DNA from: Candidatus Dojkabacteria bacterium
GTDB lineage: Bacteria > Patescibacteriota > Dojkabacteria > JAOAGR01
DNA: 48,557 nt
NCBI GenBank assembly: GCA_026415655.1
Contig: JAOAGR010000011.1
Span: forward strand, 1 to 48,557
Direction of reading: 5' to 3'
Shown piece by piece: positions 1 to 48,557 of the stretch (position 1 is the first letter of the stretch; every line of letters begins with the position of its first letter). Below the pieces are notes generated by a model that saw nothing but the letters and a program-made list of their open reading frames with translations, made no database searches and was not told the origin of the DNA. A program made the translations under genes and the position numbers.

Positions 1-205
1 CAGTTGCAGTACACTCCATACCGCGTACCATTCCTTCGGTTGAATCCATAGCCACGGTTCGTACAACACCATTATCCAAGAGTTGTTGCACTTCTAGAAT
101 CACATGCAATTCATCTACTCTTATTGCTTCATAGATAGAAGGACTATAGCTATCAAAAAAAACATCAACTACCGGTCCCATTACTTGCACTATTTTACCT
201 TTCAT
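1..205 (-). CDS. atpD: ATP synthase F1 subunit beta, N-terminal part (runs off left edge)
   Basis: Reverse complement reads MKGKIVQVMGPVVDVFFDSYSPSIYEAIRVDELHVILEVQQLLDNGVVRTVAMDSTEGMVRGMECTAT, the AtpD N-terminal beta-barrel. Confidence 0.9.
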   Translation of the reverse strand, partial: MKGKIVQVMGPVVDVFFDSYSPSIYEAIRVDELHVILEVQQLLDNGVVRTVAMDSTEGMVRGMECTAT

Positions 206-279
206 AACAAGTCGATTTTATTACAGTAAAACAAAATATTCAATTTAGAATTATTCTAACCTGATTTCCGAGATCAGGA

Positions 280-720
280 CTATCTATTAAGTATTTTAAT
301 ATTACCTAATAACGGAATATTAAAGTATTCACCCGAGTAAGCTTTAACTATTCCTAAAATAACAAATACAACATAACCAATATACCACAGACATTGGCTT
401 AACAAAATTAAGAGTTCTATTATACTTTTTGAATTAGCGGACACATCTACATTACTTCTTACTACACCAAAAAACAAAATCAAAAAAGGAATACTCGTCA
501 CTATACAACAAGCCAATATAATATTGGTAATCTGCAAGATGATTGCATTATTAGCATGATGCCTTACAAATGAGTTGTTTCTAGTTTCGGGCAGTAATAA
601 AGGAACAAAAAATACAATATAAGCTAAAGCAGATAATAATCTCAAATTTCTTTCCGACAATTGATTATTTTGAAATGTGATCTGATCATGATTTTGATTA
701 TTTGTAATTGACTGATCCAT
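280..720 (-). CDS. DUF4870/Tic20-like small membrane protein
   Basis: 146 aa, several TM segments, 'SALAYIVFFVPLLLPETRNNSFVRHHANNAI' resembles the DUF4870/Tic20-like pattern. Confidence 0.6.
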   Translation of the reverse strand: MDQSITNNQNHDQITFQNNQLSERNLRLLSALAYIVFFVPLLLPETRNNSFVRHHANNAIILQITNIILACCIVTSIPFLILFFGVVRSNVDVSANSKSIIELLILLSQCLWYIGYVVFVILGIVKAYSGEYFNIPLLGNIKILNR

Positions 721-769
721 GTTTAACTATTAACACAATTTTAATGAATATACAACACTCCCAACTCCA

Positions 770-1306
770 CTACAATTTCGCTATTTGTGTAACATCTAAC
801 TCTACGGGCACTTCCCTACCAAGTATAAATAAAAGTAACTGAACCTTACCATTGTCATGATTAATACTAACAATTTTACCTTTTGAATCCTTTAAATCTC
901 CTGATATTACCTGAACAAGATCACCTTCAGAAAAATTGATTTTATATGATGATTGAGTTTCTGACAGTGAATCTTTTATTTTTTGTACCTCTTTTTCAGA
1001 AATAGGTATCGGTTTTTTACCAGTACCAACAAAATTTACAACACCTTGAGTATCACGCACCAATGGCCATGTATGGTCATTTAAAACCATTTTAACTAAT
1101 ATATACCCTTTAATAGGTTTTTCATAAACCTCAACTTTTTCGCCTTTTTTATTTAAAGTTACTTTTTTTTGTTTTGGTATATATATCTCTTCAAAAAATT
1201 CCCATAGACCTGCATTTTGAGCACGTACCTTTAACAATTCAGCAACACTATCTTCATATCCCGAAGTAGTGTAAATTATATACCATCTATATTTGTTTTC
1301 TTCCAT
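770..1306 (-). CDS. nusG: Transcription termination/antitermination protein NusG
   Basis: WYIIYTTSGYEDSVAELL..., PIKGYILVKMVLND.., C-terminal KOW-like FSEGDLVQVISGDLKDSKGKI; next to secE. Confidence 0.93.
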   Translation of the reverse strand: MEENKYRWYIIYTTSGYEDSVAELLKVRAQNAGLWEFFEEIYIPKQKKVTLNKKGEKVEVYEKPIKGYILVKMVLNDHTWPLVRDTQGVVNFVGTGKKPIPISEKEVQKIKDSLSETQSSYKINFSEGDLVQVISGDLKDSKGKIVSINHDNGKVQLLLFILGREVPVELDVTQIAKL

Positions 1307-1320
1307 AATTTATGCATTAA

Positions 1321-1641
1321 TTATATCTTAATAATATAATTTGTTATAGTAGAAACGACAGTATCTATTCCTAAAAATATTATAGATGCAACAACCAAAA
1401 AGCATACTATTAACACCGTATATTTAATTACAGTAAACGGTTTAATCCATTCAACATTATTTAACTCTTTGATTGCACCACCGTATATAGCATAATTAAA
1501 TAACCATATTACAAAAAAAATTACAACAACAACAAAAAGAACAAATATATTAGAATAAAATACCGGCAACTCTCTACCCCCCAATATAAATTTTGTTATT
1601 TCAACAGTCCAATCCATAAATATTCTTCGACAGTATAGCAT
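1321..1641 (-). CDS. secE: Preprotein translocase subunit SecE (start may be internal Met at MDWTVEI)
   Basis: KELNNVEWIKPFTVIKYTVLIV...GIDTVVSTI C-terminal SecE pattern; synteny with nusG. Confidence 0.75.
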   Translation of the reverse strand: MLYCRRIFMDWTVEITKFILGGRELPVFYSNIFVLFVVVVIFFVIWLFNYAIYGGAIKELNNVEWIKPFTVIKYTVLIVCFLVVASIIFLGIDTVVSTITNYIIKI

Positions 1642-1701
1642 GGTTTAAATTCTTTACAATATATTTACACAAAAAACAAAAACATTTATATTTATTCTTG
1701 T

Positions 1702-2460
1702 ATGAAATTCAACTTACCAGAACTAGAATACGGGTATCAATATTTTGAACCATTTGTAGATGCAATCACAATGGAAATCCATCATACAAAGCATCATGCA
1801 GGGTATATAAATAAATTAAATGAATTAGTTGAAAAAAATCAAGTACTACAAAAATACAAAACGGCTTCGAAAATGTTACGGAAGTTTTCAAAGCTTCCTC
1901 CGAGTGTCCAAGATGGTGTTAGAAAGTTTGCCGGTGGTCACTGGAACCATCTATTTTTTTGGAGAATTCTTTCTATTGAGGAACAAAATCCAGAAAGACA
2001 TGGACCTAATTTATATAAGGTCATACTAGAAAATTTTGGATCATTTGAAAATTTCAAGGAAAAATTTACAAATGCTGGTATGTCTCTCTTTGGTTCGGGA
2101 TGGGTTTGGTTGGTTGCTCTAGATTATACAATGGATTTAGAGATCATCACCACACCTAACCAGGACTCTCCTCTGATGGATATCTACCCTAACATCTACC
2201 GACCCGTTATTGGCCTAGATCTATGGGAACATGCTTACTATCTACGTCATCAGAACAGAAGAGATCAGTACATCTCTCATTTTTGGAGATTTATAGATTG
2301 GATGCAAGCTGATCTAAACTTTTTAACCCTCACTGGATATCGTGTATCTATGGGGAAAAAGGATTTTAATGATCTACTTGATAAATCCGCTAAAATGCAT
2401 GTAGATGAATTCATAAGAGAGGAAAAGGAAAGACTAGCCAAAAAGTTCAAAGAGGAATAA
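1702..2460 (+). CDS. Superoxide dismutase (Fe/Mn family, Mn-type signature) with C-terminal extension
   Basis: TMEIHHTKHHAGYI, GGHWNHLFFW, FGSGWVWLV, NQDSPLM, LDLWEHAYYLRHQNRRDQYISHFW. Confidence 0.95.
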   Translation: MKFNLPELEYGYQYFEPFVDAITMEIHHTKHHAGYINKLNELVEKNQVLQKYKTASKMLRKFSKLPPSVQDGVRKFAGGHWNHLFFWRILSIEEQNPERHGPNLYKVILENFGSFENFKEKFTNAGMSLFGSGWVWLVALDYTMDLEIITTPNQDSPLMDIYPNIYRPVIGLDLWEHAYYLRHQNRRDQYISHFWRFIDWMQADLNFLTLTGYRVSMGKKDFNDLLDKSAKMHVDEFIREEKERLAKKFKEE

Positions 2461-2867
2461 AGAAACGATGATGCTAGTGAGTTGAAATCGTAGTAGAGTT
2501 AAAGATATCAAGAGTTGCAGATAATAATGCTTAAAATAAAGTGATCTTGATTTTATTTTGTAATTTATTGTAATTTATCGGAACACCTCCATTTATCCAT
2601 CACACAGTCAACATAGTTAATTAGCAAAATTCTAAATAGGAAAATAAAAAAGGCAAGTTTTTATTCTTTATTAATAAATTTAAACTAAAGAATTCTCCAT
2701 ACAAAAATTTCTTCAATCCTATCAATTCGTATACAAAATTCTAGTTTTACTAAAGTTAAAAATTTGTTTATTAATATCATCCAAAATTCTAAGACTGTAA
2801 ATATGTGATCTAATAATTGGCAAAAATAAAATCAAACTTGAATCCATTAAATTAATTCACTCTATTT

Positions 2868-3542
2868 CTACTTATCTAATATTTTTTTACGAATTTTTTT
2901 AAATAATAAAACCATTTTGTTTTTATTTAAATACAATACTAATATCAGAATCAAAACTCCGAACAAATAAAAATAATCTTCAATACTTTTTACAAATTCT
3001 ATCGCCACATTTATATTATCTTTAAAGTACCAGCCAATAAAAATATATACGGCATTTCTTATGGTACCTCCCCAAAAAAATATGAGCAAGAATTTTAAAA
3101 AATTGTACCTTATTGCACCACTAGTCAAAGCTATTAAAATACTCGGAACTATTGGAAAAACTCTAATTAAGAAAAGATAAATTTCATCATGATAGTTTTT
3201 ATTTAATTTGCTTTGAAACTCTTCTATCCTACTCCATCTGATACCAGTGAGCCAAGAAGTCCTATCAACAATCCATTTACCACCCAAGTAAGCGGCAAAA
3301 TACCAAAACAAAGCTCCCAGTGTAGCACCCAGCGACGCTATAAGTGATAAAATTGACAACTCTGAAAAAAAATTAACATCAACATTATTATATTTAAACA
3401 TAACAACAGCCCCAGTCATCAATAAAACAACTGCAGATGGTATAGGTGCAACTAATTCTTCCAATAAACTACCCAAGAAGACAAATGGATATCCGTGGAT
3501 CTTTATATTTTCAACGACAAAATCCGTAATCCTGGAAAACAT
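2868..3542 (-). CDS. DedA/VTT-domain membrane protein
   Basis: 224 aa, LEELVAPIPSAVVLLMTGA, GATLGALFWYFAAYLGGKW, RVFPIVPSILIALTSGA. Confidence 0.75.
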   Translation of the reverse strand: MFSRITDFVVENIKIHGYPFVFLGSLLEELVAPIPSAVVLLMTGAVVMFKYNNVDVNFFSELSILSLIASLGATLGALFWYFAAYLGGKWIVDRTSWLTGIRWSRIEEFQSKLNKNYHDEIYLFLIRVFPIVPSILIALTSGAIRYNFLKFLLIFFWGGTIRNAVYIFIGWYFKDNINVAIEFVKSIEDYFYLFGVLILILVLYLNKNKMVLLFKKIRKKILDK

Positions 3543-3545
3543 GAC

Positions 3546-3941
3546 TTATAAGTTAGATTTAATCATCTCACATACTGCTCTTAATTCTTCATCACTTGCT
3601 TTAGTTTGTTTTCTTTTAGCATAAGATGGATTCATTGTAGGTATTAAATGTACATGCAAATGATCTACCAAATATCCCTCTATCATAACAACGACTCTAT
3701 TACATGCAAAAACCTTCTTTAAAACCTTTGAAATACTTTTCACAACTTTCATTACCTCAATATAAATTTGATCATCGCATTCAATGAAATCAGAATAATG
3801 CTTTTTAGGTATTACAAGTACATGTCCTCGTGTTTTGGGGAATATATCTAAAAACGCTTTAACAAAATCGTTTTCAAACACAACATGAGAGGGAATCTCA
3901 CCTGAAACTATTTTGCAAAAAATACATTGATTACTAGACAT
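3546..3941 (-). CDS. HIT family nucleotide-binding protein
   Basis: CIFCKIVSGEIPSHVVFEND, LDIFPKTRGHVLVIPKKHYSDF, DHLHVHLIP HIT motif. Confidence 0.92.
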   Translation of the reverse strand: MSSNQCIFCKIVSGEIPSHVVFENDFVKAFLDIFPKTRGHVLVIPKKHYSDFIECDDQIYIEVMKVVKSISKVLKKVFACNRVVVMIEGYLVDHLHVHLIPTMNPSYAKRKQTKASDEELRAVCEMIKSNL

Positions 3942-3947
3942 ATATAA

Positions 3948-4355
3948 TCATTTTAGCTTATCCAACAAAAAAGATAAAATTTGATCTGGCACTGGCATAC
4001 AAGAAAGTCTTGGATTTTTTACCAAAAGAAATTCAACATTTTGCCTTGCTACAAAATTCTTTATTTCAGATAATGTGACCGTTCTATCATATTTTTTCAC
4101 AAATTCTACATCTACAACCCATGAATATCTTGAATCATCCTTATTTTCATATGGAGCCGAAATTACTTTTGCCAAACCAACAATAGCTTTGTCACTCTGA
4201 GAGTGATAGATAAAAACGAGATCTCTTATTTGCATACTCTTAATAACATTAATCGCTTGATAATTATGAACTCCATCCCAACGAGTGACGCGATCCTTCT
4301 GTAAATCATCTATGCTGTATGTATCTGGATCTGTTTTAAATAGATAATATTTCAT
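3948..4355 (-). CDS. EVE domain-containing protein
   Basis: MKYYLFKTDPDTYSIDDLQKDRVTRWDGVHNYQAIN..RDLVFIYHS..KAIVGLAKV matches EVE domain. Confidence 0.85.
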   Translation of the reverse strand: MKYYLFKTDPDTYSIDDLQKDRVTRWDGVHNYQAINVIKSMQIRDLVFIYHSQSDKAIVGLAKVISAPYENKDDSRYSWVVDVEFVKKYDRTVTLSEIKNFVARQNVEFLLVKNPRLSCMPVPDQILSFLLDKLK

Positions 4356-4407
4356 ATATCTCTAAAGAGTAATATAATACTGCTGATTTATCAATATTTT
4401 TAAAATC

Positions 4408-5880
4408 ATGGAAAATAAATCAAAACAAAATCCCGAAACAAAATATAAAAAATGGGAAAAAATTTTCAATTATGTATTCTCGCCTATTTTGCTAATATCT
4501 TTACTAATATTAACATTTTTTTATGCACAAGGACTTAGGTATGATGGTGAAGAAAAGAAATTAACTCCCATTGGTAATATTCGAGCACTAGATGTAAATG
4601 AAGCTGAAATATTTATCAACGATGAAAAATATGGCGATACAACTAAAATAATTGAATCAACAAAAATAGATACTGATGATCCTCCCATCAAAATTAATAT
4701 CAAAAAAAAAGGAAGAAAAACTTGGGAAAAATATATGAAACCAAAATCTGGGTATATGTTAAACATATACCCAATTCTCTACCCTGAAACAGCTAATTTC
4801 TCTACGATCAGTGAAGCCCGCAAATTCTACCCACAAAAAGACAATACAAACTTCTTAATTTATGAAAAAATCATTGAAGATAAAATATATCTAATAAAAT
4901 ATAGCGTTATCGCTCAATTAATATTTTCACGACAAGAAGAAAAACTTATCGCAAACATAACTGATTTAATACTAGAAAAAGAAAATGAATTGATAAAAGA
5001 AAATAAATATAATCTTTTTATATCAAACACTGGAAACTATTTTGTCTTACATAATTTAGACAAAAACAAAATATATTTTATTAATGATAACAATATAAGA
5101 GAAATACAAAATATAGTACCCGCAAATCTCAGTGATATCATCTGGAGTCCCGATGATAAATATATAGTTTTAAAATTTGCTAACGAGATCTTTACTTACG
5201 ATCATGCTCAAAACCGTTCTTTTGTACTTTATAAATCTACTTTCCCTACAGATATAATATTTTTAGGCTCTGATGGACTAATTATAAGCTATAAGGAAAA
5301 TAATCAACCTCAAAAATATTTTATCGAATTAACATATGATGGTAGTAAGCAAAATACATTAAAAGAAAACTTATTCATTAATCAAAATACAAGAAAAATA
5401 TATCAGATTGGTAAAAACTATATATCAGAACTAGAAAACAAAATTTTGTATGGTGATATAGAAAAAAATCGTGTTATTAAGGAATTTCAATTTAACGATA
5501 GTAAAATATTTAAAATAGATTCAACGAATGAGATATTAATTATCAAACAAAAAGAAAAATTATTATTTTTTGACTTGAAAAACGAGTATAATGCTGAATA
5601 TTCCGTTGAATACTCAGATCTCACACTATTTAATAATAGTTATTCAGCATTTTCTTTCAATGGCAAATCGCTTAATTTGTTCGACAGTGATGGAACAAAC
5701 ACCTATACATACACTCTAGATAAAGAAATCAAATCTGCTCATGCTATCAAAAATAGAGATAATGTAAGTTTTTTTATCGTACAAGAAAAAACAATTTCAC
5801 CTAGTCTAGATGAAATTTTGGTTATTGATTCAAAAAAAATGAATATTTATCAATTAAAAAAGTTCGATTTTAAAAATTAG
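4408..5880 (+). CDS. Membrane-anchored PEGA-domain protein with possible C-terminal beta-propeller-like region
   Basis: N-terminal TM; EAEIFINDEKYGDTT..IKINIKKKGRKTWEKYMKPKSGYMLNIYPILYPE PEGA-like; later segments such as IIWSPDDKYIVLKF. Confidence 0.6.
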   Translation: MENKSKQNPETKYKKWEKIFNYVFSPILLISLLILTFFYAQGLRYDGEEKKLTPIGNIRALDVNEAEIFINDEKYGDTTKIIESTKIDTDDPPIKINIKKKGRKTWEKYMKPKSGYMLNIYPILYPETANFSTISEARKFYPQKDNTNFLIYEKIIEDKIYLIKYSVIAQLIFSRQEEKLIANITDLILEKENELIKENKYNLFISNTGNYFVLHNLDKNKIYFINDNNIREIQNIVPANLSDIIWSPDDKYIVLKFANEIFTYDHAQNRSFVLYKSTFPTDIIFLGSDGLIISYKENNQPQKYFIELTYDGSKQNTLKENLFINQNTRKIYQIGKNYISELENKILYGDIEKNRVIKEFQFNDSKIFKIDSTNEILIIKQKEKLLFFDLKNEYNAEYSVEYSDLTLFNNSYSAFSFNGKSLNLFDSDGTNTYTYTLDKEIKSAHAIKNRDNVSFFIVQEKTISPSLDEILVIDSKKMNIYQLKKFDFKN

Positions 5881-6089
5881 ATACCAAACACTCTTAGTAT
5901 TAACTATTCCCATTTAATCAAACATTGTGATTTTCGATACAAGCCCTAAATAAGTATAAAAGGTACAAAAGAAGATTTTTACAATTTATACTACTTATAC
6001 TACACAAAATAATTTACTAAAGTTTTTAATTTACTAGCCAGTTAATAATCGTTATTTGAACATAGAAGGAATCGTCTTTTTTTATAAAA

Positions 6090-6785
6090 TTACTTTGTGC
6101 TGAACGCAACCAAACGTCCTCTTACCACCAATCTATGGGTATCAAAACCTGGGGGATAACATGTCTGCAGTGTAGCAAATCTTCCATCCTCTTCGACATT
6201 AAAATAACTACGGTCATCTGCTTCTATTATTCGAATAGCATCCACAACGTAGTCATATTGTCTACCTTGATAAAAAATAGTAAACAAATCTCCTCTTTCT
6301 AACTTTGACAAAAGTGTGAATTGCGCATTATATCTCCACATATCTTGCACATTTCTCGTAGAATGAGAAAAAAAGAAAGCATTGCCATAATCACCAGGTA
6401 TTGCTGAGCCTCGAGCCCATGCTATTCCCTTTTTCATAGCTTCCTCTGATTCTGCATCATTGTTTATGTCATTTACAACAACAACCATTTCATTAACACC
6501 AATTTTCGGTATAACAATTGCAAAATCACGGTTTTTGGGGTTATCAATATTATGTATAGGATATGCCTTTACTTCGGGTATATCTTCTACTCTTTTTGCT
6601 AAAAGATCTTCAAACTTAGGCGCATTGCGAGATTTCTCATCAAAAATTTGCATAAAGGCAAATCTAATTTCATGATAAAATATAGGACCATAAAATAGAG
6701 TTATCCAGAAAATTCCTAAAATCATTATAGCATTCAAAGTCACCAAAATAACCGTTTTTTTTCTTTTTTTATTGGCTTTTATCAC
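6090..6785 (-). CDS. Sortase family transpeptidase (GTG start)
   Basis: N-terminal TM; IPKIGVNEMVV, GNAFFFSHST (His), FATLQTCYPPGFDTHRLVVRGRLV (Cys, Arg). Confidence 0.9.
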   Translation of the reverse strand: MIKANKKRKKTVILVTLNAIMILGIFWITLFYGPIFYHEIRFAFMQIFDEKSRNAPKFEDLLAKRVEDIPEVKAYPIHNIDNPKNRDFAIVIPKIGVNEMVVVVNDINNDAESEEAMKKGIAWARGSAIPGDYGNAFFFSHSTRNVQDMWRYNAQFTLLSKLERGDLFTIFYQGRQYDYVVDAIRIIEADDRSYFNVEEDGRFATLQTCYPPGFDTHRLVVRGRLVAFSTK

Positions 6786-6841
6786 GATTAATATTATATC
6801 ATTCTACATATTTTTGATATAATAGATTCTGAAAAAATAAC

Positions 6842-6918
6842 GCGCATGTAGCTCAGTTGGATAGAGCAAGGCACTCCTAACGCCTAGGTCGTAGGTTCGA
6901 GTCCTACCTTGCGCGCCA
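6842..6918 (+). tRNA. tRNA-Arg(CCU), CCA encoded
   Basis: Manual cloverleaf: acceptor GCGCATG/CTTGCGC (one T-T mismatch), D-arm GCTC..GAGC, anticodon loop CTCCTAA (anticodon CCT; one A-C mismatch at stem base), T-arm GTAGG-TTCGAGT-CCTAC, G discriminator, CCA at 6916-6918. Confidence 0.9.
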
Positions 6919-7912
6919 TGACATTATTTATATTTCGAAGTCGAATTAATATTTGTTTTGTTGTACTGGCTATATTTTTTATTGTATAAAAAATTATTTC
7001 ATCATCTAATTCTCTGTTTCTCTTAGTAATAATTGTTTTTATAAAATTTGTCTGATCTAAAATTTGATTTAAATCCAAAGCGAATATATTATGAGAAAAA
7101 TTTTTATCAACATTCTGTAAGCTAATTAGCAAAAAAATTATTCTTTCAACATTCATCAGATATTTATACATCTCAAAGAAAAATATTATATTCGAATCGG
7201 TCAAAACATACTTAAATTTTAGGCTATAAGACATGAATAAACTATTTTCTAAATCCTCGTAAAAGTTTTTAGTATGATTCTTATATAAATCACTATTTGT
7301 TACTGGTATCAAATAGTCAAATTTTTCCAATTGTTTTAGTGAATTATGAATTAGAATAAAAACTTGTTCTATCTCCTCTGTTTTACCTGATTCAGAAGTA
7401 AGTGATACGCATTCTGTTTTATATTTTTCAACCGTATACTTGAAGGTATCAATCAACTCATTAATGCTTCTATAAAAAAACAAATATCCGACAATCATAG
7501 AGATATGATTTACTTTTAAAAACTTAAATACATCTTCTAAATCTATTATTCTCTCATTTTTTTTATTTTTATGTCCTAAAAATTGAATAAATGCGGATGG
7601 ATTGTGGGGAAATTCAATCTCATCATACTCTTCTTTGTTCGTAATAGCTTCAATTATTTCAAAAATATAATCGAAGTATTGATTTTGCGAATCTGATAAC
7701 AACCAAAGCTTCATAATCTGATTTAGATACTTATTACTTTTCATTAATTTATCTATTGATAAGATAAGATTTGAAGCTGATACCGAATCTATTTTCCCAT
7801 GCAAAAGAAGAACCCTAATATACAACTTCAGCACATTAAGATGATTAATAACTATATTTTCACGTATAAAATGTCTTATTTCTTTATCCTTCATTAATTT
7901 AGAATATAACAA
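6884..7912 (-). CDS. Hypothetical alpha-helical protein; C-terminus (..ARKVGLEPTT) reads antisense through the tRNA
   Basis: Long ORF of 342 aa filling the gap; no recognised family. Confidence 0.6.
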   Translation of the reverse strand: MLYSKLMKDKEIRHFIRENIVINHLNVLKLYIRVLLLHGKIDSVSASNLILSIDKLMKSNKYLNQIMKLWLLSDSQNQYFDYIFEIIEAITNKEEYDEIEFPHNPSAFIQFLGHKNKKNERIIDLEDVFKFLKVNHISMIVGYLFFYRSINELIDTFKYTVEKYKTECVSLTSESGKTEEIEQVFILIHNSLKQLEKFDYLIPVTNSDLYKNHTKNFYEDLENSLFMSYSLKFKYVLTDSNIIFFFEMYKYLMNVERIIFLLISLQNVDKNFSHNIFALDLNQILDQTNFIKTIITKRNRELDDEIIFYTIKNIASTTKQILIRLRNINNVMARKVGLEPTT

Positions 7913-7972
7913 TATATTTTTATTATCAATTTAGTTTGATTTATTTACTTGATATGATATTATTCAATCGTA

Positions 7973-8824
7973 ATGGCTTTATCGATAAAACCTGAAGTAT
8001 TATTTAATGCTGGTAATTTTGAAGTTACAAATTCATTTATATCTTATATTTTTATAATTTTATTTACTTCATTTATTTATATTCTTATATCAAAGAAAAT
8101 ATCTATTTATCCTAAATCTAAATTAGGTCTGGGAGTAGAAATAATTATAGAATCATTAAAAAAGACGTGTGAAGACGTTGTGGGTACAAAAATAACTAAA
8201 GAAATATTTACCTTCATTTTTTCATTTTTTGTATTGATATTATTTTCAAATCTATTTGGCCTTATGCCATTTACCGGTTCCATCGGTATCGCTCATCCCA
8301 AAGACGAGTCAAAATCAGTATCGTTAGGATCTGTATATGTGATCGAACTACAAGAAACCAGTCATAATGAAGAAAAAAATAAATTTGAAATTATTCCATT
8401 TTTCAGATCACCTTCTGCTGATTTGAATTTTACAGTATCCATGGGCATAATCACTTTTTTGTTAATTCAAATAACCGCATTAAAGCATGCAAAAATTGAG
8501 TATCTAAAAAAATTCTTCGATTTGAGGGTGCCGATCTACAAAGGCATTAAAATAATATTTACTCCAATAATGTTTGTTATTAATCTATTTTGGCGATTAT
8601 TAGAAACTGTACTTGAACTTTCTAAACTAATTTCTTTTTCATTCCGTCTTTTCGGAAGTATATTTGCGGGAGAGGTATTATTGTTTGTAATTACATCGTT
8701 AACATTAGGTATAGGTACTTTATTAATTTTTCCCATAGAGATATTTGTGTCTTTTATTCAGGCATTTGTGTTTATATTCTTAACACTGGTATTCATTAAG
8801 GTAGGTATAGATACCCACCATTAA
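7973..8824 (+). CDS. atpB: ATP synthase F0 subunit a
   Basis: NLFGLMPFTG.., PSADLNFTVSMG, LSFSFRLFGSIFAGEVLL (essential Arg), IQAFVFIFLTLVFI. Confidence 0.95.
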   Translation: MALSIKPEVLFNAGNFEVTNSFISYIFIILFTSFIYILISKKISIYPKSKLGLGVEIIIESLKKTCEDVVGTKITKEIFTFIFSFFVLILFSNLFGLMPFTGSIGIAHPKDESKSVSLGSVYVIELQETSHNEEKNKFEIIPFFRSPSADLNFTVSMGIITFLLIQITALKHAKIEYLKKFFDLRVPIYKGIKIIFTPIMFVINLFWRLLETVLELSKLISFSFRLFGSIFAGEVLLFVITSLTLGIGTLLIFPIEIFVSFIQAFVFIFLTLVFIKVGIDTHH

Positions 8825-8877
8825 TGTAACATAAATAAATATTTGCATATAAACAATTAATTGATAAAATACGAGCG

Positions 8878-9102
8878 ATGGAAGAACTAAAATATATAGC
8901 AATAGCATTAGCAATCGGACTAGGCACACTAGGTCCGGGTATAGGTCTAGGTTTAACAGCATCAAAAGCTGTAGAAGCCTTGGGCAGGAACCCTGAAGTA
9001 GAAAATAAAATAAGAACATTGATGATCTTGGGTATGGGGTTGATTGAAGTTTTAGCCATTTTTGCATTGGTTATAGCATTCCTTATTGCTTTTGTACTGT
9101 AA
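8878..9102 (+). CDS. atpE: ATP synthase F0 subunit c
   Basis: GLGTLGPGIGLGLTASKAVEALGRNPEVENKIRTLMILGMGLIEVLAIFALVIAF. Confidence 0.97.
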   Translation: MEELKYIAIALAIGLGTLGPGIGLGLTASKAVEALGRNPEVENKIRTLMILGMGLIEVLAIFALVIAFLIAFVL

Positions 9103-9122
9103 AAATTAGAATTAAATAAAAA

Positions 9123-9608
9123 ATGGAAGCACTCGGATTAAATTTAGTACAAATTATAAGTTATACAGTTATATTTATTTTGTTTTATTTGATTTCAAAA
9201 AGATTCTTAAGCAATATTTTTAAAATCATCGAAGAACGCCAATCAACTATAAGAGAAGGATTGGAGAATGCACAAAAAGCCAAATTACTAAAAGAAGAAG
9301 TAATCTCGGAAGCACAGAAAGAAAGTCAAAAAATACTAGAACAAGCATATTTAGAAGCCAAAACAATTATTAATAACGCAAAAGAAAAAGAGCAGAAAAT
9401 AATTGCTGAGGCTGAAAAAAAATATGAGGGAATAATTTTACATGCACGTGATGATATAGAAAAAATGAGAGAAAAAGCCAAACAGGAGGGCTTGAAAGAA
9501 GCCGAATTAATCATCAAGTATGCTATACAGCAAACTTTTAGAGAAATCCAATTAACTGAAGAACAACATAAAGAATTTATTAAAAAGTCATTAGATTTGA
9601 TTAAATGA
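9123..9608 (+). CDS. atpF: ATP synthase F0 subunit b
   Basis: N-terminal TM plus long coiled coil ISKRFLSNIFKIIEERQSTIREGLENAQKAK...; operon position. Confidence 0.93.
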   Translation: MEALGLNLVQIISYTVIFILFYLISKRFLSNIFKIIEERQSTIREGLENAQKAKLLKEEVISEAQKESQKILEQAYLEAKTIINNAKEKEQKIIAEAEKKYEGIILHARDDIEKMREKAKQEGLKEAELIIKYAIQQTFREIQLTEEQHKEFIKKSLDLIK

Positions 9609-9808
9609 TGAAAGCATATATTTACTCAAAAATCGAATTAGATAATGAAACAAAAGCACTAGTAGAAAAATATGTTAAAGATAAATATCAAATAAATGAA
9701 TTTCAATACGAAATTGATAAAGAAATAATATCAGGTATAAGAATAAGAATTGGGGGCAAAGTTATTGACCTTACTTCTAATTTAATATTAGAAAATATAC
9801 TATCATAA
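9605..9808 (+). CDS. atpH: Reduced ATP synthase delta subunit (C-terminal domain only)
   Basis: 67 aa between atpF and atpA; IISGIRIRIGGKVIDLTSNLILENIL matches the delta C-terminal motif; overlaps the atpF stop by 4 nt. Confidence 0.75.
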   Translation: MMKAYIYSKIELDNETKALVEKYVKDKYQINEFQYEIDKEIISGIRIRIGGKVIDLTSNLILENILS

Positions 9809-9815
9809 ATAGTTT

Positions 9816-11348
9816 ATGTTACTTGAGAAAATAAAAAAGACAGAAAATCAGGCCAAACCAAACATTATCTATTCTGAAGGAAAAATTATCAAATATTATG
9901 ATGGCATAATAATTTCAGATGGATTAGATTCAGTAGGATATTTTGAAATTGTCAAAATTTATTTGAATGAAAATGAATTCATAAGAGGTATAGCAATAGA
10001 TCTCAGACATGACGAAGTAGGAATTATACCTCTGGAAGATACTACAGATGTTAAAATTGGCTTAAGAGTAGTTACTACAGGTCAAAAATATACAATTCCC
10101 TGTTCTGAAGCCTTCTTCGGAAGAATTATTGATATATTAGGTAATCCTATTGATGGGAATGGAGACATTTTACACACAGATTCAAAACACCAACCAGTTG
10201 AAAGAAAAGCATATGGTGTTATAGAAAGAAAATCTGTTAATGTACCTTTATTGACAGGCATTACAGCAATAGATGCTCTAGTACCTATCGGTAGAGGTCA
10301 ACGTGAGCTAATAATTGGTGACAGACAAACAGGAAAAACATCTCTAGCAATAGATATCATCATTAATCAAGCTAAGATAAATAATAAAATAGAAAACGGT
10401 GAAGAAAATGGAAAAAAGGTTTACAGTATATATGTTGCTGTTGGCCAAAAAAGATCTAAACTAGTACAAATTGTAAACACTCTTAAAAAGTTTGACGCTT
10501 TGAGATACACAATTATTGTTGCCGCTACAGCCTCAGAGCCAGCCCAAAAACAATTTTTAGCACCATTTGTAGGTACTGCAATTGGCGAATACTTCATGGA
10601 AAATGGAAATGATGCTCTTATTATTTATGATGATTTAACAAAACATGCAAAAGCCTACCGACAGATATCTCTACTTTTGCGCCGACCTCCTGGTCGCGAA
10701 GCTTATCCAGGTGATATTTTTTATTTACATTCGAGACTTCTAGAACGTTCAGCAAGATTATCAGATGAACTTGGCGGTGGGTCACTAACTGCTTTACCAA
10801 TCATCGAAACACAAGCTGGTGATGTATCTGCTTATATTCCTACAAATGTAATATCTATTACTGATGGACAAATATATCTCAAATCTGAATTATTCAATTC
10901 GGGACAAAAACCTGCAGTCGATGTAGGTCTATCAGTATCAAGAGTCGGTGGATCTGCTCAATACAAAGCTACAAAGCAAGTAGCAGGTTCTTTACGCATT
11001 ACATTAACACAATTTAGAGAACTTATGAGTTTTGTACAGTTTGGTGTTGAGGTAGATAAGGTTACCCAAAATCGCATTGACATGGGATTAAAATATACAG
11101 AAGCACTAAAACAAGGACTACATGAGTTATTTTCTATGCCTGAGCAAGTTGTTGTTTTATGGGCAATGAAAAATGGTTACGCCAATGATATAGAAAAAAG
11201 TCAGATACAGTCTTGGGTTCGACGGCTTTTAGAATATATTAATGACCATCATGAAGACAAAATTATTAACAAAATAAACACCGAACAATCAATTACTGAT
11301 GAGATAGAAAGTTATTTACATCAAGCATTAAAAAATTTTAGATTCTAA
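9816..11348 (+). CDS. atpA: ATP synthase F1 subunit alpha
   Basis: GDRQTGKTSLAIDIIINQ P-loop; LLRRPPGREAYPGDIFYLHSRLLERSARL. Confidence 0.98.
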   Translation: MLLEKIKKTENQAKPNIIYSEGKIIKYYDGIIISDGLDSVGYFEIVKIYLNENEFIRGIAIDLRHDEVGIIPLEDTTDVKIGLRVVTTGQKYTIPCSEAFFGRIIDILGNPIDGNGDILHTDSKHQPVERKAYGVIERKSVNVPLLTGITAIDALVPIGRGQRELIIGDRQTGKTSLAIDIIINQAKINNKIENGEENGKKVYSIYVAVGQKRSKLVQIVNTLKKFDALRYTIIVAATASEPAQKQFLAPFVGTAIGEYFMENGNDALIIYDDLTKHAKAYRQISLLLRRPPGREAYPGDIFYLHSRLLERSARLSDELGGGSLTALPIIETQAGDVSAYIPTNVISITDGQIYLKSELFNSGQKPAVDVGLSVSRVGGSAQYKATKQVAGSLRITLTQFRELMSFVQFGVEVDKVTQNRIDMGLKYTEALKQGLHELFSMPEQVVVLWAMKNGYANDIEKSQIQSWVRRLLEYINDHHEDKIINKINTEQSITDEIESYLHQALKNFRF

Positions 11349-11350
11349 AG

Positions 11351-12232
11351 GTGTCAACACTACTTAATATTCAAAATAAAATAAGAGCAACAAAAAACAC
11401 AGGACAGCTCACAAAGGCTTTGGAAATGATATCTGTTACCAAACAGAAGAAAGCTCGTGAGTATCTGATTTTCAATTCTGCGATTAGAGATGGTATTAGA
11501 AAAATAATTAATCAATTATATTTTCAAGAAAAATTAAACAATTTAGATAATGAAATATTGCCTAAGTATTTTAGAAAAAATACCGAATCATCAAAAAAGC
11601 ATCTAATATTGCTGATAATGTCCCAACGGGGACTATGTGGTAGCATAAACACACTATTAATTCAAAAGTTGATAAATTACAAAGAAAATATACTTAGTAA
11701 AAATAAAAATATTAAATTCGATATAATTAAAGTAAACAAATACGCACAGAAAATTTCAAGATCGTTAAACTATAATATAGTAGCCTACTTCGACAATATA
11801 AATGATCTGCCATCAATAGAGGATACATTACCTATCTCTGATCTAGTAAAAAAATTATACGATGAATATGAAACTATACATATAGCATACACACAATTTG
11901 TAAAACCTGGACAGACGACACCAGTAGTAAGACCCATATTACCGATAAATGTATCTACAGGATGGGAAGAAAATTATCTCTCCTCTACTCCATACATAAT
12001 TGAACCCAATCCCATCACCGTATTAGAAGAGATAGCAAGACTATATATTGATTTAGAGATTTACTATGCTATCTTAACATCACAAGCCTCAGAACATACA
12101 TCGCGAATGATTGCTATGAAAAAAGCTTCAGATAATGCAAAAAACTTGGTAAAAACCCTTACTCTTTTATATAACAAAGAGAGACAAGCCAAAATTACTA
12201 AACAAACTATAGAGATAACATCATCTATATAA
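11351..12232 (+). CDS. atpG: ATP synthase F1 subunit gamma (GTG start)
   Basis: NIQNKIRATKNTGQLTKALEMISVTKQKKAR...; C-terminal ASEHTSRMIAMKKASDNAKNLV. Confidence 0.96.
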   Translation: MSTLLNIQNKIRATKNTGQLTKALEMISVTKQKKAREYLIFNSAIRDGIRKIINQLYFQEKLNNLDNEILPKYFRKNTESSKKHLILLIMSQRGLCGSINTLLIQKLINYKENILSKNKNIKFDIIKVNKYAQKISRSLNYNIVAYFDNINDLPSIEDTLPISDLVKKLYDEYETIHIAYTQFVKPGQTTPVVRPILPINVSTGWEENYLSSTPYIIEPNPITVLEEIARLYIDLEIYYAILTSQASEHTSRMIAMKKASDNAKNLVKTLTLLYNKERQAKITKQTIEITSSI

Positions 12233-12236
12233 AATT

Positions 12237-12833
12237 ATGAAATGGATAAACAAATACGATATTAGAACTTTTGTAAGCATCATTGGTTTAATATTCTCAA
12301 TCATTGGCATCATTGTCTCTCTAATACTATCTTTAGAATATTTAACTTTATTATCTAATCAAAATAAAACATTAAGCTGTGATCTAAGTGAGCAAATTAG
12401 TTGTAGCAGCGTAATGTTATCTGATCAAGCCAAAATTTTCTTTAATATTCCTAACACATACTTTGGATTCATATTCTATACAATGATATCGACTTTTTTC
12501 CTAATAAATATATTCGAACAAATAAATAATAAAATTCTAAACTCAATATTTTTTTTACTTAGTCTATTTGGAATAATATTCTCTTCATGGCTAATGCATG
12601 AAAGTATCGTAGCAATTGGAGCTTTATGCCCATATTGTATTGTGTCATTTATATCAGCCTCTTGCATCTTTTTTTCCGTCATTTATTTAACTATAAAAAA
12701 TACAAAACCATCATCTGCCTTAATATCGACAATAGAAAAATTATTATTTGAACAGAAATGGATATTTTTCTTTATCTTTGCATGGTTTTTCGTTTGGATA
12801 TTAGCAATTTTTATTAAATATAGAACACTCTAA
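12237..12833 (+). CDS. Vitamin K epoxide reductase (VKOR) family protein
   Basis: Multi-TM; LSCDLSEQISCSSVM and GALCPYCIV cysteine motifs, PNTYFGFIFY. Confidence 0.88.
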   Translation: MKWINKYDIRTFVSIIGLIFSIIGIIVSLILSLEYLTLLSNQNKTLSCDLSEQISCSSVMLSDQAKIFFNIPNTYFGFIFYTMISTFFLINIFEQINNKILNSIFFLLSLFGIIFSSWLMHESIVAIGALCPYCIVSFISASCIFFSVIYLTIKNTKPSSALISTIEKLLFEQKWIFFFIFAWFFVWILAIFIKYRTL

Positions 12834-12837
12834 ATCA

Positions 12838-12866
12838 TTGACATTGATGTAACCAATATATACAAT
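12838..12866 (+). promoter_or_regulatory. Sigma70-type promoter for hsp20: TTGACA-N17-TACAAT
   Basis: TTGACA 12838-12843, 17-nt spacer, TACAAT 12861-12866. Confidence 0.75.
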
Positions 12867-12871
12867 ATATT

Positions 12872-12896
12872 TGGCAGACGCGAAGTGTGTCTGCCA
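12872..12896 (+). promoter_or_regulatory. Inverted repeat TGGCAGAC-N9-GTCTGCCA over the predicted hsp20 transcription start (candidate operator or RNA hairpin)
   Basis: Perfect 8-bp arms, extendable to 10 bp with one G-U; begins 5 nt after the -10 box. Confidence 0.7.
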
Positions 12897-12914
12897 GAAA
12901 GTAATTAATCGCGT

Positions 12915-13352
12915 ATGAAAAGAGCACTAAAACTAATAAACCCATGGATCAATAGAGATCCATTCAGTATATTTAATGAGTTAGTAGGTGCAAGTATTGC
13001 ACCAATGTCATCTGATGATGACACATACACATCAATTCTTCCATTAAACTTGGAAGAAAAAGATGATAGATACATAGTTACTGTTCACGTTCCCGGCATA
13101 CCCACAGAAAATATAGATATATCTCTCAACAATAATGTTTTGACCATATCTGCTCACTATAAAGAAGAAAACGAAGAAAATTCAAAATATCACATTAGGG
13201 AGATATATGAATCATCTTTTGTGAGATCAATTGTTTTACCAGGAAAGGTAAATGAAGAAAAAATAGAAGCAAACTGTAAAGATGGAGTTTTAACAGTAGT
13301 ATTACCAAAGTATCAACAAGACAATATAAAGAAAATTAAGATTAATTCATAA
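12915..13352 (+). CDS. Small heat shock protein (Hsp20/alpha-crystallin)
   Basis: PLNLEEKDDRYIVTVHVPGIPTENIDISLNNNVLTISAHY...; GKVNEEKIEANCKDGVLTVVLPK. Confidence 0.96.
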   Translation: MKRALKLINPWINRDPFSIFNELVGASIAPMSSDDDTYTSILPLNLEEKDDRYIVTVHVPGIPTENIDISLNNNVLTISAHYKEENEENSKYHIREIYESSFVRSIVLPGKVNEEKIEANCKDGVLTVVLPKYQQDNIKKIKINS

Positions 13353-13376
13353 TAGATTTTAATAAATTATCAATTC

Positions 13377-13407
13377 AAACCTCCTCGCAAGAGGAGGTTT
13401 TGTTTTA
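13377..13407. terminator. Intrinsic terminator between convergent hsp20 and valS
   Basis: AAACCTCCTC-GCAA-GAGGAGGTTT followed by TGTTTTA; GNRA loop. Confidence 0.85.
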
Positions 13408-15735
13408 TATATTAAAAAATCTAGTATACATCATCGGTTCTTCGAATTTACTATCCTCAACTATATTTTGCCATATAATTTCTGTTACAAACGGTACAAA
13501 TGGATGCAACATATATATATACTTTTTCAGAATAAAATATATTGCAGTCTGTGTTGCTCGCCTTATCTCTTCACTCACCTTATAATCACCTGTATTTTTA
13601 TCTTTTAGTAATCTATTTTTCGTATCTTCAATATATTTATCACAAAATTCATGCCAGAAACTTTGATAAAGCTCTTCTGTCAAAATACCAAACCTATATT
13701 TAGCAAACAACTTATGATAACGATTCTCAAATTGATCTATATAATCTAGAAATTCATTATCCTTCGAATCCAAAATCCATCTCTTATCCAAAATGAATTT
13801 TTTCAGTTCTGATACGTTATTGATCCTATTTAATTCATCAAAATATGAATAATCCTCCAAATTCATACTTACAAACTTACTGGCATTCCAAATTTTATTA
13901 TTAAAATTCCTGAATGTAGTTAACTTATCATATGTAATAGCATAAGATCTTCCTGCTTTATTTTGATAAAAACAACATAATCGAAAAGAATCAACTCCAT
14001 AATTTTGAATTATTTCGTCTAATGAAATTGTATTACCTCTAGACTTACTCATTTTTTGTCCATCAGTACCTTTAACAAGACCCGTCAAATACAGGTTACG
14101 AAATGGAACATCCCGATACTTCGCCCAGCTAAAAAGCATCATTGTCAGATCCCATTTAACCAGAAGATCACTTCCTGACACCAGTACATCAGTTGGATAA
14201 TTGGCATCAAAAAGTCCATAAGTCCGAAGTGTCAAATATGGCCACTGTCCAGAAGAAAACCATGTATCTAATATATCATCATCCTGTTTCCAACTATCAC
14301 CAGGAGAATCAATCTGAACTCTCATATGATCAGAATTTTTGGGATCAAAATCAACCCACTGATTGTTGATATTTATTAATACCTTAACATGACCGTCATC
14401 ATCTATTGTCTCCTTCAGTTCACCAGAATACCAAACAGGGAGTCTATATCCCCACCACAAATTGCGTGATATAGCCCAGTCACGCATCTTATTCACCCAA
14501 TCATAAAAACGTCCTAACATATTCTGTGGGTGTACGTCTACTGCCTTAGTACGAACCATTTCTCTTAATGGATCTTTAAACTCAGATACATCCATGAACC
14601 ACTGCGACGTAATCATAGGTTCTATTATTGCTTTTGTTCTGTCAGAAATAACCACATTTTGTTCGACCTCTTCAATTTTTTCTATATGTCCATTTTCATG
14701 CAGCTCATTTATCAATTCATCTATCACCGAATATACATTTTTACCCTTATAATGAGATGGAACACAACCGCAATAACATGATTCTTTGTCAATGACATTC
14801 ACGACATCAATTTTTTTATCAGGATTTTCACGATTCCATTCGATCATTATCTCCCAATCTTCATTGGCATGTGCTGGTGTAACTTTTAACACACCCGTAC
14901 CAAAATCTCTAACTACCCTTTTTGATGATATTATTGGAATTTTTTTGTTTGTTAATGGAATTTTAATGAACTTTCCAATAAGATGATTATATCTATCATC
15001 ATCAGGATTTACAGCAACAGCTGTATCCGCAAAAATAGTTTCCGGTCGAGTAGTCGCTATTATCAAAAAGTTATTAATATCTTGATTTGAATCGTCTAGG
15101 TAATATTTTATGTAATATAGTCTAGCTTGTCTTGTTTTTCTTGCACATTGATTGTCAGGTATTGTAGATTTTGCGATAGGATCCCAATTAACAATTCTGA
15201 CTCCTTTATATATCAGTCCCCGATTATAAAGCTCTATAAAAGTCTCCAAAACCATGTTTACAACTCGTGGATCTAATGTATATAGATCTTTTTCAAAATC
15301 TGCAGATAATCCTATTCTTTTTTCATCTTCTTGAATAATTTTCTGAAACTTCGCCTGATGTTCCCATACCATCCGATAAAACTCATCTCTAGAAAAATCA
15401 AACTTACTTTTACCTTGTTTATCTAAAACATCCTTGATGTAAGTTGCCTCTCCTTCTAATCCAGCATGATCTTTCCCAGGAATCATGGCAACATGTTTTC
15501 CAATCATTCTGTTATATCGAGCCATTGCATCCATATAAGCATAACCAGATAAATTACCAATATGAGGACGATCATAGGCGTTTGGTGGTGGACAAATTAA
15601 AGTCCACGAACCATTGAATGGAATATTGTTTTTAGGTTTATATTCAGTTGAAAAAAAATTTTTAGAGTGCCAGAATGTTAATATTTGTTCTTCTGAACTT
15701 TGATAGTCGTATTGTCCTTTTGGTAGAATTTTCAT
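13405..15735 (-). CDS. valS: Valine--tRNA ligase (ORF open to 15771; internal Met MKILPKGQYDYQ is the likelier start)
   Basis: WTLICPPPNAYDRPHIGN, PGKDHAGLEGE, TTRPETIFADTAVAVNP, TSQWFMDVSEF, KMSKSRGNTISLDEII. Confidence 0.92.
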   Translation of the reverse strand: MKILPKGQYDYQSSEEQILTFWHSKNFFSTEYKPKNNIPFNGSWTLICPPPNAYDRPHIGNLSGYAYMDAMARYNRMIGKHVAMIPGKDHAGLEGEATYIKDVLDKQGKSKFDFSRDEFYRMVWEHQAKFQKIIQEDEKRIGLSADFEKDLYTLDPRVVNMVLETFIELYNRGLIYKGVRIVNWDPIAKSTIPDNQCARKTRQARLYYIKYYLDDSNQDINNFLIIATTRPETIFADTAVAVNPDDDRYNHLIGKFIKIPLTNKKIPIISSKRVVRDFGTGVLKVTPAHANEDWEIMIEWNRENPDKKIDVVNVIDKESCYCGCVPSHYKGKNVYSVIDELINELHENGHIEKIEEVEQNVVISDRTKAIIEPMITSQWFMDVSEFKDPLREMVRTKAVDVHPQNMLGRFYDWVNKMRDWAISRNLWWGYRLPVWYSGELKETIDDDGHVKVLININNQWVDFDPKNSDHMRVQIDSPGDSWKQDDDILDTWFSSGQWPYLTLRTYGLFDANYPTDVLVSGSDLLVKWDLTMMLFSWAKYRDVPFRNLYLTGLVKGTDGQKMSKSRGNTISLDEIIQNYGVDSFRLCCFYQNKAGRSYAITYDKLTTFRNFNNKIWNASKFVSMNLEDYSYFDELNRINNVSELKKFILDKRWILDSKDNEFLDYIDQFENRYHKLFAKYRFGILTEELYQSFWHEFCDKYIEDTKNRLLKDKNTGDYKVSEEIRRATQTAIYFILKKYIYMLHPFVPFVTEIIWQNIVEDSKFEEPMMYTRFFNI

Positions 15736-15767
15736 GAATTTTAGTATATTAAATAACAATAGATATA

Positions 15768-16454
15768 TCAATATTTATAATTATTCAACATGGTATATAT
15801 CTTTTTATAATTTTTAATTTTAAAATCCGCTAAATTAAAATTATTCTTATTCATACCAACAAGACATGTTATAACATTAGCCCTCTTTCCAGCCAAAATA
15901 CCTATACGGTTGTCCTCAAAAAATATGGCTGATTCATGATCTATATTCGTAATATCTAAAATTCTATTTATTCCTTCAGGACTCGGCTTTGTTCTAACTA
16001 CATCATCGGAAGTAACAATAACATGAAAATATCTACCCCACTCTAACTTATCAAAAATTATATTAACGGTTTTTGCTGAAGTACGTGTAAATAACGCTAA
16101 TTTTTTGTTATTTTCATAAGCCCACTTGATAAATCTTTTAGCATAAGGTACTGTTGGTATGTTATTTGCGGAAAAAAGACCGTTCTCTAAATATTTTTTG
16201 ACAAGACTAGATAGATCAGTCAAATTTACATCAAAACCATATCTTGTCAACAACTTATCTAACACAACAATCACATTCTGATCATTTTTATTAAATAATT
16301 TTAATGTTTGGGAATAACTTATCTTTAGATCGAATTCTTGGTCTAATAAAGTACGTAAAATAGCTACATGTCTCCATTTTTTTCTCAATAAAGTTCCATT
16401 TAAATCAAATATTAAGAGTTCTGTTTTTAAGATAATAGATGGTAAATCTTTCAT
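15768..16454 (-). CDS. HAD-superfamily protein with DLNGT motif I
   Basis: LLIFDLNGTLL, LALFTRTS, TKPSPEGINRIL, AIFFEDNRIGILAGKRANV. Confidence 0.82.
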   Translation of the reverse strand: MKDLPSIILKTELLIFDLNGTLLRKKWRHVAILRTLLDQEFDLKISYSQTLKLFNKNDQNVIVVLDKLLTRYGFDVNLTDLSSLVKKYLENGLFSANNIPTVPYAKRFIKWAYENNKKLALFTRTSAKTVNIIFDKLEWGRYFHVIVTSDDVVRTKPSPEGINRILDITNIDHESAIFFEDNRIGILAGKRANVITCLVGMNKNNFNLADFKIKNYKKIYTMLNNYKY

Positions 16455-16496
16455 TATTCAAATTATAATTGAATATATTTTATATAAAATTGAAAA

Positions 16497-16811
16497 ATGG
16501 CTGAGAATAATCGCCAAAAGGTATATGAAATAGTAAAACTTATTCCGAAAGGAAAAATAATGTCATTTAGCCAAATTGGTAGACTAATAGGTCTTCATCC
16601 TCGTACAGTAGGAAATATATTAACAACGATGAAAGGTGAAGATCTAGAAAAAATACCCTGGCATCGTGTTGTAAACAGTAAGGGATACATTAGCGCAATA
16701 AAACTTGGATTAAAGGGACAGATACAGGAAAAATTACTACGAAGAGAAGGTTTAAAGATAATAGACTATCAAATCATAGATTATGAAAAACACTGGCATA
16801 AAATTATCTAA
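16497..16811 (+). CDS. Alkyltransferase-like protein (MGMT/ATL DNA-binding domain, PWHR instead of PCHR)
   Basis: VYEIVKLIPKGKIMSFSQIGRLIGLHPRTVGNIL...EKIPWHRVVNSKGYIS. Confidence 0.92.
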   Translation: MAENNRQKVYEIVKLIPKGKIMSFSQIGRLIGLHPRTVGNILTTMKGEDLEKIPWHRVVNSKGYISAIKLGLKGQIQEKLLRREGLKIIDYQIIDYEKHWHKII

Positions 16812-17110
16812 TCTTCAGGATAAATTCTTACCCAAGTACCATTCTCATATTTTTCAACAATAATTGCGAGCACTGGACAAACCATCGCAGATTTTTTCAG
16901 TCTTTCAAGACCCTGTTCTGTCACCAATACTTCTACCCATTCTCCATCCTTAGATTTGGCGACCACATCATCTATATTTACTGTCTCATTTGGTATAGCT
17001 TTACCATCATCATCTAAAATATATAATTCGGGCTCTACCGCAATACAAGTCATTGCAGGTACACATAAATTTTTATCTACTTTATATCTGCATATAATAT
17101 TAGCTTCCAT
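16808..17110 (-). CDS. Single-cluster ferredoxin, three-Cys ([3Fe-4S]-type) pattern
   Basis: VDKNLCVPAMTCIAVEPELYILDDDGKA ... KKSAMVCPVLAIIV; middle Cys of CxxCxxC is Ala. Confidence 0.78.
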   Translation of the reverse strand: MEANIICRYKVDKNLCVPAMTCIAVEPELYILDDDGKAIPNETVNIDDVVAKSKDGEWVEVLVTEQGLERLKKSAMVCPVLAIIVEKYENGTWVRIYPED

Positions 17111-17115
17111 GACAA

Positions 17116-17586
17116 TTATTCTAATTTATTGGAATCATTTTTACTAACACTTTGTAACTTCTCATAAATTTTCCCCAATATACCGGCAACTTTTTTAGTA
17201 TATATATCCGCACCAAAATCTCTCAAAAGCTCAATAGCTTCATCAACAGCTACTTTTGGCGGTGTTATGCACGCATCAAATCCTTCATATATTGCTAATC
17301 TTAAAACAACTAAACTCAATGGATCTAAATCTTTTGATTTTACAGGTGAAGAGTAAGTATCAATATAAACATCCAGCCTATCATTTTGATCTTTCAATCC
17401 ATTTAATATTTTTTCAGCTAATTTTTTTGAGTAGCTAATGTTTTGTGTTGAACTACTTTTTTCTAAAATTTGTAATATTTCTGAAAAAGTAAATTCATTA
17501 TATCCACAATCAACATAAAAGGTTTGATACAAAAACATTACACATAAAATCCTAGATAAATGTCTTGGATCACTAAAAGAACGCAT
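17116..17586 (-). CDS. nusB: Transcription antitermination factor NusB
   Basis: RHLSRILCVMFLYQTF...VVLRLAIYEGF...PPKVAVDEAIELLRDFGADIYTKKVAGILGKI. Confidence 0.85.
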   Translation of the reverse strand: MRSFSDPRHLSRILCVMFLYQTFYVDCGYNEFTFSEILQILEKSSSTQNISYSKKLAEKILNGLKDQNDRLDVYIDTYSSPVKSKDLDPLSLVVLRLAIYEGFDACITPPKVAVDEAIELLRDFGADIYTKKVAGILGKIYEKLQSVSKNDSNKLE

Positions 17587-17588
17587 AA

Positions 17589-17777
17589 TTAAATAGCTTT
17601 CCTAACAAGGTGACCTTTATAGTAACCACAATTTGAACATACTCTGTGAGGTTTTTTGAGTGCGCCACAATTTGAACACTTAGATAAACTGACCAACTCT
17701 CTTGCAATCCTTACATGATGAGATCTCCTATTATTCCTCCTAGATTTACTATGTCTTTTTTTTGGTAATGCAGCCAT
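17589..17777 (-). CDS. rpmF: 50S ribosomal protein L32
   Basis: MAALPKKRHSKSRRNNRRSH...CSNCGALKKPHRVCSNCGYYKG. Confidence 0.97.
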   Translation of the reverse strand: MAALPKKRHSKSRRNNRRSHHVRIARELVSLSKCSNCGALKKPHRVCSNCGYYKGHLVRKAI

Positions 17778-17878
17778 AATTTTTAAATTAAATAAATGTC
17801 AAGGGATTTTAACACACTAACTCTTAATTTCCAATTTCTACATTAAAAAACAGCTTTTAAAAGTCTTGATATTTCTAT

Positions 17879-18571
17879 TTAAAAACCACAGACCTCCTTC
17901 TTACCGGCAAGATAACTTGCCACTTTGTTTTTATCATTTATTTCGAAAACAATAGCTACCTGATAAGTACAGCCCTGCTTTGAACCACTACCTAAATTTT
18001 TCTTGCAGATCATAAGCTTTGATTCTTCAAAACCTTCGACTACTCCTGTCTTTGAATATATGTCATTAAATAAATATGTATCATAGTTATTAATAACACA
18101 CTCATATCCTCTTGATTCTAAAGCCATCCTTATTTTTTGAGGATCGAATTCGAATCTATCTAATTCTATACCCTTTAATATTTTTGAAGCCAACTCTTCT
18201 CGTGAAGAAGCAGCCAAAATTTCTCTTTCATTTGCGCTATTTATGAAGTTATAAGCAAGAAAACCACCCCCGATACACAAAGTAACCAATATGCAAAAGA
18301 CAAATACTCCAATAAGAACATAAAAAACGGTTTTGTTATTACCCTTTGTTAAATTATTAAGTGAATTAGGAAAATTTCCTGGAGATACAGTTTGAGTTGG
18401 CTGCATCATATTCTGAAATTGAGTCTGTGATGGCAAATAATCTGTATTATTAAATCCAGTTTGTAGATTTTGACTCATTTGCGATGTTTGTTGCATCACT
18501 GTTCCCTGCCCGTCATTCATTGGAATAGTATTTTGTGTACTTTGATTATTTATTGTGTTTTGATCGTTCAT
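17879..18571 (-). CDS. Hypothetical single-pass membrane protein with Q/N-rich N-terminus
   Basis: MNDQNTINNQSTQNT... then TVFYVLIGVFVFCILVTLCIGGGFLAYNF. Confidence 0.65.
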   Translation of the reverse strand: MNDQNTINNQSTQNTIPMNDGQGTVMQQTSQMSQNLQTGFNNTDYLPSQTQFQNMMQPTQTVSPGNFPNSLNNLTKGNNKTVFYVLIGVFVFCILVTLCIGGGFLAYNFINSANEREILAASSREELASKILKGIELDRFEFDPQKIRMALESRGYECVINNYDTYLFNDIYSKTGVVEGFEESKLMICKKNLGSGSKQGCTYQVAIVFEINDKNKVASYLAGKKEVCGF

Positions 18572-18577
18572 ACTATA

Positions 18578-21064
18578 CTATTTTATAAAATTTAAATTAC
18601 TTTTCAAAGGAGTACCTACAACCCCATCATTGAGTATTAGTATTCCATCATTTTGTCCTAAATTCAGTCCCAGTTCTTTTGCAGAACATAACATACCATA
18701 AGACATTACTCCTCTTAAATCTGTTGGTTTTATCTCAATAATTTCACCAGTCTTATGAGAAAATAATCTAGCGCCTGGTAAGGCCACAGGGACCAATACA
18801 TTTTCCATTCCTACTAATATATTACGTGCACCTGTTACTATCTGAACAATATTAGTCTTATCAATATCAGGCTGAATAGTAACATATTTATCTCCCAAAT
18901 CAACAGTACAAACAACCAATCTATCAGCATTTGGATGTTTCTCTACATTTATTATTTTTCCAACCACTATATTCTCAATATCATCTAAAGGATTAAATGT
19001 ATTGGAAGTATTCTCTCTTCCTCTTATCTGGACTTGATATTTGGATATCAATAGATTTTCAATAGCAATATGTAACGCATTTACCTCATCAAGAGTCAAA
19101 GTACGATCTTTAGCTTGATAAAATATACGGAGTAAAATAGATCTTTTTTTCTCATCATATTCGTATACATCGTTTACCTCAACTGAACGAACATACTCAT
19201 GGTCAAATCTCCTGATTTCATCTATCAACTCATCAGCAACAACAGATTTTGCGACAAGTACAGACATATCAAGCCATGTACCAGGATATTGCGAATATTT
19301 CTCGTATGAATATGTTTTTCTCTTTATCTGAGCTGATTTTTCAAGGTCCAAATCAAAACCAACTACTAAGTTATTTATATCAAAATGCTTTATCAGCATA
19401 GAAGAACTAAAAATACCCATATTTCCCAAGAAAATATCTTTTACATACACATCTGCACTAAGCTCAAAAAAAGTTCTATCTGATTTAACATACTTTATAT
19501 CCGTATATCCTAAATTTACTAATAAAGAATGTAATACACCTTTTAGATAATAAAACAAATATTCATGATTATTTTTTTTAGTTATATCAGCATAAACAGC
19601 TCCTAATTTTGTAATTTCCCTGTACGGAAATTCTTCACTCGAATTTTTATCTTGATAATAAATCTTTCCTATCTCAAAAAAATTAACTTCCTTATCACCA
19701 CGATCAACGACTCTTTTTAGAGAATATAAAAGCTGTACATAAATATTTGTACGCATATGTGTATGCTCAGATGTTGGTGGATTTAAAATCCCAACTGCAC
19801 TATCAGCTAAAGGATCATTCATATTAACAAAATCTTCATACCTGGCCATCGGTACAGTAATCAATTCATTAAAACCAAGAGATATCATTAAGTCCTTAAT
19901 ATCCTCCGATAATTGCAATATAGGTAATCTAATTTCTTTAGGCACCTCGCTTTTAAGGTAACGATTTGGTATTTTTTCATAACCATAAATCCTTAATATC
20001 TCCTCAACAATATCTGCTGACTGTGTAACATCTGTACGAAAATATGGTACCGTAAGGTTAATAAATCGATCTTGTTCAATTGAATTTATTTCAAAAGATA
20101 ATTTTTTAAGAATATTTAATATAGTATCTAAATCAATATTAATTCCTCCAAGTCTTTCAACTTCATATGTGTCAAAAACAAAAGATATACTAGTTTGCTT
20201 CTGAGGATATATATCATCAATATACTCAACAACAAAATCCTCACTACCTGCATATTCGGCCAAGAAATCTATAGCTCTCGCCAAAGCATAATCACACTCC
20301 TCTGGTGAAATATCATGTGAGTGTCTTTTTGCGGCTTCGGTAAACAAATTATGCCTTAACATTGACTTTCTTATTGTTGCATATTCATAAGCCGCACATT
20401 CTAGGATAATCTCATTTGTATCTGCAGCAATTCCAGAATTTCTACCTCCTATGAGCCCTGGCATACCTAGTATCTCATTTCCATATGAAAATACGAGATC
20501 TTCTTCTGTTAATTCCACAGATGATCCATCGAAAGTCTCCAAAACTTCTCCTTTTACCGCATTTCGTATGGAAACATTGCCTCCTAACTTAGATGCATCA
20601 AAAGCGTGCATCGGCATACCTGTTTCAATCATCACAAAATTTGTTATGTCAACAATATTATTTATTGTTGATATTCCATAAAGTGATAAGTATTTTTTCA
20701 TCCACTCAGGTGAATCTTTTACGGTAACACCTTTTACTTTCGCATACTTAAATCTTTTTAAAGAATCTGTTTGAGAAAAAAAACGAATAGGTAGACTCTC
20801 TTTATCTCTGTTTGTTTGATAATCTTTTACAGAAGGAACATGTAATTCACGATCGAAGGATACCGCAACTTCTCTAGCAATCCCCAAAATAGAATAACAA
20901 TCTGGTCTGTTAAATCTAAGTTCTAAATCAACAACTAACTCTCCATCAACTTCAAATTTCTTATCAAGCATATGACCTATCATCGAGAGCTTATCTGTCA
21001 ATTCTGAAATCGATATATTTTCTATATTTACATAATCTTTTAGCCAAATTATTGGTACATTCAT
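18578..21064 (-). CDS. pheT: Phenylalanine--tRNA ligase beta subunit with rearranged domain order (EMAP-type tRNA-binding domain at the C-terminus)
   Basis: B1-like N-terminus runs straight into DLELRFNRPDCYSILGIAREV; B3/B4 and B5; FDX-ACB YPGTWLDMSVLV...; then C-terminal VGKIINVEKHPNADRLVVCTVDLG...IVTGARN...GMLCSAKELGL. Confidence 0.93.
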   Translation of the reverse strand: MNVPIIWLKDYVNIENISISELTDKLSMIGHMLDKKFEVDGELVVDLELRFNRPDCYSILGIAREVAVSFDRELHVPSVKDYQTNRDKESLPIRFFSQTDSLKRFKYAKVKGVTVKDSPEWMKKYLSLYGISTINNIVDITNFVMIETGMPMHAFDASKLGGNVSIRNAVKGEVLETFDGSSVELTEEDLVFSYGNEILGMPGLIGGRNSGIAADTNEIILECAAYEYATIRKSMLRHNLFTEAAKRHSHDISPEECDYALARAIDFLAEYAGSEDFVVEYIDDIYPQKQTSISFVFDTYEVERLGGINIDLDTILNILKKLSFEINSIEQDRFINLTVPYFRTDVTQSADIVEEILRIYGYEKIPNRYLKSEVPKEIRLPILQLSEDIKDLMISLGFNELITVPMARYEDFVNMNDPLADSAVGILNPPTSEHTHMRTNIYVQLLYSLKRVVDRGDKEVNFFEIGKIYYQDKNSSEEFPYREITKLGAVYADITKKNNHEYLFYYLKGVLHSLLVNLGYTDIKYVKSDRTFFELSADVYVKDIFLGNMGIFSSSMLIKHFDINNLVVGFDLDLEKSAQIKRKTYSYEKYSQYPGTWLDMSVLVAKSVVADELIDEIRRFDHEYVRSVEVNDVYEYDEKKRSILLRIFYQAKDRTLTLDEVNALHIAIENLLISKYQVQIRGRENTSNTFNPLDDIENIVVGKIINVEKHPNADRLVVCTVDLGDKYVTIQPDIDKTNIVQIVTGARNILVGMENVLVPVALPGARLFSHKTGEIIEIKPTDLRGVMSYGMLCSAKELGLNLGQNDGILILNDGVVGTPLKSNLNFIK

Positions 21065-21076
21065 AATTTATTTTAT

Positions 21077-22075
21077 TTAAATTAAAGTTCCATTATACAA
21101 ATCACGAATATCACTGATTCCATACTTTTGCATAACAATACGATCCAGACCCATCCCCCAAGCAAAACCAGAATATGTATTTGGATTTATGTTCATCATG
21201 CGAAGAGAATTTGGATGGACCATCCCAGCCCCCAACATCTCCATCCACCCCCGGTATTTACAAACCTGACAACCGTTACCATTACAATGCAAACAACTAA
21301 TATCTACACCTGCACCAGGTTCTACTTGAGGATAATACTTAGCTCTAAATCTTGTCTTCACATTTTCTCCAAAAAATTCTTTTACAAATCTATCTAGTAC
21401 CCCCTTTAAATCAGCCATAGTCAGATCTTCAGCTATAGCTAGACCCTCATATTGAAAAAATGCAAAGTGATTTGTAGCATTAAGATCTTCATATCTGTAA
21501 ACCCTTCCTGGCACAACAATCCTTAGAGGAATAGACTCATTTTGCATAGCTCTACCTTCTACCGATGATGTATGAGAGCGTAATATTATTTCAGGATCGT
21601 TTATAACTAACGTGTCTTGCAAGGATCTTGCTGGATGATTTTTAGGAAGATTCATTACCTCAAATACATAGTAATCTGTCTCAATCTCAGGTCCGGCATA
21701 AACAGAAAATCCCATGTTTCTGAAAATCGAGTTCATTTCCCTAATAACAAGCGTAACAGGATGTAACCGTCCAATCTTAAATCGAATACCAGGCAAGGTA
21801 ACATCAAAATAATCATATTTTCCTTTGGAAAAAGAATCAATTTGTTTTAATTGCGAATAAAGTTCTTCAGCTTTTTTTCTAAGTATATTCGCTCTTCTTC
21901 CAACAACCGATCGTATATCCTGCGGCAGATCTTTTATGACTGATAAAATATGCATTAGAGACGACTCCTTTGACAAAAATACCGCTTTTAATTCATTATA
22001 ATCCTTATTTTGCTCTACCTGAACAAATTTATTTTCGAGATTCTCTAATTCTCTTAAAATCAAGTCTACATCCAT
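21077..22075 (-). CDS. pheS: Phenylalanine--tRNA ligase alpha subunit
   Basis: LPGIRFKIGRLHPVTLVIREMNSIFRNMGFSVYAGPEIETDYYVFE, CLHCNGNGCQVCKYRGWMEMLGAGMVHPN, GFAWGMGLDRIVMQKYGI. Confidence 0.97.
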   Translation of the reverse strand: MDVDLILRELENLENKFVQVEQNKDYNELKAVFLSKESSLMHILSVIKDLPQDIRSVVGRRANILRKKAEELYSQLKQIDSFSKGKYDYFDVTLPGIRFKIGRLHPVTLVIREMNSIFRNMGFSVYAGPEIETDYYVFEVMNLPKNHPARSLQDTLVINDPEIILRSHTSSVEGRAMQNESIPLRIVVPGRVYRYEDLNATNHFAFFQYEGLAIAEDLTMADLKGVLDRFVKEFFGENVKTRFRAKYYPQVEPGAGVDISCLHCNGNGCQVCKYRGWMEMLGAGMVHPNSLRMMNINPNTYSGFAWGMGLDRIVMQKYGISDIRDLYNGTLI

Positions 22076-22141
22076 AAATTATATTTGATTTTAGTACAGC
22101 AATAATATAAACACAATACAAATAGAATATAATACTACTAA

Positions 22142-22909
22142 ATGCCTTCTGAAAAATACATAAAATTTGAAAATCAAATATTGCATTATTACCTGTTTGA
22201 AAATTCATCTAATAGAACATACTATGTAATGCTTCACGGATGGGGGCTCGAATCAAAAGTTTGGATTGATATTGGCAAATATATTTATGATATTAGCTCA
22301 TCAAACGTCATACTCCTAGATCTTCCTGGATTTGGCCAAAGCAGTAAATTAAAACATAAATATTCGTTTTACGCATACTGCGAGATGATTGAAAAAATAA
22401 TAAATAAAGTATGTAATACAAAAGCGGAAATAATCCTAATAGGACACTCATTTGGGGGGAAAATATCCTCCGTAGTAGCTTCTAGAAAACAGCTCAACAT
22501 AAAAAAAATAATTCTTATCGACTCAGCTGCATTTAAAGATAATTCGTTTAAAACTCAAATTATTAAATTATTTTCCACGATAATGCCAAAACAGATTAAG
22601 GAAATTTCTATTGTAAAAAAAATCACACAAAAATTCAGAACATCAGATTACAACGAAATAAATGATGAAAATATAAAATTTTTGTTTCTATCCACCATAG
22701 AGACAGATATATCTGAAATTCTGAAAAAGATTCAGACAAAAATAGATATTATTTGGGGTGAAAATGATGAAATTACTCCACTTTCTCAGGGAATAAAAAT
22801 TCAACAATTAGTAAATGCAAAAAATCTTTTTATTATCAAAAATGCAAAACATCTACCATTTTTAGAAAATAAAGATGAATTCTTAAAAGCTTTAAATCAA
22901 ATATTATGA
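22142..22909 (+). CDS. Alpha/beta hydrolase
   Basis: VMLHGWGLESKVW, LLDLPGFGQSS, LIGHSFGGKIS, WGENDEITP, KNAKHLPFLE. Confidence 0.92.
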   Translation: MPSEKYIKFENQILHYYLFENSSNRTYYVMLHGWGLESKVWIDIGKYIYDISSSNVILLDLPGFGQSSKLKHKYSFYAYCEMIEKIINKVCNTKAEIILIGHSFGGKISSVVASRKQLNIKKIILIDSAAFKDNSFKTQIIKLFSTIMPKQIKEISIVKKITQKFRTSDYNEINDENIKFLFLSTIETDISEILKKIQTKIDIIWGENDEITPLSQGIKIQQLVNAKNLFIIKNAKHLPFLENKDEFLKALNQIL

Positions 22910-24339
22910 AACTAAAAGATCTAGCAAGAGAGATTTATCTTTTTCAGCTTGAATATTATGATATTAAAAGATATTTGAAAGCATCAAAACATGTTAAAGA
23001 AGTTTTTTTCGAAAGAAAAATAGATTTTACTCCCAAATTAATTTCTATTCTTATTGCATCAATTCTATCTTTGTTTTTAATTAATTTAATAATTTACCAT
23101 CTTTGGGGCATATCTTTAACATTGATTTTATTTATACTGTTTTCTAGTTTTATTTATATTCACTTATTTAAGTACTTTCTTATAATTGGAAGTTTGTTTG
23201 TTTATCCAATCGAATTAATTATCAAAAATCTTATTTATTTTATAGCAAAATTAAAACTTAAAAGATGCAAAAACCTTATAGTCATAGGTATTGCAGGAAG
23301 TTATGGCAAGACATCAACAAAAAATATCATCTCATACTTACTTGAACAAAAATATATTGTGCTAAAAACCGATAAATCTATCAATACTCCTCTTGGCATC
23401 TGTAAAATAATACTTAAACAGCTAAACAAAAGTCATGATTTTTTTGTTGTTGAAATAGGAGAATATAAAAAAGGTGATGTGAGGGAAATTGCAAATATAG
23501 TGGAGCCCCACATTGGAATAATAACCGGTATCAATGAAGCTCACAATGAACGCATGGGAGGAATAAAAAATGCTATTGAAACAATATTTGAAATCACTGA
23601 ATCAAAAAAAATTGGAGAAATTTATATAAACATTGATGATATAAATATTAAAAACTCATATAAAAAATACGAATCCGCAAAATATCAATTTGTACCCTAC
23701 TCTTCTTCCAAGACTGATGAATGTGGTATTGAAGAATTGGAATTTGATACTGATGGAAATGGCCAGAAATGGAAATTACAAGATTTTAAATCAAGCCAAA
23801 CAATAATTGGAAAAACGAAATTAATAGCGGAATACGCTCTCGGTTTGATAATGCTTTGCTATCTTTTTAACAAGAGATTCAATATAGTTTCAACTAATCA
23901 ATTTATCAAAATAATTGAACACTATAAAGGTACACCACATCGCTTATATTTAATAAAAAATAGCAAAAACTTAATCATTATTGATGATAGTTATAATTCA
24001 AATCCAAATGGCGCAAAAGAGGCGATAAAAACACTAGCAAAGTTTAAAAACAGAAGAAAAATTTATATCACACCAGGTATAGTAGAACTAGGTGATTTAT
24101 CGTACGAAAAACATTTTTATATAGGTGAATTACTAGCTGGTTATGGTATAAATGTAATATTACTTATAGAAAATTCAAATATAAAAGGTATCATAGACGG
24201 TGCCTTATCCAAAGGTTTCAGAAAAGAAAACATAATAATCTTTAGAAATAGATCAGAATTACATAAAAATATCGAAAAATTCACTGAACCAGGAGATGTG
24301 TTATTATTCCAAAACGACGTTACAGAAAACTATTTTTAA
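22906..24339 (+). CDS. MurF-like Mur ligase with N-terminal transmembrane region
   Basis: GIAGSYGKTSTKNIISYLL, VVEIGEYKKGDV, ITGINEAHNERMG, IIDDSYNSNPNGAKEAIKTL; two TM-like segments at N-terminus. Confidence 0.82.
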   Translation: MKLKDLAREIYLFQLEYYDIKRYLKASKHVKEVFFERKIDFTPKLISILIASILSLFLINLIIYHLWGISLTLILFILFSSFIYIHLFKYFLIIGSLFVYPIELIIKNLIYFIAKLKLKRCKNLIVIGIAGSYGKTSTKNIISYLLEQKYIVLKTDKSINTPLGICKIILKQLNKSHDFFVVEIGEYKKGDVREIANIVEPHIGIITGINEAHNERMGGIKNAIETIFEITESKKIGEIYINIDDINIKNSYKKYESAKYQFVPYSSSKTDECGIEELEFDTDGNGQKWKLQDFKSSQTIIGKTKLIAEYALGLIMLCYLFNKRFNIVSTNQFIKIIEHYKGTPHRLYLIKNSKNLIIIDDSYNSNPNGAKEAIKTLAKFKNRRKIYITPGIVELGDLSYEKHFYIGELLAGYGINVILLIENSNIKGIIDGALSKGFRKENIIIFRNRSELHKNIEKFTEPGDVLLFQNDVTENYF

Positions 24340-24342
24340 TTT

Positions 24343-26010
24343 ATGGTAAAAACGCAAGAAAACGATAGAAGCCTAAATTTTGTGATAGGTGTAATGATCT
24401 TGGGCTCAATTCTAGCTAAGATATCAGGACTCATCAAAATTCAGGTTTTAACATGGGTATTTGGTATTCAATCAAGAGATTTAGACTTATTTAATGCAGC
24501 TAATATCATACCAGAATTTATATTTTCAATTATTGTACTCGGTGGCCTAAATGCAATACTAATACCACTATTTGTTAAAAATGAAAAACAAAAAGAACAA
24601 TTTGAAAAAACTTTTTTTACAATATTAAATCTATTTCTAATATTTTTCATAAGCCTTGCGATTATTACAATATTATTCGCTAATCCATTAGTATTACTGC
24701 TAAATCATCTATTTAGTATTAATCTTTCCGCAGAAGAAATGAAAAAATTTGAGGAGCTATTAAAAATACTAATGTTATCACCTATTTTTTTGTCAACATC
24801 TAGTTTGATCACAAGTGTTTTACAAGCCAAGAAAAAATTTATTTTTACATCCATTACAACACTTGCCTACAATATCGGTTTTGTTCTGGGCATCATAGTA
24901 GCTTATTATTATGATAAAAATGTAATCTTTGTAGCTTGGGGAACAGTAATCGCATCTATGTTTCACTTAATTATACAAATTCCTGAATTACTAAGATATA
25001 TCAATAATTACAAACCCACGATTGATTTGCACAATAAAGAATTAATTAGTAGTCTTAAACAAATATTTCCAAGACTCATAGGAGTATCTGCTGAATATAT
25101 TGGAATAATTTTTCAGAATTTTATAAGTTTAGGACTTGCATACGGATCATTAAACGCCCTCAAAATAGCTATTTCACTACGTGACATGGCTATAGGAATT
25201 ATTGGAATCCCCATAGCGCAGTCCGTTTTTCCCTTTTTATCAGAGGAAAAAGTCAAAAATGTGCACAACAATCAAACTTTAATATATGGAATAAAAATAC
25301 TTTTTATTCTCCTGTTTCCTATATTGTCTATTTTTATAGTACTCAACACTCCAATCGTAATTTTTCTTTTTGGGCTAAACGAATCTAATTATACCGGAAT
25401 AAGCATAGTATCTTTACTAATAGAGATTTTAGCCATTACAATCATAACTTCGTCATTGAATGGAATATTAAATCGCGTTTATTATGCTCTTGGTGACATA
25501 AAAACAACTACATATATTAGTATTTTTATTTTAATATTAAATATTCTTTTGTCATTTTCTCTTGTACACATATTTAGGATTTTTGTATCACCGACTTTTA
25601 ATATATTTTCTCTACAAATTAATTGGACGATAGAAACAACTGAGAGTCAAGTTGCCATAGCCGGTATAGCAACCACAATATCATTGTGTTCAATTATTAA
25701 CAATATTTTATTAATATTCTTTTTAAAAAAGAAACATAAATTAGAACTAAAATTCTTATCATTAATTTTGAAAAAAAAGTTAGTAAACTTTTTTATAACA
25801 ACATTATTAGGATTTTTATTATACATGTATACAAGCAGATATATTGAATCTGTATTTTTAGTTATTTTAATAAATTCTATTTTTATTGTTTTATCTTTTT
25901 ATACTATTTCTAAAATAATTAAAGATGATGACATTGTTATTATTGATAAATATATTATACGAGCTTATTTATACATAAAGTCGAAAACAAACTTCATAAA
26001 ATTTAATTAG
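24343..26010 (+). CDS. murJ: MurJ-type lipid II flippase (MviN/MATE fold)
   Basis: Multi-TM 555 aa; DLFNAANIIPEFIFSIIVLGGLNAILIPLFV, SLRDMAIGIIGIPIAQSVFPFLSEE, LNGILNRVYYALGDIKTTTYISI. Confidence 0.9.
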   Translation: MVKTQENDRSLNFVIGVMILGSILAKISGLIKIQVLTWVFGIQSRDLDLFNAANIIPEFIFSIIVLGGLNAILIPLFVKNEKQKEQFEKTFFTILNLFLIFFISLAIITILFANPLVLLLNHLFSINLSAEEMKKFEELLKILMLSPIFLSTSSLITSVLQAKKKFIFTSITTLAYNIGFVLGIIVAYYYDKNVIFVAWGTVIASMFHLIIQIPELLRYINNYKPTIDLHNKELISSLKQIFPRLIGVSAEYIGIIFQNFISLGLAYGSLNALKIAISLRDMAIGIIGIPIAQSVFPFLSEEKVKNVHNNQTLIYGIKILFILLFPILSIFIVLNTPIVIFLFGLNESNYTGISIVSLLIEILAITIITSSLNGILNRVYYALGDIKTTTYISIFILILNILLSFSLVHIFRIFVSPTFNIFSLQINWTIETTESQVAIAGIATTISLCSIINNILLIFFLKKKHKLELKFLSLILKKKLVNFFITTLLGFLLYMYTSRYIESVFLVILINSIFIVLSFYTISKIIKDDDIVIIDKYIIRAYLYIKSKTNFIKFN

Positions 26011-27067
26011 ACTTTACTATTTTAAATAAATATTTTTTTGTCTTTTCAATAATATTTATATCTTTTAAAACTGAAGAGAATTCTATTGTACCAACTATTA
26101 CACCAAAAATAGAAAGATTATGAGAACCGCATAAAAGTTCCTTGTTATCTTTCATTAGAATTTTCATGTGTATACGTTTCTTTGTGTAATAATGTTCAAA
26201 TCCAAAAATAAATTTGAATATATTAAACAACCAAAGAGCAATAGAATAAGGAAATTTCTTCATATGATGATCTTTAGTATGCGGCGTTATACAAATAATT
26301 CTCATTTTGGGATTTAGAATCTTCTTAATTGCAAACATAAATAGAAAATCAGGTTCAGGTGGCATTTGTTTTACATAAATAATCTCTTCTTTTGCCTGCC
26401 ATATCATTTTCATTCCATCAATATAAGTGCGCGATCTAAAGGGATTGCCAATATCTAAATAATATCTATCTTCTCCATGTTCAAAAATAATATCATCTTT
26501 ATATTTACTATAGTTCAAATTGACGTCATAGATTTTATTAGCTAAATCATTATCAGAAACTCGTATCATAAAATCATGAGATAGTTTTTTGTTCCAATTT
26601 GTTGATCCAAAATAAGCAATCTTATCACCATTTTTTTTATGAATAATTATAACCTTACGATGATCACGCAACGCAAAAGGAATAAATTTTTTATTAAGGT
26701 CAGACAAAGGTCTTGTAAAATAAACAACAGCACCAACACCTTTCATTATTTCAAAGAATAATTCGTTCTTCTGTCTTAGTTTTCTATATTTCTTGGAATT
26801 CTCTTCTTTTTTGCTTATGTAGTAACCAAACTTATTTATTTTATGAATAGAAAACATTTCATCTAGCCAGAAGTTTATTTTGACCTTTTTATCGCGAGCC
26901 AAGTGATAAAGTATGAGTTGCATTTTATTGCGTATATATCCATATTGAAATTTAAAATAAAAAAAATCTATCTGAATAATTCCTTCCTCTAAAAGATCTT
27001 CTTTAAGCCTATTGATAAAATCTTGATCAAATAGAATTTCTATATTTTCTTTATTTTCCATATACAC
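26003..27067 (-). CDS. Phospholipase D-like/cardiolipin synthase-like protein
   Basis: HRKVIIIHKKNGDKIAYFGSTNWN and HMKILMKDNKELLCGSHNLS (HxKx4D plus GS..N motifs). Confidence 0.78.
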   Translation of the reverse strand: MYMENKENIEILFDQDFINRLKEDLLEEGIIQIDFFYFKFQYGYIRNKMQLILYHLARDKKVKINFWLDEMFSIHKINKFGYYISKKEENSKKYRKLRQKNELFFEIMKGVGAVVYFTRPLSDLNKKFIPFALRDHRKVIIIHKKNGDKIAYFGSTNWNKKLSHDFMIRVSDNDLANKIYDVNLNYSKYKDDIIFEHGEDRYYLDIGNPFRSRTYIDGMKMIWQAKEEIIYVKQMPPEPDFLFMFAIKKILNPKMRIICITPHTKDHHMKKFPYSIALWLFNIFKFIFGFEHYYTKKRIHMKILMKDNKELLCGSHNLSIFGVIVGTIEFSSVLKDINIIEKTKKYLFKIVKSN

Positions 27068-27109
27068 TGGTTATCATGTGATATAATTTTCATAGAAATT
27101 TATATCAAA

Positions 27110-27868
27110 ATGCCAAATAAAATCAAATTATTCGTTCGAATAATATTAGTAATTTTATTTATTTTTACGATAATTTTTTTTAGTGTAAAAACATACAATG
27201 ATAATTTAGTCAAAAAGGAATTTGAAACAATAAAAGAACAAACGGTTAAAATCTTAGATGTACTTAATGAGATTGTAACAATATACAAAGATACATCTGC
27301 TAACATTAGACAAAAATTTAATGAACTAAAAGACTTATTTTTTTACTATAAAGAGAATTTGCAAGAATTATTAAGGAATAAATCGAACGAAGCTTTAATA
27401 GAATATAAAAACACTGTAGCAAAATTAATACAAAAAGGCGAGGAATTTATATTGTTTTTAGACGAATATATTGATATAAACGAGCTTTTCAACATTATTA
27501 AAGAGAAAATAGCAACTATTTCCGAATATATTAAGAATATAAACCTACAGACGATTGCAGAAACATACGAGTCTATTAAATCCGAACTAGACGCTTTAAT
27601 AGAAAAAATCAATTCCTCAAATATCAGTTTATCAACCAAAGAATTCTTCACAAAATTTGGCTTAGATATAAAAAATTTTATAGAAAATCTGATATCTACC
27701 ATTAAATCAAAGGATTTAACTCTACTAAAAGATATAAAAGACAAAATAAATGAATTTATTGTCAGATCAAAAAATGAAATTACTGTGTTTATGGAAAAGC
27801 TATTTAATAAAGGAAATGAATCAATCAATGAAATTAACCAGATAATAAAAGACTTCGAGAAATTTTAG
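27110..27868 (+). CDS. Hypothetical single-pass membrane, coiled-coil protein
   Basis: N-terminal TM IKLFVRIILVILFIFTIIFFSVKTY and extended heptad-like helical body. Confidence 0.65.
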   Translation: MPNKIKLFVRIILVILFIFTIIFFSVKTYNDNLVKKEFETIKEQTVKILDVLNEIVTIYKDTSANIRQKFNELKDLFFYYKENLQELLRNKSNEALIEYKNTVAKLIQKGEEFILFLDEYIDINELFNIIKEKIATISEYIKNINLQTIAETYESIKSELDALIEKINSSNISLSTKEFFTKFGLDIKNFIENLISTIKSKDLTLLKDIKDKINEFIVRSKNEITVFMEKLFNKGNESINEINQIIKDFEKF

Positions 27869-27907
27869 AAATATTTAATTTTTGTTTGCTAATATGATTT
27901 TGATATT

Positions 27908-30493
27908 ATGTATTTCATGAGGAGCATACTAGTTTTATGTACAATAACAGTTTTGTTAATAAATTACATAACCCCTAATGCAGAACATACTAGTTTTATA
28001 AAAGCATCCAAAACAGAAACAGAAAAAAACGCAAACCAAAGATACCGAAGTGTGTATGCTGATATCAAGACCGACAGTTTCATCACAATCAAAAGCATAA
28101 ATGGTAAAAGAACATTAGATAAAATACCAGCACATATTAAACTGAGTTTTAATACACACAACAATCTTTATCCTAACTTCATTAGAAAACCACTAAGTAT
28201 ACCTAACGATCCTCTTTATAACAGCACTGGAACAATAATTACTGGCGAACCTGATCAGTGGAATCTTCGTCAAATCGATCTTTTACCAACTATTGATCCC
28301 AACTCCGCATGGAACATAAATACCGGTAGTGAAGAAACAATAATAGCAGTAATTGACACTGGTATAGATTTGACTCATCCCGACATAATAAATTATGACA
28401 AGTCTACAAATATTTATTACCCATCTAATATCTGGGTGAATCAAAATGAGATTCCAAATTCTTTAAAGTCTATTCTGGATACTGACAATAATGACTATGT
28501 AGACACCAAAGAAATAATTACATACTATATTAACAACAATCTTGATTTAGACAATGACAGTAAAATCACTTTCAAAGATGTACTGATTTATAGTTCAACA
28601 GTCGGTGTGAATATAATAGCTGATAACACAGATCAAGATAATAATAATATCAAAGACGATATATTCGGTGCAAGAATGAATTATGGTAACGATAACAATG
28701 ATGTAAATTATCTTGATAATCATGGCATTGGAGTTGCAGGTATAATTGGTGCTGCAAAATCTAATAACGCTATCGGTATATCTGGTATTTGTTTTTCTTG
28801 TAAAATAATGGTGATAAATCCTTTTCAAGTTATCACCGGGTTTGGGGTTGGAGCATATGACATAGATATTGTAAGATCTATAGAATATGCAATTAATCAA
28901 GGTGCAGATATAATAAATTTAAGCCTTGGCGGTGAGGGATATAGTGCCTTATTTGATCAATACATAGAGGATGCATGGAATCAAGGAATTTTAGTAGTTG
29001 CCGCTGCTGGTAATAGTAACATGGATGTAGATCGATTTAGCCCAGCATCCAGCGATAGAGTCATTACAGTAGGAGCTTCATCCTTCAACAAAACTAAACT
29101 ATCTTTTTCTAATCATGGTAATAAATTAGATATAATGGCACCAGGAGGAAATATTCTCTCAACAAGCAGTACCTCTATGTCATCCTGTATTGGGTCAAAC
29201 ACAAAATATAACTGTGTCTGGGGAACGTCAATAGCTGCTCCACATGTTTCTGGAGTAGCTGGTTTGATACACTCATACAGTGTTAGTAACGGTTGGAATG
29301 CAAAACAGATAAGAAAGGCTATACTGAAATCAACCGAGGATCTTTCCAGCCCAGGTTTTGACACTCAAACGGGTTATGGATTTTTAAGAGCAAAAGCCGC
29401 TCTAGAGTATAACTATATCCCCGATACTACTTCTCCTACTCTCTCAATAACAGAGCCAAATGATAATGAGATATTATCTTCAAATATTTTAATCAGAGGC
29501 AGTGTAAATGATAATGATCTATACAATGTAAGAGTCACTATCCTAAACATGTGGAACTGGCCCATATATAAGCAAACAAGAAAAGGATCGGTGAATAACA
29601 ATATAATATTTGATATCAATACTATTACTAATTATATTCCTGATGGTACGTATACAATACGAATTCAAGCTGAAGATTTTGATGGCAACATGTCCACAGA
29701 GGAAAGAAATATTACTATCAGAAAAGGTGCATACATCCAAATTACCACACCTGATGGCCAGATCACAAATAATAAAAGACCAACTATTAATTGGGACGTA
29801 GTAAATAATCCTAATCCAAGTTATACAAAATGGTATTTTGAAATAGAAGAAATTGGAAGTATCTCAAACAAATTTGTAGTAAACGACACAAATGCCCGTT
29901 CATTTACATTTCCAAATGATTTAGAATTTATAAATCAAGAAACTTTTATATCAATAACATCTGTCGTATGCTTTGATAACCCCTCACAATGCTATGATTA
30001 TGAAGAAGATTGTCATACGATCAGTTACACCGCTGATACCATATCACCTTCGCAACCTAATGCTGAATTGGAAATCAACCGAAACAACATAAAGCTTAAA
30101 AATTTTACTTCCTCTGATAATTTAGCTGGTATCAAAGAATATATTGTAACTTTCAATGCATCAAATACTGCAGTACTACCAGGCAATGAATACAATGCAA
30201 ATAATCTTAATGACGGTAATTATACAATTAGTATAAAAGCAAAAGATAATGCAAATAATGAATCAGTACCAAAAGAAATAACATTTGAAATAACTGCACT
30301 TAGAGATTTTCGCAAAACAAAAGCAGATTTTAATAATGACGGAATAGTTAACATTTCTGATCTAAGTATATTAGCTGCCCGATGGCTGCAAGATAATGAT
30401 GTAGCGGATGCTAACGGTGATAACAGAACAAATCTTTCAGACCTAAGTATTTTAGCGGCTAACTGGCAACGCAGATTTGATACTCTAGAATAA
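27908..30493 (+). CDS. Secreted S8 subtilisin-like protease with EF-hand insertion, Ig-like region and C-terminal type I dockerin
   Basis: Signal-like N-terminus; AVIDTGIDLTHPD, DNHGIGVAGIIGA, WGTSIAAPHVSGVAGL; dockerin ADFNNDGIVNISDLSILAARW / ADANGDNRTNLSDLSILAANW. Confidence 0.95.
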   Translation: MYFMRSILVLCTITVLLINYITPNAEHTSFIKASKTETEKNANQRYRSVYADIKTDSFITIKSINGKRTLDKIPAHIKLSFNTHNNLYPNFIRKPLSIPNDPLYNSTGTIITGEPDQWNLRQIDLLPTIDPNSAWNINTGSEETIIAVIDTGIDLTHPDIINYDKSTNIYYPSNIWVNQNEIPNSLKSILDTDNNDYVDTKEIITYYINNNLDLDNDSKITFKDVLIYSSTVGVNIIADNTDQDNNNIKDDIFGARMNYGNDNNDVNYLDNHGIGVAGIIGAAKSNNAIGISGICFSCKIMVINPFQVITGFGVGAYDIDIVRSIEYAINQGADIINLSLGGEGYSALFDQYIEDAWNQGILVVAAAGNSNMDVDRFSPASSDRVITVGASSFNKTKLSFSNHGNKLDIMAPGGNILSTSSTSMSSCIGSNTKYNCVWGTSIAAPHVSGVAGLIHSYSVSNGWNAKQIRKAILKSTEDLSSPGFDTQTGYGFLRAKAALEYNYIPDTTSPTLSITEPNDNEILSSNILIRGSVNDNDLYNVRVTILNMWNWPIYKQTRKGSVNNNIIFDINTITNYIPDGTYTIRIQAEDFDGNMSTEERNITIRKGAYIQITTPDGQITNNKRPTINWDVVNNPNPSYTKWYFEIEEIGSISNKFVVNDTNARSFTFPNDLEFINQETFISITSVVCFDNPSQCYDYEEDCHTISYTADTISPSQPNAELEINRNNIKLKNFTSSDNLAGIKEYIVTFNASNTAVLPGNEYNANNLNDGNYTISIKAKDNANNESVPKEITFEITALRDFRKTKADFNNDGIVNISDLSILAARWLQDNDVADANGDNRTNLSDLSILAANWQRRFDTLE

Positions 30494-30518
30494 AAATGTT
30501 AATAAAAAGTAATTTAAT

Positions 30519-31961
30519 ATGACAAAGAATATATTAAAAAAATTAGTACTGATAATTTGCTTATTTTTTTTGAATTTAAGCATTTTTTTACAATATCCAG
30601 AAAATCAGGTACACGCAGCAGGCTCTATAATAATCACAGGACCAAATCAAGTATATCCGAATCAAACATTTGATATAACAGTTTTTGTTACAAGAGATCA
30701 AGCTTATAATGCCGTAGATATATCAATTAATGTAGGTGCTTTTTCAATACAATCTGTTAATTTAATTGGTGGCTGGACGCCTATAACAGGTCCTACAACA
30801 AGCGGAAGCAATATATCGTTTTCTGGCGCAATTCTAGGACAACAACTAAATGGGCAAAAAGAGGTCTTATCCATAAAATTGAGTTCACCAAATTCATTAC
30901 AAAGCATAACTATAACTGGGAATGGATCAGTAAGCGGTGAAGGATTCGGTACCGGATCCGATAATGTTTCCGGATCTAAAGTTATAAGTGTTTCACCAAC
31001 ACCTACTCCATCTCCCACACCTACTCCACGTCCAAGACAAAATACTCCGACACCTACTCCATCTCCCACGCCAAATCCACAAAATTTATTACCCTCTATA
31101 ACTTCAATAAATTCGACATCTCATCAAGAACCAAATAAATGGTACAACAATAAAAATGTTACTGTAACATGGACTGCGAATAATAATGCTAATGGATTTA
31201 ACTATGAATTTAGTAAAAATACTACGTCAAATCTGACAAACGAAATAAAAACAACTTCTACAACGGTATCTTCAGAGTTAAACGATGGCGAAAATTACTT
31301 TCATGTGAAAGCAAAGAACAATAATGGATGGGGACAAATATCATCTTTTAAGATAAATATTGATACTCTACCACCAGAAGATTTTGATATAACAATAAAC
31401 CAAATAAATAATAACGCGTATCAAATTAGTTTTAATACAACAGATTCACTATCCGGTATAAACAAATATGAAGTCTATATAGATAATGTTCTTTTATCAA
31501 ACGGCACTTCGCCAATAACAGTTCAAACATCTTTTTCTGAAGTTAAAGTAATAGCGTTCGACAACGCTGGAAATCAAAATGTATCTGTCAAAAAATTAAA
31601 TTCATCACAAACTCCATCGCCTACCAGCATAAATGATAATCATTCAAATATAGATTCGAATAGTACAATGAATAATGGCTCGATAAATAATAAGAATTCG
31701 GAAAAAATTCAAAATAATCTAGAACAAATAGGATTAATTGTGTCGCTTATACTGAATATACTCTTATTAATTTACGCTATTATTATGTCATATTTGTACT
31801 TTTTCAAGAAAAAGTCTAATGACAAACAAGATTCATTTATGCAAGCTAAAGAATCCATATATTCTAATAAAAATGAGGTCTCAACAGATCAAAATCAAGA
31901 ACCAGTTTTTACTTACGATCCCAGTCCCTTGGTAAATCATAAGCCCAAAAAGGAAAACTAA
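30519..31961 (+). CDS. Membrane-anchored cohesin-like protein with Pro/Thr linker and Ig/FN3-like domains
   Basis: Signal peptide; IIITGPNQVYPNQTFDITVFVTRDQAYNAVDISINVGAFSIQSVNLIGGW...ISFSGAILGQQLNGQKEVLSIKL cohesin-like; TPTPSPTPTPRPRQNTPTPTPSPTPNP linker; C-terminal TM. Confidence 0.8.
   Translation: MTKNILKKLVLIICLFFLNLSIFLQYPENQVHAAGSIIITGPNQVYPNQTFDITVFVTRDQAYNAVDISINVGAFSIQSVNLIGGWTPITGPTTSGSNISFSGAILGQQLNGQKEVLSIKLSSPNSLQSITITGNGSVSGEGFGTGSDNVSGSKVISVSPTPTPSPTPTPRPRQNTPTPTPSPTPNPQNLLPSITSINSTSHQEPNKWYNNKNVTVTWTANNNANGFNYEFSKNTTSNLTNEIKTTSTTVSSELNDGENYFHVKAKNNNGWGQISSFKINIDTLPPEDFDITINQINNNAYQISFNTTDSLSGINKYEVYIDNVLLSNGTSPITVQTSFSEVKVIAFDNAGNQNVSVKKLNSSQTPSPTSINDNHSNIDSNSTMNNGSINNKNSEKIQNNLEQIGLIVSLILNILLLIYAIIMSYLYFFKKKSNDKQDSFMQAKESIYSNKNEVSTDQNQEPVFTYDPSPLVNHKPKKEN
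30999..31069 (+). repeat. Direct repeat in linker coding region (ACACCTACTCCATCTCCCAC x2)
   Basis: 20-nt identical copies at 30999-31018 and 31050-31069. Confidence 0.85.
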
Positions 31962-31980
31962 TATTTTGATATAATAAATT

Positions 31981-33171
31981 ATGAAAACAATAAAAACAGT
32001 TGGTGTATTTTTTGGAAGTAAATCAGCAGAGCATGAGATATCAATTGTCACTGGGCAGTTAATTATTAATACCTTAAAGAAGCTAGGATATAAAGTAATA
32101 CCAGTATACATAACAAAACAAGGTAAATGGATAGTAGATGAAAGACTATCAAACATCACTTTTTTTACACAAAATACTGACTTCGTAGAGTCACCTGAAA
32201 AGTATATTAAGTCTAACTTTAGTATTGATGTCACGGCTACAAAAAAAATTGTGATTAGATCATTTGGTAAGCTTTTTCCAACTACTTATGAAATAGATAT
32301 TGCGTTTCCTGCTCTTCATGGCACTTTTGGAGAAGATGGAACGATACAAGGTATATTTGAAATGCTAAACGTACCATATGTAGGTTGTAATGTAACTTCT
32401 TCAGCTATAGCAATGGATAAATCGCTAACCAAAGAATTGATTTCTTTTCATGGGATTCCTACTCCAGATTTTATTACTTTTCATAAAGATGAATGGAAAT
32501 TAGATAAAGATTCATTGATTCAAAACATACAAAGTAAGCTTAAGCTACCTGTTTTCGTTAAACCACCACATACAGGATCATCAATCGGTATAACAAAGGT
32601 TAAATCTTGGGATGATCTTGAGAATGCTATTGAAGTTGGATTTTTTTATGATAACAAAATTTTAGTAGAACAAGGTATAGAAAATACTCTAGATCTAACC
32701 TGTTGTGTAATTGGTGTTGATAAACCAATAGCTTCTCTTATTCAACAATCAGAGTTTAAATCTGACCTTTTTGATTTTAATGAAAAATATATAAATGATG
32801 GCGGAACACAAACAGGTAATGCAACCAAAAATTTGATTATTCCTGCAAAGATTGATTCTGAAACAACAGATAAAATTCGAAAGACCGCTATAAATGTATA
32901 TAAAATTCTAGGAGCAACTGGTATAGCTAGAGTTGATTTCGTAATGGATAGCAACACAAAAGAATTTTATGTTACTGAAGTTAATCCGCTTCCTGGAACA
33001 CTATATCATCACTTATGGAAGGCCAGTGGCATTGAAATAGAAGAATTAGTAGAAAATCTCATTGAATATGCTATCCAAGCACATTTAGAAAAAAATGAAA
33101 TCGAATATACATTTAAATCTGATGTTTTGAATAATCTAAAAGGACAAAAACTTAAAAGTGTAACCGAATAG
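31981..33171 (+). CDS. ddl: D-alanine--D-alanine ligase
   Basis: VGVFFGSKSAEHEISIVTGQ, FPALHGTFGEDGTIQGIFEMLNVPYVGC, VKPPHTGSSIGI, EVNPLPGTLYHHLW. Confidence 0.96.
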   Translation: MKTIKTVGVFFGSKSAEHEISIVTGQLIINTLKKLGYKVIPVYITKQGKWIVDERLSNITFFTQNTDFVESPEKYIKSNFSIDVTATKKIVIRSFGKLFPTTYEIDIAFPALHGTFGEDGTIQGIFEMLNVPYVGCNVTSSAIAMDKSLTKELISFHGIPTPDFITFHKDEWKLDKDSLIQNIQSKLKLPVFVKPPHTGSSIGITKVKSWDDLENAIEVGFFYDNKILVEQGIENTLDLTCCVIGVDKPIASLIQQSEFKSDLFDFNEKYINDGGTQTGNATKNLIIPAKIDSETTDKIRKTAINVYKILGATGIARVDFVMDSNTKEFYVTEVNPLPGTLYHHLWKASGIEIEELVENLIEYAIQAHLEKNEIEYTFKSDVLNNLKGQKLKSVTE

Positions 33172-33183
33172 ATTAGCAAATTC

Positions 33184-34305
33184 ATGAAAATTCATAATGT
33201 TTTTATATCTAAAGACGCCCTTTTACACAATTTTCATCTGTTCAAATCATACGTGCACCATAGCACAAAAATAGCATGTGTTGTTAAAGCCGATGCTTAT
33301 GGACATGGTATAGAAAATATAGTACCAATCCTCGATCCGCATGCGGACATGTTTCAAGTTGATGACGTAAATGAACTTATTAAAATTCGCAAATATACTT
33401 CTAAAAAAGTTTTAGTACTAGGATTTGTGAGTGTAGAAGATATTGAGGAAATTGTAAAAAACAATGGTACTCTAGGTATATTTTCAAAAGAGCAAATAAT
33501 TGCATTAGAACAGATTTTAGAAAAGCACGACAACTCAATAAACGTACATTTAGCCGTAGATAGCCTAATGGGAAGAGAAGGATTTGTTTTTGAATCAATC
33601 GAACTTGACGAGATTTTAGATATAATAGCACACAGCAAATTTATAAAGCTAGAAGGAGTCTACTCTCATTTTAGCAATGCTGATGATCTTACACTACATC
33701 CAGAACATACTCAAAAACAAGTTAATTTATATGAAAAGTTCTTAGAAAAAATCAGAAAATATGGATTTAAACATATAACGCGTCATATCTCTTCAACAAG
33801 CGGAACTATAATATATGATAAAAATTTTGGTAAGAATGACATTGTAAGAATCGGTGCAGGACTGTATGGTATATATCCCTCAGAAGATATTAAGTCTTTT
33901 TTGCATCAAAAAAATTTATATCTAAAGCCAGTATTATCATGGAAAACTTTTATTGCTCAGATAAAGACAGTACCTCCTAGAACTCCAATTGGATACAATA
34001 TGACTTATACAACAAACCGATTCACAAAAATAGCTGTGATACCTGTTGGATATAGCGATGGTTATGATAGAAGACTTTCAAACAAAGGTTACGTTTTGAT
34101 TCATGGAAAAAAGGCACCAGTAATTGGCCGAATAAGCATGAATATGCTCACAGTAGATATTACAGATATTCATTCCCCTACTCCCAGTATAGAAGATGAA
34201 GTAGTATTAATAGGTGAACAAGAAAACCAAAAAATTACAGCTTCGGAACTTGCAAATTTATGCGGAACTATAGAATATGAAATATTATCTAGGATAAAAA
34301 GATAG
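33184..34305 (+). CDS. alr: Alanine racemase
   Basis: ACVVKADAYGHGIENIVP (PLP Lys), RIGAGLYGIYPSED, VIPVGYSDGYDRRLSNKG, PVIGRISMNMLTVDIT. Confidence 0.97.
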   Translation: MKIHNVFISKDALLHNFHLFKSYVHHSTKIACVVKADAYGHGIENIVPILDPHADMFQVDDVNELIKIRKYTSKKVLVLGFVSVEDIEEIVKNNGTLGIFSKEQIIALEQILEKHDNSINVHLAVDSLMGREGFVFESIELDEILDIIAHSKFIKLEGVYSHFSNADDLTLHPEHTQKQVNLYEKFLEKIRKYGFKHITRHISSTSGTIIYDKNFGKNDIVRIGAGLYGIYPSEDIKSFLHQKNLYLKPVLSWKTFIAQIKTVPPRTPIGYNMTYTTNRFTKIAVIPVGYSDGYDRRLSNKGYVLIHGKKAPVIGRISMNMLTVDITDIHSPTPSIEDEVVLIGEQENQKITASELANLCGTIEYEILSRIKR

Positions 34306-34326
34306 AACATTATAATTTTAATATAC

Positions 34327-34347
34327 AGATTTTTCTAAAATCTTTTT
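34327..34347 (+). terminator. Possible AT-rich intrinsic terminator after alr
   Basis: AGATTTT-TCT-AAAATCT followed by TTTT. Confidence 0.4.
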
Positions 34348-34756
34348 ATATGAGCTTATAAACAATTGCATTTATAATTTACCAATTACAAATATAATAT
34401 TTTTGTTGAATTAATAGGGATAATCTAATTTAATTTATTTCAAAGTCAGATGAATTAGTATCCGTTAATTTTTATCCTAAATAGGCATTGTAACAAGTAT
34501 TATTCTATCTGATAAAAAAATGTTATTTTTACAAATTAAACTAGTGCATTCAAAAAACGACTTAATAGGAATAACAAGCATTTATATATTTATAAAATAA
34601 CAAATGATACTTAAAATAATACCAAACACATCAATCCTCGAACTAAGAACAATAAATATTATCAATAGCCCCAAAATTCCTTTTATACCAAGCATTACAT
34701 TTTTACCAATTTTTATTCTGTTGACTTTATTAAAATCACATATACAATCAAAACGT

Positions 34757-37270
34757 ATGACAAACATACAAACACAAAATAAAAAATATGATGATAATCT
34801 CGGCGGAGAAACATTGGAATTAACAGAAAATGGAAGAAAAGTACTTATAGATAGGTACTTACGCAAAGGTGAAGATGGAAAACCTACAGAATCTATCGAA
34901 GAGATGTACATGCGTATTGCTAGACATATAGCTCAGGTTGAATCAATGCATGGTGATGATGTAAATAAAGCAACAGACACATTTTATAGATTATTAACCG
35001 AATTTCGATTCTCCCCAAATTCACCGACATTCACAGGTGCTGGTACCACACTTGGACAATTGGCGGCATGTTTTGTTCTACCGATATCAGATGATTTAGG
35101 TAAGGAAAGTGATGGAATATTCCAAACACTACGTGATGCGGCATTAATTCAACAAACTGGTGGTGGTAATGGTTTTTCATTCTCAAGACTGAGACCAAAG
35201 GGTGACACAGTACGAGGTAGTGCAGGTGTAGCTTCTGGTCCCGTAAGTTTTTTGCGGGCATACGACACGGCGTTTGGAGTAATAGCCCAAGGAGGTACAC
35301 GAAGAGGAGCAAACATGGGCGTTTTACGTGTTGATCATCCTGATATCTACGAATTTATAAGTTGTAAAGCTAAAGAGGGTGAAATAGCTAACTTTAATAT
35401 ATCTGTAGCAATTACTGATGAATTTATGCGTGCAGTCGAGGAAGATAAAATGTTTGAACTTGTTAATCCACGTACAAAAGAGGTAACAAAAGTCGTCCGT
35501 GCACGTGAACTTTTCGATGAAATAATAAAGTACGCCCATCTTAATGGCGAACCAGGTGCACTTTTTATAGATAGAGCGAATGAGACAAATCCAGTACCGC
35601 ACCTATATACATTAGAAGCGACAAATCCATGTGGCGAACAATGGCTTGGTCCATATGAAAATTGCTGTTTGGGATCGATAAATCTCGCAAGACACGTAAA
35701 AAATGGTGCCGTTGATTGGGAAGCACTCCAACGTACAATAGAAGAATCAACACACTTTTTAGATAACGTTGTATCAGCGAACAATTATGTACCTGCAGTC
35801 CCCCAACTCAGGGAAGCTGCTTTAAGAGTACGAAGAATAGGTCTAGGTATCATGGGACTTGCAGATATGATGTATATGCTCGGTATAAGATATGGATCTA
35901 ATGAAAGTCTAGAGTTTGCATCTCAAATGATGGAATTCATCAGGTACCATGCAATGCGTAAATCTATAGAACTAGCAAAGACAAGAGGAGCATTTCCAGC
36001 CATAAAAGGAAGTATATATGATAAAGATAATTTTAGGTGGCAAATACCTACTCCTTTAGTTCCATATACCAAAGACTGGGGTAGGCCCAGATTAGATTGG
36101 GAAGCTATTAGAAACGATATCCTTACATACGGTATCAGGAATGGTGCACAGACAACTATTGCACCCACGGGTACTATAGCAACTGTTGTAGGATGTGAAG
36201 GATACGGATGCGAACCAGTATTCGCGCTAGCATACACTCGCTATGTCATAGATCATAAAACCGGAGACAGAACACAACTTCAGTATGTGAGTCCATTATT
36301 TCAAAAAGCTATTGATGCTTCAAATTTATCACATGACGTAAAACAACAAATTATTCAAAGAATTAATGAGGAGGGGACCTGCCAAAATATAGAGGAACTC
36401 CCAGAAAATATAAGAGATACATTCGTAGTTGCTTCTGATATAGCTGGTACAGAACATGTAATGATGCAAGCAGCATTGCAACGATTTGTTGATAATAGTA
36501 TTTCAAAAACAATTAACTTTCCTGAAGGCACCACTCAAGACGAAGTCAAAAATGCTTATTTCTTAGCTTGGAAAAATGGTTGTAAAGGTATTACTGTATA
36601 TGTCGCAGGGACAAGACAAGTCGTAGTATTAGAAACCAAAAAAACTGCTAAGCAAAAAGAAGAAATCACAAACACATCACCAAACTCGGAAAACACTGCA
36701 GAAACAATACCAGCAAATAATGCAAATATTCAAACAAGCCCTATATCTGTAAAAGATTATCAAAAGCCCCGACCTAGTAAATTAAAGGGAGAAACAATAA
36801 AAATTACGACCCCGCTTGGAAAAGGCTATGTAACTATCAATCAAGATGAAAATGGTGATCCCTTTGAGGTATTTTTAAATATTGGCAAAGGTGGATCCGA
36901 TCTTGATAGTATAAGTGAAGCCTTCGGAAGGCTTATTACTTTTATACTCAGATCAAATAGTGGTATATCACAAAAACAAAAAATAATGGGAATTATTGAA
37001 GAACTAAAGGATATTGGTGGTTCAAAAATCATAGGTTTTGGTAATGGCAAGGTTAAATCTTTACCTGATGCCATCGCAAAAGCACTTAAAGAATATTTTG
37101 ATGAACACTATTCAAATGTCAATCATCAAGAAACATCAGGAAATCAAGAAAATGATAACTCATATCTAAATCATGAACCTAAGGCTTTATGCACTCAATG
37201 TGGTGAATATGCCGTTGTTGAGATGGAAGGCTGTAATAGATGTCTAAATTGCGGCCATAGTGAATGCTAA
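34757..37270 (+). CDS. nrdJ: Class II (adenosylcobalamin-dependent) ribonucleotide reductase (ORF open from 34604; likely start [10 protein letters not shown])
   Basis: [89 protein letters not shown]-like region, C-terminal CTQCG...[12 protein letters not shown]. Confidence 0.93.
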
Positions 37271-37293
37271 TAATACCGTATTCCTGGGTCAAT

Positions 37294-37325
37294 AAAAAAG
37301 CTCCCTTTTAAAAAGGGAGCTTTTA
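37294..37325. terminator. Bidirectional terminator between nrdJ and fusA
   Basis: AAAAAAGCTCCCTTT-TAA-AAAGGGAGCTTTT. Confidence 0.88.
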
Positions 37326-37348
37326 ATTTCGATAATAATTTTAATTTA

Positions 37349-39451
37349 TTATTTAGATTTACCTTTGATTATCTGTTCCTGTATGTTCGCGGGTACAGGT
37401 GCATACTTACAAAATTCCATTGATGGCGAACCACGTCCCGATGTAATAGACCTAATTTCTGTTGTATATCCAAACATCTCCGCTAGTGGTACTTCTGCAA
37501 ATAACACAGATACATTTCCTCTCTGTTCTGTTCCTAAAATCAATCCCCTTCGTGAAAGTATTGATCCCTGTACTGCACCTTGATATTCGGTTGGAAAAGT
37601 GACTTCCACTTTCATTATTGGCTCTAAAAGAACAGCTTGAGCGGGTGGTTGCTTCATACCATCTTTAAATGCCATGGAAGCCGCAATTTGAAATGCCGCA
37701 TCAGATGAGTCTACTTCATGAAATGATCCATCAAAGAGTCTAACCCTTACATTAACAACTGGATACCCCGCTAGGACACCTGATTCAATAGCTTTTCTTA
37801 TTCCCTTCTCAACTGATGGAATATACTCTTTTGGTATCACCCCACCAACGATTTCATTAACAAACTCAAAATCTTTTTCAGGGCATGGTTCTATCTTGAT
37901 CTTCACATGGCCATACTGTCCTCTACCACCTGACTGACGAATATATTTTCCTTCTTGTTCGACAACCCCCTGAATAGTTTCTCGATAGGCAACTTGCGGA
38001 TTACCTGTATTTACATCCACATTAAATTCTCTTTTTAATCTATCAATGATAATATCAAGGTGCAACTCCCCCATACCAGAAATAACTAATTGTCCAGTTT
38101 CCTGATCGGTAGTTACACGAAGTGTAGGATCTTCATCAGCGAGTTTTCCTAAAGCCTCACTTAATTTTTCTTGGTCTGCCTTTGTTTTCGGTTCAACCGC
38201 CCTTGAAATAACTGGCTCGGCAAATTTTATACCCTCCAAGCGTATTGGATTTGACTCATCACATAATGTATCACCTGTTTTCGTCACTTTAAGCCCAACT
38301 AAAGCTCCAATCTCTCCGGCTGTTAATTCTGGGACTTCTTCTCGCTGATTAGCATGTAATAAGAAAATACGTGAGATTCTTTCTTTCTCTCCCCTTGTAG
38401 AGTTATAAACATAGCTTCCAGATGTAATCTTACCTGAGTAAACACGAAAAAATGTTAATCTACCAACATGTGGATCTACAGCAATTTTAAATGCTAAACC
38501 AGTTAATGGTTCGTTTACATCAGGGTTTCGAGTTATAAGTTTTTCCTCATTTAATGGATTATGTCCAGTAACAGATCCTCTATCAAGAGGTGAAGGTAAG
38601 AGTAAAGCAATGTAATCCAACAATACTTGTGGTCCTTTATTACTCAACGCATCACCACAAAAAAGGGGGAAAAATTTAACTTGTAGCACTCCTTTACGCA
38701 TTGCCATCAAGATCTCTTGTTCAGTCAATTCTTCTCCAGCCAAATATTTTTCCATTACAGCATCATCATATTCTGCGATTTGATCAATTAATTTCGCTCG
38801 ATATTCCTTTGCCAGTTCAACCATGTCTTCTGGAATCTCTTCTATACGTACATCCTTACCAAGATCATCATAATACTTGATAGCTTTCATCTTTATCAAA
38901 TCAACAACCCCTTTAAATTCTGATTCAACACCTATTGGTAACAATACTGGCGCAAATCTAACACCAAGTCTAGAGCGAATCGAGTCCATTGTTTTAAACA
39001 AATCACCGCCCATTTTAGCCAATTTATTGGCATAAATCAGTCTTGGGACACCGTATTTGTCTGCCTGTCGCCACACAGTTTCTGATTGTGGTTCTACACC
39101 TTGAGAAGAATCTAAAACACAAACTGCACCATCCAAAACTCTTAAAGATCGTTCTACTTCGGCAGTAAAATCTATGTGTCCAGGTGTGTCAATCAAGTTA
39201 TAACGATAATCTACCCCATTTACAGTCCAAAAACAAGTAGTTGCTGCCGATGTAATGGTGATACCCCTTTCTCGCTCCTGTACCATCCAATCCATCGTAG
39301 CTGCACCTTCATGAACCTCACCTAACTTATAAATTTTACCTGTATAAAAAAGTATTCTTTCTGAAAGCGTTGTTTTTCCCGCATCAATGTGGGCTATAAT
39401 ACCAAAATTTCTTACTTTATCTAGTGTTACTTTTTTTCCTATTGCAGACAT
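37349..39451 (-). CDS. fusA: Elongation factor G
   Basis: [47 protein letters not shown], full-length 700 aa. Confidence 0.99.
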
Positions 39452-39543
39452 ATATATTTTATTTCAAGCCGATTTTAGCACAAAAGTCATGATTGTAAAA
39501 ATATATTGAACCGACAAATTAAAATTATAAAATATTATGTAAT

Positions 39544-39888
39544 ATGACTTTTAAAGAATACCAAAATAAATCTAGAAAAACCGCTTTATATACAAATATT
39601 GATAAAAGCGTAATTGGAAATCATATACTGTATCCAACTCTAGGCTTAGCTGGCGAAACTGGCGAGTTTGTTGAAAAAATCAAGAAAATCATGAGAAACA
39701 AAAACGGAGTTTTTGAAGAACAAGATAAAGATGCTTTAAAAGGCGAACTTGGTGATATACTTTGGTACATCGCTCAGCTAGCAACTGATTTGGGGCTAGA
39801 ATTAGAAGATGTAGCTGAATCAAACTTGGAAAAAGTTTTATCTCGCTTGGAAAGAAATACAATTAATTCTGAAGGGGATAACAGATAA
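39544..39888 (+). CDS. MazG-like nucleotide pyrophosphohydrolase
   Basis: TLGLAGETGEFVEKIKKIMR...LKGELGDILWYIAQLATDLGLELEDVAESNLEKVLSR. Confidence 0.93.
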   Translation: MTFKEYQNKSRKTALYTNIDKSVIGNHILYPTLGLAGETGEFVEKIKKIMRNKNGVFEEQDKDALKGELGDILWYIAQLATDLGLELEDVAESNLEKVLSRLERNTINSEGDNR

Positions 39889-40164
39889 ACACCACAAATT
39901 TATCCCTACACTAATAAATTATTAATAGAAAAACAAATACCAGAATATGGAAAATAATGTTATTTTTATCTATAAAAATCTAGAAGGCGACACAAACAAT
40001 CTTAACAAAATTCGAAATTTTAATTAATTATATTTAAAATTTGTCTTCATTTTATAATAAAAATAACACTAATAATATTTCTGTATAAATTCATATGCCT
40101 TAAACAAAAAGAAAAAGCCAATTAACAACAGAAAATTTATAAAAATACCAAAACTTGTGAATAA

Positions 40165-40635
40165 TTACCTAGTAAAATGAGCATACGTCTTATTAGCTTC
40201 TGCCATCTTATGTACTTCATCTCTTTTCTTCAATACATCTCCCTGATCAGTCAATATATCCGTAAACTCTTTTAATAGATCTTTATCAAACGGTTGTCCT
40301 TTTCTTTTTCTAGCAAAGTCACGTATCCACCTCATTGCTATCAAAAGTCCTTTTTGTCTCTCAACCGGAACGGGAACTTGTATATTCGCGCCACCTACTC
40401 TTCTAGACTTAAGCATCACTGTAGGCCTGGATTTGTCCAGAATTTCTTCAAAAAGTTCTAATGCTGGTTTATTTTGTGTCTCTTCAAGTTGTTTTAATGC
40501 CGAATAAACCAGTTTTTGCGCAACTGTTTTTTTACCGTTACGCATTATTATATTTATAAACTTGCCTACCAATACAGAATTATATATTGGATCTGGTTTG
40601 ACTTCCCTTCTTTTTATGTTGCTTTTTTTTCTCAT
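40165..40635 (-). CDS. rpsG: 30S ribosomal protein S7
   Basis: MRKKSNIKRREVKPDPIYNSVLVGKFINIIMRNGKKTVAQKLVYSAL...RVGGANIQVPVPV. Confidence 0.98.
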   Translation of the reverse strand: MRKKSNIKRREVKPDPIYNSVLVGKFINIIMRNGKKTVAQKLVYSALKQLEETQNKPALELFEEILDKSRPTVMLKSRRVGGANIQVPVPVERQKGLLIAMRWIRDFARKRKGQPFDKDLLKEFTDILTDQGDVLKKRDEVHKMAEANKTYAHFTR

Positions 40636-40741
40636 ATTATTTTTAATTTATCTAGGTGCGTAAAAATAGCAAAACTTACTAAGCACCATTTTCTTCAGTT
40701 TCGCTTGCTTATTATAACATAAAGAATAAACAATCCAACAT

Positions 40742-41389
40742 CTATCCTTCAAGAATATTTCTTTCAAATGATTTTGGTCTGTTAAAAAAGGACAAAATCA
40801 TGATAATTGATATTAAAATTAGTATAGGCAAAAAAACATCATTGATACCAGCATTTGGTGCGGCAGTAGAAATATTTACTCGTGCTTTAGCACAAATTTC
40901 TTCAGGTTCTATCAAACAAACTTCATTTTCTGTATTTTGTCCTGGATTATCTACTCTGACCTTGTAAGTAATAACTATGCTCTGATTAGGATTTAGTTGT
41001 TGAATAGTATCACCATCAAATTCCCATCTGATAACTCCATCAGAAGTACTGACAGGTTCAAATGCTACCTCCTCACCTGAAGTTTTGACAAGCTTAGGTT
41101 CTCCACTATAAACAAATCCCTGAGGCAATTTATCCTCAACTATTTCTGGAGTTAAAGTTTCAGAAGTAGTAATATTTTTGATTGTTACTGAATAAATAAC
41201 AGAACCACCTCTAGCAACAGTTTGTGGAGAGACATTTTTTTCTATAGAGAATCTTGTACCAGTAGCAAGATCCGCAAATACATAATGAGATTGGAGTAAA
41301 ATTGAAAATACCGATAGGGTCAAAATGACGATAAGCTTGATTACAAAACACATCTTATCAAATATATAAATACCAAACATCACATCCAT
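40742..41389 (-). CDS. DUF11-type surface protein with C-terminal sorting-signal-like tail
   Basis: IEKNVSPQTVARGGSVIYSVTIKNITTSETLTPEIVEDKLPQGFVY; C-terminus APNAGINDVFLPILILISIIMILSFFNRPKSFERN. Confidence 0.75.
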   Translation of the reverse strand: MDVMFGIYIFDKMCFVIKLIVILTLSVFSILLQSHYVFADLATGTRFSIEKNVSPQTVARGGSVIYSVTIKNITTSETLTPEIVEDKLPQGFVYSGEPKLVKTSGEEVAFEPVSTSDGVIRWEFDGDTIQQLNPNQSIVITYKVRVDNPGQNTENEVCLIEPEEICAKARVNISTAAPNAGINDVFLPILILISIIMILSFFNRPKSFERNILEG

Positions 41390-41431
41390 ATTAGTATTTT
41401 TATGAATAAAAGTCTATAATGTATATAATTT

Positions 41432-42227
41432 ATGGAAATCAAAAAAATATTTGAAGAAAATAAAGCAATATTCATTTCTGTTATTGTATTTTTTATATCT
41501 TTAATTGTATTAGGCTCTTTGCTTTTATTTATATTATCAAACAATAGAGACAATCCAATAACCTCATTTTTCAGTCAAAGTAACAATTTTTCAGTATTTA
41601 ATGCCAATACAAGTGTCAATGTCGAAGAAGTAAAAAATAAAATGACTCCTACTTCGGAACAAAATACAAATAATAATGATCCTAAATATTCTTATAACCT
41701 GAACTTTTCATTTAAATCAAAAAAAAATCAATGTCCAATATGATAAAGAAATTGACTGGATATCAAAAGAACCAAAAATAATCATTGGTAGTCAAGATGA
41801 AAAAATTGGTGATAAAAAATACAATATTATGGACATTGTTTATCTTCCAAACGATGACAAATATTATTTTATTGGTAATTCTATCATTAGAACTATGCGT
41901 CTAGTTGATACAAATTACGAATATCTAAATACACCTAAAACTCTTCAAAACACAAACTCTGCCGGCACCGTAGAAATAACTGAATGCAAACCCGTAAAAA
42001 CATATTCACAAGATATAAAAGCCGTGGAATGTGAGTATTTCTATGTTCCAGTTGGTACAAATTCACGGGCAAGCACAGGAAAAGTAGTGTCTTGCTATGT
42101 GCCTATATTAAATGATAATTCATCATATGTAGAATTCTCTGTTAAATCCCGTCCTGATGGTATAAACATAGATATGTGCGAAGAGATAAATAAAATGCAA
42201 TTGCGCAGCATAAACACTATTGAATAA
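41432..42227 (+). pseudogene. Membrane-anchored hypothetical protein split by a frameshift at an A9 run (ORFs 41432-41743 and 41829-42227)
   Basis: Removing one A at 41719-41727 fuses the frames: ...FKSKKINVQYDKEIDWISKEPKIIIGSQDEKIGDKKYNIMDIVYLPNDDK... Confidence 0.75.
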
Positions 42228-42460
42228 CAAACTCTTTTAGAAGATATTTATTAGAAAACATATACATAAAGATCTATCAACAAATATTCAGCAGAAATTT
42301 TGTAAAATCATTTCATTGATAAATACATGAATTTTATTGAATTAATGTATGTTTACTGATTAGACAGAGATTTTATATTTCAAATCAAGAATCCCCTAAT
42401 ATCTTAGGATATTTGTGTGTTTTTTTGCAAACTGATATATTGAATTGTCGTTTATTTAAA

Positions 42461-42489
42461 AATGTGTAATATGTATGGAAATACACATT
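42461..42489. repeat. Inverted repeat AATGTGTA-N13-TACACATT in a long intergenic region
   Basis: Perfect 8-bp arms read directly. Confidence 0.5.
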
Positions 42490-42659
42490 ACAACGAGATA
42501 ATTAAAATATTTTTTCATTAATTTTAGTTTTATGCCCAGATCTTTTCAGGAGACTCTTAAAACTTTATATAATTTAAATTCGGACTTTTTCTTTACAAGT
42601 GGATATGCATGTTACATATACAAATTTAGATCTCTCACTACAGTGATATAGATATTTGT

Positions 42660-43079
42660 GTGTCCGATAAACTTTTTAATAAGATAAGTACCTTATTTCC
42701 TGAATCAAAAATAAAAAAAATTGACAAGGATATTTATTCGTTTGTACTACAGACTGATCACGGTGAAATAGAATTCGCAAAGTTTGACAAATTTTACAAT
42801 AAAAAAGGTCATCGAGTGTCCTTCGGATTTGATAGCCCACTAGTGATCTCGAATATATCAGAATATCTAATTTTCCAACATAAATTACCAATAATTTCGC
42901 TAGATGCTCTCATTGTTTTAAAACTATTTTTATTGACAAAGAGACAAAAAGACTATGATGACGTTCAAAAAATCCTCAAATATACAAAAAATATTGAAAT
43001 ACCCAAAATAATAAAACTAGCAAAAATGATAGATGTTTTAGATGATATATATGAAGTTTTATGTTTTCTTGAAAAGTAA
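42660..43079 (+). CDS. Hypothetical protein, possibly nucleotidyltransferase-related (GTG start)
   Basis: LPIISLDALIVLKLFLLTKRQKDYDDVQKILKY resembles the C-terminal part of AbiEii/DUF6036-like nucleotidyltransferases. Confidence 0.5.
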   Translation: MSDKLFNKISTLFPESKIKKIDKDIYSFVLQTDHGEIEFAKFDKFYNKKGHRVSFGFDSPLVISNISEYLIFQHKLPIISLDALIVLKLFLLTKRQKDYDDVQKILKYTKNIEIPKIIKLAKMIDVLDDIYEVLCFLEK

Positions 43080-43081
43080 AT

Positions 43082-43348
43082 TTATTTATCTACGTCACTC
43101 ATTAAAATTTCGTATGCTCGATCGTCTATTTCCATTTCTATCCAATAATGATTTTTCTGCTTAAATATTCCAATAATATTGTAAGAATAAGGATAAATGA
43201 GATACCTAGATCTAAAAAACCTTTCTATTGATTTGTTCAACTCACCATCTAAAAAAAGCCGTATATTGAAATTATCATTACCAAAAACTCCAAGGATTTC
43301 TTCTTTTTCAACATTTGGTACCAAAATAACTTTAATTCTTATTCTCAT
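43082..43348 (-). CDS. DUF167/YggU-like small protein (tentative)
   Basis: MRIRIKVILVPNVEKEEILGVFGNDNFNIRLFLDGELNKSIERFF... Confidence 0.45.
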   Translation of the reverse strand: MRIRIKVILVPNVEKEEILGVFGNDNFNIRLFLDGELNKSIERFFRSRYLIYPYSYNIIGIFKQKNHYWIEMEIDDRAYEILMSDVDK

Positions 43349-44276
43349 AAAAATTCTTGAGATACTTCTCTACTCGCGAAAAAACGCCAAAATATCGATC
43401 CAAAAAATAAATTAAATTAACAATTATAGTAATGAAAACTTCTGTCGAATAAAAAATATGTAAATCGCTTAATGATTCGGGTAAAAATTGCAGCAAAAAT
43501 ATTATAAATGCACCTACAAACCCATAAAAAACCTGTTGAGTTACCTCTATAGGTGTGGTTTTTGGTTCATTAAACATTACAAAACTGAAAAATACCATAC
43601 TTAAAAATATATCTACTACCAATCTAGTTATATCACTTAATCCCAGATCAAATGTATTTATAAAAGATACAAGATCAATAATTTTGAAAACTGTTGCGAA
43701 TATAATAAAAGAAATAGAAAGATAAATCTTTTTAAATTTGTAAGCATAATAAACAAATACCAGAGCGATTGAAATGGCCAGAAAATATTGTATAAATAAG
43801 TTATCAAAGATCTTTAATACATTCCCCGCCCACCACGATACACTCAGATCAATAGGTTGTAATCTAAATACAAAGCTTAATACATCCAAAACAACTAGAA
43901 GACCGAATATAGAAGCCATAGTTGGATTAAATATCGGTCCCCCCTGATATCTAATGAATGCTTTAAAAATAATCAGAAAAATAGCAATCAAAATCCAATA
44001 AATCATATTAGTTTGAACATCTAATATTGCCAAAAGCAATATACCAGAAATCATCAGATTTAAAGGATTAACAAAAATGTTAAAATATTTTGTAGCAATA
44101 AAATAATAAATACCAAATACTAAAGCCAAAACTATTATTTTCGATATTAAATCATATACAAAAATACCCCATAAACTATCTTGAAATATTCTAAAAACCA
44201 GATGATAAAAAACAAATGCTAACAATACAAGTACAAACTGAAAGGTTGTATTTTTAAGTGTAAAAAATTTTTGCAT
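43332..44276 (-). CDS. RnfD/NqrB-like integral membrane protein
   Basis: Multi-TM 314 aa; GGPIFNPTMASIFGLLVVLD and FSFVMFNEPKTTPIEVTQQVFYGFVGAF motifs. Confidence 0.65.
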   Translation of the reverse strand: MQKFFTLKNTTFQFVLVLLAFVFYHLVFRIFQDSLWGIFVYDLISKIIVLALVFGIYYFIATKYFNIFVNPLNLMISGILLLAILDVQTNMIYWILIAIFLIIFKAFIRYQGGPIFNPTMASIFGLLVVLDVLSFVFRLQPIDLSVSWWAGNVLKIFDNLFIQYFLAISIALVFVYYAYKFKKIYLSISFIIFATVFKIIDLVSFINTFDLGLSDITRLVVDIFLSMVFFSFVMFNEPKTTPIEVTQQVFYGFVGAFIIFLLQFLPESLSDLHIFYSTEVFITIIVNLIYFLDRYFGVFSRVEKYLKNFYENKN

Positions 44277-44340
44277 AACTTTATTGTATCACAAGAGACA
44301 AACAGGCACTAAATTGATAACTCAATCTAACTTTATTATA

Positions 44341-44880
44341 ATGGAAAATATGAACAATAAGAATAATCTGATCATTTCAGGATTGATTATCGGGACTTCT
44401 CTAATAATCGTGTCTGCTGGAATAATATTTTGGAATTCACGTACCTCATCGAATGAAAGCGCGGGGGGAGATGTAACTGATCAACCGACAACCCACACAA
44501 CAAATAATGACACAACATGTACGGAAAATGATAGATGTTTCGTACCAAGTGATATCAATACAACTGTCACCAATCAGACGTCAACATACAAAAATGGTTC
44601 GTACACCACAGAAGTTGCTTATAGTGTACCGGATGGGTTTAACAAACTAAAACTATCCATCAAACTTGAGAATGGTAAAATAACAGAAGTAAACGTTACA
44701 CAATCAGATATAGATAGTGAATCAAAAAAGTATGATCGAAGATTTCAATCCAATTATAAATCTTTTGTGATTAATCAAGATATCGATAACCTTAGACTCG
44801 ATGTAGTTTCTGGGGCATCCCTTACAACGGATGCTTTTAATAATGCCTTAGAAAAAATAAGACAACAAGCAAAATCATAA
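44341..44880 (+). CDS. Membrane-anchored FMN-binding domain protein (RnfG/NqrC-like; ORF open from 44284)
   Basis: N-terminal TM, Thr-rich linker, YKNGSYTTEVAY..., covalent-FMN motif DVVSGASLTTDAFNNAL. Confidence 0.83.
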   Translation: MENMNNKNNLIISGLIIGTSLIIVSAGIIFWNSRTSSNESAGGDVTDQPTTHTTNNDTTCTENDRCFVPSDINTTVTNQTSTYKNGSYTTEVAYSVPDGFNKLKLSIKLENGKITEVNVTQSDIDSESKKYDRRFQSNYKSFVINQDIDNLRLDVVSGASLTTDAFNNALEKIRQQAKS

Positions 44881-44889
44881 GATGTATCC

Positions 44890-45726
44890 TTGTCCGAATT
44901 TATAGATCCAAAAAGTCTAAACAACTATTCATTCAAATCAATTGGTACTTGTTGGAATATCTATTTAGACAACAATAATCCAAAACTAACTACAAACATA
45001 AAGAATATTTGTACCTTATTCGAAAATCGATTCTCTCGCTTTATATCCGCATCTGAACTCTACAAACCAAAAAACAAGTCAGGATATTTCAAATCATCAC
45101 ACGAATTTGTCAGGATCTTAAGGATTTACCAGAAACTTTATACAATCTCTGACAAAAGGTTTACGCCGTTAATAGCAATTAGACTAGAAGACCTCGGATA
45201 TGATGAAAACTATTCATTCATATCAAAAGAAAGATTAAGAGAAATCCCTGACTTTCTAGAGAATATAAAAATAATCTCAAAAAATGTAATTTTTATAAAT
45301 AAACCAATATCATTTGATTTCGGTGGAATCGGAAAGGGCTATCTTATTGAGAAACTATTCAAATATCTAAAAACAAAATGTAACACTTTTATTATTGATG
45401 CATCAGGAGATATCAAATACTTTGACATAAAAAAAAGATTAGTAAAAATAGGTCTTATGTCATACAAACATGACAAAATCATCGGATATTCAAAATTAAA
45501 AAGTGGGTTGAGCTTGCACGGATCGAGCAATCACATCAGAAGATGGCTGACACACTCTCACATAGTAAACCCACTGACCAACAAGTCAGATTCGGATATA
45601 GAAGTCTGGGTTTTGGGAAAAAATTCTATACTTTGTGATTTTATATGCAAGTTACCATTTTTAGACTTTGACAAAGGAGAGATCAATTCCAAATTTCCAG
45701 ACTATGAGGTGCTTATCGTAGATTAA
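44890..45726 (+). CDS. apbE: FAD:protein FMN transferase ApbE (TTG start)
   Basis: ISFDFGGIGKGYLIEKL, FIIDASGDIKYF, SLHGSSNHIRRW..HSHIVNPLTNKSDSDIEVWVLGKNSILCD. Confidence 0.88.
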   Translation: MSEFIDPKSLNNYSFKSIGTCWNIYLDNNNPKLTTNIKNICTLFENRFSRFISASELYKPKNKSGYFKSSHEFVRILRIYQKLYTISDKRFTPLIAIRLEDLGYDENYSFISKERLREIPDFLENIKIISKNVIFINKPISFDFGGIGKGYLIEKLFKYLKTKCNTFIIDASGDIKYFDIKKRLVKIGLMSYKHDKIIGYSKLKSGLSLHGSSNHIRRWLTHSHIVNPLTNKSDSDIEVWVLGKNSILCDFICKLPFLDFDKGEINSKFPDYEVLIVD

Positions 45727-46415
45727 AATCTTCCATGTAATTTATCTGCAATACACGTCAGTAACCCATTAACAGATCTCCACAAACTATGACTTTCATA
45801 ATATTTGGTATCTTTAACAAAGTAACTTGGTTTAAATAACGGATTTAATAATAAAAAAGTTGTTAATACACACGAGGAAAAACTCAAAAATCTGACTACA
45901 GGGAGTTTGGCACAGGTCCTACTCATGTTTGTATCAACAACGAGAATCTGTCCAGATTCTGGGTCAAAAATTGCATTTTGTGTAGCTAAGGGATTTAAAA
46001 ATTCCACAACAGGCCAACCTGCGATATCTGGAATTAACTGGCCTTTGCTAAACAGATAAACAAGAACAGATTGTAGAAGCAAACGTATTAAATTTTTGCG
46101 ATTGGAGTAATCATCAAAAAAGCCAAGCATCACAGCATCTCTCAATGGTATACCTTTAATTCGCCTTTGTATAATGTGCATTTCTGCGTTATCATGAGTA
46201 CCTGTGACATAATACAATGTATTCGGGAACAATCCAGGAGCAAGTTTTTTTATTTTTCCATATTCTTCACAGTAATATTTAGTCTCCTGGCGAATAGTTT
46301 GAGTCCCACCACTTTCATTTCGGCTACCTTGATGCCTTTTTCTTATCTTTACTACAAAAGATTCAGGTTCTAGCAAATAGACACTAGATGTTCGTCCTTC
46401 ACCAACCGGCTTCAT
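45723..46415 (-). CDS. Protein-kinase-fold-like hypothetical protein
   Basis: GEGRTSSVYLLEPESFVVKIRK (Gly loop/VxK-like), ATQNAIFDPESGQILVVDTN (catalytic-loop/metal Asp-like). Confidence 0.5.
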   Translation of the reverse strand: MKPVGEGRTSSVYLLEPESFVVKIRKRHQGSRNESGGTQTIRQETKYYCEEYGKIKKLAPGLFPNTLYYVTGTHDNAEMHIIQRRIKGIPLRDAVMLGFFDDYSNRKNLIRLLLQSVLVYLFSKGQLIPDIAGWPVVEFLNPLATQNAIFDPESGQILVVDTNMSRTCAKLPVVRFLSFSSCVLTTFLLLNPLFKPSYFVKDTKYYESHSLWRSVNGLLTCIADKLHGRF

Positions 46416-46453
46416 ATAGTAATATAATATATTTCATAAAATAAATCAAAATA

Positions 46454-46477
46454 AAAGGCCACCCGAAGGTGGCCTTT
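46454..46477 (-). terminator. rRNA operon terminator with UUCG tetraloop
   Basis: Minus strand AAAGGCCACC-TTCG-GGTGGCCTTT followed by TATTTTGATTT. Confidence 0.92.
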
Positions 46478-46480
46478 AAC

Positions 46481-46587
46481 CTGGCCACGACCTATCCTCC
46501 CGCATACCGCAGTACTTTCGGCGCTGGAGCGTTTCACTTCTCTGTTCGGGATGGGAAGAGGTGGTTCCACTCCGCTACAGTAGCCAG
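46481..46587 (-). rRNA. rrf: 5S ribosomal RNA
   Basis: Minus strand CTGGCTAC...GAACCACCTCTTCCCATCCCGAACAGAGAAGTGAAAC...GTGGCCAG; ends pair. Confidence 0.95.
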
Positions 46588-46689
46588 TAAAAGATTTCAT
46601 TTTTTATAAAACCTTATACTGACTACCATATATTCTGCCAAAACTGAATAGACAACACATCGTAAGCAAGCATAATGCCTTTGTTAGAA

Positions 46690-48538
<1,849 letters not shown>

Positions 48539-48557
48539 CTGTCTCTTATACACATCT
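48539..48557 (+). other. Nextera/Tn5 mosaic-end sequencing adapter CTGTCTCTTATACACATCT (artefact)
   Basis: Exact 19-nt match to the known adapter, at the contig terminus. Confidence 0.97.

What the first reader, a model, noticed from the sequence alone, without database searches (positions are those of the whole stretch)
27908..31961. Adjacent dockerin-tagged subtilase and membrane-anchored cohesin: a two-gene surface protease display system
Seen: a secreted S8 protease ends in a two-repeat type I dockerin (ADFNNDGIVNISDLSILAARW / ADANGDNRTNLSDLSILAANW). 25 nt downstream on the same strand is a protein with signal peptide, cohesin-like domain, Pro/Thr linker, Ig/FN3-like modules and a C-terminal TM anchor. 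Established: cohesin-dockerin pairs bind tightly, are best known from cellulosomes, and occur more widely. Inference: the protease is secreted, docks on the anchored cohesin and is held on the cell surface. No glycoside hydrolase is visible, so this would be a protease-only mini-scaffold, possibly for episymbiotic host attack or nutrient release.
Basis: partly seen in the sequence, partly recalled or inferred. Interest (0 to 1): 0.85.

Follow-up and report, generated by a model that had tools for sequence, protein, structure and literature searches.

The report
Surface-anchored cohesin and dockerin-tagged protease
A tiny Dojkabacteria bacterium carries, side by side, a secreted protease ending in a molecular plug (dockerin) and a membrane protein carrying the predicted socket (cohesin), and the same plug-and-socket gene pairing with changing cargo recurs across the candidate phyla radiation, which suggests a widely used but little-described way for these bacteria to hold proteins on their surface.

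Summary
The subtilase (27908-30493) has a complete S8 catalytic set and ends in a two-loop dockerin. The next gene (30519-31961, 25 nt on) is signal peptide, nine-strand domain, Pro/Thr linker, two Ig-like modules, TM helix, tail. Pfam's cohesin model misses that domain, but its predicted fold (pLDDT 90.7) has C. perfringens cohesin modules as best PDB matches (TM 0.72-0.79). The domain occurs in 4 of 87 Dojkabacteria genomes, each time 100-158 bp downstream of a matching dockerin. The dockerin is the most conserved part of the subtilase; in one genome the cargo is an NHL propeller instead.

G000 holds a second dockerin/cohesin-like pair. Class-wide, 12 of 92 Pfam cohesins lie beside a same-strand dockerin (0.23 expected); across 191 genomes of the phylum, 38 of 86 do (0.25 expected), usually dockerin upstream. 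The conserved part is a swappable dockerin client plus a single-cohesin membrane anchor, not protease display or a scaffold. Binding is inferred: no co-fold or pulldown was possible. Nothing supports host attack. I rate it a new variant of the known non-cellulosomal cohesin-dockerin theme; no phylum-wide description was found in the searched papers.

The parts
27908..30493 (+). secreted S8 subtilase with Ig-like modules and a C-terminal dockerin (client)
28334..29380 (+). peptidase S8 domain, catalytic D150, H272, S441, oxyanion N369
   Evidence: PF00082 3e-49; motif positions
29435..30292 (+). Ig-like spacer modules (residues ~510-795)
   Evidence: Pfam Y_Y_Y, Big_13, Glucodextran_B-like matches
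30323..30457 (+). dockerin, two Ca-loop repeats (ADFNNDGIVNISDLSILAARW / ADANGDNRTNLSDLSILAANW)
   Evidence: PF00404 28.3 bits over cut-off; PDB dockerins 2y3n 2.5e-7; 63-73% identical in relatives
30519..31961 (+). single-cohesin membrane anchor protein (480 aa)
30519..30617 (+). signal peptide region (inferred from the hydrophobic N-terminus)
   Evidence: sequence; helix 3-24 in model
30612..31001 (+). cohesin-fold domain, nine strands
   Evidence: AF2 pLDDT 90.7, pTM 0.85; Foldseek top hits C. perfringens cohesins 2jh2, 2vo8
30999..31085 (+). Pro/Thr linker
   Evidence: sequence; low pLDDT 170-188
31086..31598 (+). two Ig-like modules (residues ~190-283 and 284-360)
   Evidence: strands in model; NCBIfam OmpL47-type weak match 4e-6
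31728..31805 (+). transmembrane helix (residues ~404-429) followed by a basic cytoplasmic tail
   Evidence: helix 393-448; conserved hydrophobic stretch in alignment

Best explanation
This is a client-and-anchor surface display pair. The subtilase is exported; its Ca-dependent C-terminal dockerin docks on the single cohesin of the neighbouring protein, whose linker and Ig modules hold that cohesin away from the membrane in which its C-terminal helix is anchored. The protease is thereby kept on the outside of the cell, probably to cut proteins or surface layers nearby. It is one local version of a toolkit recurrent in Dojkabacteria and other Patescibacteria: a dockerin-bearing secreted protein encoded directly upstream of one or more single-cohesin membrane proteins, with matched specificity types and exchangeable cargo. 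Shown: genes, catalytic motifs, dockerin, predicted cohesin fold, TM helix, conserved adjacency, cargo swap, dockerin conservation. Inferred: binding, calcium dependence, surface location, proteolytic role.
For: Dockerin recognised by Pfam and by PDB dockerin sequences. Cohesin fold: AF2 pLDDT 90.7, best PDB matches cohesins incl. dockerin-bound CaCohA2 and the A. fulgidus cohesin; profile link to other cohesins, Ig modules as negative control. All four genomes with this cohesin have a dockerin 100-158 bp upstream on the same strand. Dockerin identity to relatives 73%/63% versus 46%/42% for the S8 domain and 32%/26% for the Ig part. Cargo swap in G026 with the dockerin kept at 68% identity. 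The four cohesin-A genomes hold a dockerin group 54-76% identical, against 19-46% to other dockerins, including those of other pairs in the same genomes; none of the other dockerins parsed class-wide belongs to it. Invariant residues favour strands 8-3-6-5, the sheet that binds dockerin in known cohesins (10/35 vs 5/52, one-sided p=0.023; weak, and the sheet assignment is from general knowledge). Adjacency class-wide 12 vs 0.23 expected and phylum-wide 38 vs 0.25.
Against: No direct evidence of binding; no co-fold. The cohesin domain is below all sequence thresholds, and the fold search also returns other beta-sandwiches at lower TM (YcnI, integrin, complement C3, CLIPPER adhesin). The model rests on four sequences. 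Only four genomes carry this exact pair. The chance expectation treats hits as independent, and related genomes and tandem cohesins are not. Protease activity and surface location are untested.
Confidence: 0.8

Rival explanations
1. The N-terminal domain is a cohesin-fold or other beta-sandwich adhesin that binds something outside the cell; the adjacent dockerin protease binds another cohesin or nothing, and adjacency reflects a shared surface operon only.
For: Domain is sequence-divergent from Pfam cohesins; the fold search includes adhesin and integrin beta-sandwiches; TMEM132 is a published cohesin-Ig-TM adhesion protein without known dockerin (PMC6030884).
Against: Strict dockerin-type/cohesin-type co-occurrence and adjacency, 4 of 4, with cargo swapped; class- and phylum-wide excess of adjacency; profile link to other cohesins.
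Confidence: 0.13
2. The dockerin is an internal Ca-stabilised fold cap of the subtilase (EF-hand-like stabilising element) with no docking partner.
For: Dockerins are EF-hand-like and Ca-bound; subtilases often use Ca for stability (general knowledge; no tool result beyond the dockerin match itself).
Against: The same dockerin type is fused to an unrelated NHL propeller next to the same cohesin; it is conserved far above the rest of the protein.
Confidence: 0.04
3. The pair is a minimal cellulosome-like degradative complex for polysaccharides.
For: Dojkabacteria were predicted to be associated with carbohydrate degradation (PMC7038595).
Against: One cohesin per anchor, no carbohydrate-binding module or glycoside hydrolase in either protein; cargo is protease or propeller; only one dockerin of this type was found in the genome. 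Genome-wide glycoside hydrolases were not searched.
Confidence: 0.03

Closest known systems
Non-cellulosomal cohesin-dockerin modules (C. perfringens glycoside hydrolase cohesins 2jh2/2vo8/2w1n; Archaeoglobus fulgidus cohesin 2xdh)
   Same: closest folds to the window domain (TM 0.67-0.79); single cohesin, no scaffold
   Different: here the cohesin sits on a TM anchor and the dockerin on a protease encoded next door; no sequence-level match
Cellulosome (clostridial scaffoldin and dockerin enzymes)
   Same: dockerin sequence matches cellulosomal dockerins (2y3n, 1daq)
   Different: no multi-cohesin scaffold, no CBM or glycoside hydrolase in the two proteins; one-to-one anchor
Cloacimonadota Ca. 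Stygibacter dockerin peptidases with scaffoldin (PMC8542988)
   Same: S8 and C25 peptidases with C-terminal dockerins, extracellular
   Different: a 3,755-aa multi-cohesin scaffoldin there, a single-cohesin TM anchor here
ANME archaea dockerin/cohesin surface proteins (PMC9012536)
   Same: many non-cellulosomal proteins whose linked domains vary; function unknown
   Different: archaeal; the gene-adjacency rule seen here is not described in the passages read
Reports in Patescibacteria: essential dockerin protein SEML1_0315 of Southlakia epibionticum (PMC10633639); expressed cohesin and dockerin genes in Shapirobacterales (PMC9123182)
   Same: same phylum, same domain types
   Different: single mentions; no cohesin-dockerin gene pair described in the passages read

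Membership tests
Dockerin (Pfam Dockerin_1, type I-like) | two ~22-residue F-hand Ca loops with D-N-D-N-D pattern | tested here: met
   sequence; PF00404 28.3 bits over cut-off, 22.0 in hmmscan just under; 2y3n_B 2.5e-7
Dockerin (Pfam Dockerin_1, type I-like) | Ca-dependent binding to a cohesin | not testable with these tools
   needs pulldown or ITC with and without Ca2+
Cohesin | Pfam PF00963 sequence match | tested here: not met
   no hit by hmmscan; no hit at this locus in the genome scans
Cohesin | nine-strand jelly-roll cohesin fold | tested here: met
   AF2 nine strands, pLDDT 90.7; Foldseek ranks 1-3 and 5 are cohesins, TM 0.72-0.79. A prediction, not a solved structure
Cohesin | homology to recognised cohesins | tested here: inconclusive
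   hhalign 78%, P 1.7e-5; Ig controls 0.3% and 3.3%; A3 profile hits cohesin-like TM proteins, mostly next to dockerins, in other Patescibacteria at 8e-8 to 9e-4
Peptidase S8 (subtilase) | Asp/His/Ser triad and oxyanion Asn in family motifs | tested here: met
   PF00082 3e-49; D150, H272, N369, S441
Cellulosome | multi-cohesin scaffoldin with CBM and polysaccharidases | tested here: not met
   one cohesin, no CBM or GH in the two proteins; rest of genome not searched for GHs

The most novel reading that the evidence does not exclude
Patescibacteria as a phylum use a modular, orthogonal set of dockerin clients and single-cohesin membrane anchors, encoded as adjacent gene pairs or clusters with matched specificity, as a main means of building their cell-surface protein layer, including proteins needed for contact with host cells.
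Probability: 0.4. Interest if true: 0.8.

Novelty: new variant of a known kind. Interest (0 to 1): 0.62.

Why it matters
How ultra-small, largely uncultured CPR bacteria hold proteins at their surface and touch other cells is poorly known. A recurrent, sequence-recognisable plug-and-socket pairing names candidate surface proteins and their anchors directly from genomes and makes them testable: each pair predicts its own binding partner. An essential dockerin protein is already reported in a genetically tractable Saccharibacteria epibiont (PMC10633639), so the role can be tested there. The orthogonal pairs could also be new display tools.

Tried and rejected
PDB sequence searches with the cohesin domains alone gave only chance matches; the fold search was needed. 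The own-genome Pfam cohesin scan was empty, later explained by divergence. Own-genus, family and order searches hold at most two genomes, too few. Promoter- and terminator-like sites are at shuffle level and say nothing about co-transcription. A joined chain for co-folding was not attempted, since the prediction tool takes single unchanged proteins. Several alignment calls failed on frame errors and were redone or dropped. The Peer et al. 2009 review is not held. ddl- and alr-like genes downstream (31981-34305) were considered as part of the system and dropped: they are not next to the pair in G001.

Full report
What is there.

Client. The 861-aa protein has a PF00082 domain (3e-49) and all catalytic motifs, Ig-like spacers, and a C-terminal pair of Ca loops. 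The dockerin reaches the Pfam cut-off in the genome scan (28.3 bits), falls just under it in hmmscan (22.0 vs 22.9), and matches solved cellulosomal dockerins.

Anchor. The 480-aa neighbour has no cohesin hit in Pfam, NCBIfam or PDB sequences. An AF2 model from four homologs has nine strands, pLDDT 90.7 and pTM 0.85. In the PDB fold search ranks 1, 2, 3 and 5 are C. perfringens cohesin modules (TM 0.72-0.79); the dockerin-bound CaCohA2 (0.67-0.71) and the A. fulgidus cohesin (0.67) follow. Other beta-sandwiches appear at lower TM. A profile comparison with 21 cohesin domains from other Dojkabacteria loci, most of them Pfam-recognised, gives 78% and P 1.7e-5, while the two Ig modules of the same anchors give 0.3% and 3.3%. 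The full-length model (pLDDT 71) shows cohesin, linker, two beta-rich modules and a C-terminal helix.

Conservation. In the class, this cohesin type occurs in 4 of 87 genomes. In all four a dockerin ends 100-158 bp upstream on the same strand. Three clients are subtilases; in G026 the client is an NHL propeller. G021 carries two more dockerin proteins elsewhere (919 and 933 aa; NHL matched in the first, the second similar by eye) with the same dockerin type. Between G000 and G001/G021 the dockerin is 73%/63% identical, the S8 domain 46%/42%, the Ig part 32%/26%. These dockerins are 54-76% identical to each other and 19-46% to other dockerins, including those of other pairs in the same genomes. 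Among the best dockerin loci of the other class genomes I found none of this type (about a third of those loci gave no parse). This is what matched specificity would look like; it is inference, not a binding test.

A wider pattern. G000 has a second pair on C9: a 335-aa dockerin protein followed by a 549-aa SP/cohesin-like/TM protein, with homologous pairs in G048 and G077 and similar ones in G011, G015, G025, G027, G078. Class-wide, PF00963 matches 56 of 87 genomes (E<=0.1) and PF00404 44 of 87 (E<=0.01); 12 of 92 cohesin places have a same-strand dockerin within 1.5 kb, 0.23 expected. In 191 genomes drawn from the phylum, 74 have dockerin and 53 cohesin matches; 38 of 86 cohesins in 29 genomes have a near same-strand dockerin, 35 with the dockerin upstream, 0.25 expected; co-occurrence odds ratio 8.2. 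The expectation assumes independence and a uniform genome size, so the P values overstate, but the size of the excess does not depend on that. Several loci outside the class show a dockerin gene followed by two to four tandem single-cohesin TM proteins.

Mechanism. Best reading: exported client, Ca-dependent docking on a one-cohesin TM anchor, surface retention. It works like a non-cellulosomal cohesin-dockerin pair. Membership: dockerin and S8 met; cohesin fold met by prediction, cohesin sequence test not met; cellulosome not met.

Known or not. Dockerin-tagged S8 peptidases on a multi-cohesin scaffoldin are described in Cloacimonadota (PMC8542988), non-cellulosomal proteins in ANME archaea (PMC9012536), and isolated mentions exist for Patescibacteria (PMC10633639, PMC9123182). 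In the searches made I did not find a paper describing the paired arrangement in this phylum; the library lacks most subscription papers, so novelty is provisional.

Observation right, fold guess borne out, adjacency prediction borne out. 'Protease-only mini-scaffold' and 'host attack' are not supported.

Noticed in passing
L007:6626-9221 (G000:C9): Second dockerin/cohesin-like pair in the same genome: 335-aa dockerin protein with 'VNSLD' loops and a following 549-aa SP/cohesin-like/TM protein; homologous pairs in G048 and G077, similar ones in G011, G015, G025, G027, G078.
   Followed up: partly
window 26003-27067 (-): PLD-like protein, divergent from the pair; a PLD-like gene (33% identical, 114/342) lies beside the pair in G001 too (L006:11728-12840).
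   Followed up: partly
L095, L096, L097, L100, L101: Other Patescibacteria: dockerin gene followed by two to four tandem single-cohesin TM proteins.
   Followed up: partly
G255, G152:C27, G178:C33/C36, G153:C7: Genomes with 8-21 dockerin matches, several in consecutive ORFs: expanded dockerin clusters.
   Followed up: no
L059:4902-5930 (G026:C17): Trypsin-family (S1) protease with a C-terminal dockerin of a different type.
   Followed up: no
L072, L073, L075: Lone 240-270-aa SP/cohesin/TM protein next to a glycosyltransferase-like gene in several genomes of family f15, without a dockerin nearby.
   Followed up: no
L094:3887-4654 (G354): Cohesin-like domain and dockerin in one 255-aa protein, beside further cohesin-TM genes.
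   Followed up: no
window 27110-27868 (+): 252-aa protein with N-terminal hydrophobic stretch and helical, lysine/glutamate-rich body just upstream of the subtilase; no confident family.
   Followed up: no
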